64,000 bases of DNA. Source: Hyalangium gracile (GTDB lineage Bacteria > Myxococcota > Myxococcia > Myxococcales > Myxococcaceae). The notes under the pieces were generated by a model. The model ran no database searches, was not told the DNA's origin, and worked only from the letters and a program-made list of their open reading frames with translations. Shown here one piece after another: positions 1 through 64,000 of the stretch. The translations under genes and the position numbers were made by a program. The stretch is from assembly GCF_020103725.1 (NCBI RefSeq), contig NZ_JAHXBG010000013.1:1-64000 (forward strand), read 5' to 3'. The first letter of the stretch is position 1, and each line of letters opens with the position of its first letter.

Positions 1-73
1 GGCCTCGTCCCTTCTGCATCCCTCCAACGTAGGCCCCTCCCGGCTCTTGTGTCAGGAACTTTTGCCTACCTAC

Positions 74-1213
74 TTAGATGGGCATGAAGACCTTGAAGCC
101 GCTGCGGCCGCTCGCGCCCAGGGTGTTGCTCTCCACGAAGTCGCTGTAGGAGCTGCGGCCGTCGCCCGAGGTGATGGCGGTATGGCCGTAGATGCTGCCC
201 AGGCGGGTGGAGGTCTTCTCCCAGGTGAGGATGAGGCCGGGGATCTTCAGCGCTTCGGCGAGCGACAGGTTCACCTGCTTGAACTTGTTCCTCGGCAGGT
301 TGTCGTCGATCTGGTTGCCGTTGCCCCACACCTTGATGCCGTAGGTCTGCTGAATGGCGCGGCTCACACCCGTGGCGCAGAGGCCCTGGCTCGAGTAGCC
401 ACCCATGCTCAACGCCACCGCGCGGGCCTTGTTGGCCAGAGTGGAGTTGCCGTGCACGCCACCGGTGCTGGGGGGAGTGGAGGGCGTGCCGCTCACCGTG
501 ATGCCGAGCTGGTTCCAGGTCTTCGGCCCGACGACGCCATCGGCGGTCAGACCCTTCGCGCTCTGGAAGGCCTTCACGGCCGCGGTGGTCTTCGGACCGA
601 ACTGGCCATCGGCCGCCCCGGCATTGAAGCCGAGCTGATTGAGCCGGTTCTGAAGCGCGGCCACCGGAGGGCCACTGTGGCCCTGCTTGAGCGTGGGGCC
701 GCTGCCGCCCGGAGCCGAAGGCGCCGAGGGACCCGCCGCGCCATTGAGCCTGGCCCACGTCTTCGGTCCGACGACGCCGTCAGCGGTCAGGCCCTTCGCG
801 CTCTGGAAGGCCTTCACGGCCGCGGTGGTCTTCGGGCCGAACTGGCCGTCCGCCGGGCCCGGGTTGAAGCCGTGCCGGGAGAGGAGGTTCTGCAGGTTGG
901 TGACGGCGGCGCCCTTGGACCCCTGCTTGAGCGTGGGGGTGGCTCCGCCCGAGCCGCCCGCGGTCAGCGCGGCCCACGTCTTCGGCCCGACAACGCCGTC
1001 GGCGGCGAGGCCCTTCGCGCTCTGGAAGGCCTTCACGGCCGCGGCCGTCTTCGGACCGAACTGGCCGTCGGCCGCGCCTGGCGAGAAGCCCGCGCTGGCC
1101 AGCGCCTGCTGAAGGGTCTTCACCGCGGCGCCGGACGAGCCGAGCTTCAGGGTGGGCTTGGAAGGTGAACTGGCTGCGGCAGTGGTGCTGCGTGTGGCGG
1201 CAGAAACCCGCAT
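74..1213 (-). CDS. Peptidoglycan-binding repeat protein with C-terminal amidohydrolase-like domain
   Basis: 379 aa. Three PG_binding_1-type modules (about residues 21-85, 93-158, 173-238) each carry the signature ADGQFGPKT and end in GVVGPKTW, joined by Gly/Ser/Pro linkers. The C-terminal part (about 255-379) has Cys279 in a GLCATGVSRAIQ helix and His344 in YGHTAI, the arrangement expected of a CHAP/NlpC-like cysteine hydrolase; that assignment is inference. It probably binds and cleaves peptidoglycan. No classical signal peptide is visible, so export may be non-classical or depend on lysis. ATG at 1213 follows GAGG at a good distance. The three modules are nearly identical in DNA (around 548-615, 788-855 and 1010-1077), which points to recent duplication or gene conversion. 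Divergent from the lipoprotein hydrolase at 1430. Confidence 0.85.
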   Translation of the reverse strand: MRVSAATRSTTAAASSPSKPTLKLGSSGAAVKTLQQALASAGFSPGAADGQFGPKTAAAVKAFQSAKGLAADGVVGPKTWAALTAGGSGGATPTLKQGSKGAAVTNLQNLLSRHGFNPGPADGQFGPKTTAAVKAFQSAKGLTADGVVGPKTWARLNGAAGPSAPSAPGGSGPTLKQGHSGPPVAALQNRLNQLGFNAGAADGQFGPKTTAAVKAFQSAKGLTADGVVGPKTWNQLGITVSGTPSTPPSTGGVHGNSTLANKARAVALSMGGYSSQGLCATGVSRAIQQTYGIKVWGNGNQIDDNLPRNKFKQVNLSLAEALKIPGLILTWEKTSTRLGSIYGHTAITSGDGRSSYSDFVESNTLGASGRSGFKVFMPI

Positions 1214-1429
1214 TTCGAGAACCTCGTGAAGAGTGACCGTACAAAGGTTATCGAGCCCTGAGGCCGGAAGTTGCGGAGTATGAGACGATGAGGAGCCCTG
1301 TGGAGGGGCTCTCCCTTCGCGCCGAGGCGAGGTCGAGCGATTTCAAGGGGTTCGTGACTGGGCGGCACGAGTCGTCCTTCCGTTCGCCTGGGATTCGCGA
1401 TCCTGCGTGTCACCTGGAAGGAAGCGACC

Positions 1430-4390
1430 ATGAAGAAGCTGCTGTTCGTCGTGGCATGGGCCCTGGCCGCCGTGGCCTGTGCTCCCGCCAGCTCCCCCGA
1501 GCCACCCCCCGTCATCCAGGATCCGAATCCGGAGCCGCCGCCACCCCCGCCGCCGCCACCCCCGCCGCCACCCCCGCCGCCGCCACCCCCGCCACCGCCG
1601 CCCGTCGTGGTCGCCCCGTTCGACCCGATCGCCTCTCCCATGGTCGTCCCCGCACCGAACGATCTGTTCGTCGATCCAACGACGGGCCTGATCAACGGGC
1701 CCATCGACTCCAGCGCCACCGCGGCACAGCAGGAGTTTACTCGGGACTACCTCAATACCCTCAACGGCGCTCCCACCCGCGTCACGGTGGGCACGAAGCT
1801 CGTCGACCTGGACAGGACCACGGTGACTGTCTCGACGGTGAAGTTCATCGATCTGCTGGAGGGCACGCCCATCGCCACGCCACCCGTCACGCCGACCGTG
1901 GCTTACGACGAGGACACCGACCAACTCACCCTCGCACCGCCTGCCGGCGGCTGGCCCAAGGGAGGCCGGTACGCCGTGGCGCTCATCGCGGGCGAGGCGG
2001 GCTTGAAGGGGCTGGGCGGCAAGGCGCTGGTGGGCTCGCCGATGTGGGAGCTCGTCTCCCAGCGGACGCCGCTCGTCACCTGTGACGATCTGAAGTCTCC
2101 GGACTGCGCGCTCGCCACGGACAAGATCCCCTCGGACAAGGTGGAGCCCGCCGAGCGCCTCGAGGAACAGCTCGCCCGAGCGCTGCGACTCGAGGACCTG
2201 CGCCGCGCCTACAAGCCGCTGCTGGATTCCATCGCGGAGCAGGGGGTGAATCGCGGCGACATCGTGCTGCTGTGGACCTTCCGCATCATGAACCACCCGG
2301 AGGTGACGTTCGATCCCGCCACCGGCGTCATGCCCTTCCCCAACGATCTGCTGCTGCTGCGCAACCCGGATGGCTCCGCGCACCTGAACCTGCCAATACC
2401 GCCCAATGCCCCGCCCTCGCAGGTGCAGCTCATCCAGGGCCTGAACACGCTGGATGGCTTCTCCACCACGGCGCCCATCCTCTCGGAGAACAGCGACGTG
2501 CGAGGGGCCCTCGACACCGGCCGCGTGGACGCGACGAGCCTGGCAGCGGGCACGAGGATCCTCAAGCTGACGCCAGGTGGCACGGCCCCCAACGTGAAGG
2601 CGTGCATCGACTGCGCCTCGAGCCGGAACCCGGACGGCACCCTCCCGAACAACCCGCAGCAACTGCAGCTCGTGCCGCAGGTGCCGCTGGACGGGCAGTC
2701 CACCTACGTGGCCACGGTGACGACGGACCTGAAGGACGAGCGGGGCCGGCACGTGGCGCCCACGGTGGTGTTCGCGCTGTTGCGCCTGAGCCACCCGTTG
2801 GTGGTGGACGGCAAGAGCCAGGTGACCGGAGTCTCGGACCTGCAGGCCCAGACGCTCGAGCCGCTCCGCGCGGGGCTCGCGGCGACGCTCGACACGCTGG
2901 CGGAGCAGGGGATGCCGCGCTCGAAGCTCGCGCTGGCATGGGCGTTCACCACGCAGAGCACGGTGTCCACGCTCCAGAAGATACACGCGCTGCCGGCAGC
3001 CGTGTACGGCCCCGCGGGCCTCCCCAACCAGCCGCTCTACCTGGTCGACATCACGACGCAGCTCAAGGCGCAGCTGGCGGCGCAAGGCCTCTCCAGCGAC
3101 AACATCGGCAAGGCCTTCCAGGGCGCGCTCTTCCTGCCCTTCGCGCTGACGGGGAGCGGGGGGACCCTGAACCCCGCCCAGCCTCGGTTCGATCGCGTTC
3201 CGTTCCTGCTGACACTGCCAGGCGCCAGCACGCCAGCGCAGGGCTACCCCATCACCCTCTTCAGCCACGGGTTCATGGGCAGCCGCGACAGCGTGCTCCC
3301 CCTGCTCGATGCGCTGGCGGGGGCAGGGCGCGCGACCGTCGCGGTGGATGCCGTCTTCCATGGTGACCGCAGCAGCTGCGCGGGTATCACCGCGGCCGCG
3401 GGCCTCATGGATCCGAGCAATGGGCTCCCCATCGACACTCCCGACAAGGCCTGCGCCACGGGGACGTGCGACACGGTCGCGGGCAGTCCCTCGTATGGAC
3501 GCTGCATCTCCGCCACACGGAGCGCCTGTGATCCGTCTTCCGCGGCGGCGGTTCCTGGCGACTTCGTGTGCGCTCAGGCGAACCAGGGCCGCTGCCTGTC
3601 GACGAGCCTGACGGACCCCACACAGGGGGTCTGCGAGGGAGGGAGCTTCAAGGGCGGCTCCGGCATGCCGTACATCTCCGGCTGGAACTTCATCGACATG
3701 TCCAACCTGTTCGCGATGCGCGACAACTTCCGCCAGGGCACCCTCGATCACGCGCAGCTCGCGCGCGTGCTCGAGGCGGGAGGGCTCGACACCCTGCTCG
3801 CGGCGCGGGGGGCTGGGAAGCTCGATGGCACGCGGATCGACTACCTGGGCCAGAGCCTCGGGGGCCTCCTGGGAAGTCTCTACACCTCCGTATCACCGGA
3901 CGTCCGGCACGTGGTGCTCAATGTCCCAGGCGGAGACCTGACCCAGCTGCTGCTGACCTCTCCCTCCTTCGTCAGCACGCGCGTCCGCTTCCTGGAAGGC
4001 CTTGCTGCCCAGGGCATCCAGCAGGGCACGCCGGTCTTCGATCGGTACCTCGGGTACTCCCGGATGATCCTCGACCCGGCCGATCCCGTGAACTACGCCT
4101 ATCACGTGGAGAACGGGGCCGCCGTTCCCGAGGGCCGCGAGGCGCTCATCCAATCCATCGACCAGGATCAGGTCGTCCCCAACCCGACGACCGAGGCGCT
4201 CATCTCCGCCGCCAACCGGGCCAGCGACAACAAGAAGAAGGTGACGGCCTTCAAGTTCACGTTCGACACGGTGCAGCTGCCACCCTCACAGCGCCACGGC
4301 TTCCTGAGCTCCCCCAATGTCCCGCCAGAGATCCGCAGTCAGGCTCAGAGCCAGGCGATCGGGTTCCTGGACACCGGAGGCCTCCCGTAG
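1430..4390 (+). CDS. Lipoprotein alpha/beta-hydrolase (lipase-like) with polyproline linker
   Basis: 986 aa. The N-terminus MKKLLFVVAWALAAVAC is a lipoprotein-type signal with the modified Cys at 17. It is followed by 23 consecutive proline codons (about 1534-1602), which probably form a stiff spacer away from the membrane. The long middle region resembles the N-terminal part of bacterial extracellular lipases. The hydrolase fold begins near residue 605 with the oxyanion motif FSHGF (His613-Gly614). The nucleophile elbow is GQSLGG with Ser809; a candidate acid lies in DQDQVVPN (about 912) and a candidate His in QRHGF (about 955). A Cys-rich insertion sits between 650 and 735. The start follows GGAAGG. 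The substrate cannot be read from sequence; esterase or lipase activity is the likely class. A dispersed repeat begins within 10 bases of the stop. Confidence 0.85.
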   Translation: MKKLLFVVAWALAAVACAPASSPEPPPVIQDPNPEPPPPPPPPPPPPPPPPPPPPPPPVVVAPFDPIASPMVVPAPNDLFVDPTTGLINGPIDSSATAAQQEFTRDYLNTLNGAPTRVTVGTKLVDLDRTTVTVSTVKFIDLLEGTPIATPPVTPTVAYDEDTDQLTLAPPAGGWPKGGRYAVALIAGEAGLKGLGGKALVGSPMWELVSQRTPLVTCDDLKSPDCALATDKIPSDKVEPAERLEEQLARALRLEDLRRAYKPLLDSIAEQGVNRGDIVLLWTFRIMNHPEVTFDPATGVMPFPNDLLLLRNPDGSAHLNLPIPPNAPPSQVQLIQGLNTLDGFSTTAPILSENSDVRGALDTGRVDATSLAAGTRILKLTPGGTAPNVKACIDCASSRNPDGTLPNNPQQLQLVPQVPLDGQSTYVATVTTDLKDERGRHVAPTVVFALLRLSHPLVVDGKSQVTGVSDLQAQTLEPLRAGLAATLDTLAEQGMPRSKLALAWAFTTQSTVSTLQKIHALPAAVYGPAGLPNQPLYLVDITTQLKAQLAAQGLSSDNIGKAFQGALFLPFALTGSGGTLNPAQPRFDRVPFLLTLPGASTPAQGYPITLFSHGFMGSRDSVLPLLDALAGAGRATVAVDAVFHGDRSSCAGITAAAGLMDPSNGLPIDTPDKACATGTCDTVAGSPSYGRCISATRSACDPSSAAAVPGDFVCAQANQGRCLSTSLTDPTQGVCEGGSFKGGSGMPYISGWNFIDMSNLFAMRDNFRQGTLDHAQLARVLEAGGLDTLLAARGAGKLDGTRIDYLGQSLGGLLGSLYTSVSPDVRHVVLNVPGGDLTQLLLTSPSFVSTRVRFLEGLAAQGIQQGTPVFDRYLGYSRMILDPADPVNYAYHVENGAAVPEGREALIQSIDQDQVVPNPTTEALISAANRASDNKKKVTAFKFTFDTVQLPPSQRHGFLSSPNVPPEIRSQAQSQAIGFLDTGGLP

Positions 4391-4398
4391 CTGCCTGG

Positions 4399-4505
4399 CC
4401 TGGCGCACTTTCTGCGAACTGGTCTGCTTGTCATACCAGTTGGGCACCGGTCCGCTCACAGGGGACCTCCGTGGCCAGGCAGTGGCCTTGCCACGGGAGC
4501 CTCCC
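4399..4505 (+). repeat. Dispersed intergenic repeat, copy 1 (structured)
   Basis: About 107 nt, nearly identical to 11346-11453 and 14614-14721. Two inverted repeats are visible. AACTGGT pairs with ACCAGTT around an 11-nt loop, and CTCCGTGGC pairs with GCCACGGGAG with one bulge. This copy starts just after the hydrolase stop codon and lacks the 5-prime extension shared by copies 2 and 3. It may be a small RNA, a 3-prime-end element or a MITE; no function is known to me. Confidence 0.85.
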
Positions 4506-4578
4506 CACCCCTTCAGCCCCAGCGCCTTGCTTCAGTCCACACAAGCACCAACCAGGAGTGGGTTGGTCGCGAGGACAG

Positions 4579-4602
4579 CCGACATGACGGCTGTCATGTC
4601 GG
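4579..4602 (+). promoter_or_regulatory. Probable enhancer (UAS) of the 4794 kinase promoter
   Basis: A perfect 10-bp inverted repeat, CCGACATGAC and GTCATGTCGG, separated by 4 bases. It lies 77 bp upstream of the sigma54-type promoter at 4680. Its right half, GCTGTCATGTCGG (4590-4602), is repeated exactly upstream of the peptide gene on the other strand (8851-8839), in the same orientation relative to that promoter. This is the classic layout of a binding site for a sigma54 activator; the likely binder is the protein encoded at 8904-10496 (inference). Confidence 0.6.
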
Positions 4603-4679
4603 ATCGGCTCCGGCGGCATGCTTCCCAGCAGCCGCCTGGCGCAGCTCCGCTCTCGCTTGCCCGAAAGGGCACTCGTGGG

Positions 4680-4695
4680 TGGCACCTGTCTTGCT
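4680..4695 (+). promoter_or_regulatory. Sigma54-type promoter of the 4794 kinase gene
   Basis: TGGCACCTGTCTTGCT matches the -24/-12 consensus TGGCAC-N5-TTGCW, with the invariant GG and GC at the required 10-nt spacing. Transcription would start near 4707 and give a leader of about 87 nt. Confidence 0.7.
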
Positions 4696-4793
4696 CTATG
4701 AACCGGAGGCTTGACGATGGCCGGGCAGCCCCTGCCATCCCTTGCCGCAACTCCACGAGCGGCAACCGAACGTAGCTGTTGGGGGGAGGCTGT

Positions 4794-7700
4794 ATGCATG
4801 ACGCGCGCGAGGAAGACCTCGAGGTTGCGCTGAAGAGGGGTTTCATCTCACCGGCTGAAGTGGATGCCTTGCGTGAGGAGTCCCGTGCCAAGGCTCGCAG
4901 CCCCCTGCAGCTGCTGCACGAACGGGGCATCATCTCCGAGGAGACGCTCCTCGGGCTCCTGCAAGACAGGCTGGAGACGCCGGAACTGCGCAAGCCGAAC
5001 CCGTCCGAGGCGGACACCCTGCCGCCAGGCTCGGCTCGCGGCCCCGGCGCGCCAGCGGATGTGGCCTTCCCTGTCCCCGGCTGGGAGCGCTATCAGTTCG
5101 TCAGGCTGCTGGGCCAGGGGGGCATGGGACAGGTGTTCCTCGCGTATGATCCGCGCCTGCACCGCAACGTGGCCCTCAAGTTCGTCCGCGGGCAGAGCAC
5201 GGAGCTCGTCAGCCGGCTGATCTCCGAGGCTCGCGCCCAGGCCCGCGTCCAGCACGAGAGCGTCTGTCATGTGCACGAGGTGGGCGAGGTTCAGGGGCTC
5301 CCGTACATCGCCATGCAGCACGTGAACGGGCAGCCGCTGAGCTCCTTCACCGGTAGGCTCACCGTGGCCCAGCAGGCCATGCTCGTGCGCGACGCGGCCC
5401 TGGGCATCCATGCCGCCCACGAGGCGGGGCTCATCCACCGCGACATCAAGCCCTCCAACATCCTCGTCGAGCAGGCCGCGGATGGCCGACTCCATCCCTA
5501 CGTGGTGGACTTCGGCCTGGCACGCGATTGGCGGGCCAAGGGGCTCACCGAGACGGGGGCGGTGCTCGGCACTCCCCACTTCATGGCTCCGGAGCAGGCT
5601 CGCGGCGAGGTGAAACGCCTGGACTGGCGGGCCGACGTCTACAGCCTGGGCGCGACGTTCTACCAGCTGCTGACGGGCAAGCTGCCTGTCCCCGGTGAGA
5701 ATGCCCTGGAGGTGCTCAACCACATCGCTACCGTGGACCCGCAGCCTCCGCGCGCCATCGATCCCCGCATCCCCCAGGATCTCGAAGCCATCGTCCTCAA
5801 GTGTCTGGAGAAGGAGCGCTCGGCCCGCTACGACTCGATGCTCGCCCTGATCGAGGATCTGGACCGCTTCCTCGCGGGCGAGCCCGTCAAGGCGCGCTCC
5901 ACCGGTCTTCGCTACCAGCTGTACAAGAAGGCCCGGAAGCACCGGCGCATGGTGGCCGTGGCCGCGGTGGCGCTGCTGGCCGTCACCGGCGCGCTGGGGT
6001 GGGCGGGATACACGCGCCGCCAGGCGCTCCAACGCGAGGAGTTCACGCGCCGCTTCACGACGAGGATCGAGCGCATCGAATCCCTGGCCCGCCTCGATGC
6101 GCTCGCTCCCATCCATGACGCGAGCAGGCTGCGTGGGGAGCTTCACGCGCAGGTGATGGCGTTGGAGGCGGAGATCCACGAAGCGGGGCCCCTGGCGGTG
6201 GGGGCGGGGTACTACGCGCAGGGCTGCGGCTATCTGGCGCTCGGCGAGGAAGAGAAGGCCCTGGAGAAGCTGCAGGCCGCATGGGCCGCCGACTTCCGGG
6301 AGCCACGGGTGGCCCTCGCTCTGGCCCGGGTGATGAGCAAGCTGTACCGCAGGGAGCGTCTCGAGGCGGCGCGGCTGTCCGTTCAGCAGGGACGGACCGA
6401 GCCGGCGCTGGACGCGTCGCGGCTGCTCGAGAGCCCTTACCGTCGAGGCGCCATGGATTACCTCGCGCTGAGCGAGGAGGCGGATGGCTTCTCTCCCGCT
6501 TGGGGGAGCGCGCTGATCGCTTTCTATGATGAAGACTTCGATGCGGCCCTGAAGTGGCTCGACGCGATGCAGGCCCCAGCGCCCTGGCAATACGAAGCGT
6601 TTCAGCTCCGGGGAGACATCCTCCGGGTCCGTGCGGCCCGGCTCGTGGCGGCAGGCGACTTCGAGAAGGCCCGGAAGGACTTCGATGGCGGCCGCCAGGC
6701 CTACTCCTCCGCCGAGGAGATCGGCCGTAGCGAGCTGGCCATCCCCCTGGCCCAGGCGGAGCTGGAGCTCACGCAGCTGATCATGGAGATCCATCACAAG
6801 GGCCACACGGAGGAGTGCTTCCGGCGCGGAAGGGCTGCCATCTCGCGCGCGTTGCTGATCGCGCCAGCGTCCGTCGAGGCCTTGCTCCTGGACGCCCAGC
6901 TGCACCAGCGCCTGGCGGAGCACAAGCTCAACGCGGGCAGCTACGCCGAGGCAGGTGCGCTCATCGAGCATGCCCTCGCCACCGCCCGGAAGGCCCACGC
7001 CCAGGCGCCGCGCGTCCACCTGGAGCTGGCACAGGTGCTCATCCTCCAAGGACGACTCCTCGCCCTCACGCACCAGCCTCCGGGCACTCCGCTCACCCAG
7101 GCGCTCGAGCTGCTCGATCAGGTGAAGGAGAAGGACCGCGATGCCAGCTACATGCACCAGCGCGGCCTGCTCTTCGCCTCCTGGGCCGAATACGGGACCG
7201 GCTCCGAGAGCACGGCTTCCCATCTCGACCATGCCATCGATGCCTTTCGTCAGGCGACCGTGCTCGATGGCGAGCTACGTCCAGCCTGGACCAACCTGGC
7301 GAAGAACCTCCTCAGGCGAGAGCGGCGCCAGGACGTCAAGGAGCCGGAGGAAGACCTGAAGCGGGCTCAGCAAGCCGTCGAGAAGGCCATGGCCCTGGGC
7401 TCTCAGGACCACGTGGTCCATTACTATGCAGGCAAGGTTCATGAGAGGAAGGCGGCGCGGATCCTGGTCCGGGGGGGCGATGCCCAAGCGGAGTGGCAAG
7501 GCGCGCGCGCGGCGTACGAGCGTGCGATTCGCATCAATGCTCGGGAGCCCTATCTCCATGACTGCCTGGGGGCCGTGCTCAATGAGCTGGCACGCGAGGA
7601 GTGGAGGCACGCGCGTGAGCCATTTTCGCTCCTGAATCAAGCGCAGTCCAGCTATGAAAAGGCCTACGGGCTGAATCCCCAGTTCACCAGTGCCCTCAGC

Positions 7701-8306
7701 AACGTCAGTGATACATGGGTCCTGCGCGCGCTCTATCAATCCGAGCGGGGCGAGTCACCCGAGGCCAGCCTCCTGGCGGCACGCTCCGCGCTGACACTCG
7801 CGCACGAGCAATCCCCGTCGGCCTGGTGGATCCAGGCCAACCTGGGAGCCGTTCATGTCCTGATGGGGGCTTTCGAGCTGAGCCAGGAGCGCGATCCCTC
7901 TCAGAGCCTGCGGCTCGCCGAGGACACCCTCCGCGCGGCGTTGGCTGGCACGCAAGACGATCCGCAGATCTGGCGCTACCGCGGGCAGCTTCGGGGCCTC
8001 CAGGCCCGTTGGCGGCTCCACCTGGGCCAGCGCCAGAATCTGGATGAAGACTTCGCGCAGGCGGTGAGTGACTTCCAGCGGGCCCTCGAGCTCACGGACC
8101 GCACGCACGACACGCGGAAGACCGAGTACCTGCTTGCCTTTGGCCGGTTCTGCTGTGAATGGGCCTCGCTCGGGCTGGGTGAGAGCGCCAGGGAGGCTCA
8201 GCGGCTTGGGCTCCAGAAGCTGCAGGCCGTCTTGAAGGGCTCACCCCAGGTGCCGGGCACACTCGAACTCCGCCGGTGCTTGCGTGGAGCGGAGCCCGCC
8301 CCGTAG
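4794..8306 (+). CDS. Membrane Ser/Thr protein kinase with TPR-rich C-terminus
   Basis: 1170 aa from ATG 4794, preceded by GGGGGGAGG. A TTG five codons upstream is less likely. After an N-terminal helical segment, a complete Hanks-type kinase domain spans about residues 98-365: glycine loop LGQGGMG, Lys129 in VALK, HRD at 215-217, DFG at 239-241 and an APE motif. A transmembrane helix follows (about 383-403). The remaining 770 residues are helical with TPR-like repeats and would face the other side of the membrane or act as a scaffold. It probably phosphorylates regulatory proteins in response to an envelope or protein-interaction signal. The gene stands alone behind its own sigma54-type promoter and enhancer, which links it to the activator gene at 8904-10496. 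Confidence 0.9.
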   Translation: MHDAREEDLEVALKRGFISPAEVDALREESRAKARSPLQLLHERGIISEETLLGLLQDRLETPELRKPNPSEADTLPPGSARGPGAPADVAFPVPGWERYQFVRLLGQGGMGQVFLAYDPRLHRNVALKFVRGQSTELVSRLISEARAQARVQHESVCHVHEVGEVQGLPYIAMQHVNGQPLSSFTGRLTVAQQAMLVRDAALGIHAAHEAGLIHRDIKPSNILVEQAADGRLHPYVVDFGLARDWRAKGLTETGAVLGTPHFMAPEQARGEVKRLDWRADVYSLGATFYQLLTGKLPVPGENALEVLNHIATVDPQPPRAIDPRIPQDLEAIVLKCLEKERSARYDSMLALIEDLDRFLAGEPVKARSTGLRYQLYKKARKHRRMVAVAAVALLAVTGALGWAGYTRRQALQREEFTRRFTTRIERIESLARLDALAPIHDASRLRGELHAQVMALEAEIHEAGPLAVGAGYYAQGCGYLALGEEEKALEKLQAAWAADFREPRVALALARVMSKLYRRERLEAARLSVQQGRTEPALDASRLLESPYRRGAMDYLALSEEADGFSPAWGSALIAFYDEDFDAALKWLDAMQAPAPWQYEAFQLRGDILRVRAARLVAAGDFEKARKDFDGGRQAYSSAEEIGRSELAIPLAQAELELTQLIMEIHHKGHTEECFRRGRAAISRALLIAPASVEALLLDAQLHQRLAEHKLNAGSYAEAGALIEHALATARKAHAQAPRVHLELAQVLILQGRLLALTHQPPGTPLTQALELLDQVKEKDRDASYMHQRGLLFASWAEYGTGSESTASHLDHAIDAFRQATVLDGELRPAWTNLAKNLLRRERRQDVKEPEEDLKRAQQAVEKAMALGSQDHVVHYYAGKVHERKAARILVRGGDAQAEWQGARAAYERAIRINAREPYLHDCLGAVLNELAREEWRHAREPFSLLNQAQSSYEKAYGLNPQFTSALSNVSDTWVLRALYQSERGESPEASLLAARSALTLAHEQSPSAWWIQANLGAVHVLMGAFELSQERDPSQSLRLAEDTLRAALAGTQDDPQIWRYRGQLRGLQARWRLHLGQRQNLDEDFAQAVSDFQRALELTDRTHDTRKTEYLLAFGRFCCEWASLGLGESAREAQRLGLQKLQAVLKGSPQVPGTLELRRCLRGAEPAP

Positions 8307-8328
8307 CAGCCGCTGGGGTGACGCGGAG

Positions 8329-8354
8329 AGGCGCGAGGAGAGGGGCTCGCGCCT
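8329..8354. terminator. Stem-loop between convergent genes
   Basis: AGGCGCGAG and CTCGCGCCT form a perfect 9-bp stem around an 8-nt loop, between the stop of the kinase (8306) and the stop of the convergent peptide gene (8379). There is no T-tract, so it is either a non-canonical bidirectional terminator or only an RNA-stabilising hairpin. Confidence 0.5.
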
Positions 8355-8378
8355 GGGCGCTGACGGGGCTTGTGCGGC

Positions 8379-8651
8379 TCAGGAGGCTGCCGGATGCGTC
8401 ATCTCATTGGAATTCGGGGGGGGCTTGCTCGAGAGCGCCGCTGCGAGCTTGAGGCTGTGCTTCCGGAGGACGCCCACCAGCCCGTTGGGCTCGGTGGGGT
8501 TCTGGGTCTGCTGGTTGACCGCGAAGGCAGAGAGGATGAGCTTTCGGAGGAAGCCCACCAGCCCGTTGGGCTCCGTGGGGTTCTGGGTCGGGCGGTCGCT
8601 CGCGGAGGCGGAGTGGTTGTTCTCAGAAGCGGTTTGGGTGTCGTGACTCAT
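8379..8651 (-). CDS. Small repeat peptide of unknown function
   Basis: 90 aa, not recognised. A polar Ser/Thr/Asn-rich start is followed by two near-identical copies of NPTEPNGLVGFLRK (second copy NPTEPNGLVGVLRK), about 30 residues apart; each ends in a basic, hydrophobic stretch. There is no signal peptide or transmembrane helix. The start ATG (8651) lacks a strong Shine-Dalgarno sequence. A sigma54-like promoter (8756-8771) and enhancer (8839-8870) are correctly placed upstream, and the sigma54 activator gene lies immediately beyond on the same strand. This context is the main argument that the frame is real. It could be a signalling or modified (RiPP-like) peptide or a kinase substrate; none of these is shown. 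Confidence 0.6.
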   Translation of the reverse strand: MSHDTQTASENNHSASASDRPTQNPTEPNGLVGFLRKLILSAFAVNQQTQNPTEPNGLVGVLRKHSLKLAAALSSKPPPNSNEMTHPAAS

Positions 8652-8755
8652 GGGGTTGTCTCAGGGATTGAGGTTTTGTGACTCAGCCGTCGAGGGAGAG
8701 GGAATTCAAAGTGAACTCTCGGCTTGCGCCTCTCGACGACCTTGCAGGTTGTTTC

Positions 8756-8771
8756 TTCAACGGACGTGCCA
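8756..8771 (-). promoter_or_regulatory. Sigma54-like promoter of the small peptide gene
   Basis: On the minus strand TGGCACGTCCGTTGAA has a perfect -24 box (TGGCACG). The -12 box TTGA departs from TTGC at one base, with correct 10-nt spacing. The predicted start is near 8744, about 93 nt before the ATG at 8651. Confidence 0.55.
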
Positions 8772-8808
8772 CCCGCGGGAACGATTCCCCAGGGCGGGGA
8801 TGTCCGAA

Positions 8809-8824
8809 GCCCGACAAGTCGGGC
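8809..8824. promoter_or_regulatory. Palindrome between enhancer and promoter of the peptide gene
   Basis: GCCCGAC and GTCGGGC flank AA, giving a 7-bp-arm palindrome too tight for a hairpin but suitable as a dimeric protein-binding site. It sits 38 bp upstream of the -24 box. Its function is unproven. Confidence 0.4.
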
Positions 8825-8838
8825 CCGGAAACCGCGCG

Positions 8839-8870
8839 CCGACATGACAGCGCCGTGCCGGTGGCATGAC
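8839..8870 (-). promoter_or_regulatory. Probable enhancer (UAS) of the small peptide promoter
   Basis: On the minus strand this contains GCTGTCATGTCGG (8851-8839), identical to 13 bp upstream of the 4794 kinase promoter. A second half-site, GTCATGCC, lies 5-prime of it (8870-8863). It is 67 bp upstream of the -24 box, a normal position for a sigma54 enhancer. Confidence 0.55.
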
Positions 8871-8903
8871 GGAGCCGCGCCCGGGGCGCAGCCGGCGGGG
8901 GGC

Positions 8904-10496
8904 TCAGGGCCGTTGGAGTCCCAACTCCCGGAGTCGGCGGACGATGGCCCAGCGAGACATCCGGAGGCGCTGGACCATGCTGTCCATGTCGCCCTGGCAC
9001 TCCTCGTAGGTGCGGCTGAACTCTTCAGCGCTCAGGGTGGGGTTGACGTGCCGCTGGTACCACTCCTGCAACGAGGAGCGGGCCACGCCGAGCCGTGTCG
9101 CGGCTGATTTGATCTCCCAGCCGCAAGCCTCCAAGGCGGCGCTCAGCTCCTGCTCGGAGAAGTCCGAGACCTTGTGCTGGAGCGTGCTCTTCGGCTCGGG
9201 CGCGGGGGGCTCCACCGGGGGGGACACCCGGGGCGGCGCCGGAGGAGGAGCCAGCTCCTGCTCCAGCCGTGGGTCGAGCCGCAGTCCGCCGGGCTGCCCG
9301 CGGTTGCTGATGATGATCTGCCGCGTCAGGTTGCGCAGCTGACGGATGTTGCCAGGCCACGGGTAACGCACCAGCCACGAGGCCAGCGACGCCGGCAGCC
9401 ACGGCTCGCTCCAGCCTTCCGGGTTGCTCAGGCGGTGCGTCTCTCCAATGGCTTCCAGCTCCTCGCGCGCGAAGTGAAGGAAGAGCGGGCCGATGTCCTC
9501 GCGCCGCTCCCGGAGGGGCGGCACCCGGATCTCATACCCGGCCAGCCGGTGCAGCAGGGGGCCCTTGAAGCGGCCTTCCTGGATGAGCTTCTCCAGGTGT
9601 GCATCCGTGGCGGTCACCAGCCGCACGTCCGTGGGAACCGCGGTGGAGGAGCCCACCGGGAACATCTCCCGCTCCTCCAGCACCCGCAGCAGCATCACCT
9701 GCACCTCGGGAGAGGCCTCGCCCACCTCGTCCAGGAACAGCGTGCCGCCGTGGGCCGCGCGGAAGAGGCCCTCCCGGTCTCTCACCGCGCCGGAGTAGGC
9801 GCCCTTGACGGCTCCGAAGAGCTCCGCCGCCGCGAGCTCCTTCGGGAGCGCGCCCAGGTTGACGCTGATGAAGGGCCGGTCACGCCTCGGGCTGCGCCGG
9901 TAGAGCGCCTTGGCGATCAGCTCCTTGCCTGAGCCCGTCTCCCCTCGGATGAGCACGGGCACGTCCAGATCCGCGACGTGCTCGATGTCATTGCGCACGC
10001 GCTGCAGGCCCAGGCTGTTGCCCACCATGTCCAGCGCCTCCGCGCTGGCACGCGCCTGGGGGGCGGCCAGGTGCAGGAGCACCACCACCCGCTCGGCCAG
10101 CTCCAGCGGTACGCCCGTCGCCACCTCGACGGCGCTCAGCACCCGCGAGCCCCGCAGCGGCTCTCCCGCGATGGAGATCTTGCTCCCCTCGGGCGCCTCC
10201 AGGCAGAGGCTGCCCGCGGGCCCGGCGGAGAGCACCACGGGGTTGCGGCTCAGGAAGGGATCCGCCAGCGGCTCGGCCAGGCCCCCGTGGGGGTGCATGA
10301 AGTCCGGCTCGTTGCGGGAGAGCGCCACGGAGCGGCCCTCGGTCAGCTCATGCAACACCAGCCGCTGTCCCACGCGCCGGGGCACTGGATGCGAGACGAT
10401 GCTCAGCGCAGCCATGAGACGGGGTGGCTGCTTTTCACCAGGGGCCTGGTGCCAGTCGACCGTCGAAGCGTCCTCAGGACCCTTCTTCGTCATCAC
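8904..10496 (-). CDS. Sigma54-dependent transcriptional activator (FHA-like sensor, AAA+, two HTH)
   Basis: 530 aa. The N-terminal 140 residues resemble a divergent FHA domain, as in myxobacterial activators controlled by Ser/Thr kinases. The AAA+ domain has Walker A GETGSGKE (185-192), Walker B TLFLDE (about 252-257), and GAYSGA (232-237) where most family members have GAFTGA; this loop contacts sigma54. A Pro-rich linker leads to a Fis-type helix-turn-helix (about 448-482) and a second HTH-like segment (488-528). The start is GTG 10496 or ATG 10493, behind GGGAGAGGG. It should bind enhancers and open sigma54 promoters, and the two adjacent sigma54 promoters with a shared 13-bp site are the obvious targets. 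The neighbouring kinase may modulate it through the FHA-like domain (inference). Confidence 0.9.
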   Translation of the reverse strand: MMTKKGPEDASTVDWHQAPGEKQPPRLMAALSIVSHPVPRRVGQRLVLHELTEGRSVALSRNEPDFMHPHGGLAEPLADPFLSRNPVVLSAGPAGSLCLEAPEGSKISIAGEPLRGSRVLSAVEVATGVPLELAERVVVLLHLAAPQARASAEALDMVGNSLGLQRVRNDIEHVADLDVPVLIRGETGSGKELIAKALYRRSPRRDRPFISVNLGALPKELAAAELFGAVKGAYSGAVRDREGLFRAAHGGTLFLDEVGEASPEVQVMLLRVLEEREMFPVGSSTAVPTDVRLVTATDAHLEKLIQEGRFKGPLLHRLAGYEIRVPPLRERREDIGPLFLHFAREELEAIGETHRLSNPEGWSEPWLPASLASWLVRYPWPGNIRQLRNLTRQIIISNRGQPGGLRLDPRLEQELAPPPAPPRVSPPVEPPAPEPKSTLQHKVSDFSEQELSAALEACGWEIKSAATRLGVARSSLQEWYQRHVNPTLSAEEFSRTYEECQGDMDSMVQRLRMSRWAIVRRLRELGLQRP

Positions 10497-11308
10497 GTGC
10501 CCTCTCCCACAGGATGAGGCGCACCGTAGCGTACATCGGAGCGGACCGCATAGGAGCCGCGCTCCCGAAAGCGCATGGCCTCGAGGACAGGTCCGTCCTG
10601 CCCTGGGAGCTCAGGGGAAACCCTCTCCGTCTCGTGGATCCGCTGCAGGAGAAGAGCCGCCTTCGCACACCATGGGAGCACAGCATTGGGCCTGGACGCC
10701 GCGGGCCACCCCATCCTGCGGCTGGCGAACAGGGGAGGGGAGGAGTCCTGGCTCAAGGTGGAACTGCTGGCCAGGCACCCCCGGATGCCCCTCTACGTCC
10801 TGCAGGCGTGAGAGCGTCGTGGTGCGCTTCTATGGAGGTTATCTCCCCAACCGCGTGTTCGACGCGCCGCTGCTTACGGAGGACGACCGCCATCGAAGCG
10901 CAACCGCCGCTCCCAGTGGAGGCCGTGGCACGGCCCTGAGCTTCCGGGTCCGGGCTTGAGCCAGCAACTCGCGGACGCGAGTGGCCAGTCCTGCGGCGTG
11001 TCAGTGATGGACAACCAGAGGAAATCGTCGCGCTCGAGCTGGCGGACGCGGGTCACCAGAAGACGCGAGCCGAGCCAGGGGTTCCTCCTGCGTTGGATGG
11101 CATCTGGAATGATCCGTCTCGTCCCTGGCCGCCAGGGTTTCAAGATGGAGGTTCCTCTCCTTCACCCGGCGTATCGTCCCCTTCTCCGTCTCCAGGTTCG
11201 GACGGCGGGAGCGCGACGCCGGAGGGTCTGGATGGCGGTTCCACTCAATGAGGCGCAGGCGCTCTCCCGGTGTTCGCCGGGGGGCGGCGGCGTGGTGAGC
11301 AGCGTGCC
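10497..11308. other. Gene-poor stretch with degraded coding relics
   Basis: No frame here is convincing over its length. Short protein-like pieces occur in different frames on both strands, for example plus strand about 10670-10811 (ending LARHPRMPLYVLQA) and minus strand about 10930-11140. This looks like decayed accessory genes rather than a functional intergenic region. Confidence 0.5.
10900..11110 (-). pseudogene. Relic resembling the 3-prime end of an Imm52-type immunity gene
   Basis: One frame gives VRQLERDDFLWLSITDTPQ and then breaks. A single-base shift continues as GLATRVRELLAQAR. The order and spacing match the C-terminus of the intact Imm52-like gene at 18118-18837 (VRIEPVEDQG, then ALAARVHELLARAG). 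I read this as a frameshifted remnant; the match is short. Confidence 0.35.
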
Positions 11309-11453
11309 GAGTCCCACCGGCGACCGTGTCCGGTCCGTCCGCGTGCCTGGCGCACTTTCTGCGAACTGGTCTGCTTGTCATACCAGTTGGGAACCGGTCC
11401 GCTCACAGGGGACCTCCGTGGCCAGGCAGTGGCCTTGCCACGGGAGCCTCCCT
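11309..11453 (+). repeat. Dispersed intergenic repeat, copy 2 (long form)
   Basis: The 107-nt core (11346-11453) carries both stem-loops described for copy 1. It is preceded by a further 37 nt (GTCCCACCGGCGACCGTGTC and onward) that is shared with copy 3 but absent from copy 1. Confidence 0.85.
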
Positions 11454-11847
11454 CCAGTTCCAACCGGCGGGCCGCGTCTTCGGCAAGGAGCCCCGTCCGT
11501 CCGAGGCATCAGCAGGCCGTTGGAACACACACTCCATCGCAGTTGTAGGTGCATTGGATGACCGACCGGCAGTTCACCCACCACACGGCATCGGGGTCCT
11601 CGATTCTTGCTCATTGCGTCTCACGCAATCCTCGCGCGAACGTCGACAATCGCGGCATTGATATCTGCAACAGGCTGCGACACGCCTCTGTGGCTGTTCG
11701 CCACGCGAGATGTTTCAACCCAGCGTATTCATGAGTTCACCGCGGGCTTTCCGCCCGGGTGAGCCTTGGCATGAAACTGGAAAATACCTGAGAACAGCCG
11801 GTCGCTGAGTCCTTGAGAGCATGCGCCTGGCGTCTTGGGGGGCCATC

Positions 11848-14421
11848 ATGCGCCGCTTCGCCAGTCGGAATGCCTGTTCGTCCAGAACTTCCCCGTTGCT
11901 GCGTGAGCTCGTGCTGGTGCTCTCGACTGCGCTGGCCTGCTCGGAGCAGGTGTCGCAGAGCCCCCCTGAACTCTCACGGGGTGAGTTTCTCTCGACATCC
12001 GGGTTCACGTTCAGGACGACGAGTGTCTGGGACAGCGGGTACTGCGCGGAGATGCGCGTACCCAACCTCACGGGGGCGCCGATCAACGGGTGGACGGTGG
12101 TGTTCGAGCTGCCGTCCGGGATGACGATCAGCTCGCTGTGGATGGGGCGGTGGTCAGCGCAGGGCGCGATCCAGACGGTGCGGGACGACACGTGGAATGC
12201 CGGGTTGGCGCCGGGAGCGGTGGCGACCTTCGGCTTCTGCGGCGGCCACGGCGGCGCCCCGGGTGAGCCGCTGAGCTGCACTCTCAATGGTCGGACCTGC
12301 GGCGGCAGCACGCCGCCCGAGGACACACAGCCGCCTTCGGCTGTCTCTGGGCTGAGCCTCGCGGGCAGCACTCCGCAGAGCATCGAGCTGCAGTGGACGG
12401 CCTCCACCGATGACACTGGCGTCACGGGGTACGAGGTCTTCCAAGACGGCGCGAACACGCCCGTGGCCACGCCCGCGGCGAGCCGCGCGCGCGTGACGGG
12501 GTTGCAGCCGAGCACTTCGTATCGCTTCACGGTGAAGGCGCGGGACGCCGCGGGCAACCGCTCGGCCGCCAGCGCTCCCTTCACGGCGACCACGGCGGCC
12601 CCCTTCAACCCCTTCCGGCTGACCTCGAGCTGGGGCGACGGCTACTGCGCGGAGATGGGCGTGCCGAACTTCACCGGAGCGCCCATCCATGGGTGGACGG
12701 TGGTGTTCGAGCTGCCGCCTGGGATGACCATCAGCTCGCTGTGGATGGGACGGTGGTCAGCGCAGGGCGCGATCCAGACGGTGCGGGATGACACGTGGAA
12801 TGCGGGGCTGGCGCCAGGGGCGGTGGCGACCTTTGGCTTCTGCGGGAGCCATGCCGGCACCCCGGGTGAGCCGCTGAGCTGCACCTTCAATGGTCTGCCC
12901 TGTAGCGGAACCGCTCCAGACACACAGCCTCCCTCCACCGTCACGGGCATACGCCTGGTGGGCAGCACGCCGAGCGGGCTCGATCTGGAGTGGTCCGCCG
13001 CCGACGATAACGTAAGGGTCATTGGCTACGAGGTGTTCCTCAATGGGGCGCGCACGCCGGTCGCCGCCCCGCTGGCGAACCGGGTGAGCGTGGCGGGGCT
13101 GCAGCCAGAAACCTCGTACACCTTCACGGTGAAGGCGCGGGATGCCGCGGGTAACCGCTCCGCCCCCAGTGCTCCCTTCACCGCGAAGACCGCCAGCATG
13201 GGCACCCTGAAGGTGGTGGGCTACTTCGTCCGCTGGGGTGTCTATGGCCGCGGCTTCTACCCGAAGACGCTCGACACCAACGGGATGGCCGCGAAGCTGA
13301 CCCACCTCAACTACGCCTTCGGTAACGTGGTGGACGGCCGGTGCGTCATCCTCCCGTCGCCTGACGGGGACCCCTGGGCGGATTATCAGATGGGGTTCAC
13401 CGCCGCCGACAGTGTGGATGGCGTGGCGGACGCGTGGAACCAGCCGCTGAAGGGCAACTTCAACCAGCTGCGCAAGCTCAAGGCGAGACACCCACACCTC
13501 AAGGTGCTCATCTCCCTCGGGGGGTGGGACTGGTCTGGGGGCTTCTCGGCGGCCGTGAGCACTCCGCAGAAGCGGCAGGCGTTCGTCCAGTCGTGCATCG
13601 ACCTCTACATCCGCGGCAACGTGCCCGGCCTGCCCTCGGGGGCCGCGGCGGGGGTGTTCGACGGCATCGATGTGGACTGGGAGTTCCCCGTCCTCGGCGG
13701 GTTGTTCCCCGGCCGCCCCGAGGACCGCGAGAACTTCACGGCGATGCTGGCCGAGTTCCGGCGTCAGTTGGACGCGGTTCGCCCGGGCTTGCAGTTGAGC
13801 ATCGCCACGGGCTCGGCGGCTCGGGCGTACCTGCAGATCCGACTGGATCTCATCCATCCCTACCTGGACCACGTGAACCTCATGACCTACGACATGCATG
13901 GGGGCTGGGAGACGACGGCCAACTTCCACGCGGCGCTGTACAACCAGGTCGCCAACCCATCTCGGGGGCAGCGCGACAGCACGCACGAGGCGGTGCAGGG
14001 GCACCTGGCCGCGGGGCTGCCGGCGAGCAGGCTGGTGGTGGGGGTGCCCTTCTATGGGCGGGGCTGGCAGGGGACGCGCCCTGGGCCCAGGGGGGACGGG
14101 CTCTACCAGGCCACGGCCGGGGCGGCGCGCGGGAACTGGGATGACTGGAGCACCGGCAACACCGGCATGTTCGACTATCACTACATCCGGAGCACGCTGG
14201 AACCCACGGCCGTGAAGTACCGCCACCCGGAGGCGCAGGTACCCTATCTGTTCAACGCCTCCACGGGGCTGTGGGTGAGCTACGACGACCCTGTCTCCCT
14301 GGGCGTCAAGGGTGACTACATCCGGTCTCAGGGGTTGGCAGGGGCGATGATCTGGGAACTGAGCGGAGATGATGCTCAAGGCTCTCTGGTTACCGCACTC
14401 AAGAACAAGCTCAACCCCTAG
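11848..14421 (+). CDS. Secreted GH18 chitinase with duplicated CBM2-FN3 modules
   Basis: 857 aa from ATG 11848, which has GGGGGG five bases upstream; an ATG nine codons earlier has no ribosome-binding site. The N-terminus is a signal sequence, possibly lipoprotein-type (ALAC, Cys31). Next come CBM2-like domain 1 (about 53-153), FN3-like 1 (160-252), CBM2-like 2 (255-353) and FN3-like 2 (359-450), then a GH18 catalytic barrel (about 453-855). The catalytic motif DGIDVDWE (605-612) provides Glu612 as acid; SLGGW is the usual second GH18 motif. It should hydrolyse chitin outside the cell, with the CBM2 modules anchoring to chitin or cellulose. The two CBM2-FN3 units are nearly identical in DNA at a 603-bp offset. 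No operon partner is apparent. Confidence 0.93.
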   Translation: MRRFASRNACSSRTSPLLRELVLVLSTALACSEQVSQSPPELSRGEFLSTSGFTFRTTSVWDSGYCAEMRVPNLTGAPINGWTVVFELPSGMTISSLWMGRWSAQGAIQTVRDDTWNAGLAPGAVATFGFCGGHGGAPGEPLSCTLNGRTCGGSTPPEDTQPPSAVSGLSLAGSTPQSIELQWTASTDDTGVTGYEVFQDGANTPVATPAASRARVTGLQPSTSYRFTVKARDAAGNRSAASAPFTATTAAPFNPFRLTSSWGDGYCAEMGVPNFTGAPIHGWTVVFELPPGMTISSLWMGRWSAQGAIQTVRDDTWNAGLAPGAVATFGFCGSHAGTPGEPLSCTFNGLPCSGTAPDTQPPSTVTGIRLVGSTPSGLDLEWSAADDNVRVIGYEVFLNGARTPVAAPLANRVSVAGLQPETSYTFTVKARDAAGNRSAPSAPFTAKTASMGTLKVVGYFVRWGVYGRGFYPKTLDTNGMAAKLTHLNYAFGNVVDGRCVILPSPDGDPWADYQMGFTAADSVDGVADAWNQPLKGNFNQLRKLKARHPHLKVLISLGGWDWSGGFSAAVSTPQKRQAFVQSCIDLYIRGNVPGLPSGAAAGVFDGIDVDWEFPVLGGLFPGRPEDRENFTAMLAEFRRQLDAVRPGLQLSIATGSAARAYLQIRLDLIHPYLDHVNLMTYDMHGGWETTANFHAALYNQVANPSRGQRDSTHEAVQGHLAAGLPASRLVVGVPFYGRGWQGTRPGPRGDGLYQATAGAARGNWDDWSTGNTGMFDYHYIRSTLEPTAVKYRHPEAQVPYLFNASTGLWVSYDDPVSLGVKGDYIRSQGLAGAMIWELSGDDAQGSLVTALKNKLNP
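11995..13200 (+). repeat. In-frame tandem duplication (2 x 603 bp) inside the chitinase gene
   Basis: The stretch from about 11995 to 12597 is repeated at about 12598-13200, coding a CBM2-like plus an FN3-like domain each time. The CBM2 part is almost unchanged in DNA (compare 12120-12200 with 12723-12803), while the FN3 parts have diverged more. Confidence 0.8.
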
Positions 14422-14576
14422 ACAACACGAGAGGCCTCCTGCGTGTTGATGTGCTTGACCATCTGCCTGTTCCCCCGTCAGCGCCTCCCTTCACTGCAGC
14501 ATGCTACGACAGCCCTTCATCGCGGCTCGAACACAGGGCGGACCGGAGGTGTGCGCCACCTGAAACGGGAGGTCTT

Positions 14577-14721
14577 GAGTCCCACCGGCGACCGTGTCCG
14601 GTCCGCCCGCGTGCCGGGCGCACTTTCTGCGAACTGGTCTGCTTGTCATACCAGTTGGGGACCGGTCCGCTCACAGGGGACCTCCGTGGCCAGGCAGGGG
14701 CCTTGTCACGGGAGCCTCCCT
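14577..14721 (+). repeat. Dispersed intergenic repeat, copy 3 (long form)
   Basis: Same 5-prime extension and core as copy 2. A change in the second stem (GCCAC to GTCAC) keeps base pairing through a G-U wobble, which is mild support for selection on RNA structure. The rest of the gap 14422-14777 shows no coding frame I can support. Confidence 0.85.
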
Positions 14722-14777
14722 CACAAGCCAACCGCGTCGCCCGCCAGGGCTCTGCGTTCCGTGAAGGGGTCCTCCTG

Positions 14778-16355
14778 CTACGGCCATCGCTCGACAGGGA
14801 TGACAAGGCTGTCTCTCTCCAAGACAGGCTCGCCGGGCTTCGAGCCCGGGCGCTTCACCTTGTAGCCAGTACTCCCGAGGGTGTAGCACACCGGGAAGCG
14901 ACGCCCGTCCGGCAGGAGCATCTCCGTGTAGCGGCCGTAGACGGCCTCTCTTCCCTCGATAGAGAGGCCTTCCGTCCAGAGCTGCCCGTACAGCAGGGTC
15001 CCGTCGGGCACGGGATAGTCGTGCTTCCATCCTTCGGGGAGCTCGACCCGGCTGACGATCCTTCCCGCGTGGTAGACGCCCAGCTGCCCATCCATGCCGG
15101 GCTGGTGGATATCGATGACGACAGGGAGGGCATTGCTGCCGATCATGTCCCTCTTGAACAGGTTCAGCTCCTTCATGCGCTGGACTGTGTCCGGGGGACA
15201 GTCCTCGGGAATGGGCCGCAGCTGGGGCGCGGCGCAGCCGACGCTGAAGGTGGTGCACAGCCAGGCGGCCACGGTCCTGACGGGCCACGAGTTGCGGAGG
15301 GTGGACACGAGCGAACTTCCTTTCTCGGATGAGGCGGGAGCCAACCACTCCCAGCCGGCGGTGAGGAGGCCGAGGCTCAGCAGAACCAGCCCCACCCCCA
15401 GGCCGATTCTCCTCCATCGCTTCCTGCGGAGAGCGGCTTTCTCCTCCAGGGTGCGAACCTCCGCCTCCATCTGCTGGATGGCGGCGGAGAACTGCTCCAG
15501 CGTCTGCACGGCGGAGCGCTCCTGCTGCTGCTGGCGCGCCTCCTGGCCCCGGCGCTCGGCCTGCTGCTGGTGAAAGCGGCGCTCCTCCTCCTCGTCCTGG
15601 GTCCTGGGAGTGGGGCCTCCAGGGGGCAGGGCCAGCGACACCTTCCACTCCTTCGTGGAGCGCTCCTTGTTGGCCTCCCACAGCGCCTGCAGCAGCGCCT
15701 CGGCGCTCGCGAAGCGGTCCTCCGGGCGCTTCTCGAGTAGCCGCATGGCGATGCGGCTGAGCGACTCGGGCACGGCTGGGTTGAGGCGGTGAGGCGCGCG
15801 GGGGACGACGGTCTGAATGGCTGTGAGCAGCTCGTCCGCAGGCATCCGTGCGTCGAAGGGCCAGCAGTCGGTGAGCGCCTCGAACATGAAGACGCCCACC
15901 TGGTAGAGGTCGCCGGCCGGCGTGGCGGTGAAGCGCGCGCCCTTCTTCCATGAGCCCTCACGCAGGAAGGCAATGGACTCGGGCGGAAAGGTGTGAGGCG
16001 TGCCGGGAGCCAGCCCCACGGTGAGGGTGGAGCCGCCTGGCAGCCGCGCGCTGCCCATGTCCACCAGCCCCGGTTTCTGGTCCTCCGGGACGAGCCCGTG
16101 CGCGCTCTTGAAGTCGCGGATGAGGATGCCGCGGCGGTGCAGCCCCGCCACCACGCGCACCACGGCGATGAAGAGGTCCACCAGCTGGGCGGCGGTGGGG
16201 CGGGTTCGCTCGCGCCAGTCATCATGAGGGAATGACCGGACGTTCGGGCATGAGGGGATGACCGGACGTTCGGGCATGAGGGGATGACCGGACGTTCGGG
16301 CATGAGGAGATGACCGGACGTTCGGGCATGAGGAGATGACCGGACGTTCGGGCAT
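14778..16355 (-). CDS. N-terminally truncated Ser/Thr kinase-like membrane protein
   Basis: The open frame is 525 codons. The first 45 or so are translated from a 26-bp tandem array (MPERPVI-type peptides) and are probably not ancestral. Kinase homology begins abruptly at about 16222 with the helix before the catalytic loop, then IRDFK (in place of HRDxK), VDMG (in place of DFG) and FPPE (APE). The glycine loop and ATP-anchoring Lys are absent. A Gln/Glu-rich coiled coil, one transmembrane helix (RIGLGVGLVLLSLGLLTAGW) and an exported domain of about 170 residues follow. Without an N-lobe it cannot be a normal kinase; it may be a pseudokinase sensor or a decaying gene. The true start is uncertain. 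Confidence 0.6.
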   Translation of the reverse strand: MPERPVISSCPNVRSSPHARTSGHPLMPERPVIPSCPNVRSFPHDDWRERTRPTAAQLVDLFIAVVRVVAGLHRRGILIRDFKSAHGLVPEDQKPGLVDMGSARLPGGSTLTVGLAPGTPHTFPPESIAFLREGSWKKGARFTATPAGDLYQVGVFMFEALTDCWPFDARMPADELLTAIQTVVPRAPHRLNPAVPESLSRIAMRLLEKRPEDRFASAEALLQALWEANKERSTKEWKVSLALPPGGPTPRTQDEEEERRFHQQQAERRGQEARQQQQERSAVQTLEQFSAAIQQMEAEVRTLEEKAALRRKRWRRIGLGVGLVLLSLGLLTAGWEWLAPASSEKGSSLVSTLRNSWPVRTVAAWLCTTFSVGCAAPQLRPIPEDCPPDTVQRMKELNLFKRDMIGSNALPVVIDIHQPGMDGQLGVYHAGRIVSRVELPEGWKHDYPVPDGTLLYGQLWTEGLSIEGREAVYGRYTEMLLPDGRRFPVCYTLGSTGYKVKRPGSKPGEPVLERDSLVIPVERWP

Positions 16356-16359
16356 GAGG
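16224..16359. repeat. Tandem array of a 26-bp unit, 5 copies
   Basis: Units begin at 16232, 16258, 16284, 16310 and 16336 with ATGACCGGACGTTCGGGCAT followed by GAGGGG or GAGGAG. There are no spacers. It marks the exact point where the kinase reading frame at 14778-16223 loses homology. Confidence 0.9.
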
Positions 16360-16368
16360 CTGTACTTC

Positions 16369-16420
16369 CGACGTGTCGAAGTTTTGTCGACGTGTCGAAC
16401 GCTGCCGTCGACATGTCGAA
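16369..16420. promoter_or_regulatory. Three spaced palindromic sites upstream of the 16562 gene
   Basis: CGACGTGTCGAA occurs at 16369-16380 and 16388-16399, and CGACATGTCGAA at 16409-16420. The last sits in the perfect palindrome TCGACATGTCGA. Repeat distances are 19 and 21 bp, about two helical turns, so bound dimers would share one face of the DNA. The sites lie 140-195 bp before the 16562 start and are probable operators, perhaps autoregulatory. Confidence 0.55.
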
Positions 16421-16561
16421 CGGCGCCAACAAACGTGCGTGATTGTTCGTCATTTCAGCGCGTTCATGCGCGTCAACGCGTGGGCCGGGACGTTGGGCAG
16501 CGCACCGCTCCACGTCTCGTGCTGTAACGCAGTTGCAACATCCCACAGGGGGGAAACAACC

Positions 16562-17233
16562 ATGACAACGACCAACGACACCCGGGGGGTGGCGTCTCAG
16601 GAGCTGTTCGAGCGCTGCACCCAGATCCGCCAGCTGCTGGCAGCCGGCAACGCCAACTTCCACGCCATCGGCGTCCAGTACAACTTGATCGTGGACACCA
16701 GGCTGGCCGAGAAGGCGGGGTTCAAGAACGCGCCGGAGTTCCTCACCCAGCAGATCAAGGAGCTGTCGCGTTCGACGCTCGTCACCTACGGCGCGGTGGC
16801 CCGCGCCTTCTCCGCGGAGGTGTGCAGCCAGTACGGGGTGAGCCTGCTGAACCAGCTCATCGTGTACGTGGAGGCAGCGGGCGTGGAGCTGGACGCGAAT
16901 GATCCGAGCACCATGCTCATCTCGGTGCCGGGAGCCGACGGCGAGCTGGAGGAGAAGTTCTTCGGCGAGTGCACGGTGGTGGATCTGCGCAAGGCGATCC
17001 AGCGGCTGCGGCGGCCGACCTCGAGCGCGCCGCTGCCGGCGGAGGTGGATGCGCGGGCCCAGCAGTGCAGCGCGGCCTTGACGGGCTACTTCCCGCAGCA
17101 GACGGGGGTGCGCGTGGAGGTGCGTAACCGCAAGGGCAAGGCCGTGATGAGCCTGAAGGACGTGCCGCTCGAGCAGATGGAGCAGATCGCCGCGCTGCTG
17201 AGCACGGCCCTGCGTTCCTCGCGCGCGGCCTGA
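16562..17233 (+). CDS. Probable DNA-binding protein (SRS-type HTH region, ParB-like tail)
   Basis: 223 aa. ATG 16562 follows GGGGGGAAA. Residues about 20-85 follow the pattern seen in phage and plasmid DNA-binding proteins: GNANFHAIG, then GFKNAPEF, then LSRSTLVTYGAVARAF. The C-terminus (GVRVEVRNRKGKAV and so on, ending in an amphipathic helix) recalls ParB C-terminal dimerisation segments. Both resemblances are by eye. Three spaced palindromes upstream and a strong hairpin downstream (17263) make it a self-contained transcription unit. It could instead be an uncharacterised myxobacterial protein with no DNA role. Confidence 0.65.
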   Translation: MTTTNDTRGVASQELFERCTQIRQLLAAGNANFHAIGVQYNLIVDTRLAEKAGFKNAPEFLTQQIKELSRSTLVTYGAVARAFSAEVCSQYGVSLLNQLIVYVEAAGVELDANDPSTMLISVPGADGELEEKFFGECTVVDLRKAIQRLRRPTSSAPLPAEVDARAQQCSAALTGYFPQQTGVRVEVRNRKGKAVMSLKDVPLEQMEQIAALLSTALRSSRAA

Positions 17234-17262
17234 GCGCGGTCAGAACGCAGCACTGAGCACCC

Positions 17263-17287
17263 GGCCCTCCCCGAAGAGGGGAGGGCC
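17263..17287 (+). terminator. Strong hairpin terminator candidate
   Basis: GGCCCTCCCC and GGGGAGGGCC form a perfect 10-bp stem around GAAGA, 30 bp after the 16562 gene. It has no U-tract. Its 3-prime arm also supplies the purine-rich sequence before the next small ORF. Confidence 0.65.
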
Positions 17288-17295
17288 TCTGCGCC

Positions 17296-17511
17296 ATGAA
17301 CACGAAAGAACTGTCGGCTCCATACCCGGGCTACGAGCGCTGTGCCCGATGCCTTCATCTCTTCCTGGGCAGCATGCTCCGGCCCCATGGCACGCAGCGC
17401 GAGTGCCCGTGGTGCCTGGAACAGAGGCCTGGTACGCCCCACGGCCACGTGAGTCCGGCCTCCTGTGAGTGCCAGCTCCTGGCTCGTGCGGGGCAGCCCG
17501 CGGTGGTCTGA
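17296..17511 (+). CDS. Small zinc-ribbon-like protein
   Basis: 71 aa. Two knuckles, CARC (residues 16-19) and CPWC (38-41), with a further CEC near the end, suggest one bound zinc. The family is not recognised. The purine-rich arm of the upstream hairpin could act as a ribosome-binding site. It lies between the 16562 regulator and the minus-strand immunity gene. It may be a genuine small protein or a chance frame. Confidence 0.45.
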   Translation: MNTKELSAPYPGYERCARCLHLFLGSMLRPHGTQRECPWCLEQRPGTPHGHVSPASCECQLLARAGQPAVV

Positions 17512-17546
17512 AGTGATACGGCTCTCGTCTGCGTGTGCTTCCGCCC

Positions 17547-18017
17547 TCAGGCTTCCTCGTCGGGCAGAAGCGTGCGTAGGAGTTCATCATCAGGGCCAAG
17601 AGGGCGCCAGCCAGGTGGCGGCGGCGTGGCGAGGAGCGCGTCGCCAGCCCTCCTGACGCGCTCCTCATGAGTGGCCGGGGTGTAGGCGGTCCACGTGCCG
17701 AGCGCCAAGGCCACCTCCCCACGGGTTGCATCGTCCATCACGGCCGGCCAGCCGTTGGGGAGACTCTCGGCGAGCTCGCGGACGAGCACGTCGCGCAGAA
17801 AGCGCGTGACGTGTTTGCGCTGCTCGGCCTCAGCCAGCAAGCCGCTCAACACCTGCACGGCGGCGATGTCGTCCCTCCCCAGTTCCTCAGCCAGCACATA
17901 CAAGGGCACGGTGGGACGTGCCTCGGCGAAGGCGGTGAGCGAGGCGTAGCCACGCTCTTGCACCCGCTCATACAGGCGCGCCTTCACGTTGCCCTGCCAG
18001 GCCTGTCCGTCGCTCAC
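17547..18017 (-). CDS. Putative polymorphic-toxin immunity protein, paralogue A
   Basis: 156 aa from GTG 18017. The GTGA overlaps the TGA that ends a toxin-tail relic, as expected for a translationally coupled toxin-immunity pair. Closely related along its whole length to 19193-19663 (shared FAEARPT, LPNGWPAV and an identical C-terminus GPDxELLRTLLPDEEA). Mostly helical, without signal or transmembrane segments, so cytoplasmic. The family is not named with certainty; the immunity role comes from the cassette arrangement and from the Imm52 gene next door. Confidence 0.65.
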   Translation of the reverse strand: MSDGQAWQGNVKARLYERVQERGYASLTAFAEARPTVPLYVLAEELGRDDIAAVQVLSGLLAEAEQRKHVTRFLRDVLVRELAESLPNGWPAVMDDATRGEVALALGTWTAYTPATHEERVRRAGDALLATPPPPGWRPLGPDDELLRTLLPDEEA

Positions 18018-18118
18018 GATCCTCTCCACGGGGTGAAATTCACCGGGACCTGATAGTCCTTCATACGCTTCGCGACGTTCTTCGTGTCGTGCGAGCGCGC
18101 GACCCACGGCCACGCCGT
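18014..18118 (-). pseudogene. Orphan 3-prime tail of a toxin gene (cassette A)
   Basis: A short frame ends ...KDYQVPVNFTPWRGS-stop, overlapping the immunity start by 4 nt. The same ending (KEYKLPMNFTPWGGR-stop) precedes the paralogous immunity gene at 19663. No toxin body lies upstream; the tail abuts the Imm52 stop codon. I interpret it as the remnant of a replaced toxin C-terminus. Confidence 0.55.
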
Positions 18119-18837
18119 CACCCTGTTGACCAGGGCTTCAATGGTCCTAGCAGCCCGGCTCGAGCCAGCAGTTCGTGGACGCGAGCAGCGAGCGCGACGT
18201 GCTCCGGGTTGGAAGCGGTGAACCGCTCGGGAGTGAGGATGACGAGGGTGCCCTGGTCCTCGACGGGCTCGATACGTACGGGGGCAGGCAGTGGGGGCAC
18301 CGTGCCACGCAGCCGCGAGAAGTACATCACCCAGCCTACGAAGGTGCCTGGCTTCGCTTTGTCCGTCACGCTGTCCCGGTGCGCCTCGGATGTGGCCACT
18401 CCCCACTCCGGGTCCCAGGCCATGGCCATGGCGCGCAGCACTCCGGCCATGACGGGTGCGGTCAGCACGCGCTCCCCAAGAGGACCCTCCTCATAAGGCC
18501 GGAGTACGCAAGTGGACGGGAGGTGCAGAGAGGAATGACCGCAGTTGCCATCAACCCCGGATGTCTCCTCCTGGCTTTCACCTGTCCACAGATGGAAGGA
18601 GAAGCCATCTCCGATCCGATGCTCCTTTTGCGCGAACAGCTTCTGGAAGCTCTCCGCGTCTGTGACGAAGACGCGTTCGCGTGCTTCCGCGAAGGATGCC
18701 GCCGGCTCATACCAGCGGGTCCACGCTGGGTCGCAGTGCCCCAGGAGGTGGAAGAACCGCTCCGCACGTCGCGCGCAAGCCTCGGCGGATTCGGGCCGGT
18801 CGAGCCAGCAAGAGCCAGCGTAATACGTCTCTATCAT
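18118..18837 (-). CDS. Imm52-family immunity protein
   Basis: 239 aa from ATG 18837, with GAGGAG about 10 bases before it. The opening IETYYAGSCW and the ESAEACARRAERFF helix match, from memory, the Imm52 family of myxobacterial immunity proteins, which neutralise toxins delivered by SitA-type lipoproteins or related systems. Soluble, no signal peptide. It is preceded 14 nt upstream by a truncated lipoprotein leader that would normally belong to the cognate toxin, so this is probably an orphan immunity gene. A frameshifted relic with a similar C-terminus lies at 10900-11110. Confidence 0.75.
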   Translation of the reverse strand: MIETYYAGSCWLDRPESAEACARRAERFFHLLGHCDPAWTRWYEPAASFAEARERVFVTDAESFQKLFAQKEHRIGDGFSFHLWTGESQEETSGVDGNCGHSSLHLPSTCVLRPYEEGPLGERVLTAPVMAGVLRAMAMAWDPEWGVATSEAHRDSVTDKAKPGTFVGWVMYFSRLRGTVPPLPAPVRIEPVEDQGTLVILTPERFTASNPEHVALAARVHELLARAGLLGPLKPWSTG

Positions 18838-18851
18838 CAGAGGGCGACTCC

Positions 18852-18947
18852 TCACGGGGGTGGGGGGATATGAACGACCTCGATATCGCTTGGGGTGCTG
18901 CACCCGGCGAAGGAGGCGAACAGCAGCACGACCGCCCCGTGCCGCAT
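18852..18947 (-). pseudogene. Truncated SitA-like lipoprotein toxin leader
   Basis: A 31-codon frame starting MRHGAVVLLFASFAGC has a textbook lipobox (Cys16), then STPSDIEVVHIPPPP and a stop. Myxobacterial SitA-type toxins begin with just such a lipoprotein signal, and this piece is immediately upstream of an Imm52 gene. The toxin body is missing. It could still be translated as a tiny lipopeptide. Confidence 0.55.
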
Positions 18948-19192
18948 GTGGGGCCTCCTGGCAATGCCCCCACGCCTCGGGAGCACCACCCGAGATTACA
19001 GGGGGGCTATGCCAGTCCCGTCAATGAAGGGAGCGCCTGGATACCAGTGAAGGAAGGGGCCTTCCTCCATGAATACGGCTGGCTCGAGAGGAGAAGGCTC
19101 GTGTTGAAGGGACCGAGCGAGAGCAGAGAGGTAGGGGAGGGCTGCTGACTACCGGGCATCTTCGCGGAAGTCTGCTGCGCGCGCTTCCGCCC

Positions 19193-19663
19193 TCAAGCTT
19201 CCTCGTCGGGCAGGAGCGTGCGGAGGAGCTCGTTGTCAGGGCCAAGAGGGCGCCAGCCGGGTGGCGGCGGCGTGGCTCGCAGCGCTGCCCTGGCCTGCTT
19301 GACACGTTTCTGATGAGTCTCGGGGGTGTAGGTTGTCCAACGGGCAAGTGCATGGGCGACATCGAAGAGGGTGGCCTCGTCCAGCACGGCCGGCCAGCCG
19401 TTCGGGAGATGCTGAGACAGCTCGCGCACGAGCTGCCCGCGCACCAGGCGCGTCACCTGATGACTCCGCTCCGCCTCCTCGACCAACACGCTGAATACCT
19501 GCACGCCGGCGATGTCGTCCGCGCCCAGTTCCTCGGCTAATGCCACCAGTGAGGCAGTGGGACGCGCCTCGGCGAAAGCGGTGAGCGAATCGTACCCACG
19601 ATCTTGAACCCGCTCATGCAGACGGGCCTTCCAGTCGCCCTCCCAGGATCGGTCCCCGCTCAC
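19193..19663 (-). CDS. Putative polymorphic-toxin immunity protein, paralogue B
   Basis: 156 aa from GTG 19663. The start overlaps the stop of a toxin-tail relic by GTGA, exactly as for paralogue A. The two proteins share their length, most of the core and the last 13 residues with one change. Divergence is concentrated in the middle helices (for example RKHVTRFLRDVL in A against SHQVTRLVRGQL in B), where toxin specificity might reside. A longer upstream reading frame exists, but the coupled GTG start is better supported. Confidence 0.65.
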   Translation of the reverse strand: MSGDRSWEGDWKARLHERVQDRGYDSLTAFAEARPTASLVALAEELGADDIAGVQVFSVLVEEAERSHQVTRLVRGQLVRELSQHLPNGWPAVLDEATLFDVAHALARWTTYTPETHQKRVKQARAALRATPPPPGWRPLGPDNELLRTLLPDEEA

Positions 19664-19731
19664 CTTCCACCCCAAGGCGTGAAGTTCATGGGGAGCTTGT
19701 ACTCCTTGGTGCCTCCGGGGCGGGAGCCTCG
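19660..19731 (-). pseudogene. Orphan 3-prime tail of a toxin gene (cassette B)
   Basis: 23 codons ending KEYKLPMNFTPWGGR-stop, with an in-frame stop just upstream. It matches the tail before paralogue A at K-x-Y-x-x-P-x-N-F-T-P-W-x-G. Only the extreme C-terminus of the toxin survives. Confidence 0.5.
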
Positions 19732-19928
19732 TCACACCTCGGGTCTGCTCACGAGAACCGCAGTGAGACTTGTCCACGAGCAGCTGGTGCGTGGAACGTA
19801 GGCCCGCATGGGGCTCGTCGGCGGGGAGTGCCAGCGTGCCTGCTGTGGGAAGTGAGGCTGCGTGCATCTGCCCCATGAGGTAGGGTACGGAGTGCGCGGC
19901 AATGAGCTCCCGCGTGACGGAGAACCCC

Positions 19929-21440
19929 ATGGGGAGACAGCGACAGCCCAGTCAGGAAGTGGATCCGCTGGCCTTGCCGCTGGGCACGCAGGTAGGCCCG
20001 TGGCAGGTGGTGGGGTTCGGAGGCCGCGGCGCCTACGGCTCGCTGTACCGAGTGAAGCGGGCAGGAGAGGGCAATGCCGGGCCCTTTGCGCTCAAGCTGG
20101 CCATCCATCCTCGGGACGAGCGCTTCGCGCGGGAGGCCTCGCTGCTCTCGCGCATCCGCAGTGCCCACGTCCCACGGTTGCAGGCGCAGGGACTGTGGGA
20201 GCACGCGTCCGGAGTGTTTCCGTACCTGGTGATGGAATGGGCGGAGGGCGAACCGCTGTACGAGTGGGCTGCGCGACGCAACCCATCCTTGCGGCAGATG
20301 CTCCGAGTGCTGGCGCAGGTGGCACGAGCGCTCGAGGCCACGCACGCGACCGGGAGCGTGCACCGAGACGTGAAGGGAGCCAATGTGCTGGTGCGGCCAG
20401 CAGATGCATGGGTCACCCTCACGGACTTCGGAGCCGGGCATTATCGGGGAGCCGCGACGCTCACCTCCAAGCTGTTGCCGCCGGGCACGCCTACGTACCG
20501 CAGCCCCGAGGCGTGGGCCTTCCTGCGCACCTTCCTTCGCCACCCCACCGCTCACTACCCGGCCAGCGCATGTGATGATCTGTTCGCGTTCGGAGTGATG
20601 GCCTACCGGCTGCTGACGGACGAATACCCGCCGCTCACCCACCCGGAAGAGCCCGGAGCCGAGGTGTGGCGGGAGGGCGGGCCTGGGCCGCGGCCACCGA
20701 GCGAACTCAATCCCCAGGTGAGCCGGGAAGTGGATGCCCTCATCCTGCGCCTGCTGGCCACGGCTCCTGTCGAGCGGTTTCATGGCCAGGCTCGCGAGGC
20801 GGCGGAGGCGCTGCAACAGGCGGCGGAAGGTGCGCGAGCCGAGGCGGATGCTCCGATGTTCCGCTGGGGAGACGCGCACCAACCTCGGTGGCGCTCTCCG
20901 GAAGCGGTGCGGCTGGCCGAGGAGCGGGATGTCGCTGCCAGGGAGCAACTCACACGACGGCGGGCGGAGGCACGCGCTCGGACCACAACGGTCAGCAGGT
21001 CGGCTGTGCCTCGAACTCTCGCGTCACCCTGGAGGGTAGCTGCCGCAGTGGCCCTCCTGGGAGGGGTAATCGCCATGATCTGGGCGTCGAGGGTGGAGCG
21101 GAGCCAAGAGGGGGCGCGGGCCACTCCCGGGATGGGGCCCAGCGATGATGGGAGCGTTGCCGTGGGGGACAGCGCCCAGAACTCCTCCGGCAAGACGTTC
21201 TTGCCAGAACCTCTGGGGGAAAGAGTGTCTCCGGCGGGAGAACCGCTCCCCCAGGAGCCGCTCCCCGGTCAGCGCAAGCCCCCGTGCCGGCCGAACGGAG
21301 AGGTGGAGCTTCGCGGCGGATGTTGGAACCGCATCGACAACGCGCGCCCGCCGTGTGAGGAGTATGCGTACGAGTGGAATGAGGAGTGTTACCTGCCTGC
21401 TTATGCGAACCGGCGCAGACCTGCTGCGGATAAACCGTGA
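19929..21440 (+). CDS. Membrane Ser/Thr protein kinase with Cys-rich exported tail
   Basis: 503 aa from ATG 19929, preceded by GGAG at 6 nt; an ATG nine codons earlier is less likely. The kinase domain (about 22-300) is complete: GFGGRGAYG loop, Lys56 in ALK, HRD (145-147), DFG (166-168) and a SPE motif. A single transmembrane helix lies at about 350-370. The exported part is Pro-rich and ends in a small Cys-rich module (PPC...GGCW...PPCEEY...ECYLP), seen in other myxobacterial kinases and probably a sensor. It is the intact counterpart of the headless kinase at 14778. No operon partner is evident. Confidence 0.88.
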   Translation: MGRQRQPSQEVDPLALPLGTQVGPWQVVGFGGRGAYGSLYRVKRAGEGNAGPFALKLAIHPRDERFAREASLLSRIRSAHVPRLQAQGLWEHASGVFPYLVMEWAEGEPLYEWAARRNPSLRQMLRVLAQVARALEATHATGSVHRDVKGANVLVRPADAWVTLTDFGAGHYRGAATLTSKLLPPGTPTYRSPEAWAFLRTFLRHPTAHYPASACDDLFAFGVMAYRLLTDEYPPLTHPEEPGAEVWREGGPGPRPPSELNPQVSREVDALILRLLATAPVERFHGQAREAAEALQQAAEGARAEADAPMFRWGDAHQPRWRSPEAVRLAEERDVAAREQLTRRRAEARARTTTVSRSAVPRTLASPWRVAAAVALLGGVIAMIWASRVERSQEGARATPGMGPSDDGSVAVGDSAQNSSGKTFLPEPLGERVSPAGEPLPQEPLPGQRKPPCRPNGEVELRGGCWNRIDNARPPCEEYAYEWNEECYLPAYANRRRPAADKP

Positions 21441-21590
21441 ACAGGCAGGCGACAGTCATCCATATGGGCAGCACGTAGCCGCTCATCCCATCTATACTTC
21501 TCAGTCGGGACATGCCTCTGCCACGTCCTACGGCAGAGCGGCCGCTTCAGTGTGATACGCAATCAGGATCGACTCACCTGAATACTGGGA

Positions 21591-22964
21591 TTAGAGCACG
21601 CGCCCTGGAATAGAGATGCCACTAATACGCCGGAATAGAGAGAGCGCATAACGGTCAGTCATCCCGCTGACGTAATCCGTTACCCAAAGAAGTTTGTCGT
21701 ACTTGGACGAGGTGTTCTTCTTCCCAAACCTTTGCTCCATAAGTGAAACCAGCTTTTCCTCGCGCTGCGAGGGGGCTTCCTTTAACGCAGCAGGGACAAA
21801 AGAGGACAGAAGCCCACCCAGCGCTTCATACCCAGCGAGTTCAATCTCCAGTACGCTCGTGGCCCTGTAGCACTTGCTTTGAGCAAGTTGCTGCAGCTTC
21901 TTCAAATCACTTCCGGAGGGGATAATTTTTGACAGCGACTGTTCGAATTTCCCCTCTAGGATTTGGGGTTCATTGTCCATGAATGCTTCGACGCATTCCC
22001 TCAGGAACTGACCAACTGCGTTGGCGCGCAAGTAGCCAACGCTGCTACGCTTGTTATGGCTCTTCTGCTTGAATTCATTCTCGCTGAATGCCGAGGCTTT
22101 CCGGGCAACCGGCAGGAGGGCTGACTCGGCCTCGTCCGCTGCGACATAACCGAGGCGCACCCCATCTTCGATGTCGAGAATCGAGTAGCAGATATCGTCG
22201 GCAGCTTCGACCAGAAACGCAAGAGGATGTCGCGTCCAAGCCAAGCCATCGAAGCCGGACTGTTGAGGTATCAAGCCAACCTCCTCTGCTATCAATTGAA
22301 ACAAGTTCCTTTCTGCTTGCTTGAAGCCGTGCTTTTTTAAGTCCGCTCGTGGCGGAGTGTTGTTCTTGGAAGGGAATTCTTCCGGTTTGCTTGACTCCCT
22401 TGGATACTTGGTGAACGTGGCGAGCGTCGCTGCAGTTAGTTGCAAGCCCCCATCCCCCTCATGTTGAAGACGGGACAGCAGTCGGAATCCTTGCGCGTTG
22501 CCCTCGAACTTCAAGAGGTCCGTGCGCTCGCGGTCGGAAAGTTCGGGCAGGAATTGCTTTCCATCGCCGTGCTCGAAGAAGGAAGCAATTACGGACTCTC
22601 CACTGTGTCCGAAGGGCGGGTTCCCGATGTCGTGAGCCAAGCATGCGGCAGCAACAACTGTGCCCACATCGTGCGGGAATCGCTCGGGATACTTCTCTCT
22701 TTCTCGGATCCTCTTCCCGACAGCAACGCCAAGCGACCGCCCTACCGAGGAAGCTTCCAAACTGTGGGTGAGTCTTGAGTGGACGACATCGTCCTCAGGC
22801 AATGGGAAGACCTGGGTCTTGTCGTGCATCCGGCGGAATGCCGTTGAGAAGAGGATCCGGTCCCAGTCGCGCTCGAAGGCGCTGCGCTCGGGTTCCTCTG
22901 CCTTCTCCAAGAGAGTGCCGTCATTCTTTAGGCGCTTCTTCGACAGCAACTTGTTCCAGTCCAA
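21591..22964 (-). CDS. dgt: dGTP triphosphohydrolase-like HD protein
   Basis: 457 aa. HD-superfamily dGTPase: the opening MDWNKLLSKKRL and the metal-binding motifs HSRLTHSLE and AHDIGNPPFGH are characteristic. The start codon is TTG at 22964, with GAGG six bases before it. It hydrolyses dNTPs, typically dGTP, to the nucleoside and triphosphate. In other bacteria such enzymes also act in phage defence by draining dNTPs. Base composition is visibly AT-richer than the flanks. It is downstream of the SEC-C protein gene on the same strand (175-bp gap), with the unknown 24075 gene first. This context favours a defence role over housekeeping, though that is inferred. Confidence 0.88.
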   Translation of the reverse strand: MDWNKLLSKKRLKNDGTLLEKAEEPERSAFERDWDRILFSTAFRRMHDKTQVFPLPEDDVVHSRLTHSLEASSVGRSLGVAVGKRIREREKYPERFPHDVGTVVAAACLAHDIGNPPFGHSGESVIASFFEHGDGKQFLPELSDRERTDLLKFEGNAQGFRLLSRLQHEGDGGLQLTAATLATFTKYPRESSKPEEFPSKNNTPPRADLKKHGFKQAERNLFQLIAEEVGLIPQQSGFDGLAWTRHPLAFLVEAADDICYSILDIEDGVRLGYVAADEAESALLPVARKASAFSENEFKQKSHNKRSSVGYLRANAVGQFLRECVEAFMDNEPQILEGKFEQSLSKIIPSGSDLKKLQQLAQSKCYRATSVLEIELAGYEALGGLLSSFVPAALKEAPSQREEKLVSLMEQRFGKKNTSSKYDKLLWVTDYVSGMTDRYALSLFRRISGISIPGRVL

Positions 22965-23139
22965 AGCTGACCTCGTGTATTTGGTGACTTCAACCCGCAG
23001 GGCGAATCGAGGGTGTGGTCAAGCGCGGGTTACTGGATGCGGTTCTGAAGATTATGCATAAGCGATGGCTTCCGCTCAACACTCTCCAGTGCTGCACTTA
23101 CTGTGCCGCCCCGTTTTCTTGGCACACAGGTACTCCAGG

Positions 23140-24078
23140 CTATTTCGGTGCGTTGACCAGCGGGTCGTTTACCGAGTGGCGACAAATCATCTGGTCAGCG
23201 AGCGAGACGCCAGGTGGCGGCTCCACGTCGAAGATCACGATGCAGTGCAGCGCTTCGTGTGTCTTCTTACCAGCGCAGCACTTCTTGAACTTCTTGAGTG
23301 AGCCGCAAGGACACGGAGCGTTTGGGGCGCAGCGCGCGAACGGGGGTTGGAGGTACTTCTCGTTCGTAAAGCGGCGTGTTTCCGTGCGCACATGCCAGCC
23401 ATCCCATGCCGAGGCCAAGCGCGACACAACGTAGTGGACCTTGCCGTAGTTGTACGGAGTGGTCGTGAAGAGGACCGAGTACTTCTGCACCGGAGTCTTC
23501 ACGAAGGAGATTTCCATAATCACTGACTCCGCGATCCTGCGGCCACACATCTCGCCGTCGTACAGGTCAAATACCCGGTGCCCACACGTCTTGCGGGGAG
23601 TTACATGGTGCCCGCAGATGCTGCAGAGCACCTTCTTCTTTATGAACCCTGGACTGAAGAAGGCCGTATACGGGAACAAGGACTGGAAGCGTGGAATGTG
23701 CTCCAGCATGAAGGCGACGCCATAGCGATCCGCCGCATCATCGAAGTGGTACGCGAGGAAGGAGAGCTGAATCTCCGCGCGCTCGAACGCTACCCATGCA
23801 TCGTAGTAGTGGTCTTGGCGGCACTGTTCCACGGCCTCTACATACGCCGTTTGTGCCGTGGCGATGGTCTCCAGGATCCACGCCGCCGCTGCAAGATGTT
23901 GGTCACCTGTTGCTACTGCCGAAGCTTTGGCTGCCGTGAGGTGCGCGCGACCGGTGGCGGAAAGAGTTCCCCCATGGGCACGGTACGCCTGGAGTTCGGA
24001 TCTTGGCTGGGCCAACTGCGCGGCCTTTTCTACCAGTTCAGCAATGGCGGCGCGGTCGAGCCTCGAAACAAACGTCAT
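23140..24078 (-). CDS. SEC-C motif protein
   Basis: 312 aa. The C-terminal third carries a SEC-C zinc motif (CPCGSLKKFKKCC). The middle has CSICGHH...CGHRVFDLYDGEMCGRR, a second probable zinc site. The N-terminal 120 residues are helical. SEC-C motifs bind zinc and often ride on proteins of the translation apparatus or on accessory effectors. The ATG at 24078 overlaps the upstream gene by ATGA, indicating translational coupling. It has the AT-richer composition of the dGTPase gene. The biochemical role is unknown. Confidence 0.8.
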   Translation of the reverse strand: MTFVSRLDRAAIAELVEKAAQLAQPRSELQAYRAHGGTLSATGRAHLTAAKASAVATGDQHLAAAAWILETIATAQTAYVEAVEQCRQDHYYDAWVAFERAEIQLSFLAYHFDDAADRYGVAFMLEHIPRFQSLFPYTAFFSPGFIKKKVLCSICGHHVTPRKTCGHRVFDLYDGEMCGRRIAESVIMEISFVKTPVQKYSVLFTTTPYNYGKVHYVVSRLASAWDGWHVRTETRRFTNEKYLQPPFARCAPNAPCPCGSLKKFKKCCAGKKTHEALHCIVIFDVEPPPGVSLADQMICRHSVNDPLVNAPK

Positions 24079-24644
24079 TTCTTCTTGCTCCCCGCTTTGG
24101 AGTCTCCACCGGACTGCTCGTTGAACGCGGCACGCAGGGATTCAGAAAAGGCCGTTTCGAAGGTCCCGGGCGGCCCTTCGTACTTGATGGACACGGTCTT
24201 CTTCTGCCCGTCGAGGAGCACCTCTGCCTTTACGTTCCCCTCCTTCCGGGACGGTCCTCGCTTGAGCCAGTCGTAGACGTAGTTTGACAGGAGGTTAATG
24301 AGGAGGGACACCTGGGCTTGGTTTCCTGCAATCATGACCAGGGTCGGGATCCACAATTCCTCCCCATGTAGGCCCAGCTCCAGGTAATCCTCGTCCCTAA
24401 CAGCTAGGTCAACTGTGAGGGAGTCAGCTTGGTTGTCCTGGAGGTACCTGAAGAAGTTCTCGGTGCCAGGAGGGAATACCGGTCCATCTGCCCCTCGGTA
24501 GTCCTCTTCAGGTACGAGGATGACGTTCGCGCGTTCAAGCTGCGCCCTGAAGGTCCTGTCATCACCGGCCCTCTCCAGGATGCGCGGGAACTGGCTGGGA
24601 ACCACTTGGACCTGAACAGACGGCTGGGGCGTGGAGGCTTTCAT
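24075..24644 (-). CDS. Unknown protein, first gene of the dGTPase cluster
   Basis: 189 aa from ATG 24644; a GTG five codons upstream is possible. Not recognised. It has a hydrophobic stretch around residues 95-125 (WIPTLVMIAG, then VSLLINLLSNYVYDWL) followed by a strand-rich tail ending in a Lys-rich sequence. It overlaps the SEC-C gene by 4 nt. It could be a membrane-associated effector or a sensor for the cluster, but nothing in the sequence proves this. Confidence 0.7.
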   Translation of the reverse strand: MKASTPQPSVQVQVVPSQFPRILERAGDDRTFRAQLERANVILVPEEDYRGADGPVFPPGTENFFRYLQDNQADSLTVDLAVRDEDYLELGLHGEELWIPTLVMIAGNQAQVSLLINLLSNYVYDWLKRGPSRKEGNVKAEVLLDGQKKTVSIKYEGPPGTFETAFSESLRAAFNEQSGGDSKAGSKKK

Positions 24645-24755
24645 GGGGAGGTCTCTCACTTAAGAGCCAATGCAAGCAGGCGCAAGACCACCTATGTTCC
24701 ACCTCGATGGAACTACGGCATACGCGGCCGGCTTGGAAGCATTCGGGAGACACTC

Positions 24756-24808
24756 CGGTGCTTGAAAGCACCGAAGCCGGAAACCGCTGACGAATCAGCA
24801 GCTTCCGG
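24756..24808. other. Two consecutive stem-loops beside the tRNA fragment
   Basis: CGGTGCT and AGCACCG (24756-24773) form a 7-bp stem with a TGAA tetraloop. GCCGGAA and TTCCGGC (about 24776-24808) form another stem with an inner GCTG/CAGC stem. They sit in the non-coding leader of the 24644 operon and could be a leader structure, a terminator from the 24872 side, or part of an integration site. Confidence 0.5.
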
Positions 24809-24820
24809 CCCCAACTTCAG

Positions 24821-24855
24821 TGTCCCCGATGGGATTCGAACCCGTCGGACTCCGC
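24821..24855 (-). other. 3-prime fragment of a tRNA gene (possible attachment site)
   Basis: The minus strand has a T-arm, GGGTTCGAATCCC, followed by an acceptor-like end CGGGGAC plus discriminator A. No matching 5-prime half (GTCCCCG) lies within tRNA distance, and the stop codon of the 24872 gene is only 17-20 bp away. Partial 3-prime tRNA copies are typical footprints of integrase-mediated insertion. The intact tRNA was not found in the window. Confidence 0.6.
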
Positions 24856-24871
24856 TGCGCTGAGCCCGCCG

Positions 24872-25456
24872 CTAGAAGCGGCCGCCCAGGGTGAGCGAGG
24901 CGTCGAAGAGGCCGCCCTGCGGATTGCCCAGCGACGCGTCGGACGCGAAGCTCTCATCCACCAGCAGCCGGTACGTGGCGCGCAGGCCCGCCGTCAGCCC
25001 TCCCTTGTTGAACTCGACGCCGGCGGCCACCGGCACCTCCTCCACCAGGTCCGAGTCGTAGAGCCCCGCCCCCCCGCTGGCCGAGACGTACGAGGCGCCC
25101 AGGCCCGCGCCCACGAAGGGCTTCACCACCTCGATGAAGGGCGGCGCCAGCTTGATCAGCCCCGTGGCCCCGTTGCGCGTCAGCCGCGCATCGGGCAGCA
25201 GCCCGTTGTCCACCGTGTTGCTCGAGCCCGTGTAGCCCAGCTCGAAGCCCAGGATGTTCGTGGGCTGCACGTTCACCGTCAGGCCCCACGCCGGACCCGT
25301 GTTGATGTCCTCTCCCAGCTCGCCGGTGTACTCGCTCACGCCGCCGCTCAAGAACACCTTCAGATCGCCCTTCTTGTCCTCATCCCTGGCCAGCGCCGTG
25401 CCCGCAACCCCCAGCCCCAGCACGAACGCCATCACCCGAAGTCCTTTGTTGTGCAT
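24872..25456 (-). CDS. Outer-membrane beta-barrel protein, unknown function
   Basis: 194 aa with a signal peptide (MHNKGLRVMAFVLGLGVAGT, cleavage after ALA). The mature part alternates hydrophobic and polar residues in strands separated by short turns and ends in Leu-Gly-Gly-Arg-Phe; the terminal Phe is typical of outer-membrane barrels. About eight strands fit the length. No catalytic motif. Transcribed divergently from recJ across a 418-bp gap. Confidence 0.75.
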   Translation of the reverse strand: MHNKGLRVMAFVLGLGVAGTALARDEDKKGDLKVFLSGGVSEYTGELGEDINTGPAWGLTVNVQPTNILGFELGYTGSSNTVDNGLLPDARLTRNGATGLIKLAPPFIEVVKPFVGAGLGASYVSASGGAGLYDSDLVEEVPVAAGVEFNKGGLTAGLRATYRLLVDESFASDASLGNPQGGLFDASLTLGGRF

Positions 25457-25874
25457 CCCTTCCTCCCTGAGTCAGGTGGTGTGCACACAAGCTGCTCACC
25501 CGGTCCCTCGCCGTCGTCCCTGCCCTGGCGAGCGGCCGAGCCCCCGTCCGAGCGGGCCCCCAACGACTGCTCAGGCCCATCGCGCGTGCGCCCAGCCCCC
25601 TACAGCTCCGGGACATGGGATGCGCCGCCGAGCCCGTTAGAACCTGCTGGGGACAACCCGGACGAGACGGTCGCCAGACTCCCAGGCGCCTGCCTCCTCG
25701 CTCTTCCTCCCCAACCCGAGGGGGCACACAAGCGCCTTCCTGATCGCGTGTTCAGGAAGGGAAGTGTCATCCTCGAGGTTGGCCCTTGCTGGTCAGACCA
25801 TTCAGGTACTGTCATGCCTGTTCAGCGGTATGATCGGCGGGCCGGGCGTTCCTACCCGGGAGAGGAGTCCGACG
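25457..25874. other. Divergent intergenic region before recJ, nothing recognised
   Basis: A 418-bp gap between the barrel gene (minus) and recJ (plus). I see no supported coding frame, repeat or structured RNA; it should hold the promoters for both genes. Confidence 0.4.
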
Positions 25875-27587
25875 GTGCGGTGGGTGTTACCCGAGACGGT
25901 TGACGAGCAGGCGAAGTCCCTCGCCGGGGAGCTCGGTCTGCATCCTCTGCCTGCTCGCATCCTCCTGCACCGCGGCTACCGCACCCCCGAGGCCGCCCAC
26001 GCGTTCCTCTCGGACAAACTCGCGGATCTGCCCGATCCCTTCCGCATGAAGGGCATGGCCGCCGCCACCGAGCGCATCACCCGCGCCCTCCGCCAGAACG
26101 AGAAGATCACCCTCTACGGCGACTATGACGTCGACGGGGTGTGCTCCACCTCGTTGCTCGCGCTCTTCCTCCGGGAGTTGGGGGCTCGCCCGGGAACCTA
26201 CATTCCTCACAGGTTGGGCGAGGGCTACGGCCTCAACATCCAGGCGGTCGAGAAGCTGGCGGCTGAGGGCACGCGCGTCCTGATCACGCTGGACTGCGGA
26301 ATATCGGCCACCGCCGAGATTTCCCGCGCGCGCGACCTGGGCGTGGATGTGGTGATCGTCGACCACCACACCGTACCTGCCACGTTGCCTCCCGCGGTGG
26401 CCGTGCTCAACCCCCACCAGCCGGGCTGCGAGTACCCCACCAAGACGCTGTGCGCCGCCGGCGTGGCCTTCAACCTCTGCATGGGCCTGCGCAAGCGCCT
26501 GCGAGATGACGGCTTCTTCGCCAACCGCAAGGAGCCCAACCTCCGCGCCCTCATGGACCTGGTGGCCATGGCCACCGTGGCCGATGTCGTCCCCCTCACC
26601 GGCGCCAACCGCATCCTCGTGGCCCACGGGCTCCAGGAGCTCACCGCCGCTCGCCGCCCCGGTGTCCGGGCGCTCAAGGAAGCCGCTGGCCTGGAGCCGG
26701 ATGCTCCCATCACCGCCGGGCAGGTGGGCTTCCGCCTCGGGCCCCGCGTCAACGCCGCCGGCCGCCTGCATGACGCGTCGCTCGGGCTCCAGATGCTCAC
26801 CTCCGAGTCCCTCGAGGAGGCGCGCCGCCTGGCCCAGGTGCTCGATCGCGCCAACGCCGAGCGCCAGGGCATCGAGAGCACCATCCTCACCGAGGCCCTC
26901 AAGCAGGCCGAGACGCGCAAGGAGGCTCGCGGCTTCGTCCTCTACAACGAGGGCTGGCACCCGGGCGTCATCGGCATCGTCGCCTCGCGCGTGGTGGAGC
27001 GCTTCCACCGGCCCACCGTCATGGTCGGCGTCAATGACGGGGTGGGGAAGGGCTCGGCGCGCAGCATCGAGGCCTTCCACCTGTTCGACGCGCTCAGCGG
27101 GTGCTCGGACATGCTGGCCCGCTTCGGTGGCCACAAGTACGCCGCCGGCCTCACCATCGAGGCCGACAGGCTCCCCGCCTTCCGCGAGGCCTTCGAGCGC
27201 ATCGCCATGCAGCGCCTGTCGCCCGAGGATCTCATCCCCCGGTGCAAGGTGGACGCGGTGGTGACGCCGCGCGACCTGGACGAGAGCGCGGTGGAGGCCC
27301 TGCAGAAGCTGGGGCCCTTCGGCCAGGGCAACCCGGAGCCGGTGCTGGTGCTGCGCCGGCAGATGGCTCGCCCGCGCGTGGTGACGCCGAAGACGGGCTA
27401 CGGCTCGGCCCACCTCAAGCTGGCCCTCGTGGACGCTCCCGAGGTGGATGCCATCGGCTTCGGCATGGCGGACCGGCTCACCCTCGTCGAGGGCCCCGTG
27501 GACCTGGCCTTCCAGGTGGGCGTGGACACCTTCCGCGGCCAGCGCCGCGTGTCCCTGCGCCTCAAGGATCTGCGCACCGCGGCGTGA
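25875..27587 (+). CDS. recJ: Single-stranded-DNA-specific exonuclease RecJ
   Basis: 570 aa from GTG 25875, with AGGAG 8 bases before it; longer in-frame starts lack support, and this length fits the family. DHH-family motifs are intact: GDYDVDGVCST (motif I), DCGIS, VDHHTVP (the DHH motif), then GPRVNAAGRL and, in the DHHA1 part, GGHKYAAGL. It is a 5-prime to 3-prime ssDNA exonuclease in RecF-pathway recombination and in base-excision and mismatch repair. Convergent with the dehydratase gene, with only 4 bases between the stops. Confidence 0.96.
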   Translation: MRWVLPETVDEQAKSLAGELGLHPLPARILLHRGYRTPEAAHAFLSDKLADLPDPFRMKGMAAATERITRALRQNEKITLYGDYDVDGVCSTSLLALFLRELGARPGTYIPHRLGEGYGLNIQAVEKLAAEGTRVLITLDCGISATAEISRARDLGVDVVIVDHHTVPATLPPAVAVLNPHQPGCEYPTKTLCAAGVAFNLCMGLRKRLRDDGFFANRKEPNLRALMDLVAMATVADVVPLTGANRILVAHGLQELTAARRPGVRALKEAAGLEPDAPITAGQVGFRLGPRVNAAGRLHDASLGLQMLTSESLEEARRLAQVLDRANAERQGIESTILTEALKQAETRKEARGFVLYNEGWHPGVIGIVASRVVERFHRPTVMVGVNDGVGKGSARSIEAFHLFDALSGCSDMLARFGGHKYAAGLTIEADRLPAFREAFERIAMQRLSPEDLIPRCKVDAVVTPRDLDESAVEALQKLGPFGQGNPEPVLVLRRQMARPRVVTPKTGYGSAHLKLALVDAPEVDAIGFGMADRLTLVEGPVDLAFQVGVDTFRGQRRVSLRLKDLRTAA

Positions 27588-27591
27588 GCCC

Positions 27592-28539
27592 TCAGAGCAG
27601 CTCCGCGAGCTTGCTCAGCTCCACGTTGGCGCCGCACAGGAGCACGCCCACGCGCTCGCCCGGCTTCGGCCGGTAGGCCTGGGAGAGCAGCGCCCCGAGC
27701 GCCGCCGCGCCGCCCGGCTCCGAGGCGATGCGCCAGTCCCGCCAGAGCGTCCGCTGGGCCTCGCGGATCGCCGCGTCCTTCACGAGCGCCACGTGGTCCA
27801 CGGCGGCTCGGGCGATGGAGAAGACGAGCTCTCCCGTGTTGCGCGCGCCCAGCGAGTCCGCCGCGATCGACTCGACCGTCACGTCCACCGGGCGCCCCGC
27901 CTCCAGTGAGGCGTGCAGGGCCCGCGAGCCCTCGGGCTCCACGCCCACCACCTTGACGCCTCGCCCCGCCCACCAGCTCGAGATGCCGGAGATGAGCCCG
28001 CCTCCGCCCACCGCCACCAGCACGGTGTCCAGCCCCGGCCCGTCCTCCTCCCACTCGAGCGCCACGGTGCCCTGGCCCTGGATGGTGGGCATCGAGTCGT
28101 ACGCGTGGATGGAGAGCGCGCCCGTCTCGGAGACGTGCCGGGTGCAGGCGCTGAGCGCGTCGGCGTAGCGCTGGCCTCCGATGACGATCTCCGCCCCGAG
28201 GCGGCGGATGATCTCCACCTTCGCGGGGCTGGAGATCTCCGGCACGAAGATGCGCGCCGGGACGCCGAGCTGCCTGGCCGCGTAGGCGACCGCCGCGCCG
28301 TGGTTGCCTCCCGAGGCCGCCGCGACGCCCGCCTTGGGCACCGGCTGCGTCAGCAGGGTGTTGAAGGCCCCTCGCGGCTTGAACGTGCCCGCGTGCTGGA
28401 GGAACTCCAGCTTCAGGCTCACCGGGCCGTCATGCCCGAAGGTGCCCGGCGGCAGGTTCCAGACGGGCGTGCGCCGGATGTGAGGCCGGATGCGCTCGTA
28501 CGTGGCGCGGATGTCGTCGCGGGAGATCGGAAGGGTCAC
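27592..28539 (-). CDS. PLP-dependent threonine/serine dehydratase family enzyme
   Basis: 315 aa from GTG 28539; upstream in-frame residues look non-coding. Fold-type II PLP enzyme: Lys in GTFKPRGAF forms the Schiff base, SGGNHG contacts the substrate and phosphate, and GGGGLISG binds the PLP phosphate. Family members deaminate threonine or serine, or racemise serine. The short form without an ACT domain indicates a catabolic or promiscuous dehydratase rather than feedback-regulated IlvA. Exact substrate unknown. No operon link to neighbours. Confidence 0.88.
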   Translation of the reverse strand: MTLPISRDDIRATYERIRPHIRRTPVWNLPPGTFGHDGPVSLKLEFLQHAGTFKPRGAFNTLLTQPVPKAGVAAASGGNHGAAVAYAARQLGVPARIFVPEISSPAKVEIIRRLGAEIVIGGQRYADALSACTRHVSETGALSIHAYDSMPTIQGQGTVALEWEEDGPGLDTVLVAVGGGGLISGISSWWAGRGVKVVGVEPEGSRALHASLEAGRPVDVTVESIAADSLGARNTGELVFSIARAAVDHVALVKDAAIREAQRTLWRDWRIASEPGGAAALGALLSQAYRPKPGERVGVLLCGANVELSKLAELL

Positions 28540-28605
28540 GGCTCGCTCGGGGTGGGGAGCCGCCTGTCTAGCTCGTCCCCGGCGAGCCGGCAAAGCCGCG
28601 GCGCG

Positions 28606-29928
28606 CTACTGGAGGTTCACGTAGCCCATCAGCCCGGTGTCTCGCTGCGCCGGGCCGTCGCGGAGCGAGTCCCTGCCGAACCAGGCCTCATACCCCTGCA
28701 CATCGCCTCGGGCGTAGGCGGAGATCTCGATCGCGTGCCGGCCCGTGGCGAGCGTCGCGTGGGGAGACACCTCCGCTGGGAGCGCGAAGGGGGTGAACGA
28801 GGTGATGGACGGAGGCGCCCAGACGATCCAGTTGAGGCGCCCCGCCTGGCCCGCCGCGGCGGCGATGCCCATCCGGTGCAGCTGCGCCTCGGGGTCCGCG
28901 CTCCAGCGCACCGTGAGGCCCGAGCGCGGGACGGCGGGCGGGGCCTTGTTCGTCCCCACGGTCGGGGACTCGAAGCGCATCGGCGCCAGGAGCTTGACGC
29001 TCGCGCTGGTGGCCGTGCTCGCCACGGGCACCTCCGCCGTCGTGCGCCCGGAGGGCAGTCTCTCGCGGTCCCCCGCCTTGACTCTCAGCATCGTCCGGGT
29101 GGTGTCGAACGGAGGCGTCCGCGCCACCGTGGGCACCTTCAAGGGCACGGAGCCCAAGGCGTCCGTGCGGAAGAGCTCCGCCTCTCCCTCGAAGAAGAGG
29201 TACTCCGCGCTCGCCACGCTGCCGTAGGCCTGCAGCCCTTCCACCCCGACATCGAGGAGCTGGTCCACGGGGTGATCGAGCGCCACGTCCTGCCCGCTCA
29301 CCGCCTGTCCTCCGCCCACGGTGACGCCCCGCTTGAGCCCGGCGCGCAGGACGGTGAACTCATCGTCAGCGACCTCCCAGGCGAAGAGCGTGGCCTGGCC
29401 CGGAGCGACTCCATGCACCTCGAGCGTGAAGGCGCCGTCCGCGGCGGGGTTCCGAGGGTAGGCGGACAAGGCATTCACCGCGGTCACGGTGACGGTGCCG
29501 TTCCCACTGGCGCCCGTCACCTTGCCGGACACCGTGCCCTGCAGCGAGGTCTGCTCCGACGGGCCGAACGGGTGGCTGAGCCATACCTCCGGCTGGTTGA
29601 TCCCGAGCACCGTGTAGACCTCGGTCCCGCCGTAGTCGGGCGTCCTCACGAAGACGACGCTGACGTCCTGGGGGCCCACGATGGACGGATCCTCGAAGCG
29701 CGCCGAGCCTTGCGCATCCAGCGGTAGGCGGAACCGGCTCCCGTCGCCCAGCAGGGCATGGGCGCTGACCAGGCTCTCCGAAGAGGGCCGGATGGGCATG
29801 TGGACCACCAGCGAGCCCTGGATGCCACCCACCACCTCTGGCGTCTTCCCCGGCGGATCCTCCGGTGTCTCTGAGGACTTTCCACAGGCGACGAGCAGCA
29901 ACAGGGCAAGCGGGACGAGGCGGTACAT
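28606..29928 (-). CDS. Lipoprotein with Ig/carboxypeptidase-regulatory-like repeats
   Basis: 440 aa. Clear lipobox (LLLLVAC, Cys15) then a Lys/Pro/Glu-rich linker. The body is strand-rich with Thr/Val-rich segments (SGKVTGASGNGTVTVTAVNA) like carboxypeptidase-regulatory or Ig-like folds. No enzymatic motif. Probably an outer-membrane-anchored surface protein, common in myxobacteria. It lies between the dehydratase and the YHS gene on the same strand, but 66- and 128-bp gaps leave co-transcription open. Confidence 0.78.
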   Translation of the reverse strand: MYRLVPLALLLLVACGKSSETPEDPPGKTPEVVGGIQGSLVVHMPIRPSSESLVSAHALLGDGSRFRLPLDAQGSARFEDPSIVGPQDVSVVFVRTPDYGGTEVYTVLGINQPEVWLSHPFGPSEQTSLQGTVSGKVTGASGNGTVTVTAVNALSAYPRNPAADGAFTLEVHGVAPGQATLFAWEVADDEFTVLRAGLKRGVTVGGGQAVSGQDVALDHPVDQLLDVGVEGLQAYGSVASAEYLFFEGEAELFRTDALGSVPLKVPTVARTPPFDTTRTMLRVKAGDRERLPSGRTTAEVPVASTATSASVKLLAPMRFESPTVGTNKAPPAVPRSGLTVRWSADPEAQLHRMGIAAAAGQAGRLNWIVWAPPSITSFTPFALPAEVSPHATLATGRHAIEISAYARGDVQGYEAWFGRDSLRDGPAQRDTGLMGYVNLQ

Positions 29929-30056
29929 CGGGGGCTCCAGGGCAGACGGGCACGACGGGCCCGGCGGGTCCTGGGAGATTGCGAGGACGCGCCTGCGCTG
30001 GATCCCGGCTCCCTCGGGGCTGGCCCCTCAGGGAGTGCTGCTCAGCCAGCTCGCGC

Positions 30057-30281
30057 TCAGGAGATGCCCCAGCGCACCCGGCCGGGAGACAGCAGCGCGC
30101 CGGCTCGCGCCAGCTCGTTCATGCGGAAGCGCTCCGCCTGCTTCTCGAAGGCGTGCCGGCAGTTCTCCGAGCAGAAGAAGTACCGGCGCTTCTTGTACTC
30201 CGTCGAAGGCTGCCCTTCTGGCTCCTCCAGGTGTCGACCACAGACCGGATCCAGATGACGTCCTTGCACGCTCTTGTTCAC
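30057..30281 (-). CDS. YHS-domain metal-binding protein
   Basis: 74 aa from GTG 30281, preceded by GGGAGG. YHS motif: DPVCG near residue 11, then YFFCSENCRHAFEKQAERF. This is the pattern of YHS/TRASH-like domains, whose Cys residues coordinate a metal (copper, iron or zinc). YHS domains usually sit in metal-handling proteins or next to metal ATPases, but no such partner is adjacent here. Longer in-frame starts exist but read through non-coding sequence. Confidence 0.8.
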   Translation of the reverse strand: MNKSVQGRHLDPVCGRHLEEPEGQPSTEYKKRRYFFCSENCRHAFEKQAERFRMNELARAGALLSPGRVRWGIS

Positions 30282-30425
30282 GCTCGCCTCCCACCTCGGG
30301 ACGGCGGCCCAGGCCTGGCGCATCCGTCCCACCCGCGCCCAAGCTAAGCACGGTGCGTGCCAGCGGCTCGGGCCGGTAAGGCCCGAGAATGGCAACGGAT
30401 CGCGGGCAGGCAGGGGAGCAACCCT

Positions 30426-30461
30426 GGAACCCCGAGGCGGAAAATGTTTCCGCCCCGTTCC
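30426..30461 (-). terminator. Hairpin downstream of the 30488 gene
   Basis: GGCGGAAA and TTTCCGCC form a perfect 8-bp stem with loop ATG, extended by flanking GGAAC and GTTCC after small internal loops. It lies 27 bp past the stop of the 30488-31255 gene. No clear U-tract follows the whole structure. Confidence 0.6.
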
Positions 30462-30487
30462 AGCCTTCCAAGAACGTGCGAGCGGCC

Positions 30488-31255
30488 TCAGAAGGCCGTG
30501 CCGATGCTGCCGCCCACGAAGGTGTCGTCCATATAACCGCGGCGGAAGCGCATGAGCTCGATGCGGAAGGCCACGGCCATCTTCTCGGAGACGCGCGGCC
30601 GGCCGCGGAAGCCCACGCCGTACTGGAGCAGCGGCTTCATGCCCTTCACCGCCGTCTGCTCCTCGCCGATGGTGAGCGAGGTGGTCTGGAAGGCGAAGCC
30701 GCCGCCCAGCTGCCCGAAGATGCCGTACGTCTTCGACTCGCCGAAGACGTACTCGTAGGCGGGCGCCACGCTGAAGTAGTGGGTGCGCGTGCTGCCCTTG
30801 ATGAGCTCGGTGCCGTCGCTCAGGCCGGCCATCGTCCAGCGCAGGTCCGCCCACACCGTCTCGCGCAGCGGCTCGTTGTTGAGGATGCGGCCGAACTCCC
30901 AGGTGAAGCGCAGGCCCAGGCCGAAGGTGGGGTCGGCCACCCGGCCGCGCGAGCTGTCCATCAGCATGGCGCCGACGATGACTTCACCGACCAGGCCCTT
31001 GTTCGGATCATCCTCTCCGGCCAGGCGCTCGAACTCGCCCTCGGCCTCCTCGTCGTCGCGCATCCGGTCGAAGTCCGCGGTGGGATCCTCGCTGCGGCGC
31101 GGCAGCTTCCGGGGAGAGTCCTCCGAGTCTTCCTCATCCGGGTAGGCGATGGGAGCGTCATCCTCCTCCTGGGCCAGGGCCAGGGCGGGAGCGGAGAGGG
31201 CGAGGGCCCCGAGCAGCAGGGGCAGGCGGCGCAGATGCAAGGTGAAGGTCCTCAT
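30488..31255 (-). CDS. Outer-membrane beta-barrel protein with acidic N-terminal linker
   Basis: 255 aa. Signal peptide (LPLLLGALALSAPALALAQ), then a 60-residue Asp/Glu-rich linker, then about eight predicted strands ending in FVGGSIGTAF with C-terminal Phe. Function unknown. It begins 3 bp after the stop of the metalloprotease-like lipoprotein gene (31259-32521), and that gene follows the barrel gene at 32554. The three form a probable operon for envelope proteins, read leftwards. Confidence 0.8.
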   Translation of the reverse strand: MRTFTLHLRRLPLLLGALALSAPALALAQEEDDAPIAYPDEEDSEDSPRKLPRRSEDPTADFDRMRDDEEAEGEFERLAGEDDPNKGLVGEVIVGAMLMDSSRGRVADPTFGLGLRFTWEFGRILNNEPLRETVWADLRWTMAGLSDGTELIKGSTRTHYFSVAPAYEYVFGESKTYGIFGQLGGGFAFQTTSLTIGEEQTAVKGMKPLLQYGVGFRGRPRVSEKMAVAFRIELMRFRRGYMDDTFVGGSIGTAF

Positions 31256-31258
31256 GAC

Positions 31259-32521
31259 TCAGGGAAGCCGGGGGCAGGTGTTGCCGCCCTGGGCGGCGGA
31301 CGGGCAGGGCTTGCCAGGGCCCACCAGCTCGGCGGCGGGGATCTGGAGGTGATCGATCAGCTCGTTGCACACCGCCGTCTTCAGCGGGACGTCCGTGATG
31401 TGGTTGACGAGCACCGCCGTCACGGAGACGAGGTTGAACTTGAGCTGATCGTTCAGGCTCAGGGTGATGAGCTGCTGGAGGCCTGGGTTGGTGCCGGACT
31501 GGTCCGAGTAGGCGGAGATGATGGCGCGCTGGAGCACCTTGCGCTGCCCGGTGGACTCGCCCGCCTGGTAGAGCGCGCTGGCCAGGATGGAGCCCACCTT
31601 GTACTCGAGCCCCTGGCCGGAGAAGGCGCTCAGGGTGGCGTTGTTGAGCTGATCGCGCAGGAAGATGTCCATGCAGCGGTCGTTCTTGGACAGGTCGCGA
31701 TCGGCGGTGACCCGCTCATCGAAGGAGGTGCTCAGGAAGATCTTATCGCAGCCGGTGGTGCTCTCGCAGGTGACGCCGAAGCCGTGGTAGTCGGCGAAGC
31801 CCTCGTCCAGGGACTTGACCAGGTTGGCGCCAGGGCTGGCGCCCGCGCTGCCCCACAGGACGATGGGGGCCGGCAGCCGGGCACCGCCATACACCTTCCG
31901 GTTGAAGACCAGGTGCGAGTACTCGTGGGCCATGATGCCGGAGTTGATGGCCAGCGGCGCGCGCTGCAGCTCGTCGAAGGGCACCACCATGAAGGACTGC
32001 GTGGGCGCGAAGAACAGGGCGTTGTCCTTGAGCGCCTCGGGGCTGGAGTCCCTCAGGACGAACTCGGGGAAGTAGTACACGGTGGCCGGCCCGCCGAAGT
32101 CCGCCTGGGGGATGTTGCCCACCGTGTTGAAGTACGCGTTGGCCCGCTCGAAGTTGTAGTAGGCCGTGACGATGTTCCAGGTGTGGAAGTCCGCCGGCCA
32201 GAGCACGCCTTCCTGCTCGATGAAGTTGGGGCTGACGGGGCGGCCCTTGGACTTGATGAGCGCGTTGGCCAGCTGCTCCTCCGTCTGGGCCGCCTGGATC
32301 TCCGGATCCTGGGAGTCCGAGATGATGCGAGCCCCCCCGAGCAGATTGGCGACCGAGCCCTCCATGCGGAACGGATCGGTGACGGTGGTGAGGGTCACTT
32401 CCTGCGTCACGTAGCTCCCATTGCTGGAGAGCACCAGGGCGCGGACCCGGACGGGATCCGGCGGCACGGGCTCGCACGCGGCGAGCAGGACGAGCGCGGC
32501 GACGATGGCGATTCGATGCAT
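31259..32521 (-). CDS. Lipoprotein with HEXXH zinc-metalloprotease-like motif
   Basis: 420 aa from ATG 32521, giving the lipoprotein signal MHRIAIVAALVLLAAC (Cys16). The motif HEYSH (in GIMAHEYSHLVF), followed about 40 residues later by LDEGFADYHG, is the zincin arrangement, with the second Glu as a likely third ligand. Probably an outer-membrane-anchored metallopeptidase of unknown substrate. The gene ends 3 bp before the barrel gene at 31255 and starts 32 bp after the barrel gene at 32554. Confidence 0.85.
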   Translation of the reverse strand: MHRIAIVAALVLLAACEPVPPDPVRVRALVLSSNGSYVTQEVTLTTVTDPFRMEGSVANLLGGARIISDSQDPEIQAAQTEEQLANALIKSKGRPVSPNFIEQEGVLWPADFHTWNIVTAYYNFERANAYFNTVGNIPQADFGGPATVYYFPEFVLRDSSPEALKDNALFFAPTQSFMVVPFDELQRAPLAINSGIMAHEYSHLVFNRKVYGGARLPAPIVLWGSAGASPGANLVKSLDEGFADYHGFGVTCESTTGCDKIFLSTSFDERVTADRDLSKNDRCMDIFLRDQLNNATLSAFSGQGLEYKVGSILASALYQAGESTGQRKVLQRAIISAYSDQSGTNPGLQQLITLSLNDQLKFNLVSVTAVLVNHITDVPLKTAVCNELIDHLQIPAAELVGPGKPCPSAAQGGNTCPRLP

Positions 32522-32553
32522 GGACCGGGGTTCTACTACGGCCGCCCGGGCAT

Positions 32554-33633
32554 TCAGAAGGTGTACTCCGCGCCCAGCGTGAGGAGGCCGGTGTAGACCG
32601 GGTCGGCGGCCTCGGGCACGTCTGACTGCACGGCGGCGGCGGCCCACAGCCGGAGCGGCTCGCCCAGGCGGAACGTCCACCGGGTGCCCAGCACGTGGCC
32701 ATGGCCCTGGCCCGGCACGTACTGGGTGAAGCCGTAGGAGAGCTGGGCTCGCACCTTGGAGCTGAAGCGGTAGGTGACCGCCGGCCTCACGTCGAAGCGG
32801 ACCGGCGCGCTGGGCAGGCCCGCCACCACGTTCACCTCCGCCAGTCGCCCCGCCACCGAGGTGCCGAGATCCCGGTAGAGGCGCTCCAGGAAGGCACGCT
32901 GCAGCGCGCGATCTTCTCCTTCCTGGGTATAGCGCTCGGCGAGCGCCTGCTGCTCCTGCTCGGTGAACTGGCCGGCGCTGAGCGGATCATCGCTGTAGAG
33001 GTAGAGGCCGCCGCGCAGGCCCAGTTCCCAGTGCGTGCCCAGCATCAGCCGCGCGCCCAGGGTGGGGCGCAGCACTCCGAGTCGCTCCGTGTGCTGGAAG
33101 GCGACGGTGGGGGCGTTGGTGCCCTGGCGGGTGAGGATGGAGCGGCGCAGGGGGTAGCGGGTGAGGCCGAGGCTCGCATCGAGCCCGTACTCCACGTCCG
33201 ACAGCCCTCCCGAGTCGTAGCCAGCCGAGAGGGAGAGCCCCTGGCTGCTGTAGGCGGTGCGGGCGGCCAGCGACGGCAGTCCGAGCCGGGGACGCTCGAT
33301 GGCCAGCGGGGTGAGGGTGGACTTCGGCAGCCCCACCAGCAGTGAGCCGGAGATGAGCCAGTGCTCGGAGAGGGCATGGTCCACGCCCAGCGAGAGCTGG
33401 TGGCTGGCGGCGGTGTCGGGCTCGGGGCGCAGGCCGCTGTAGCCGAAGGTGAGGAACGTCTCTTCCTCGCGCAGCTCCACGTCGCCCAGGAGCGTCAGGG
33501 CTCGGGAGTCCTGGCTGGCGCTCAGCTCGGCCGTCAGCGAGGCGGCTGGCGCGGGCAGGGCCCCGAGTACGCAGAGCAGGCCCAGCGCACAGGGTGACAG
33601 CGGACGGACCCCTCTCCGGATTCCTTGACGCAT
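32554..33633 (-). CDS. Outer-membrane protein, transporter-like beta-barrel
   Basis: 359 aa from ATG 33633. Signal peptide (CALGLLCVLGALPAPAAS), then regular amphipathic strands and a final LTLGAEYTF with C-terminal Phe; 12 or more strands fit. A helical stretch (FTEQEQQALAERYTQEG) could be a plug or an extracellular loop. No specific family recognised. First gene of the three-gene envelope set and divergent from aspS. The same frame stays open far upstream through the antisense of aspS, but that part is not coding. Confidence 0.8.
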   Translation of the reverse strand: MRQGIRRGVRPLSPCALGLLCVLGALPAPAASLTAELSASQDSRALTLLGDVELREEETFLTFGYSGLRPEPDTAASHQLSLGVDHALSEHWLISGSLLVGLPKSTLTPLAIERPRLGLPSLAARTAYSSQGLSLSAGYDSGGLSDVEYGLDASLGLTRYPLRRSILTRQGTNAPTVAFQHTERLGVLRPTLGARLMLGTHWELGLRGGLYLYSDDPLSAGQFTEQEQQALAERYTQEGEDRALQRAFLERLYRDLGTSVAGRLAEVNVVAGLPSAPVRFDVRPAVTYRFSSKVRAQLSYGFTQYVPGQGHGHVLGTRWTFRLGEPLRLWAAAAVQSDVPEAADPVYTGLLTLGAEYTF

Positions 33634-33696
33634 CGTTTCCACGCTCCGTATGGTGCCGCCCCTTCTCTCGAAACACTCACCAGCGCAGGCGGTGTC

Positions 33697-35520
<1,824 letters not shown>

Positions 35521-35595
35521 CGAGCAGCGCTCGGACGAGCCCTGCCGGAGCGCGCGGTGTCGCCTCCGGCAAGGCAGCCGGGATAGGCTCGGCGC

Positions 35596-36366
35596 GTGTC
35601 CGACGATCAGAAGAGTGCCGAGGAGAAGCTCGCCGAGTACGAGGCCCTCGCGGAGCGGGTGCAGAAGACCTCGGAGGAACTGAACAATCTCCTGAGGAGC
35701 GTGGAGGCCCTCGATCCCGAGGACTCCTCCGAGCGTGGGTATGAGCTCTACGAGGAGGCCCGCCTGGTCGCGGAGGCCGGGCTTCTCGAGCAGCTCTGCG
35801 AGCTCGTGCTGCCCGAAATCAAGCTCGTGGCGAGGCCGATCCGCGCCGCCCTGGCGGAGCCGGAGCCCAGTGAGAGCGAGGCCGAGCTCGAGGTGCTCGC
35901 GGGCTCGTTGCCGGCCCGGTATCGCCAGGCCGAGTGGCTCGACGTGCCGGCGTTCCACCTGGAGGGCGCGACGAACTTCCTGGGCGCCTTCACCGACGCC
36001 CATGACGGTGACACCGGGGTGATGACCAGCAAGGCCTACTACCTGCTGGTGGATGGGCGGTTCGTGGAGGTGCACTCCCTGGGCACGTGGCGGGTGACGG
36101 GCAACGAGCTGCACGACACCCGGAGGACGCTCGTCTCCACGCGGGTCGTGACGGCGAAGGACGTGGTGGCGGAGGTCCACTTCATGGACCTGTTGCTGAA
36201 GCTCCGGCACCCGATGCGGGTGCGGGCGCAGCAGGCTATCGAGGCTGGGGCCGACCGGGATGTGGCGGAGCGCCTGGCGCAGTTCGAGCTGCTCGAGGGG
36301 CTCTACATGGAGCTCGCGAAGCAGATGGCCGAGGGTCTACGACGCATCATCGACGGCCCCTCCTGA
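35596..36366 (+). CDS. Hypothetical cytoplasmic protein
   Basis: 256 aa from GTG 35596. The N-terminal 45 residues form a likely coiled coil (EEKLAEYEALAERVQKTSEE). The rest is mixed alpha/beta with no motif I recognise and no signal or membrane segment. Same strand as aspS, 75 bp downstream, without a strong ribosome-binding site. Codon usage fits the surrounding genes, so the frame is credible. Confidence 0.7.
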   Translation: MSDDQKSAEEKLAEYEALAERVQKTSEELNNLLRSVEALDPEDSSERGYELYEEARLVAEAGLLEQLCELVLPEIKLVARPIRAALAEPEPSESEAELEVLAGSLPARYRQAEWLDVPAFHLEGATNFLGAFTDAHDGDTGVMTSKAYYLLVDGRFVEVHSLGTWRVTGNELHDTRRTLVSTRVVTAKDVVAEVHFMDLLLKLRHPMRVRAQQAIEAGADRDVAERLAQFELLEGLYMELAKQMAEGLRRIIDGPS

Positions 36367-36513
36367 GGAGGCCATTGGCGTGGGGCTAGGAAGGTCCTTG
36401 CGCACTTCCTGCTCCAAGGTGCGCGATGCGCGCATCGTTTTGATGTATAGGGAAAACCGTAGTCCAGTTGACGGATACTGCCAGGGAGAGTTCGTGCGAA
36501 ACTACACAGGCGC

Positions 36514-37323
36514 ATGAATCCTCCAGGTAGGCCACTTCATCGGGAATCCGGGCAGGCGGCGGTCGAGACGGCCCTTGTCGCGCCGATGATGGTGTTCCTC
36601 GTGCTGGGCATCATCCAGCTGGGGATGATGCACCAGGCGCGGCTGATGAATGAGTACGCCGCGTATCGCGCCGCCAGAGCGGGCATCGTCAACCACGGCG
36701 ACTGCGACATCATGGAGAACGCCGCGTTCTCGGCGGTGCTGCCCACGCTGGGGCCGCCGCCCTCGGGCGGCTCGGGCCGTGTCGACACGCTCGGCAAGGC
36801 GATGGTGCTCTACAAGGCGTACACCACGATCCCGGGCAACAAGATGTACACGGGCGCGGCGCTGCCGCTGCTCCGGCTCGAGGTGGTCAACCCCAGGAAG
36901 AGCCAGCTCTCCAGCCTGTTCTCCACCTACGGCTCGCACATGGACGGGCGCGAGATCGACTACGACGACGTGCGCAACGACGAGGTCATCGCGGCCAACC
37001 TGCTGTCGGTGCGCGTCACGTACTTCTACAACCTGCGCATCCCCTTCGCGAACTGGATGATGCACAGCTTCTTCATGGGGCGTGAGTCGCTGGGAGACCT
37101 CAGCGGCGTCCAGTTCGAGGTGCAGAAGGCCGGCGGCATGGCCGCCACGCGCTATCTGGAGGATCGGGGAGCGGCCAAGGGGGGCGACTACATCCAGCTG
37201 CGCACCCTGGCCACCCAGGGGACGTTCGTGATCCCCCTGATCTCCACCTACTCCATGCGCATGCAGTCCAACCTCTTCAACAACGGCTCACGCGGGCCTG
37301 GGAAGTGCGCCGTCGACAGCTGA
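36514..37323 (+). CDS. TadE/TadG-like pilus-assembly protein
   Basis: 269 aa. The N-terminus has the TadE signature: basic start, ESGQAAVETAL, then one hydrophobic helix (APMMVFLVLGIIQLGMM), followed by an exported domain. Such proteins are minor pilin-like parts of Flp/Tad pili, cleaved by a prepilin peptidase. First gene of a five-gene run (36514-41117) of similarly built proteins. No Tad ATPase, secretin or platform gene is in the window, so the partners must lie elsewhere. Confidence 0.85.
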   Translation: MNPPGRPLHRESGQAAVETALVAPMMVFLVLGIIQLGMMHQARLMNEYAAYRAARAGIVNHGDCDIMENAAFSAVLPTLGPPPSGGSGRVDTLGKAMVLYKAYTTIPGNKMYTGAALPLLRLEVVNPRKSQLSSLFSTYGSHMDGREIDYDDVRNDEVIAANLLSVRVTYFYNLRIPFANWMMHSFFMGRESLGDLSGVQFEVQKAGGMAATRYLEDRGAAKGGDYIQLRTLATQGTFVIPLISTYSMRMQSNLFNNGSRGPGKCAVDS

Positions 37324-37348
37324 GCCGTCGGCGACGAGCGGAGCGGAT

Positions 37349-38914
37349 ATGTACGGGATTCTTCGCAGAATGCGGCGCGACGAGCGGGGCCAGGCCATGG
37401 TCATCGGCGTCATCGCCCTGCTGGTGCTCTGCGTGACGGTGATGACCTCCGTGAGCATCGGCCACGGCGTCTACTCGAAGATCAAGCTGCAGGACGCCGC
37501 CGACGCCCAGGCCTACTCGCTCGCGGTGAAGGAGGCGCGCGCCTACAACTTCCTGGCCTACACCAACCGCGCGATGATCGTTCACTACTCGGCCATGCTC
37601 ACGGTGATGTCCTACGTGAGCCACGCCGTGTACCTGGACAAGACGATCCGCGTGGCGGCCAGCTACCTCAAGGCCATCCCCGTCATCGGCGGAATATTCG
37701 CGGCGGTGGAGACCGCCATCAAGACATGGAAGACCGTCGTCGAGACGGTCTCACGAGGCCTGGTACCCATATTGACAGCGCTCAACGTCGCGCTCTGGCT
37801 GGCCCAGGAGGCCATGCTCGTGGGCACGGTGCTGGACCTCATCACCTTCAACGAAACGGAGGTCATCGCCGGCACCGACAAGAACGCCATGACGGGCTAC
37901 GCGATGGACTTCGACTACACCTCGACCTCGGGCTGGGAAGCGCTGGCCGCCAACGTCACCACCAACTTCTCCAACGCGAAGAACTTCCTGCACGCCATCG
38001 ACGACGGCCCGCACAGCAGCGAGTCGACCATCGACTGGTCGGACCCCACGGGGCTGGGCAAGCGCTCCAAGCTCATGAAGAAGGACAACGCGCTGTCGGA
38101 TCCGGACATGGCGAAGTACCGCCTGCTGATGGGCAACCTGGCCAACGCCGTGCGCCGCGAGTGGACGGCGAAGGGCAAGGGGCCCATCCTCATCGGCCGC
38201 GACTGGGACTTCCACCTGTGCGTGGTGGTCGGCGAGCTGCGCATCAACAAGACGGCCGACAGCCAGATCAAGAGCTTCTCGGAGAACTTCGAGAACAACC
38301 GCAAGGATCAGCTCTACGCCTCGGACGACATCTCCATCGATGTCCGCATCCCCTGCTTCAACTTCCTCTCGGGCTGGGACACGGTGTTCGAGCTGCGCTT
38401 CCGGGCCGCGGCGGACGCGCGCGACGGCTACCACCAGGAGTACGGGCGTCGCAAGACGGACAACCACCACCCCTGGCTGGGCATCACTCCGTTCCTCACC
38501 TCGGACACCAGCTTCATGAAGCCCTGGCAGTACCACTTCAGCTACCCGTGCAGCCTGGTCATCCTCACCAAGGACATGATCGCCAAGCAGCAGATCTTCA
38601 ACATGCAGACCGAGTACATGAAGGGCTCGGGCACCTACGACGAGAACGGGGTGTTGGATCTCACGTGGGACATGGTCGGCGGCGACAGCCCGTCCGCGCA
38701 GAACTTCCGCGAGAAGACCGGCGGCATGATGGCCCTGGCCGTGGGCCGCGCCATCTACCACCGCCCCGGTGACTGGAAGGAGGAGCCCAACTTCTTCAAC
38801 CCGGTCTGGACGGCGCGCCTGGCTCCCGCGGTCACCCACTGGGAAGAGGAGTCCATGAAGGTGATGATCTCCGAGTGGGGCAAGGTGGAGGCCGTCTTTG
38901 GACTCAACTACTGA
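37349..38914 (+). CDS. TadG-like protein with large exported domain
   Basis: 521 aa. DERGQAMVIGVIALLVLCV at the N-terminus is a TadG/TadE-type processing site plus transmembrane helix. KLQDAADAQAYSLA matches the start of the putative Flp pilus-assembly TadE/G-like family, which loses its membrane anchor and is exported. A hydrophobic segment near residues 95-170 could be a second membrane region. RBS GGAGCGGAT. The stop is 7 bp before the next start. Confidence 0.82.
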   Translation: MYGILRRMRRDERGQAMVIGVIALLVLCVTVMTSVSIGHGVYSKIKLQDAADAQAYSLAVKEARAYNFLAYTNRAMIVHYSAMLTVMSYVSHAVYLDKTIRVAASYLKAIPVIGGIFAAVETAIKTWKTVVETVSRGLVPILTALNVALWLAQEAMLVGTVLDLITFNETEVIAGTDKNAMTGYAMDFDYTSTSGWEALAANVTTNFSNAKNFLHAIDDGPHSSESTIDWSDPTGLGKRSKLMKKDNALSDPDMAKYRLLMGNLANAVRREWTAKGKGPILIGRDWDFHLCVVVGELRINKTADSQIKSFSENFENNRKDQLYASDDISIDVRIPCFNFLSGWDTVFELRFRAAADARDGYHQEYGRRKTDNHHPWLGITPFLTSDTSFMKPWQYHFSYPCSLVILTKDMIAKQQIFNMQTEYMKGSGTYDENGVLDLTWDMVGGDSPSAQNFREKTGGMMALAVGRAIYHRPGDWKEEPNFFNPVWTARLAPAVTHWEEESMKVMISEWGKVEAVFGLNY

Positions 38915-38921
38915 AAGACGA

Positions 38922-40022
38922 ATGCTCAGGGGGCGCAGGGCCCAGCGGGGCGGGGCGGTGGTCGAGTTCGCCATCCTGGCGCCCATCCTGGTGGTGCTGG
39001 TCCTCTGGTCCAACTACTTCTGGGAGGTGCAGCACGCGCGCATCAAGGCCGCCGAGATCGCCCGCTTCGTCGCCTTCGAGCGCACGGTGCGCCCGGACCT
39101 GGGTGCGATCGCCGCCGAGGCGAAGGACCGCTACAAGGATCTCGACGGCACCACCAAGGGCGTGGAGCTGGGGACGGCCTACCGCAACCGGCTCACCATC
39201 AACGTGACGGCCAGGAATGCTCCCGCGCCGCTGACGGGCATGAGCCTGTCGGACATGGGCACCAAGGGCGGGGCGGGCGGGATCGCCGGCGCGGCCATGA
39301 GCGTGCTCGGCGCGGTGGCGGGCGAGGTCGCCCAGAAGATGGACCTGGACCCCAACCAGGGCGCCGTGCAGGCGGATGTCGAGGTGAAGATCGAGAACGC
39401 CATCATCCCCAACGAGATCGCCCTGTACACCACCGGCTTCTCGGACGATCGGCTGAACCTCACCCTCAACGAGCGCTTCTACATGTTCCACGACACGTGG
39501 CGCGCGTGGGGCTACGGCGACAACCCCAACAACACGTACGCGCGGGTGCAGCAGATCACCTATGACCGCGCCCGGCAGATCACCTATGCGGGCATCACCT
39601 CGGGCTCGGCGGGAGGAGCGCTGGACGCGATCGGCACGGTGCTCTCGGTGCTCGGGCTCGACTTCCCGTTCAGCGACAGCTACGTCCGCGACTCGTTCCT
39701 GATGCGCCCGGTGCCCCAGAACGGGTACTACAACGCGACCACGCCCACGCGCACGGTGCCGGGAGATCGGCTGCAAGCGGCCTACTGGCGCAGCGACACG
39801 CGGGCCTGCCTCAACAGCTGCGAGCCGACGATCATCAAGCAGAAGCGCGGCTACCGCAGCTCGGGCGACTACAACGACAACTGGCCGATGCGCTCCTACA
39901 ACTGCCGCGGCAAGTTCTTCCAGGGCGCCCGGCAGTCCAACCAGACCGAGTCCGAGTACTCGCAGCCGTCGGGCCCGGGCACCAGCTACTTCACCTACGG
40001 GCGCAACGCATGCCAGGAGTAG
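38922..40022 (+). CDS. TadE-like pseudopilin
   Basis: 366 aa from ATG 38922; a TTG at 38898 would overlap the previous gene and is less likely. N-terminus RGGAVVEFAILAPILVVLVL is the TadE motif. The exported part includes a glycine-rich loop (about 110-140) and a Cys pair near the end. Third of the Tad-like run. Confidence 0.82.
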   Translation: MLRGRRAQRGGAVVEFAILAPILVVLVLWSNYFWEVQHARIKAAEIARFVAFERTVRPDLGAIAAEAKDRYKDLDGTTKGVELGTAYRNRLTINVTARNAPAPLTGMSLSDMGTKGGAGGIAGAAMSVLGAVAGEVAQKMDLDPNQGAVQADVEVKIENAIIPNEIALYTTGFSDDRLNLTLNERFYMFHDTWRAWGYGDNPNNTYARVQQITYDRARQITYAGITSGSAGGALDAIGTVLSVLGLDFPFSDSYVRDSFLMRPVPQNGYYNATTPTRTVPGDRLQAAYWRSDTRACLNSCEPTIIKQKRGYRSSGDYNDNWPMRSYNCRGKFFQGARQSNQTESEYSQPSGPGTSYFTYGRNACQE

Positions 40023-40062
40023 GCATGCCGGGCGCCCTCACGCGGGACGAGACCGGAGCAGC

Positions 40063-40920
40063 ATGAGCGGGTTGTCGGACAGGACGGGCACCCTGACGCG
40101 GGTGGTGGGCTTCGGAGGCCTGATGATGCTGGTGGCCACCGCGCTGGTGCTGCGCGAGCCCCCGCCGGCCGAGCCGGAGGCCAGCGCCGCGCCCGCCCAG
40201 GCCGCGGTCGTCACCCAGGCTCCGCTGCCCGCTCCGGCGGTGGGGAAGGACCGGGTCCGCAAGCTGTTCCCCGCCTACCCCGGCGCGAACATCACCCCCA
40301 TGGGCATGCTGGAGGCCAACGGCAACCCGATGGAGATGTCCTTCTTCGACACGCGGAGCCCGGCGGCGGACGTGCTCGACTTCTACCGCCGCGAGTTCCG
40401 CCAGCGGGGCTACCACGTCGTCACCGAGCCGGACGGCAAGGGCGGCGGCGCGGTCAACTACTACGACCCGATGATGGGCGCGCTCATCTCCGTCACGGCG
40501 GTGGGCGTGGGCAGCGGCCGCGAGGCGCACACCATGGTGTTCCCCTCCATCGTCGAGGCGCCCCAGGGCGTGCACTTGCAGGGCAGCGCGCCCGAGGCGC
40601 TCCCGCTGCCGCCGGGCGCGGTGACGGTGCTGCGCGTGGATGATCGCAGCCCGGGCCCGTCCGATGGCAGCTCCACCGTGACGCAGGTGGCGCACGGCAC
40701 GCCGCAGATGCTGGCGGACTTCTACAAGGCGGAGATGGCCGGGCGCGGCTTCGTCCAGAAGGACAGCCACTCCTCGAACGGCGTGGAGATGCTCGACTTC
40801 TCGCGGGCCGGCGAGCGCGTCTCGCTCTCGCTGTCGCCCATCGAAAAGGAGGGGCTGCCCCAGTCCCTCGTCACGCTCGTCATGGAGCGTGCCCCTGAAC
40901 TCAAGGAGCCGAAGCAATGA
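40063..40920 (+). CDS. Tad-cluster hypothetical membrane/secreted protein
   Basis: 285 aa. One N-terminal transmembrane segment (VVGFGGLMMLVATALVL), a Pro/Ala-rich linker, then two related halves. Each contains an FY-K/R-x-E/M-x-x-RG(Y/F) helix (LDFYRREFRQRGY near 105 and LADFYKAEMAGRGF near 220), suggesting an internal duplication. RBS GGAG before ATG 40063. It overlaps the next gene by ATGA. Function unknown; position implies a role with the Tad-like proteins. Confidence 0.75.
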   Translation: MSGLSDRTGTLTRVVGFGGLMMLVATALVLREPPPAEPEASAAPAQAAVVTQAPLPAPAVGKDRVRKLFPAYPGANITPMGMLEANGNPMEMSFFDTRSPAADVLDFYRREFRQRGYHVVTEPDGKGGGAVNYYDPMMGALISVTAVGVGSGREAHTMVFPSIVEAPQGVHLQGSAPEALPLPPGAVTVLRVDDRSPGPSDGSSTVTQVAHGTPQMLADFYKAEMAGRGFVQKDSHSSNGVEMLDFSRAGERVSLSLSPIEKEGLPQSLVTLVMERAPELKEPKQ

Positions 40921-41117
40921 GTGGAGTGCTCTCTCGCACCTACCGCTGGCTGAAGCGCCCTCGCTCGCGTGGGCAGGCCATGGCGGAGTTCTCGATCATC
41001 CTCATGTCGCTGCTGGTGGGCGGAGTGGCGCTCTCCACGTTCGCGCCGGACATGCTGGCCGCCTACACCATCTACGTGCGCGGCTTCTACGTCGTCCTGG
41101 GCTACCCGATCGGCTGA
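40917..41117 (+). CDS. Small TadE/Flp-pilin-like protein
   Basis: 66 aa. RSRGQAMAEFSIILMSLLVGG is a TadE/Flp-type N-terminus (processing site, Glu, hydrophobic helix), but the protein ends 25 residues after the helix. That size fits a Flp-like pilin rather than a full TadE. The start overlaps the previous stop by 4 nt. If it is the pilin, it should be the most abundant product of the cluster. Confidence 0.75.
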   Translation: MSGVLSRTYRWLKRPRSRGQAMAEFSIILMSLLVGGVALSTFAPDMLAAYTIYVRGFYVVLGYPIG

Positions 41118-41141
41118 GCCGGACGGGCGGGCCCGCGCTCC

Positions 41142-41903
41142 TCACTGGCCGGGCACGCGCGGCACGGCGATGGGGACGGCGTTCAGCTCGGGGCGGGCGC
41201 CGGTGCCGCTCTTCCTGGCCACCCAGGTGGCCTCGGGGCCGCGCAGGGACTCCACGCCGAAGACCGGGGCCTTCGGGGTGGTGACCACCTCCATGGTGCT
41301 CCCGGTCTCCAGGCGGAAGGTGAGCTGGCGGGCCTTGCCGGCGAACGGGCCGCCGCGCACCTCGGTGTCTCGCGCCCGCGTCTGCTCTCCGCGCAGCTCG
41401 GGCTGATCGGCCAGGAGATCCACCGGGATGGAGATGGGCGCGTTGGGAGGGACGGACACCGCCAGGCGCTCCACGAGGGGGTGGGTGCCGCCTTCGATCC
41501 ACAGCACGACGAGGGTGCGCGGCTTCGTGTCGTAGGTGACCTCGAGCTGGTACAGCGGCGTGGTGTTGTCGCGCAGGGTGTGCCCCACCACCGCGGCGCG
41601 AACGGGGAAGGTCGCCTGCTTGGAGCGGAACTCGTACTCCACCCAGGCTCCGACGGTGGGCTGGAACTGGCCGTAGAGCAGGGGCGGCGGGATGAGGGCG
41701 CGCGCCTCCGCGAGCCGGGAAGGGTGGATGGTGCTGCCTCCATCGGTGGCGGAGGGGACGCCGCCATCCGTCGCCGTTCCGGAGGCAGGAGGCGTCACGG
41801 GCGCGGGGGAAGCGGCGGGCTGGGTGCCTGCATCCGGAGCGGCGGAGCTCGAGGAGCCGAGCAGCACGAGCGAGAGACACGAGGCGTTCAAGAGGCGGCG
41901 CAT
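41142..41903 (-). CDS. Secreted hypothetical protein, paralogue of 41990
   Basis: 253 aa from ATG 41903 with signal peptide (LNASCLSLVLLGSSSSA) and a Pro/Ala-rich linker. The folded part opens with WVEYEFRSKQATFPVRAAVVG and is strand-rich. The 41990 protein has a similar stretch (WARYVGESSEGPLEFVFKVGG). Function unknown. Convergent with the Tad-like run and divergent from its paralogue. Confidence 0.72.
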   Translation of the reverse strand: MRRLLNASCLSLVLLGSSSSAAPDAGTQPAASPAPVTPPASGTATDGGVPSATDGGSTIHPSRLAEARALIPPPLLYGQFQPTVGAWVEYEFRSKQATFPVRAAVVGHTLRDNTTPLYQLEVTYDTKPRTLVVLWIEGGTHPLVERLAVSVPPNAPISIPVDLLADQPELRGEQTRARDTEVRGGPFAGKARQLTFRLETGSTMEVVTTPKAPVFGVESLRGPEATWVARKSGTGARPELNAVPIAVPRVPGQ

Positions 41904-41989
41904 GGGAGGGGTACTATCTGCCCTTCTCTCTTCGAGGGACAAGCCGTTTGCCTGGGCCGCGAGGGCTCGGGGCAGGAGCGAGGGTTGGC

Positions 41990-42610
41990 ATGAGCAGGGC
42001 AGGGATCATCGCGGTGGCACTGCTGTTCACCGGCGCCACGGCGGCGCGGGCGCAGGAGAGCGTCACGGGGAGCATGCTGGGGCTGCCGCTCGTCATCAAG
42101 GAGGGCGGCTGGGCGCGCTACGTGGGCGAGTCCTCGGAGGGCCCCTTGGAGTTCGTCTTCAAGGTGGGCGGCACCGGGCGCCACGCGGGCAAGAGCGGCC
42201 GTTGGATCATCCTCGAGGTGGAGGTGCCGATGACGGGGCGCATCACCCTCCAGTTCCTCGTCAACGGGGATCGGTTCTCGGCGAAGAACGTGCTGCTCCT
42301 GCGGATGATGCTGCCCGGACAGCCGCCGAGAGATTCCTCCCAGGCCTTCGCCAAGGCCGGCGAGCCGAACATCCAGCCCCGGGTGCTCAAGGAGGCCGTC
42401 GAGACGATCGCCGGCCGCAAGATCAACGTCACCGAGTACGCGTACCCGGGAGGCATCTCCGCGGGCTGGTCTCCCTCCGTGCCCGCGCTGGGGCTGACCC
42501 ACGTGTCTGGCGCCCAGTCGTACCAGCTGGTGGCCTTCGGCGTGGGCGGCGATCCCTGGAAGGGCACGGCGCCGAGCGCGATCTGGCCGGAGCCCCCCGC
42601 GAAGAAGTGA
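41990..42610 (+). CDS. Secreted hypothetical protein, paralogue of 41142
   Basis: 206 aa from ATG 41990 with AGGAG upstream. Signal peptide (IIAVALLFTGATAARAQ). Strand-rich body without known motifs, apparently a shorter relative of the divergent 41142-41903 product. The two starts share an 86-bp promoter region. Three bases separate its stop from that of the convergent membrane protein. Confidence 0.72.
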   Translation: MSRAGIIAVALLFTGATAARAQESVTGSMLGLPLVIKEGGWARYVGESSEGPLEFVFKVGGTGRHAGKSGRWIILEVEVPMTGRITLQFLVNGDRFSAKNVLLLRMMLPGQPPRDSSQAFAKAGEPNIQPRVLKEAVETIAGRKINVTEYAYPGGISAGWSPSVPALGLTHVSGAQSYQLVAFGVGGDPWKGTAPSAIWPEPPAKK

Positions 42611-42613
42611 GCC

Positions 42614-43252
42614 TCAGCGCCCCGGCGCGCGGGCGGAGAGGCCGGCCTGGAGCAGGGTGCGGCGAAGCTCCTCGTGCTCGGCGCCGACGAGGCGGGCCTG
42701 GAGCCGGAGCTGGTTGCCTCGGCCGGCCTGGAGCTCCGAGCGGGGGAAGTCGCCGCGGGTCTTCTGGAGCTGGAACCACTCCAGCTCGGAGAAGCGCGTG
42801 CGCTTGCCCAGGTGGTCGATGAAGCCATCCGAGGCCAGGAAGAGGGCGGGGATGAGGTGGAGGCCGATGCCGCACAGCCACCCCGCCAGCCCCAGACAGA
42901 AGCCGGCGAGCGCCGGCCGCCCATCCGTGGAGAGCAGGTGCAGCGCCCCGAGGCCGAGGACGACCATGGCGGCGAGCACCTGCAGGTAGGTGCCGACCTC
43001 CGCCCGGGTGCGCAGCACGACGAGCGCGCGGGCCCGGAGCAGGGTGAACAGCGCCAGCAGGGACAGGAGCGCTAGGCCTCCGGAGGCCACGGCCACGCCG
43101 AGATCGATCAGGCCCTGACGGCCGCCGAGCCGCTGCGACTCGCGGACGAGCCACACCGCGCAGCCGCTGAAGAAGGCGAGCGCCACCCCGTGGAAGAGGA
43201 TGGCGGAGGTGGGAGTCCTAGGAGTTTCCTTCACGGTGGGTACGCCCAGCAT
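42614..43252 (-). CDS. Hypothetical inner-membrane protein, four TM helices
   Basis: 212 aa. Four hydrophobic helices (about 18-36, 48-70, 85-105, 113-135) are followed by a cytoplasmic tail of about 75 residues with a basic helix. No recognised family. It faces away from the lipid kinase gene at 43377, with 124 bp between starts. Confidence 0.7.
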   Translation of the reverse strand: MLGVPTVKETPRTPTSAILFHGVALAFFSGCAVWLVRESQRLGGRQGLIDLGVAVASGGLALLSLLALFTLLRARALVVLRTRAEVGTYLQVLAAMVVLGLGALHLLSTDGRPALAGFCLGLAGWLCGIGLHLIPALFLASDGFIDHLGKRTRFSELEWFQLQKTRGDFPRSELQAGRGNQLRLQARLVGAEHEELRRTLLQAGLSARAPGR

Positions 43253-43376
43253 GACACGAACAGGCTATTGTACCGCCCCCGTATCGGGTCCTGGCGCCAC
43301 TCGCGCGAGTCGCGGAGTGGTGCGCGGCCTCGCCAGCACGTAAACAGGCGTCTCCAGGCAGGAGGAGAGGGGCTGA

Positions 43377-44300
43377 ATGAAGACGTTCCTCGTGGTCAAC
43401 CCGCGCAGCGCCGGTGGTCAGACGGGGAAGCGCTGGGCGGAGCTGTCCGCCCAGGTAGGTCGGGCCGTGGGTGAGTTCGGGCAGGAGTTCACGGCCGGGG
43501 CGATGGACGCGGCGCGCATCGCCCGCAAGGCCATCCACGACGGCTACGACTGCATCGTCGCGGTGGGCGGGGACGGCACCATCAACGAGGTGGTCAACGG
43601 CTTCTTCGAGAACGGTCGGGCAATCAACCCGAACGCGGCGCTGGGCGTCATCCCCCGAGGCACGGGCGGAGACTTCCGGCGGGCCTTCGGGTGGGACCTG
43701 GAGCTGGACTCGGCGCTGGCGCGGCTGCGCTCGGACAAGACGGAGCCCTTCGACGTGGGGCTCGTCGAGTACGTCAACCACGAGGGCAAGCCGGAGCAGC
43801 GCTACTTCGCGAACATCGCCTCGCTGGGGGTGAGCGCCTTCGTGGCCAACGAGGTGAACGCGAGCAACAAGACGCTGGGCGGCAACATGGCCTTCGTGTG
43901 GGGCACGGTGAAGGGCATGTTCCGGTTCGATCCGCCCACGGTGAAGCTGCGCGCGGACGGCGGCGCCCAGGAGACGGTGCCCATCAACGTGGTGGCGGTG
44001 GCCAACGGGCGCTACTTCGGCAGCGGCATGTGCGTGGCTCCGGACGCGCTCACGCACGATGGGCTGTTCGACATCACCATCTGGTCCGGCTACGGGCTCA
44101 AGGACTTCGTCTTCCGCTCCAAGGGCATCTACAGCGGCGAGCACGTGACGTGGAAGGGCACCAGGCGCCTGCGCTGCCGCACCTTCGAGGCCGAGAGCCA
44201 GGAGGGCCAGGAGGTCCTGATCGAGGTGGACGGCGAGGTGCCTGGCCGGCTGCCGGTGAAGATGACGGTGCTGCCGGGCGCCATCCGCCTCAAGGTGTGA
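43377..44300 (+). CDS. Diacylglycerol/lipid kinase family protein (YegS/BmrU type)
   Basis: 307 aa. NPRSAGGQTGKRW and the nucleotide loop GGDGTINEVVNG, then PRGTGGDFRR, are the signatures of the DAGK catalytic domain. The C-terminal half has the family beta-sandwich. It phosphorylates a lipid such as diacylglycerol, feeding phosphatidate back into phospholipid synthesis; substrate not determinable. Excellent RBS (GGAGGAGAGGGG). Single-gene unit. Confidence 0.9.
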   Translation: MKTFLVVNPRSAGGQTGKRWAELSAQVGRAVGEFGQEFTAGAMDAARIARKAIHDGYDCIVAVGGDGTINEVVNGFFENGRAINPNAALGVIPRGTGGDFRRAFGWDLELDSALARLRSDKTEPFDVGLVEYVNHEGKPEQRYFANIASLGVSAFVANEVNASNKTLGGNMAFVWGTVKGMFRFDPPTVKLRADGGAQETVPINVVAVANGRYFGSGMCVAPDALTHDGLFDITIWSGYGLKDFVFRSKGIYSGEHVTWKGTRRLRCRTFEAESQEGQEVLIEVDGEVPGRLPVKMTVLPGAIRLKV

Positions 44301-44513
44301 CGGCGTCGGCGTCGAGGCGGCCTGGGCGGTCGCAGCCAATGGTCCTCCGAGTGCTGGAGCTCGGCTGTCTGTAACGCAGGCAGCCTACGTACGAAGTCGG
44401 GCACATCCAGCACAACCTGATGCATTGTATGCTTGCTGGCGTTATCCCCCGCCTTCAAGGGTCGCCGGGGCATGTCCCCGGTGGCCAGGTGCTCAGGAAA
44501 CCCGGAGTGGCTC

Positions 44514-45566
44514 ATGTCTCAGCGAGGACCCTCTCAGCTCGATCTCTTCACCGGCGCCGTCTCTCCGACGCAGGCGCGCCGCTCTCGGAAGGCGGAGCCG
44601 GTGGGCCCGGCGCCCATCTCGGAGGAGGTGCGCGCCCTGGGCGAGCGGTTGCCGCAGGGCCTGTACCTGGGCACCTCGTCCTGGGCCTTCCCGGGGTGGG
44701 CGGGGCTCGTCTACGACCGGGACGTGGCGCAGTCCATGCTGGCGCGCGAGGGGCTCGCGGCCTACGGGCGGCACCCGGTGCTGCGCACGGTGGGCATCGA
44801 TCGGACCTTCTACAGCCCCATCTCCGCCGTCACCTTCGCCGAGTACGCCGCGCAGGTGCCCCCGGGCTTCCGCTTCCTGGTGAAGGCGCACGAGGTCTGC
44901 ACCATGGCGCGCTACCCCCTGCACGAGCGCTACGGCGTCCACCGGGGGCAGAGCAACGATCGGTTCCTCCAGGCCAGCTACGCGGCGGACATGGTGGTGG
45001 CGCCCTTCGTGGAGGGGCTGGGGGAGAAGGCCGGGCCGCTCGTCTTCCAGTTCCCGCCCCAGGACACGCGCAGCCTCGGAGGCCCGGGGCGCTTCGTGGA
45101 GCGGCTCCACGCCTTCTTCGCCGCCCTGCCGCGTGGGCCGCTCTACGCGGTGGAGGTCCGCAACGACGAGCTGCTCACCGAGGGCTTTGCCCAGGTGCTC
45201 TCGGAGCTGGGCGTGTGCCCGGTGCTCTCGGCCTGGCGGCAGATGCCGCCGGTGGTGCACCAGGCCGTGCGCACGCGGGCGCTCGAGGCGCGGGCGCTGG
45301 TGGCGCGGTGGATGCTGCCGCCGCACCTCGGCTACGAGGAGGCCTACGCCCGCTTCGCTCCCTTCGACCGCCTGGTGGACGAGGACGCCGTCACCCGCGA
45401 GGCGCTGGCTGGCATCTGCTCCGCCGCCCTGCACAAGGGGCAACCGGCCTTCGTCATCATCAACAACAAGGCGGAGGGCAGCGCTCCCTTGTCTGCTCTC
45501 AAGCTGGCCGACAGCATTGATCAGGTGGTGAGCGGCCGACGCAGCGCATCAGAGAGGGGTGCGTAA
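44514..45566 (+). CDS. DUF72 (YecE-like) TIM-barrel protein
   Basis: 350 aa from ATG 44514 with GGAG 7 bases before; longer in-frame starts read non-coding sequence. LGTSSWAFPGWAGLVY followed by FYSPISAVTFAEYAAQVPPGF matches the DUF72 pattern (WxGxFYP-like loop, then a substrate-pocket Phe-Tyr). The biochemical role of the family is not established. C-terminal NNKAEGSAPLSAL is also family-like. No operon partner. Confidence 0.88.
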   Translation: MSQRGPSQLDLFTGAVSPTQARRSRKAEPVGPAPISEEVRALGERLPQGLYLGTSSWAFPGWAGLVYDRDVAQSMLAREGLAAYGRHPVLRTVGIDRTFYSPISAVTFAEYAAQVPPGFRFLVKAHEVCTMARYPLHERYGVHRGQSNDRFLQASYAADMVVAPFVEGLGEKAGPLVFQFPPQDTRSLGGPGRFVERLHAFFAALPRGPLYAVEVRNDELLTEGFAQVLSELGVCPVLSAWRQMPPVVHQAVRTRALEARALVARWMLPPHLGYEEAYARFAPFDRLVDEDAVTREALAGICSAALHKGQPAFVIINNKAEGSAPLSALKLADSIDQVVSGRRSASERGA

Positions 45567-45626
45567 GGAATTTTACACCTGGAATGCCTGGAAGGTCGTG
45601 CACACCTCTTGCTAGAAGGGGAAGGC

Positions 45627-45920
45627 ATGAAGCCACTCATGATGGCGGCACTCGTGGTCCAGCTCACCTCCGCAGGGGGCGCGGGGAGTGGGCGCCCTGG
45701 AGAGAAGCAGGGCAACGCGGGCTCCTCCATGAAGGACGTGGGAAAACATTTCACCGCCCTGAAGGGCGAAGTGAAGTCGTTGTCCCAGCAGTTCCGCGAG
45801 GCCAAGGAGCGCGCGCGGCTCGAGGCGGAGCGGAAGAAGCAGGAGGAAGAGGGCTTCCATGCGCCACAGACCCAGCGACCCGCCGCAGTCCCCGCCGCTC
45901 CCGGAGGAAGCGCCCTCTGA
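45627..45920 (+). CDS. Small secreted coiled-coil protein
   Basis: 97 aa from ATG 45627 with GGGGAAGG. N-terminal signal (MKPLMMAALVVQLTSAGGAG), then a highly charged helix (SQQFREAKERARLEAERKKQ) and a Pro/Ala tail. Its last 62 bp overlap the Smr gene, an unusually long overlap for the window. Function unknown. Confidence 0.6.
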   Translation: MKPLMMAALVVQLTSAGGAGSGRPGEKQGNAGSSMKDVGKHFTALKGEVKSLSQQFREAKERARLEAERKKQEEEGFHAPQTQRPAAVPAAPGGSAL

Positions 45921-46230
45921 GGATGAGGTGGTCGAAATTCCCATCGACGGGAACCTCGACCTGCATCTTTTTCAGCCTCGGGACGTGAAGGATCTGGTCA
46001 CCGAGTACCTCTGGGCGTGTCGGCAGAAGGGCATCCTGGACGTTCGTATCATCCACGGGAAGGGCACGGGCGCGCTGCGCCGGACGGTCCACAGCCTGCT
46101 CCCGAAGCTGCCAGAAGTGGAATCCTTTCAGTCCGCCAGCGAGGGCGATGGAGGCTGGGGCGCCACCTGGGTCCGGCTGAAGGCCCTGGAGCCCGGGTCG
46201 AAGCAGGAGCAGGGCTCCGAGGGCTCGTAG
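45859..46230 (+). CDS. Smr-domain protein
   Basis: 123 aa. Smr (small MutS-related) domain: LDLHLF in place of the usual LDLHG, and IIHGKGTGALR, which forms the active loop. Smr domains are nucleases acting on DNA junctions or RNA. The first 30 residues are acidic and Pro-rich. RBS GGAAGAGGG lies inside the overlapping upstream ORF. Free-standing Smr proteins of this size are common in proteobacteria. Confidence 0.88.
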   Translation: MRHRPSDPPQSPPLPEEAPSEDEVVEIPIDGNLDLHLFQPRDVKDLVTEYLWACRQKGILDVRIIHGKGTGALRRTVHSLLPKLPEVESFQSASEGDGGWGATWVRLKALEPGSKQEQGSEGS

Positions 46231-46333
46231 GTCCCTTTGCTGCTGGCGCCTCGCACGGCCATCTTTGTCTGGAACGAGACATCTGGCGCCTGCGCCGTGA
46301 GGCCATCCTCGGCTCACGGGAGAGGAGAGGATC

Positions 46334-46825
46334 ATGCGAAAGGGAATCCTGGCAGCGGCCGCCGCTGTGCTGGCCTGGGGAGCAGCCGAGACAGCGAGCG
46401 CACAGCAGCTCAACGACGGCTCCCAGCAACCGCTCACGGGCAGCTACCAGCTCCAGCAGCCGATGACGGGGAGCTATCAGCTCCAGCAGCCGCTCACGGG
46501 CAGCTACCAGCTCGAGCAGCCGCTCACGGGCAGCTATCAGCTCCAGCAGCCGATGACAGGGAGCTATCAGCTCCAGCAGCCCTTCACGGGCAGCTACCAG
46601 CTCCAGCAGCCTTCCACGAGCAGCTACGGTCTGGACTTCTCGTTCCTGGGGAACTCCAGCCAGTCGCAGTCCATGAGCAACTACGTGCTGCAGCCGCCCA
46701 CGAGCAGCTTCGGCTCCGTGCCGACGTCACCCGGTGTCTCCCCCTATCAGCAGCAGTCGGTGGGGAGCCCCGGCTTCCAGCAGACTGTTCCGGGCACCTC
46801 GAGCACCCAGGTGCCGGGGCAGTAG
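46334..46825 (+). CDS. Secreted decapeptide-repeat protein
   Basis: 163 aa. Signal peptide with cleavage after TASA, then seven tandem 10-residue repeats, consensus QQPLTGSYQL (residues about 31-100), then a Ser/Gln/Pro-rich tail. No Cys, few charges. Composition suggests an extracellular, low-complexity, possibly aggregating or glycosylated surface/matrix protein. RBS GGAGAGGA. Convergent with the giant kinase gene. Family not recognised. Confidence 0.75.
   Translation: MRKGILAAAAAVLAWGAAETASAQQLNDGSQQPLTGSYQLQQPMTGSYQLQQPLTGSYQLEQPLTGSYQLQQPMTGSYQLQQPFTGSYQLQQPSTSSYGLDFSFLGNSSQSQSMSNYVLQPPTSSFGSVPTSPGVSPYQQQSVGSPGFQQTVPGTSSTQVPGQ
46424..46633 (+). repeat. Seven tandem 30-bp coding repeats
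   Basis: Units start every 30 bp from 46424 (CAGCAGCCGCTCACGGGCAG plus ten more bases). They vary mainly at the second and third codon groups (CTC ACG, ATG ACG, TTC ACG). In-frame copy-number change would be easy. Confidence 0.9.
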
Positions 46826-46844
46826 CACGGACGAGCGAGCTGCT

Positions 46845-49800
46845 TCAGCCGGTTACCAGGGGGCCGTGGACTCGGGGGAGAGAGAGGATGAACTCCGTGT
46901 ACCGGCCCTCCTCGGTCTGCACGCGCAGCTCGCCGCCGTGCCCTTTCACCACGATGTCGTGGCTGATGGACAGGCCTAGCCCCGTGCCCTCGCCGGGAGG
47001 CTTCGTGGTGAAGAACGGGGTGAAGACCCGGTTCAGCACGTCCGCAGGGATGCCCGCGCCGTTGTCCCAGACGCGGATCTCCACGCGACGCTCCAGGGCC
47101 TGGGTTGTCACCACCACCCGGGGCTGGTGCGAGCCACTGGCCATCGCGGCCTGTTGTCGCGCCGCGTAGAAGGCGTTGGTCAGCAGGTTGACCAGCACGC
47201 GGCTTATCTCCTCGGACACGGCGCTCACCAGCGGCAGTCCTGTTTCCAGGACGGTCTCCACCTGGATCTCGGGTCCACCCCGGACGTCTCGGAGGCTGGG
47301 CTGCGTGATCTCCAGTGCCTCGCGGACAAGCTGGTTGAGATCCGTCTCCTGGCGGGTGCCGCTCGAGTCGCGAGAATGCTTCAGCATGGCATTCACGATC
47401 TGGTTGGCACGCTCGCTGTGCTCGTAGACCTTCTGCGCGAAGAGGGCCAGATCCGTCAGCTGGGCGTTCACGTCCTCGCGTACCTGAGCAGGCAACGGCT
47501 GCGCCTGGAGCATGTCCTTCAGCTCCTCCGCCGTGGACTGGGCGAGTGAGGCGAAGTTGTTCACGAAGTTGAGGGGGTTCTTGATCTCGTGGGCGATGCC
47601 TGCGGTGAGCGCGCCAAGCGAAGCGAGCTTCTCCTGGAGGATGATCCGATCCTGCATCGCCTTGACGCTGTCCAGCGCCTGGCGCAGCTCTGCGTTGGCG
47701 GAGTTCAGCGCGGCGGTGCGTTCGGCCACGCGGTGCTCCAACGTCCGGCTGTACTCCTCGAGCCGCTCGTAGAGGCGGGCATTCTCGATGGAGATGACTG
47801 TCTGACCGGACAGCAGTCGGAGCACTCCCAGCCGGGACTCGGTGAAGGCGCCGGCGGTCTGGTTGTTCTCCAGATAGAACAGGCCGGTGACGCGCCCCTG
47901 ATGGACGATGGGAGCGCACAGCAGTGAGCGCACCCGGTGCTGGACGATGTACGGCTCTCTCTTGAAGGCGCCATGGGTCGAGGCGTCATCCAGCAGCACG
48001 GGTTCTCCGCTGCGCAGTGCGTAGGCGGCGACCGGCTGGCACAGCCGGGTGGACTCGACGAGCGGGATGGATTCCTGCTGGGGCGCATCGCTACTGCTCT
48101 CCACCTCCACGAAGAAGTCCTCTCCTCGGCGCAGTACGAGCAGGCCTCGCTGGGCCCCTACGTTCTCGACGGCGATGCGCATGAGCTTGCCCAACAGCTG
48201 GGTGAGCTTGATCTCACTGGAGATTGCCTGCGAGGCCTTGACCACGGAGGCCAGATCCAGGGCCTCGGAGGCGAGCTTCCCGGTGCTCTCGTCCGTTGGG
48301 TTGCTGGTGGCGTCCGTCGCGGAGGCGGACTGGCCGGGGCGTGGCGCGATGGCTCGCATCCTCCAGGGCAGCAGCAGCGGCGCCTGCTCGCGCGCCAGTG
48401 CGTTCACCTTGCCAGTGGCTCCCCAGCGCTCGTAGGCGTAGAGCGCTTCGATCAGGTATGCGCCCGCGATGGTGCGGCGGCCCAGGCCGAGGTGGAAGCG
48501 GAAGGCCAGCTCGTTGGCCCGAGCTTCCACCGAGGTGAAGCCGCTGCCGCGCGCCGCCTCGATGGCCTGGTCATACAGCTCCAGCGCCTCGGCGTGCCGG
48601 CCGTCGATGCGGGCGATCTCCGCGGAGACGAGCAGCGCCTCGTGGCCGTAGTTCTCCGCGCATCGGCTGGCGCGTTTGCGCATGAGCGCTTCGTAGTCCG
48701 TCAACGTGTTTCGGAACTGGCGCTGGCGTTCGGCGTCCGCCCCCTCATGGAGAGCGGTCATTGTCAACGCATGCACGACGGTATGTGTCACCGCCTGCTG
48801 CATGCCAGCCAGGAATTGGATGGTGGGAGCCGCGCGGTTGGCATGCTCCAACGCCTTCTCGTAGACACCGAAGGTGTAGTTCCAGTCCGCGTGGGTGATA
48901 TCGATGCCTGTTCGCGTGGTGAGGCTGTCACTCTCAGGGGGCTGGGAGTGCTCGGGTTGTGCCTTGCCCATGAGCGCATGAACGAAGCGGTATTGCTCCA
49001 ACATCCCGTTGTAGGTGCCCGGATCCTTGTTCACGAGGATGTCCAGCAGCTTCTCGTGCTCCGCAATCAGCTCCTGCAGCGACGTGCCCGAGGCCATCCG
49101 CTGGTGCTGGCGGATGCTGATGCAGTGGCCGGCGTGTAGCTGCTCGCCGTTCTCGAGCATGCGCTTGTACGTCTCCGTGAGCTCGGGCAGCGTCTCGCTG
49201 AAGCTGTGAGTCCAGTGGCTGATGAAGGCGGCCGACACGTAGCGCACGCGGGTGTGGAGCACTGGGTTCTCGAGGCGGTTGGTCAGCGCGATGGCCAGCT
49301 GAGCGAACTCGTAGGCAGCCTTGGGGTTGTCGAGCGCGGCCACCAGAATGATGCCGTAGGAAGCGTAGCCGAAAGCTGACAGAGGGCTGTTCCCGTGCTC
49401 CAAGGACAGGGTCAGCATCTGCAGGACGAGCAGCCCCATCAGGTTCGGGTTTACCTGATAGGCGGACACCAGGATGCTCGCCAGGAGCGCCACTGCTGCC
49501 TGGGCCTCGGGGTTTTGCATGGTGGGCAGCTCCAGCAAGTCCTTGGGCGAGCGGCCTGCCAGCTGCTGGGCGAAGGTGGCGAGAGCTGCCCCCACGGTGG
49601 CCGGAGTGGGCGTCTCGGGCAGCTCGATGCCCAGGATGCGCAACCCCTCCAGCCCCATATGGATACCCGTGGAGTGCTGGCCGCTGTCGCTGGCCAGGGT
49701 GACCCGCAGGGCGTAGACGCTGGCCTGCTCCAGCTTGCCACGCGCACGTCCCAGCAGTTCCGTGAAGCCGGCCACCGCCGCTTTCCGCTCGCCCGCCAGA

Positions 49801-52217
49801 TGGCGGCACTCGGCCAGCTCCAGATGCAGCGCGAAGGTGAGTGTGTGCTCCCGCTCCCAGGCCTCTTCGGGGAGGAAGGCGATGCCTCCCTGCAACAGCT
49901 CGTAGGCGGTCCGGTACGCGCCGGAGGCCTTGGCCTGTCGCCCGGCAGCCAGATGCAGGCCAGCCAGCTCCAGGCGAAGCGCCTCTCCCTCCACCCGAGC
50001 AGGGGCAAAGTCCAGGTGGGGGAGGATGGAGAAGAGGCTCTCGTCGAGCCGGCGAGCCTCTCGCGCCACGTGGAACAGGCGCAGGCCGATCTCCACGTGC
50101 ACCGCGGCCCTCTCTCTCTCGGGCAGCAGTGAGTAGGCCGCTTGGCGCACCCGGTCATGTAGGAAGCGGAATGGGACGGTCAGCTCGGGTGGCAGTGGCT
50201 GACGCAGCGCTGGATCCAGCAGCCGGTAGTCGGGATGGAGGGGCACCACGAAGCCTCGCTCCACTGCAGCCCAGAGTGCGGCGGCGGTGCGCTCTGCGGG
50301 CTGCTCCAGCGCGGCCACGAGTGCACGGAAGTCGAAGTGGACGCCCAGACAGGCTGCCACCCGCAGCGTCTCCACCGCCTCGCTCCGCAGCGCGCGAAGG
50401 CCATCCGCCATCAGCTCCACCACGTTGTCCGGCAGGGCGTGGTGCTCGATGCGCTGTGGATCCCAGCTCCAACTGGACGAGTCCTCGTCGAAGGTGAGCA
50501 GGCGCTGAGCGTGGAGGAATCGGAGGAACTCCTTGATGAAGAGGGGGTTGCCGCCAGTCTTGGCGTGTACGAGTCGTGCGAGCGGCCGGGCCTTCTCCAT
50601 GTCCGTGCCCAGTGCCTCACCGACCATGGCCGCCACATCCTCGGGCTCCAGGGGAGAGAGGTGAAGCCGCCGCACCTCGATCCTGACCGCCTCCAGCTCG
50701 CCCAGCATGAGGAACAGCGGGTGCCCCGCGCTGACTTCGTGATCACGGTAGGTGCCGATCATCAGCAGGTGGCTCAGCTCGGCGCAACGCGCGAGGTGCT
50801 GCAGCAGCGACAGGGTCGCGCTGTCGGCCCACTGCAGATCGTCCAGGAAGAGGACCAGGGGATGGCCAACGCCGGCGAAGAGCTGGAGGAAGCGCTGGAG
50901 GGTGAAGTGCAGTCGGTTGCGTGACTCGGTAGCGGGCAGGGGCGCGGGTGGCGGCTGCTCGCCCAGCAGGAGCTGAACCTCGGGGATGGCCTCGGCCAGC
51001 ACCGCCACGTTGGTGCCCAGGCTCTCTTGAACGCGGAGGGCCCACTCGCCAGCCTCCGCCGGTTGAGACAGCAGCTCGCGGATGAGCGCGGTGACCGCCT
51101 GGGCGAACGGTGCGAAGGGGGTACTGCGATGGAGCTGATCGCACTTGCCTCCGATGAAGCGGCCCCGGGTCACAAGGATCCGTGGCTGGAGCTCGCTGAT
51201 CAGTGCGCTCTTTCCTACGCCCGCGCGTCCTGACACCATCACCAGAGCCCGCTCCCCGGCGACGACCCGCTCGTAGCCGCTGAGCAGGAAGTCCAGCTGG
51301 GGCGAGCGCCCATACACCCGCTGCGGCAAGTGGAAGGCCCTCTGCCGGTCCGAGCGGCCCAACTCGAAGGCGTCCAGCGGCTGGTCCTCGCGCAGCCGCC
51401 GCTGGCACTCCGCCAGGTCGGCCAGCAGGCCCCGAGCACTCTGGTAGCGGTCCTCCCGGCTCTTGGCGAGCAGCTTCATCACCAGCCGCGACAGCACCAG
51501 TGGCACCGAGGGTTCCACCTCGTGAGGGGCGGGCGGTGTCTTCGCCAGATGGGCGTGGATGAGCTCCAGCGGATCCTGCGTGGATGAGAAGGGCCGGGCT
51601 CCCACCAACATCTCGTAGAAGGTAGCGCCCAGCGCGTAGAAGTCCGCGCGGAAGTCGATTCCCAGGCTCATCCGGCCGGTTTGCTCCGGGGCCATGTATG
51701 CCAGCGTGCCGCTGATGGCGGGGCTGCTGGAGGCGGCGCCTTCCTCGTTCGCGATAGACGAGGCGCTGGAGAAGTCCCCGAGCTTCACGACCCCCGACGC
51801 CGGGTTGACGATGATGTTATGGGGTTTGATGTCCTTGTGAATGATGTTGCGACGGTGGACCGTGTCCAGTGCCTCGACCACCTTGAGGGCGCAGTCGAGG
51901 AACTCGCCAGCAGGCAACCTGCGGCGCTCGGCAAGCAGGTGCTTCAGCGACGTGCCGCCGAAGTCCTCCAGGACCAGCACGACTCGGTCGGGGAACTCCT
52001 CCACCTCCAAGGCTCGCACCACGCGCTCACCTGGCAGTGTCCGCATAATGGCGTACTCACGCCGCAGTTCGAGGACCCGGTGCCGGTCCAGGTAGTCAGA
52101 CTTCGGGATCTTGAGGACCACGGGACTGTCATCGCTCCTCCTCCGGGCTCGGAGGAGGGTCGAGCGGCTCCCGTCATGGAGGGTGGCGAGCAGGTGGTAG
52201 CCGGCAATCAAGGTCAT
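46845..52217 (-). CDS. Giant hybrid sensor: Ser/Thr kinase - AAA ATPase - GAF - histidine kinase
   Basis: 1790 aa from ATG 52217; the longer frame reads through the divergent promoter. In order: Ser/Thr kinase (1-270, HKDIKPHN catalytic loop, DFS in place of DFG, APEQ), AAA-type signalling ATPase (about 315-680; GRAGVGKS Walker A, FLDDLQWAD Walker B), a long helical/TPR-like region (to about 1270), GAF domain (about 1290-1450), coiled coil, histidine kinase (IAHEIKNPLN H-box, then N, G1 and G2 boxes ending GTGLGLS). Such hybrids sense via the middle region and GAF domain and phosphorylate both Ser/Thr and response-regulator targets. No receiver gene is adjacent. Paralogous to the gene starting at 59433. 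Confidence 0.92.
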   Translation of the reverse strand: MTLIAGYHLLATLHDGSRSTLLRARRRSDDSPVVLKIPKSDYLDRHRVLELRREYAIMRTLPGERVVRALEVEEFPDRVVLVLEDFGGTSLKHLLAERRRLPAGEFLDCALKVVEALDTVHRRNIIHKDIKPHNIIVNPASGVVKLGDFSSASSIANEEGAASSSPAISGTLAYMAPEQTGRMSLGIDFRADFYALGATFYEMLVGARPFSSTQDPLELIHAHLAKTPPAPHEVEPSVPLVLSRLVMKLLAKSREDRYQSARGLLADLAECQRRLREDQPLDAFELGRSDRQRAFHLPQRVYGRSPQLDFLLSGYERVVAGERALVMVSGRAGVGKSALISELQPRILVTRGRFIGGKCDQLHRSTPFAPFAQAVTALIRELLSQPAEAGEWALRVQESLGTNVAVLAEAIPEVQLLLGEQPPPAPLPATESRNRLHFTLQRFLQLFAGVGHPLVLFLDDLQWADSATLSLLQHLARCAELSHLLMIGTYRDHEVSAGHPLFLMLGELEAVRIEVRRLHLSPLEPEDVAAMVGEALGTDMEKARPLARLVHAKTGGNPLFIKEFLRFLHAQRLLTFDEDSSSWSWDPQRIEHHALPDNVVELMADGLRALRSEAVETLRVAACLGVHFDFRALVAALEQPAERTAAALWAAVERGFVVPLHPDYRLLDPALRQPLPPELTVPFRFLHDRVRQAAYSLLPERERAAVHVEIGLRLFHVAREARRLDESLFSILPHLDFAPARVEGEALRLELAGLHLAAGRQAKASGAYRTAYELLQGGIAFLPEEAWEREHTLTFALHLELAECRHLAGERKAAVAGFTELLGRARGKLEQASVYALRVTLASDSGQHSTGIHMGLEGLRILGIELPETPTPATVGAALATFAQQLAGRSPKDLLELPTMQNPEAQAAVALLASILVSAYQVNPNLMGLLVLQMLTLSLEHGNSPLSAFGYASYGIILVAALDNPKAAYEFAQLAIALTNRLENPVLHTRVRYVSAAFISHWTHSFSETLPELTETYKRMLENGEQLHAGHCISIRQHQRMASGTSLQELIAEHEKLLDILVNKDPGTYNGMLEQYRFVHALMGKAQPEHSQPPESDSLTTRTGIDITHADWNYTFGVYEKALEHANRAAPTIQFLAGMQQAVTHTVVHALTMTALHEGADAERQRQFRNTLTDYEALMRKRASRCAENYGHEALLVSAEIARIDGRHAEALELYDQAIEAARGSGFTSVEARANELAFRFHLGLGRRTIAGAYLIEALYAYERWGATGKVNALAREQAPLLLPWRMRAIAPRPGQSASATDATSNPTDESTGKLASEALDLASVVKASQAISSEIKLTQLLGKLMRIAVENVGAQRGLLVLRRGEDFFVEVESSSDAPQQESIPLVESTRLCQPVAAYALRSGEPVLLDDASTHGAFKREPYIVQHRVRSLLCAPIVHQGRVTGLFYLENNQTAGAFTESRLGVLRLLSGQTVISIENARLYERLEEYSRTLEHRVAERTAALNSANAELRQALDSVKAMQDRIILQEKLASLGALTAGIAHEIKNPLNFVNNFASLAQSTAEELKDMLQAQPLPAQVREDVNAQLTDLALFAQKVYEHSERANQIVNAMLKHSRDSSGTRQETDLNQLVREALEITQPSLRDVRGGPEIQVETVLETGLPLVSAVSEEISRVLVNLLTNAFYAARQQAAMASGSHQPRVVVTTQALERRVEIRVWDNGAGIPADVLNRVFTPFFTTKPPGEGTGLGLSISHDIVVKGHGGELRVQTEEGRYTEFILSLPRVHGPLVTG

Positions 52218-52385
52218 CTGCGTGTCAGACGTGGCGAGTCCACATAGGTGAGCATCGCCGCCAGGGAGAAGCAACCCTGGCGGTGTGAAGCGTCTCACCG
52301 GAATCCTGAGAGCTGGCTCACAGCCCCACGGAAGGCCCACCGGTAGCGTCATTCCTCGGAAGGCACCAGCCCAGGAGGAATGTCC

Positions 52386-53315
52386 ATGTCGAGCGATGCT
52401 CCCGATTCGTCCCTCACGAAGAGCCCCGCAGGGTTCCTGTATGTGCTGCTCATCGCGGCGACGGCCGTCAACCTGACCGCCAACCTCATCGCCGACGTGA
52501 CGCTGTTCCGCCTCGACGCGACGCTGTGCCCCCCCGACGTGACGATGTGCCACCCCGACTTGACGCCGTGCCATCCCGAGCAGGCACAGCCGGCGGGCTG
52601 GGTGTCGTGGCTGATCCGCATCTCCAAACCCATGCTCGTGCCTGCCCTTGCCGGCATTCTCTTCCTGAGCACCCGAGGTGTTGCGTCGACCATCCGCAGG
52701 GGTTCCTTCTACGTGGCGCTCCTCTTCTGCTGGGTCGGCGACATCGCACTGCTGATCTCAACGGCCGTCCCTAGCACGGAGCCCGATTACTTCTTCTTCG
52801 TCGGACTGGGCGCGTTCGGCGTGGCGCACTTGTTCTTCATCTGGTCATACGCGCCGCGCGATAAGCAGGAGCTTCGGTGGATGTCCTTCGTCTACGGGCT
52901 CCCGTTCGTCGTCTACGGCTACACCCTCTACTCCGTCATCTACCACAGCCTGGTGGAGCCGAAGCAGCACGCTACGGTGCAGGCCCTGTCCATCGCGGGC
53001 TACATGGTCGTGCTGTTGTCCAACGGGGTGACAGCCCTTCTGCGCCTGCGGGCGAATACGCAGATCCGGGAGTCCTCGGCCTCCATCCTCGCGGGAGTCG
53101 TGCTGTTCGTGCAGTCCGACAGCATCATTGCGATCACCAGGTATGTGAGCGTGATGCCACTTGAGCGCTTTTCCATCATGGCCACGTACATCCTCGGCCT
53201 GTACCTGATGGTGCGAGGGTGCTTCCTCGAGCCGCGGGAAGGCCAGTTGTCGCGGCCTACTGCTCAGCCCGAGGCGCGGCCCGAGACGCCGCCCACGATG
53301 CAGGCCGCCGCCTGA
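52386..53315 (+). CDS. YhhN-family (lysoplasmalogenase-like) membrane protein
   Basis: 309 aa from ATG 52386; GGAGG is 7-8 bases before it and too close to the ATG at 52380. About eight transmembrane helices. FCWVGDIALLI and GLGAFGVAHLFFIW carry the conserved Asp and the Gly-His pattern of YhhN/TMEM86 enzymes, which cleave the vinyl-ether bond of lysoplasmalogens to a fatty aldehyde and a glycerophospho compound. Family assignment is by motif only. An unusual insertion after the first helix is made of four 7-residue repeats. First gene of an apparent operon with a flavin reductase and two cytochromes. Confidence 0.7.
   Translation: MSSDAPDSSLTKSPAGFLYVLLIAATAVNLTANLIADVTLFRLDATLCPPDVTMCHPDLTPCHPEQAQPAGWVSWLIRISKPMLVPALAGILFLSTRGVASTIRRGSFYVALLFCWVGDIALLISTAVPSTEPDYFFFVGLGAFGVAHLFFIWSYAPRDKQELRWMSFVYGLPFVVYGYTLYSVIYHSLVEPKQHATVQALSIAGYMVVLLSNGVTALLRLRANTQIRESSASILAGVVLFVQSDSIIAITRYVSVMPLERFSIMATYILGLYLMVRGCFLEPREGQLSRPTAQPEARPETPPTMQAAA
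52493..52576 (+). repeat. Four tandem 21-bp coding repeats in the YhhN-like gene
   Basis: Units at 52493, 52514, 52535 and 52556 encode DVTLFRL, DATLCPP, DVTMCHP and DLTPCHP. Three carry a Cys; two end in Cys-His-Pro. They fall in the loop after the first helix. Confidence 0.85.
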
Positions 53316-53347
53316 TCCTCCTTCATCCACACCCAACGAGGCTCACC

Positions 53348-54793
53348 ATGACGAACACTTCGCACGGGGATGTCATCTTCCGGCAGCTGGAGTGCCGGAA
53401 CCTGAAGGTGAAGAACCGCATCTTTCGCTCCAACGTCTCAGGCAAGTTTGACAACTACGACGGCAGTGGCACGCAGACCCGGATCAACTGGGAGACGAAG
53501 TTTGCGCGGGGCGGCGTCGGCGCGATCGTGTCCTCGTACGTTCCGGTGCATCGCAGTGGGCGCATCATGCCCAACTACGCCACCCTCGAGAGCGAAGACC
53601 GCATCCCATTCTGGCGACGGCTCGTGGCGGAGGTTCACAAGTACGACTGCAGGTACATCCTCCAGCTGAGCCACTCGGGGCGGCAGCGCGACCAGGCAGG
53701 AGTGGAGAACCAGTTCTCCACGGCCGTCAGCTCCACCAACAGCAAGGATCCGTTCCACGGCATCCTGTGCCGGGCCATGTCCGCGCAGGAGATCAAGGAG
53801 GTGATCTCCTGGTTCGGGCAGGCCGCGCGTCGCGCCCGGGAGGCGGGGGCCGACGGTGTGGAGCTGCACGCAGCCAACGGTTACCTCATCACCCAGTTCC
53901 TCAGCTCCGGCATCAACGACAGGACTGACGATTACGGCGGCTCGTTGGAGAACCGGGCTCGTTTCGCCCTGGAGATCGTGAAGGAGATCCGCCGGGTGGT
54001 GGGCCGCGACTTCCACCTGCAGTTCAAGATCAGCGCGGTGGACCACAACGATGCCCCGTTCTTCTACGAGAAGAAGGGCAACTCGCTCCGGGACAGCATC
54101 CAGATCTGCCAGTGGCTTGAGCAGGCCGGAGTGGATGCGTTCCACGTCTCCACCGGCAGCATGTTCCCGCATCCGCTGAATCCGGTGGCGCCGTCCTTCC
54201 CATACGCTACTGCGGCCCGCACCTACGAGACGATGCTGTCCAGCGGCGTGCTGACCCTGCGCAACTACGCGCTGTTCCGCTACCGCATCCTCAACGGGCT
54301 GTTCGGCTGGCTGTGGAGCCGCCTCGTCAAGAAGAAGGCCCGTCAGAACGCGGAGCTCCACAAGCAGCTCGGCATGGGCAGTGACGTCACCGATCTGGAG
54401 GGGCTCAACGTCGCCGAGGCGCGCGAGATCCGCAGGAATGTCAACATCCCGGTGATCTGCACCGGTGGGTTCCAGAATGCCTCGCTCATTCGCAAGGTCA
54501 TCGACGAGGGGTTCTGTGACGCGGTCTCCATCGCCCGGCCCCTCATCGCCAACACCGATCTGGTCAACACCTACTTCGCGAAGGGGCGGGATCTGCCTGA
54601 CCGGCCGTGCACCCACTGCAACAAGTGCCTGGTCAACGCCATCGAGAACCCGCTGGGGTGCTACGACGTCAGCCGCTTCGATGGCGACTACCAGCGGATG
54701 ATCACCGAGGTGATGTCGGTGTTCCACCCCACGTCCTTCGAGGAGCAGGACGAGGCGGCGTCCCTGGAGGAGGTCCGGCGTCATGTCGCGTGA
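53348..54793 (+). CDS. NADH:flavin oxidoreductase (old yellow enzyme family) with Fe-S-like Cys motif
   Basis: 481 aa. OYE/2,4-dienoyl-CoA-reductase barrel: QLSHSGRQ, GADGVELHAANGYLITQFLS, and the flavin-phosphate site TGGFQNASLI ... SIARPLIA. After the barrel, CTHCNKC plus a further Cys 10 residues on resembles the 4Fe-4S loop of dienoyl-CoA reductases (usually CxxCxxxC). The FAD/NAD domain of those enzymes is absent. Likely reduces alpha,beta-unsaturated carbonyls using FMN. 32 bp after the YhhN-like gene and overlapping the next cytochrome gene by 11 bp, so co-transcription is probable. Confidence 0.88.
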   Translation: MTNTSHGDVIFRQLECRNLKVKNRIFRSNVSGKFDNYDGSGTQTRINWETKFARGGVGAIVSSYVPVHRSGRIMPNYATLESEDRIPFWRRLVAEVHKYDCRYILQLSHSGRQRDQAGVENQFSTAVSSTNSKDPFHGILCRAMSAQEIKEVISWFGQAARRAREAGADGVELHAANGYLITQFLSSGINDRTDDYGGSLENRARFALEIVKEIRRVVGRDFHLQFKISAVDHNDAPFFYEKKGNSLRDSIQICQWLEQAGVDAFHVSTGSMFPHPLNPVAPSFPYATAARTYETMLSSGVLTLRNYALFRYRILNGLFGWLWSRLVKKKARQNAELHKQLGMGSDVTDLEGLNVAEAREIRRNVNIPVICTGGFQNASLIRKVIDEGFCDAVSIARPLIANTDLVNTYFAKGRDLPDRPCTHCNKCLVNAIENPLGCYDVSRFDGDYQRMITEVMSVFHPTSFEEQDEAASLEEVRRHVA

Positions 54794-56312
54794 TCCCTCC
54801 GTTCAGGACGAGCTGGGCGTGCTCGAGGATTTGACCCCGGTGCAGCGCGCGGACCGCCGCTGGCGCAAGCGGGCTCTGCTCGCGCTGGGGCTGATGCTCC
54901 TGGGGCTGCTAGCCTGGTCGCTGTACCGCGGCTTCAATCCCAATGCCCCCGTGACGTACGAGGACATCGAAGAGCACTTCAAGTACGGCTCCATCGGCAG
55001 TGAGCCAGACAAGGGAATTCCCTACTACATCTTCAAGGTCCTTCCGGAGCTGTGCGCGGACAAGCTGTCGCGGCCGGAGGAGGGTTACGCGTCCCTGGGG
55101 CTCCTGTCCGAGCCGGGCAGGGACCTGCCGGTGGGGACCTCCCAGCGGCGGGTGATCGTGGACCGTGTAGGGCTCAACTGCGCCTTCTGTCACTCCGGTA
55201 CGGTGCGCGAGGCGCCTGGAAGTCCGAAGCGCATCTACACAGCGATGCCGGCGAACAACCTGGACCTGAAGGGCTACGTGATGTTCCTGTCGGAGTGCGC
55301 CAAGGATCCCCGGTTCACGTCCGACAGCGTGATGGCCTACATCGACCGGCGCTTCGAGCTCGGGTGGCTGGAGCGGCTCGTCTATCGGTACGTCGTGGTG
55401 GATGCCACGCGCAGCGCGCTGATTGAACAGGCCGCGAAGACTGCGTTCATCTATCGCCAGCCGGACTGGGGGCCGGGGCGGGTGGACACCTTCAATCCGT
55501 ACAAGACCCTCCAGTTCAACTTCGACATGTCCCATGACACGAGCGTGGGGACCACCGACTACGCGGCCGTGTGGAACCAGGGGGCTCGCGAAGAGGCGGG
55601 CATGGAACTGCACTGGGACGGCAACAACAAGAGCGTGCACGAGCGGAACATGAGCGCCGCACTGGGCGCTGGAGTCATTCCGCCTGCCCTCGACTGCGGC
55701 AGCCTCAACCGCATCGAGGCCTACCTGAAGGATCTGCCGCCTCCCAAGTACCCGTTCGCCATCGACAGCGCCCTGGCTGCACGCGGCAAGCCTCTCTACG
55801 AGCAGTGGTGCGCCGGGTGCCACGCGTTCGGCGGCGAGAAGACGGGCAAGGTGACCGCCTGGAGCGACATCCAGACGGACCGCGAGCGGCTGGACGTGTG
55901 GAGCTACCCGCTCCTGTCGAGCTTCAACACCCTCTACGCGGGCTATGCCGGCAAGGCGGGCGAGGCCGAGTGCAGGCACGTCTTCACGAACTTCCGCAAG
56001 ACGGATGGATACGCGAACGTGCCCTTGGATGGCATCTGGCTCCGAGCGCCCTACCTGCACAATGGCTCGGTGCCCACGCTGAGGGATCTGCTGGAGCCCC
56101 CGGACAAGCGTCCCAGGAGCTTCTACCGAGGCTACGACGTCTTCGATCAGGAGAACGTGGGATTCGTCTCCACGGTGGAGCGCGAGGGGGACCGCACCTT
56201 CTTCCGCTTCGACGTCAGCCTTCGAGGCAACAGCAACGCAGGACACACCTATGGCGTGGACCTGACGGTTGACGAGAAGCGGGCCCTGGTCGAGTTCATG
56301 AAGTCCCTCTGA
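54783..56312 (+). CDS. Membrane-anchored dihaem c-type cytochrome (RoxA/MauG-like)
   Basis: 509 aa. One N-terminal anchor helix (ALLALGLMLLGLLAWSLY), then a periplasmic part with two haem sites: CAFCH (Cys133) and CAGCH (Cys343), 210 residues apart. WLRAPYLHNGSVPTLRDLLEP after haem 2 is the motif common to dihaem peroxidases and RoxA-type rubber oxygenases. Rubber oxygenase RoxA orthologues are known in myxobacteria, but those are longer, so oxygenase, peroxidase or electron-transfer roles all remain possible. Excellent RBS inside the previous gene. Shares a distinctive EEHFKYGSIG entry sequence with the next gene. Confidence 0.85.
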   Translation: MSRDPSVQDELGVLEDLTPVQRADRRWRKRALLALGLMLLGLLAWSLYRGFNPNAPVTYEDIEEHFKYGSIGSEPDKGIPYYIFKVLPELCADKLSRPEEGYASLGLLSEPGRDLPVGTSQRRVIVDRVGLNCAFCHSGTVREAPGSPKRIYTAMPANNLDLKGYVMFLSECAKDPRFTSDSVMAYIDRRFELGWLERLVYRYVVVDATRSALIEQAAKTAFIYRQPDWGPGRVDTFNPYKTLQFNFDMSHDTSVGTTDYAAVWNQGAREEAGMELHWDGNNKSVHERNMSAALGAGVIPPALDCGSLNRIEAYLKDLPPPKYPFAIDSALAARGKPLYEQWCAGCHAFGGEKTGKVTAWSDIQTDRERLDVWSYPLLSSFNTLYAGYAGKAGEAECRHVFTNFRKTDGYANVPLDGIWLRAPYLHNGSVPTLRDLLEPPDKRPRSFYRGYDVFDQENVGFVSTVEREGDRTFFRFDVSLRGNSNAGHTYGVDLTVDEKRALVEFMKSL

Positions 56313-56349
56313 AGACGCTCCAGCACGAGACCGCTCGAGGAATCCCAAG

Positions 56350-58203
56350 ATGAATACGGAAAACACCTTCTCCCGTTGGTTCGGCCGGGTGATGTGGGCG
56401 GGGATTGCCGCCAACCTCGTCATCGCAGTGATCGCACTGTTCCACCCGGCTTGGCTCATCTCGAAGCTGGGCCTGCCTGCCGCGTCGCCGCCCGTCTGGC
56501 CACGCCTCGTCGCCTTTTTGCTGATACTGCTCAGCGCCTTCTATGTGCCAGCCACCCAGCCGCTCCGCTCGCGGACGGCCGCGATGCTGGCGGTGGTGTC
56601 GCGCTTCGCGGGGGTGACGTTCTTCGCCCTGGTCGTGCTCAGGGGTAACCCTGCCACGTACCTGATCTTCGCTGTGTTCGACCTGTGCTTTGGGCTTCCC
56701 CAGGCGATCCTCCTGTACCGGGCCGTGAAGCAGGAGCAGGGGAGATATCCGGCGCTACCGTGGGTGCTGCGGCCCTGGTACGTGTGGAGCGCCCTGCCGC
56801 TGCTCGTCCTGCTGCCCTGGTACGGGGCGTGGTTCTACCTCTTTCGCGAGCAGCCGGTGCGCACCGCCTCCGCGGAGGAGCACTTCAAGTACGGCTCTAT
56901 CGGCACCGAGTTCGACTCGGGCATGCCGTACTGGATCTGGCTGGTGCTGCCCCGGGTCTTCCCGGAGAAGCTCCCCGCGGCTGGGGGCTATACCTCGCTG
57001 GGTATGCTCTGGGAGTATGGGCAGGAACTGCCGGTGGGCTTCACCAAACAGACGATCGGCTTTCCACGGGTGGGGCTGAACTGCGCCGCGTGCCACACCT
57101 CCAGCTATCGCAAGAGCGAGGACGAGGCCACACCCACCATCGTCACGGGAGGTGCCGGGCAGGCTTTCGATGCGCAGGGTTACCTCCGCTTCCTGTTCGC
57201 GTGCGCCTCGGACTCGCGCTTTACCGCGGACGTCCTCCTGCCGCAGATCGAGCGCGAGTACCCGCTCTCCTTCGTGGAGCGCCATTTGTACCGCTACCTG
57301 CTCATTCCCATGACGCGGAAGGCGCTGCTGAAGCAGAAGGAGAGCTATGTCTGGATGGACTCCCGCCCTGCCTGGGGACGGGGACGCGTCGATCCGTTCA
57401 ATCCCGTCAAGTTTGGCACCCTTGGGCAGCCCATGGATGGGACGGTGGGCAACTCGGACATGCCGCCCTTATGGTCCCTGAAGGATCGCCCTGGGCGGGC
57501 CTACCACTGGGACGGCCTGAACCCGTCGCTGAGGGAAGTGGTGGTCAGCTCGGCCATCGGGGATGGCGCTCCTCCCAAGGTGATCAACAGGCCGGACGTC
57601 CAGGAGAACCTCAAGCGGGTGGAGGCCTTCCTCCAGCAACTGTCCTCGCCGGCCTGGCCCTTCGCCCTCGATGAGCCGCTGAAGGAGCAGGGCAGGAGCG
57701 TCTACACGGAGCACTGCGCGTCGTGCCATGGCACGGAGGGGCAGGGGACCGATCGGATCATCCCCGCTGCCGAGGTGGGCACGGACTCGCACCGGATGGA
57801 GATGTGGACCCCACAGGCGGCGCAGGCCTACAACCAGTACACCTCGGGCTATGCGTGGGCGCTGTCCTCGTTCCGCAAGGAGCCGGGATATCTCGCCGCG
57901 CCGCTGAAGGGGCTCTGGCTGCGCGCGCCCTACCTGCACAACGGCTCGGTGCCCACGCTGAAGGATCTGCTGGAGCCCGTCTCGAATAGACCCACGGCAT
58001 TCTTCCGGGGCAACGACGTCTATGACCCGGAGCGCGTGGGCTTCGTCACGGACCGGCCGCGGGTGGTTCGCGGAGGAGTGGCCTTCCCGCTGTTCCGCTA
58101 CGACACCGCTGTTCCGGGCAATGGCAACCAGGGGCACCTCTACGGCGTGGAGCTGCCTCCGGACGCCAAGCGAGCGCTGCTGGAGTTCCTCAAGTCCTTG
58201 TAG
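56350..58203 (+). CDS. Polytopic dihaem c-type cytochrome, paralogue of 54783
   Basis: 617 aa. The N-terminal 170 residues form about five transmembrane helices absent from its neighbour. The periplasmic part is a full paralogue: EEHFKYGSIG, haem sites CAACH (Cys245) and CASCH (Cys456), and LHNGSVPTLKDLLEP. The membrane domain could exchange electrons with quinones or bind a lipid substrate (inference). 37 bp after the first cytochrome with its own GAGGAA RBS. Together the pair may form a membrane redox enzyme working with the adjacent flavoprotein. Confidence 0.85.
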   Translation: MNTENTFSRWFGRVMWAGIAANLVIAVIALFHPAWLISKLGLPAASPPVWPRLVAFLLILLSAFYVPATQPLRSRTAAMLAVVSRFAGVTFFALVVLRGNPATYLIFAVFDLCFGLPQAILLYRAVKQEQGRYPALPWVLRPWYVWSALPLLVLLPWYGAWFYLFREQPVRTASAEEHFKYGSIGTEFDSGMPYWIWLVLPRVFPEKLPAAGGYTSLGMLWEYGQELPVGFTKQTIGFPRVGLNCAACHTSSYRKSEDEATPTIVTGGAGQAFDAQGYLRFLFACASDSRFTADVLLPQIEREYPLSFVERHLYRYLLIPMTRKALLKQKESYVWMDSRPAWGRGRVDPFNPVKFGTLGQPMDGTVGNSDMPPLWSLKDRPGRAYHWDGLNPSLREVVVSSAIGDGAPPKVINRPDVQENLKRVEAFLQQLSSPAWPFALDEPLKEQGRSVYTEHCASCHGTEGQGTDRIIPAAEVGTDSHRMEMWTPQAAQAYNQYTSGYAWALSSFRKEPGYLAAPLKGLWLRAPYLHNGSVPTLKDLLEPVSNRPTAFFRGNDVYDPERVGFVTDRPRVVRGGVAFPLFRYDTAVPGNGNQGHLYGVELPPDAKRALLEFLKSL

Positions 58204-58218
58204 TGCCAGGAGCCAACC

Positions 58219-58437
58219 ATGACCGTGAAAACCAGGAGTCATGTCCACGTGAGCCTGTCCATCTCGGGCGGAGGATCGAACTCGGCGGCGTTCGCCTGGG
58301 GCGCGCTCGAGGAGCCGAACAGGCGATATGTGGATCCCAGCGGCCAATCGGTGCTGCAGGAAGTGGACTACATCACGACCGCATCGGGGGGCGGCATCGA
58401 GCCGTCGGCATCGCTCCCGCTCGTCACCGCTCCCTGA
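58219..58437 (+). pseudogene. Truncated patatin-like phospholipase
   Basis: 72 codons. ISGGGSNSAAFAWGALEE is the patatin oxyanion loop and LQEVDYITTASGGG leads into where the Ser-Gly nucleophile elbow should be. The frame then changes to unrelated residues and stops. Full patatins are at least 250-300 residues, so most of the gene, including the catalytic Asp, is gone. It keeps a perfect RBS (AGGAG) 15 bp after the second cytochrome, implying it was the last gene of that operon. Confidence 0.75.
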
Positions 58438-58496
58438 GGGGCATGCCCGCGAGCCTGGGTTCCCGGGAGCATCTGCGGTAGGAAGCGCCTCCTGCC

Positions 58497-59318
58497 ATGC
58501 GAATCAAGCTCCGAGTCCTGTCTCTCAGCCTGCTGGCGGTAGCGCTCACGGGTGGCTGCCGCAGCTCTTCTTCCTCCGCGCCGGCCGGTGAAGCACCGCC
58601 CACCGCTCCCGCCAGACCGCCAGTCGCTGCCGTACCGCCCTCGGTGCCCGAGGGCTTCGTCGTGCGGCCTGTGTTCGAGACGGAGCAGGGACCGCTGGCG
58701 GCGGGGACCGCCTTCTTCGTGACGATTCCGGGACAGCCGGGGCCGCTGGGGCTCACGGCGCACCACCTCTTCGGTCCGGCGGGTGGGCTCGAGCGGCAGG
58801 TGCTGGCGGGCGAGCTGGGCCGCTTCGTCAAGGCCGCGGGCTTCCGCGAGCTGGACGGCCAGGAGCTGAACCCCGCCGGGCCGATGGTGGTGCTGCCGTC
58901 AGCGGGCCATGCGCCGGACACGGACGAGGTGGACTGGTCCATGGACGTGGCGGCGTTCCGTGCCCCCGAGAGCCTTGCGCCGCGCGCGCTGCGTCTGTCG
59001 GCGAAGAATGCGGAGGTAGGGGAGGAGGTGTGGCTGGTGGCCGAGGTGCTGGGCGGCAAGACCGCGAGCCAGCGCATGCACCGGGCGCGTGTGGCGACCT
59101 CGAAGCCTCGGCTGCTGGCGTACAGCTTCGAGGACACCACGCTCGTGATGCGCGCCACGAGTGGGGCTCCGGTGGTGAACGCTCGGGGCGAGGTGGTGGG
59201 CATCCACCTCGCGGGTGGGCTGGTCGACGGCACTCTGTGGGGCCAGGCCCATCCCGTGGAGAGTGTGCGCACCCACCTCGCACAGGGGCTCTCCGCGCCC
59301 GCCCTCCAGCCGCGCTGA
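58497..59318 (+). CDS. Trypsin-like serine protease lipoprotein
   Basis: 273 aa. Lipoprotein signal MRIKLRVLSLSLLAVALTGG then Cys21, Ser/Pro/Ala-rich linker. GTAFFVTIPG and LTAHHLF give the catalytic His of a chymotrypsin fold; WSMDVAAF offers the Asp; ATSGAPVVN with GEVVGIHLAG gives the Ser (SGAPV in place of the usual GxSGxP). Probably an envelope-anchored protease of the HtrA/trypsin-like class without a PDZ domain. Substrate unknown. Between the patatin remnant and the second giant kinase, same strand. Confidence 0.82.
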   Translation: MRIKLRVLSLSLLAVALTGGCRSSSSSAPAGEAPPTAPARPPVAAVPPSVPEGFVVRPVFETEQGPLAAGTAFFVTIPGQPGPLGLTAHHLFGPAGGLERQVLAGELGRFVKAAGFRELDGQELNPAGPMVVLPSAGHAPDTDEVDWSMDVAAFRAPESLAPRALRLSAKNAEVGEEVWLVAEVLGGKTASQRMHRARVATSKPRLLAYSFEDTTLVMRATSGAPVVNARGEVVGIHLAGGLVDGTLWGQAHPVESVRTHLAQGLSAPALQPR

Positions 59319-59432
59319 TCCCTCGTCGAGCGCTGAGTCACCTGAAACCCTCCCCATTTCCCCACGGAGACCCAGCAGGAGTGGCCCTACGCCCGTTAGG
59401 GTTGCATCGGACCACCTCCGAGGCCTCGCACC

Positions 59433-62400
59433 ATGCTGGATGTCCAAGGGTACACCCTGGTCGGGCCCATCCGAACCACGGGCTCCAATCAGTTGTTTCA
59501 GGCGGTGCGAGACACGGATGGCGCGCACGTCATCCTCAAGAGCCCGAATCAGCTTCGCGTCACCTCGCTGGAGCGCGAGCGCTACCGCCGGGAGTTCAGC
59601 ATCCTCCAGCGGCTTCAGGGAGTTGCAGGCGTCACCCGGCCGGTGGCCTGCGAGCTGGCGCGGGAGCGCCCCGTGCTCATCCTCGAGCACCTGGAGGGCA
59701 CCCCGCTGTCGGACGCCCTCGGCGAGCCCTTCTCTATCCAGCGCTTCCTGGAGCTGGCCATCGGGCTGGCCACGACGCTGGCGGAGATCCATCTGCGTGG
59801 AGTCATCCACAAGGACATCAAGCCTTCCAATGTCCTACTGACACCCACGGGTCAGCCGCGCCTCATCGACTTTGGCGCCGCCACGCTGCAGCGAGTCGAG
59901 CACGTGGAGGCGGTGCCCTCCACCCTGATCGAAGGGACGCTGGCGTACATGTCGCCGGAGCAGACCGGGCGGATGAACCGCGCGGTGGACTACCGAACGG
60001 ACCTGTACTCGCTGGGGGTGACCTTCTACGAGGTGCTCACGGGGAGGAAGCCGTTCAGCGGGCGCGACGCGTTGGAGTGGTTCCACGCGCACATGGCGGT
60101 GGTGCCCCGGCCTCCCCGGGAGCTCAACGCGGCCATCCCGTCGGAGCTCTCGACGCTGGTGCTCAAGCTGCTGTCCAAGGTCGCCGAGGAGCGCTACCAG
60201 AGCGCCACCGGCCTGAAGAATGATCTGCTGCGCTGCCAGGCCAGCCTGCAACAGGGCTCCCAGGAGCCCTTCGTGCTGGGAGCGCAGGACATCCCCCTGC
60301 GCTTCCAGATCCCCCAGCGGCTCTACGGGCGCTCCGCGCAGGTGGGCACGCTGCTGCAAGCCTTAGAGCGTACCGCGTGCGGCAGGAGAGCCGAGCTGCT
60401 CCTGGTCAGTGGCTACTCGGGCATCGGCAAGTCGTCGGTGGTCCACGAGCTGCACAAGCCGGTGGTGAGGCAACGAGGCTTCTTCCTGAGCGGCAAGTTC
60501 GATCAGTTCCAGCGAGACGTGCCATACGCCACGCTGTCGCAGGCCATTCGCGGGCTCGTGCAACACCTGCTGGCGGGCACGGACGAGGAGCTGGCCGGGT
60601 GGCGCGAGCGCCTGCGGGAGGCCTGGAAGGACGAGGGGCAGGTGCTGGTGGAGCTCATCCCGCAGCTGGAGCGTGTGGCCGGCAGGCAGCCCTCCGTCCC
60701 GGAGCTGCCACCCACGGATGCCCTCAGGCGGCTGACGCGCGTGTTCCAGCAGTTCCTGGGCATCTTCGCCAATGCCGAGCACCCGCTGGTGGTGTTCCTG
60801 GATGACCTGCAGTGGGCGGACGCCGCGAGCCTGCAGCTGTTGCAGCACCTGCTGGCCCAGGACGACGCCCCGCCGGTGCTGTGGATCGGCGCCTACCGCG
60901 ACAACGAGGTGGGCCCCGCGCATCCGGTGACGGCGATGGTGACGGCGGTGCGCAAGGCGGGCGCGCGGGTCACCGACATCCACCTGGCGCCGCTCAGCCT
61001 GGAGCAGACGGTGCAACTGGTGAGCGACGCGCTGCCTGGAGCGGAGCCTGGGGTGGTGGCGCCCCTGGCGGCCCAGGTCCACGAGAAGACGGACGGCAAC
61101 CCCTTCTTCCTGCTCCAGCTGATGCAGGCCCTGCACCAGGACGGCCTGCTGGTGCGCACGGTCGAGGGTGGGTGGCGCTGGGACGCGGAGGGGGTGCGCG
61201 CCAAGGGCTACTCGGACAACGTGGTGGACTTCCTGGTGGGCACCCTGAGCCAGCTTCCTGCCGAGACTCAGCACCTGCTGCGGCTGGCCGCCTGCGTGGG
61301 CAACAGCTTCCCGCTCTCCCTGCTGGTCATCATCTCCAGCCTGGAGGAGCGCCAGGTGGAACAGGACCTGGAGCCCGCGCTCCAGGAGGGCCTGGTGATG
61401 CGCACCGGCCCCGAGCACTACCGCTTCCTGCACGATCGTATCCAACAGGCCTCGCATGTCCTCATCCCCGAGGCGGAGCGCGAGGCCCTCCATCTGCGCA
61501 TCGGCCGGCTGCTGCTCGGCAGCCTGTCGCCTTCCGAGGTGCGCGAGCGGCTCTTCGACATCGTCAGCCAGTTCAACGTGGCGGTGGCCCTGCTCACCGA
61601 TGAGCGGGAGCGTCACGCCATCGCGCGCCTGAACGCCGAGGCTGGCGCCAGGGCCAGGGCCTCCAGCGCGCATGGCTCGGCGGTGACCTACCTCACGACC
61701 GCCTTCGCGCTCATCCCGGGCGAGCCCTGGCGGACGGATCCGGAGCTGGCCTTCAAGGTGCGGCTCGAGCGGGCCAGCAGCGAGCTGATGACGGGTCACT
61801 CCGCCGAGGCGCTCCAGCTGACGGAGGAGCTCCTGTCGCACGCCAGGAGCCTCACCGAGATCGCCGACGCCTACACCGTGAAGAACGAGATCCTCCTCAT
61901 CGGCGGTGACATCGACGCCGCGGCCTCATGTCTGCTGGAGTGCCTGGCGCGGCTGGGCATGCCGATGAAGCTCCGCCCCACCTGGGAGGAGGTCGTCGCC
62001 GCCCATGACGAGGTCTGGGAGCTCCTGGGGGAGCGCCCCATCCCGAGTCTCCTCGAGCTGCCGCTGATGACGGACGCGAACACCCAGGTCGTCATGAGGG
62101 TGCTGTCCCTGCTCTTCGCTCCGGCCTACTTCTCGGACAACAACCTGCTCATCCTCCACCTGTGCCGGATGGCCTCGCTCACCATCCGTTACGGCAACAC
62201 CGATGCCGCGGCGCACGGCTACGGCTGGTTTGGGGTCATCACCGGCTTCTTCTTCAAGAGGCCCCAGCAGGGCTATGCCTTCGGTGTGCTCGCGCGGCAG
62301 CTCGTCGAGCGCTACGACCTGACGGCCTACCGCGCCAAGGCGCTCCTCAGCCTGGAGCTCGTCTGCTACTTCAACCGGCCCCTGGCCCAGGCGCAGGAGG

Positions 62401-64000
62401 CCATCCTCGAGGCTTCTCGGTACGCCCAGCAGACGGGCGACTACCAGCTGGCGTGCTACTCCGGCCTGCACAGCGTCTGGAACCGCTTCGCGATGGGGCA
62501 CTCCCTGGACGAGGTGTATGAAGAGTCGGTGGCGCGGCTCGACTTCATGAGCAAGGGCGGCTTCGCGGGGCTGCAGGACGTGCTCTTCCTCATCCAGCGC
62601 TACGTGCAGCAGCTGCGCGGCCGCTCGCACTCGTTCGATACGATGAGCGGGGCTGACTTCGACGAGGCGAGCTTCGAGGCGGGGCTGACCCCGGCTCACA
62701 TGCACCTGATGCAGGGGTGGTACTGGCTGAACAAGATGCAGTCGCGCTTCATGTGCGGGGCCTACGAGGAGGCGCGCGTCGCGAGCGACGAGATGGGCCG
62801 CTTCCTGTGGTGCTTCATCAGCATCATCCAGATCCAGGACTACCACCTCTATCGCTCCTTGAGCCTGGCCGCCTCCTACGAGGCAGGAAGCCCGGAGCGG
62901 CGGCAGCAGGACCTGAAGGAGCTCGAGCGGCACCACCAGCAGCTGGAGGAGTGGGCCGTGAACTGCCCGGAGACCTTCTCGTCGCCGGCGCAGCTGGTGC
63001 GCGCCGAGCGGGCCCGTCTGGGAGGCCGGCTGGAGGAGGCGATGAACGCGTACGAGGCCGCCATCCGGTCCGCCCGGCAGAACGGCTTCATCCAGAACGT
63101 GGGCCTCGCCAGCGAGCTGGCGGCCAACTTCTACCGCAAGCGCCAGGCGCCCATCATCGCGGATGCATACGCCCGCGAGGCCCGAGCCGCCTACGTGGCG
63201 TGGGGCGCCCAGGGCAAGGTCAAGCACCTGGACGCGCTGTGGCCGCACCTGGTGCCCTCGGTTGCCTCCACGAGCACGACGACCACCTCCACGGACTCGA
63301 TGCAGATCGACGCGATCACGGCGGTGAAGGCGCAGCAGGCCATCTCCGGCGAGATCGTCCTGGAGCGCCTGGTGTCCACCCTCATGCGCGTCGCACTGGA
63401 GAACGCCGGGGCGCAGCGAGGCGCGCTGCTGTTGCCGCGAGGAGGCAGACTCGCGGTCGTGGCCAGCGCGGAGGCCTCCTCCCACGAGGCCACTGCGCTC
63501 TCGGAGCAGGAGGCGGCCCAGGTGCTGCCCTGGACGCTGATCGCCTATGTGCAGCGCACCCATGAGCACGTGCTGATGGGCGACGCCTCCAGGCCCCACG
63601 GCTTTCCCGCCGATCCCTACCTGGAGCGCAGTGGTGTCCGGTCCGTGCTCTGTGTGCCGATGATGCGCCAGGAGCGGTGCGCGGGAGTGATGTACCTGGA
63701 GAACAGCCTGGTCTCGGGGGCGTTCACGCCCGCGCGGCTGTCGATGATGCAGCACCTGGCCTCGCAGGCGGCCATCTCCATCGAGAACGCGGAGCTGTAC
63801 GCGGAGGTTCGTCGGGCGGAGGAGGCCCTGCGCCGGGCCAACGATGAGCTGGAGCGGCGCGTGGAGGCTCGCACGCATGAGCTCAAGCAGGCGCAGGTCC
63901 AGTTGGTGGACACCGCCCGGGCGGCGGGCATGGCGGAGATCGCCTCCAACGTGCTGCACAACGTGGGCAACGTGCTCACCAGCGCCGTCATCAACCTGGA
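59433..64000 (+). CDS. Giant hybrid sensor kinase (partial, runs past window end)
   Basis: Open from ATG 59433 (GAGG upstream) to the window edge; at least 1522 codons. In order: Ser/Thr kinase (VIHKDIKPSN, DFGAA, SPEQTGRM), signalling ATPase (GYSGIGKSS Walker A, FLDDLQWAD Walker B), long helical region, GAF domain near 63330-63790, coiled coil, then the start of a histidine-kinase domain (ASNVLHNVGNVL). Same architecture as 46845-52217, with a different H-box: VLHNVGN here against IAHEIKNPLN there. Not adjacent to a response regulator within the window. The end and any receiver domain are not visible. Confidence 0.92.
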   Translation, partial: MLDVQGYTLVGPIRTTGSNQLFQAVRDTDGAHVILKSPNQLRVTSLERERYRREFSILQRLQGVAGVTRPVACELARERPVLILEHLEGTPLSDALGEPFSIQRFLELAIGLATTLAEIHLRGVIHKDIKPSNVLLTPTGQPRLIDFGAATLQRVEHVEAVPSTLIEGTLAYMSPEQTGRMNRAVDYRTDLYSLGVTFYEVLTGRKPFSGRDALEWFHAHMAVVPRPPRELNAAIPSELSTLVLKLLSKVAEERYQSATGLKNDLLRCQASLQQGSQEPFVLGAQDIPLRFQIPQRLYGRSAQVGTLLQALERTACGRRAELLLVSGYSGIGKSSVVHELHKPVVRQRGFFLSGKFDQFQRDVPYATLSQAIRGLVQHLLAGTDEELAGWRERLREAWKDEGQVLVELIPQLERVAGRQPSVPELPPTDALRRLTRVFQQFLGIFANAEHPLVVFLDDLQWADAASLQLLQHLLAQDDAPPVLWIGAYRDNEVGPAHPVTAMVTAVRKAGARVTDIHLAPLSLEQTVQLVSDALPGAEPGVVAPLAAQVHEKTDGNPFFLLQLMQALHQDGLLVRTVEGGWRWDAEGVRAKGYSDNVVDFLVGTLSQLPAETQHLLRLAACVGNSFPLSLLVIISSLEERQVEQDLEPALQEGLVMRTGPEHYRFLHDRIQQASHVLIPEAEREALHLRIGRLLLGSLSPSEVRERLFDIVSQFNVAVALLTDERERHAIARLNAEAGARARASSAHGSAVTYLTTAFALIPGEPWRTDPELAFKVRLERASSELMTGHSAEALQLTEELLSHARSLTEIADAYTVKNEILLIGGDIDAAASCLLECLARLGMPMKLRPTWEEVVAAHDEVWELLGERPIPSLLELPLMTDANTQVVMRVLSLLFAPAYFSDNNLLILHLCRMASLTIRYGNTDAAAHGYGWFGVITGFFFKRPQQGYAFGVLARQLVERYDLTAYRAKALLSLELVCYFNRPLAQAQEAILEASRYAQQTGDYQLACYSGLHSVWNRFAMGHSLDEVYEESVARLDFMSKGGFAGLQDVLFLIQRYVQQLRGRSHSFDTMSGADFDEASFEAGLTPAHMHLMQGWYWLNKMQSRFMCGAYEEARVASDEMGRFLWCFISIIQIQDYHLYRSLSLAASYEAGSPERRQQDLKELERHHQQLEEWAVNCPETFSSPAQLVRAERARLGGRLEEAMNAYEAAIRSARQNGFIQNVGLASELAANFYRKRQAPIIADAYAREARAAYVAWGAQGKVKHLDALWPHLVPSVASTSTTTTSTDSMQIDAITAVKAQQAISGEIVLERLVSTLMRVALENAGAQRGALLLPRGGRLAVVASAEASSHEATALSEQEAAQVLPWTLIAYVQRTHEHVLMGDASRPHGFPADPYLERSGVRSVLCVPMMRQERCAGVMYLENSLVSGAFTPARLSMMQHLASQAAISIENAELYAEVRRAEEALRRANDELERRVEARTHELKQAQVQLVDTARAAGMAEIASNVLHNVGNVLTSAVINL

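Follow-up and report, generated by a model that had tools for sequence, protein, structure and literature searches.

Kinases are abundant in myxobacteria, and to our knowledge the routes by which the Hanks-type enzymes reach transcription there are poorly mapped. Among described systems, the NtrB/NtrC-type two-component systems are autoregulated operons with dyad enhancers upstream of -24/-12 promoters. The locus considered here, in a 64,000-nt stretch of the Hyalangium gracile genome (the window), resembles them in having an apparently cognate pair of kinase and sigma54 activator, dyad enhancers and putative feedback on its own genes, but it has a Hanks-type Ser/Thr kinase and an FHA-like input domain instead of a histidine kinase and a receiver, and its genes are convergent and enclose a small output gene. 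A second point of reference is EmbR/PknH of Mycobacterium tuberculosis, in which, as in the window, an FHA-domain transcription factor is paired with a neighbouring Ser/Thr kinase. However, EmbR relies on ordinary polymerase and does not belong to the sigma54 AAA+ activators, and that system has neither an autoregulated kinase nor a small output gene in between. The EmbR structures 2ff4 and 2fez are among the Foldseek matches of the FHA model of our activator. Finally, Jelsbak, Givskov and Kaiser reportedly dealt in 2005 (PNAS 102:3010, cited in PMC12288465 and PMC6971385) with Myxococcus xanthus sigma54 enhancer-binding proteins that have an FHA domain, and these are said to have been proposed as a link from Ser/Thr phosphorylation to sigma54 transcription. 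The likeness would be that in both cases a myxobacterial sigma54 AAA+ activator carries an FHA-type N terminus. Apparently unlike those proteins, the activator in the window has a divergent FHA domain that Pfam does not recognise, carries two helix-turn-helix (HTH) segments, and is part of a kinase/output/activator module of stereotyped layout that has an enhancer of its own. Neither such a module nor the GACRYGTC motif discussed below was found described in literature searches; the same kinase and activator, with varying outputs, make up an apparently undescribed module of which related bacteria have dozens of copies.

We consider it likely that this locus is, as proposed in an earlier note on the sequence, a signalling module of kinase, sigma54 activator and output, and that it belongs to a series that recurs in myxobacteria. 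The activator is a sigma54-dependent enhancer-binding protein of 530 aa (8904-10496, minus strand; Pfam Sigma54_activat 3e-57, HTH_8 3e-7 at residues 445-477) and, as had been claimed, the only sigma54 activator found in the window. It has the hallmarks of a bEBP, with Walker A GETGSGKE and a GAYSGA loop (family variants GAFTGA, GAYTGA and GAYSGA), and is 84-85% identical to its Hyalangium versicolor orthologue (locus L035/L106). The HTH_8 match and the alignment place its two C-terminal HTH segments at 8919-9164 (minus strand); the second, HTH-like segment (...MVQRLRMSRWAIVRRLRELGL) was aligned over 70 proteins, and the first recognition helix reads ARSSLQEWYQRH in the window clade vs the common PRSSIYDLIDKS. 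The suggestion of an FHA-like domain was supported by AlphaFold2 and Foldseek, which put it at residues ~27-145 (10062-10418, minus strand). The model has a pLDDT of 83.5, and nearly all of the PDB matches listed are FHA domains (the top 42 with prob 1.00, the first six at TMt 0.69-0.78, the lowest E being 2.9e-4), so that the N terminus is predicted with good confidence to adopt an FHA fold. None of the 42 members has a Pfam FHA match, and a profile of the N-terminal domain found nothing among PDB sequences and Pfam. Across 35 sequences there is no variation at Arg61, Ser83 and Arg84, which stand at what the sequence suggests are the expected places. Phosphothreonine binding is nonetheless uncertain, because the SRxH histidine is replaced and the usual NG asparagine is not evident.

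The kinase (4794-8306, plus strand) probably starts at ATG 4794, following GGGGGGAGG; the start in the ORF list is TTG 4779. It is a Hanks-type enzyme (Pfam Pkinase 7e-37) with HRDIKPSN and DFG intact, motifs found as HRDxKPxN and DFG in all 52 family kinases, and it has a TPR-like C-terminal half separated from the kinase domain by a probable transmembrane helix, as read from the sequence. It is 75% identical to its H. versicolor orthologue.

The earlier note had also described two sigma54 promoters with a common enhancer sequence. The -24/-12 element of the kinase gene, TGGCACCTGTCTTGCT, does lie at 4680-4695 (+), with a predicted start at ~4706, and that of the peptide gene, TGGCACGTCCGTTGAA, at 8771-8756 (-), with GA replacing GC in its -12 element, the GA being conserved, and a predicted start at ~8744 (-). 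At one mismatch, TGGCAC-N5-TTGC occurs in the window at chance frequency (5 matches vs 4.72 expected). The 13-mer GCTGTCATGTCGG is present exactly at 4590-4602 (+) and at 8851-8839 (-), 77 bp from the -24 element of the kinase gene and 67 bp from that of the peptide gene, a 10-bp difference. Far from being common genome-wide, it has just these two exact copies in the 11.73-Mb genome, where a random 13-mer would be expected ~0.35 times. Real as the sequence is, the element is not the 13-mer as such but a dyad on one side and a half-site cluster on the other. At the kinase gene the 13-mer is the right arm of enhancer 1, a 24-bp dyad at 4579-4602 (+) with perfect 10-bp arms and a 4-bp spacer (CCGACATGAC-N4-GTCATGTCGG). 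At the peptide gene it is accompanied by weaker half-sites, forming enhancer 2 (8839-8872, minus strand), a cluster of CCGTCATGCC-N14-GTCATGTCGG with CCGGCACGGC in between.

Comparison with the orthologous locus of H. versicolor establishes that both promoters and both enhancers are conserved, as befits an enhancer common to the two. The 24-bp dyad is letter-identical there amid diverged flanks (~54-70% identical), and the kinase promoter is kept as TGGCACATGGGTTGCT (TGGCAC/TTGCT element) at a longer distance from the dyad, 135 bp. On the peptide side, TGTCATGTCGG and TGGCACGYCSGTTGAA are retained upstream, the promoter is kept as TGGCACGCCGGTTGAA, and enhancer 2 is 88% identical vs 54% in adjoining sequence. 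Among 59 genomes of relatives, the dyad occurs with 0 mismatches in only 2, both with the orthologous activator and the only two that carry the window's activator clade; the absence of the exact 24-mer from the others bears out the idea that the site is tied to this activator. A search of the H. gracile genome for a wider regulon, at up to 2 mismatches to the dyad, found no place besides 4579-4602.

The output gene (8379-8651, minus strand) encodes a 90-aa peptide in which TQNPTEPNGLVG[FV]LRK occurs twice and some segments look amphipathic. The repeat noted earlier in this peptide is real, and consists of ~50 bp, near-identical between 8460-8509 and 8541-8590, 81 bp apart and in frame. The peptide has no match in Pfam or NCBIfam; its best match among relatives, and its sole clear relative, is the H. 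versicolor orthologue (E 0.009), which has 86 aa, an orthologous start and stop, and a length change that is a multiple of three. Divergence between the two ORFs is almost equal across codon positions and, judged by this alignment, the peptide is fast-evolving, poorly constrained and lineage-specific. The 5′ leader of its mRNA (8652-8744, minus strand), where the H. versicolor comparison and RNA folding predict a stem-loop (fold z = -1.91), is 81% identical between the two species vs 60% for the peptide ORF.

The activator is one of 7 close paralogues in its own genome, in a family with ~50 members in Myxococcaceae relatives; a profile search of genome contigs, with a 10-row alignment subset as query, added more distant relatives in Polyangium and Acidobacteriota. 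A convergent kinase lies downstream of the activator, usually 330-700 bp away, at 36 of 42 loci and is missing at the other 6, and kinase genes are found near the activator in the Acidobacteriota relatives too. The family kinases are similar over most of their length (~40-50% identity), and for 52 of them the kinase and activator distance matrices correlate at r = 0.875, a value reached in 0 of 2000 permutations, part of which comes from the shared ancestry of orthologues, within-genome paralogues being included as well. Judged by these matrices, kinase and activator are inherited together. In general, related loci and genomes inflate raw p-values, and clade-level counts are safer. Most loci have a small output gene between kinase and activator, on the activator strand, and the window locus has this same layout of a convergent pair with a small gene between. 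The outputs include Thr/Gly-rich or low-complexity peptides (36-67 aa), lipoprotein-like proteins (~165-190 aa) and cytosolic-looking proteins (112-150 aa). A C-terminal G-x-[LIV]-[DE]-V is present in 25 of 56 candidate output ORFs vs 2 of 56 with the C terminus reversed; the window peptide is without this motif, common as it is in the outputs of other modules. One related output protein, modelled with moderate confidence (pLDDT 66), resembles cupredoxins, a likeness that is suggestive.

A sigma54 promoter before the family kinases was considered as a general feature and rejected: none was found for most of these genes, and promoters with enhancer sites precede the kinase only in the window clade and in Archangium L119/L134. 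In L081/L083 the kinase is preceded by dyad arms, with no recognisable -24/-12 element. Of the earlier picture, in which sigma54 drives both kinase and output, the putative control of the output is common in the family, whereas that of the kinase is confined to these two clades.

The enhancers of the family follow a recognisable code. In the first 170 nt past the activator stop codon, GACACGTC turns up at 20 of 70 loci (0.47 expected), and the near-palindromic GACRYGTC is found near that stop at 26 of 70 (1.1 expected), representing 9 of 21 activator clades. In the remaining 12 of 21 clades it is not recognisable downstream of the activator, in part because hardly any sequence separates the activator stop codon from the output gene. 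Paired GACRYGTC sites are mostly spaced 21-22, 31-32 or 42-43 bp apart. The 22-bp pair, GACRYGTC-N14-GACRYGTC, has 34 sites in the 59 genomes vs 2 for a reversed-pattern control; of the 14 genomes in which it occurs, 13 also carry the activator family. Distances from enhancer to promoter cluster at ~41, 51, 62, 71 and 82 bp; a period scan gives 10.5 bp as best (R = 0.64), and with roughly one value per clade only 1 of 20,000 uniform draws was as good. Such spacing is what one would expect if the activator has to sit on one helix face. Both promoters of the window locus combine a -24/-12 element with an upstream site at this helical phasing. The half-site of the window clade, GACATGAC, departs from the family GACRYGTC, and the recognition helix is changed too. 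Such comparisons establish a tie between the two families, of enhancers and of activators, and suggest that the dyads are bound by the activator itself.

The earlier note took the module to be self-contained. Related dyads are also found away from the modules, both among relatives and within the H. gracile genome itself, so that taken as a whole the family is not strictly self-contained. A -24/-12 element lies 30-110 bp downstream of 10 of 24 unlinked dyads, as against 4% of random places, and the genes that follow include those for an MscS-like channel, lipoproteins and enzymes. Three relatives (L163, L165 and L177) have the dyad in front of a gene for an MscS-type mechanosensitive channel, suggesting that this channel gene may be a conserved unlinked target. 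In the own genome, three GACAYGTC sites at 2868-2972 of L160 (contig C5) are followed ~52 bp downstream by a perfect sigma54 promoter, TGGCACGTACGTTGCT; after a short interval comes a convergent RNase-T2-like gene, and the transcript could possibly be a small RNA or carry an ORF of very few codons.

In operation, the membrane-spanning kinase would sense a signal, presumably through its C-terminal TPR half, and would probably turn the activator on by phosphorylating it or a partner, the FHA-like domain reading the phosphorylation; this direction, from kinase to activator by way of the FHA-like domain, is one that we infer from sequence. The activator would bind the dyad half-sites, GACRYGTC in many clades and GACATGAC/GTCATGTC in the window clade, and once bound would drive sigma54 RNA polymerase at the output-gene promoter, the 90-aa peptide presumably being the output here. 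In the window clade and in Archangium L119/L134 the kinase gene would itself be a target, giving a positive feedback by which the signal reinforces itself.

The same wiring could be real even if the kinase does not control the activator, being instead an independent neighbour with other targets, next to an FHA-like domain that is degenerate or used for oligomerisation. The general abundance of kinases in myxobacteria, the 6 loci with no kinase neighbour, an FHA domain unseen by Pfam and a phosphothreonine pocket whose residues are only partly retained all lend something to this reading, but the convergent kinase at the other 36 loci, its counterparts near the activator in Acidobacteriota and the matched kinase and activator distances make it unlikely. 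A more radical objection, that a different regulator recognises the 13-mer or that it was duplicated by chance, beside promoters that match the consensus coincidentally, can draw on the chance frequency of one-mismatch -24/-12 matches in the window. It is hard to square with the retention of 13-mer and dyad in H. versicolor, the confinement of the dyad to genomes with the window activator, the helical phasing, and the way in which similar sites accompany the activator gene across the family, and we regard it as very improbable.

The product of the peptide transcription unit raises a separate question, since the leader is better conserved than the ORF and its stem looks conserved, and since the unlinked dyad and promoter at L160 leave only a very short interval before the convergent gene. 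A small RNA or regulated leader, and not the 90-aa peptide, might thus be what functions, but the orthologous start and stop with a length difference that is a multiple of three, and the clear proteins encoded at this position in other modules, many with C-terminal GxL[DE]V, render that rather improbable. We give a still slimmer chance to the idea that the output peptides, often Thr-rich, are substrates of the kinase and, once phosphorylated, bind the FHA-like domain of the activator, making a private loop of each module. Were such private phosphothreonine loops to exist, a half-site and recognition-helix pair of its own for each module would limit cross-talk among the copies in a genome. On the preferred reading, a recurrent signalling module of kinase, activator and output, the locus names a kinase, an activator, a DNA site and a target gene together, in a layout that recurs dozens of times with paralogous specificities, and therefore makes insulation from kinase to transcription directly testable. 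The enhancer motif, moreover, is a handle for regulon prediction in an otherwise uncharacterised activator family.

Elsewhere in the window, a dispersed repeat (+) has a 36-bp core that is identical at 4409-4444, 11356-11391 and 14624-14659, and the ~100 bp around each copy look alike as well. The gene at 1430-4390 (+) encodes a VolA/Pla-1-like phospholipase or lipase, scoring below the NCBIfam cut-off, in which a long poly-proline stretch follows the signal sequence.
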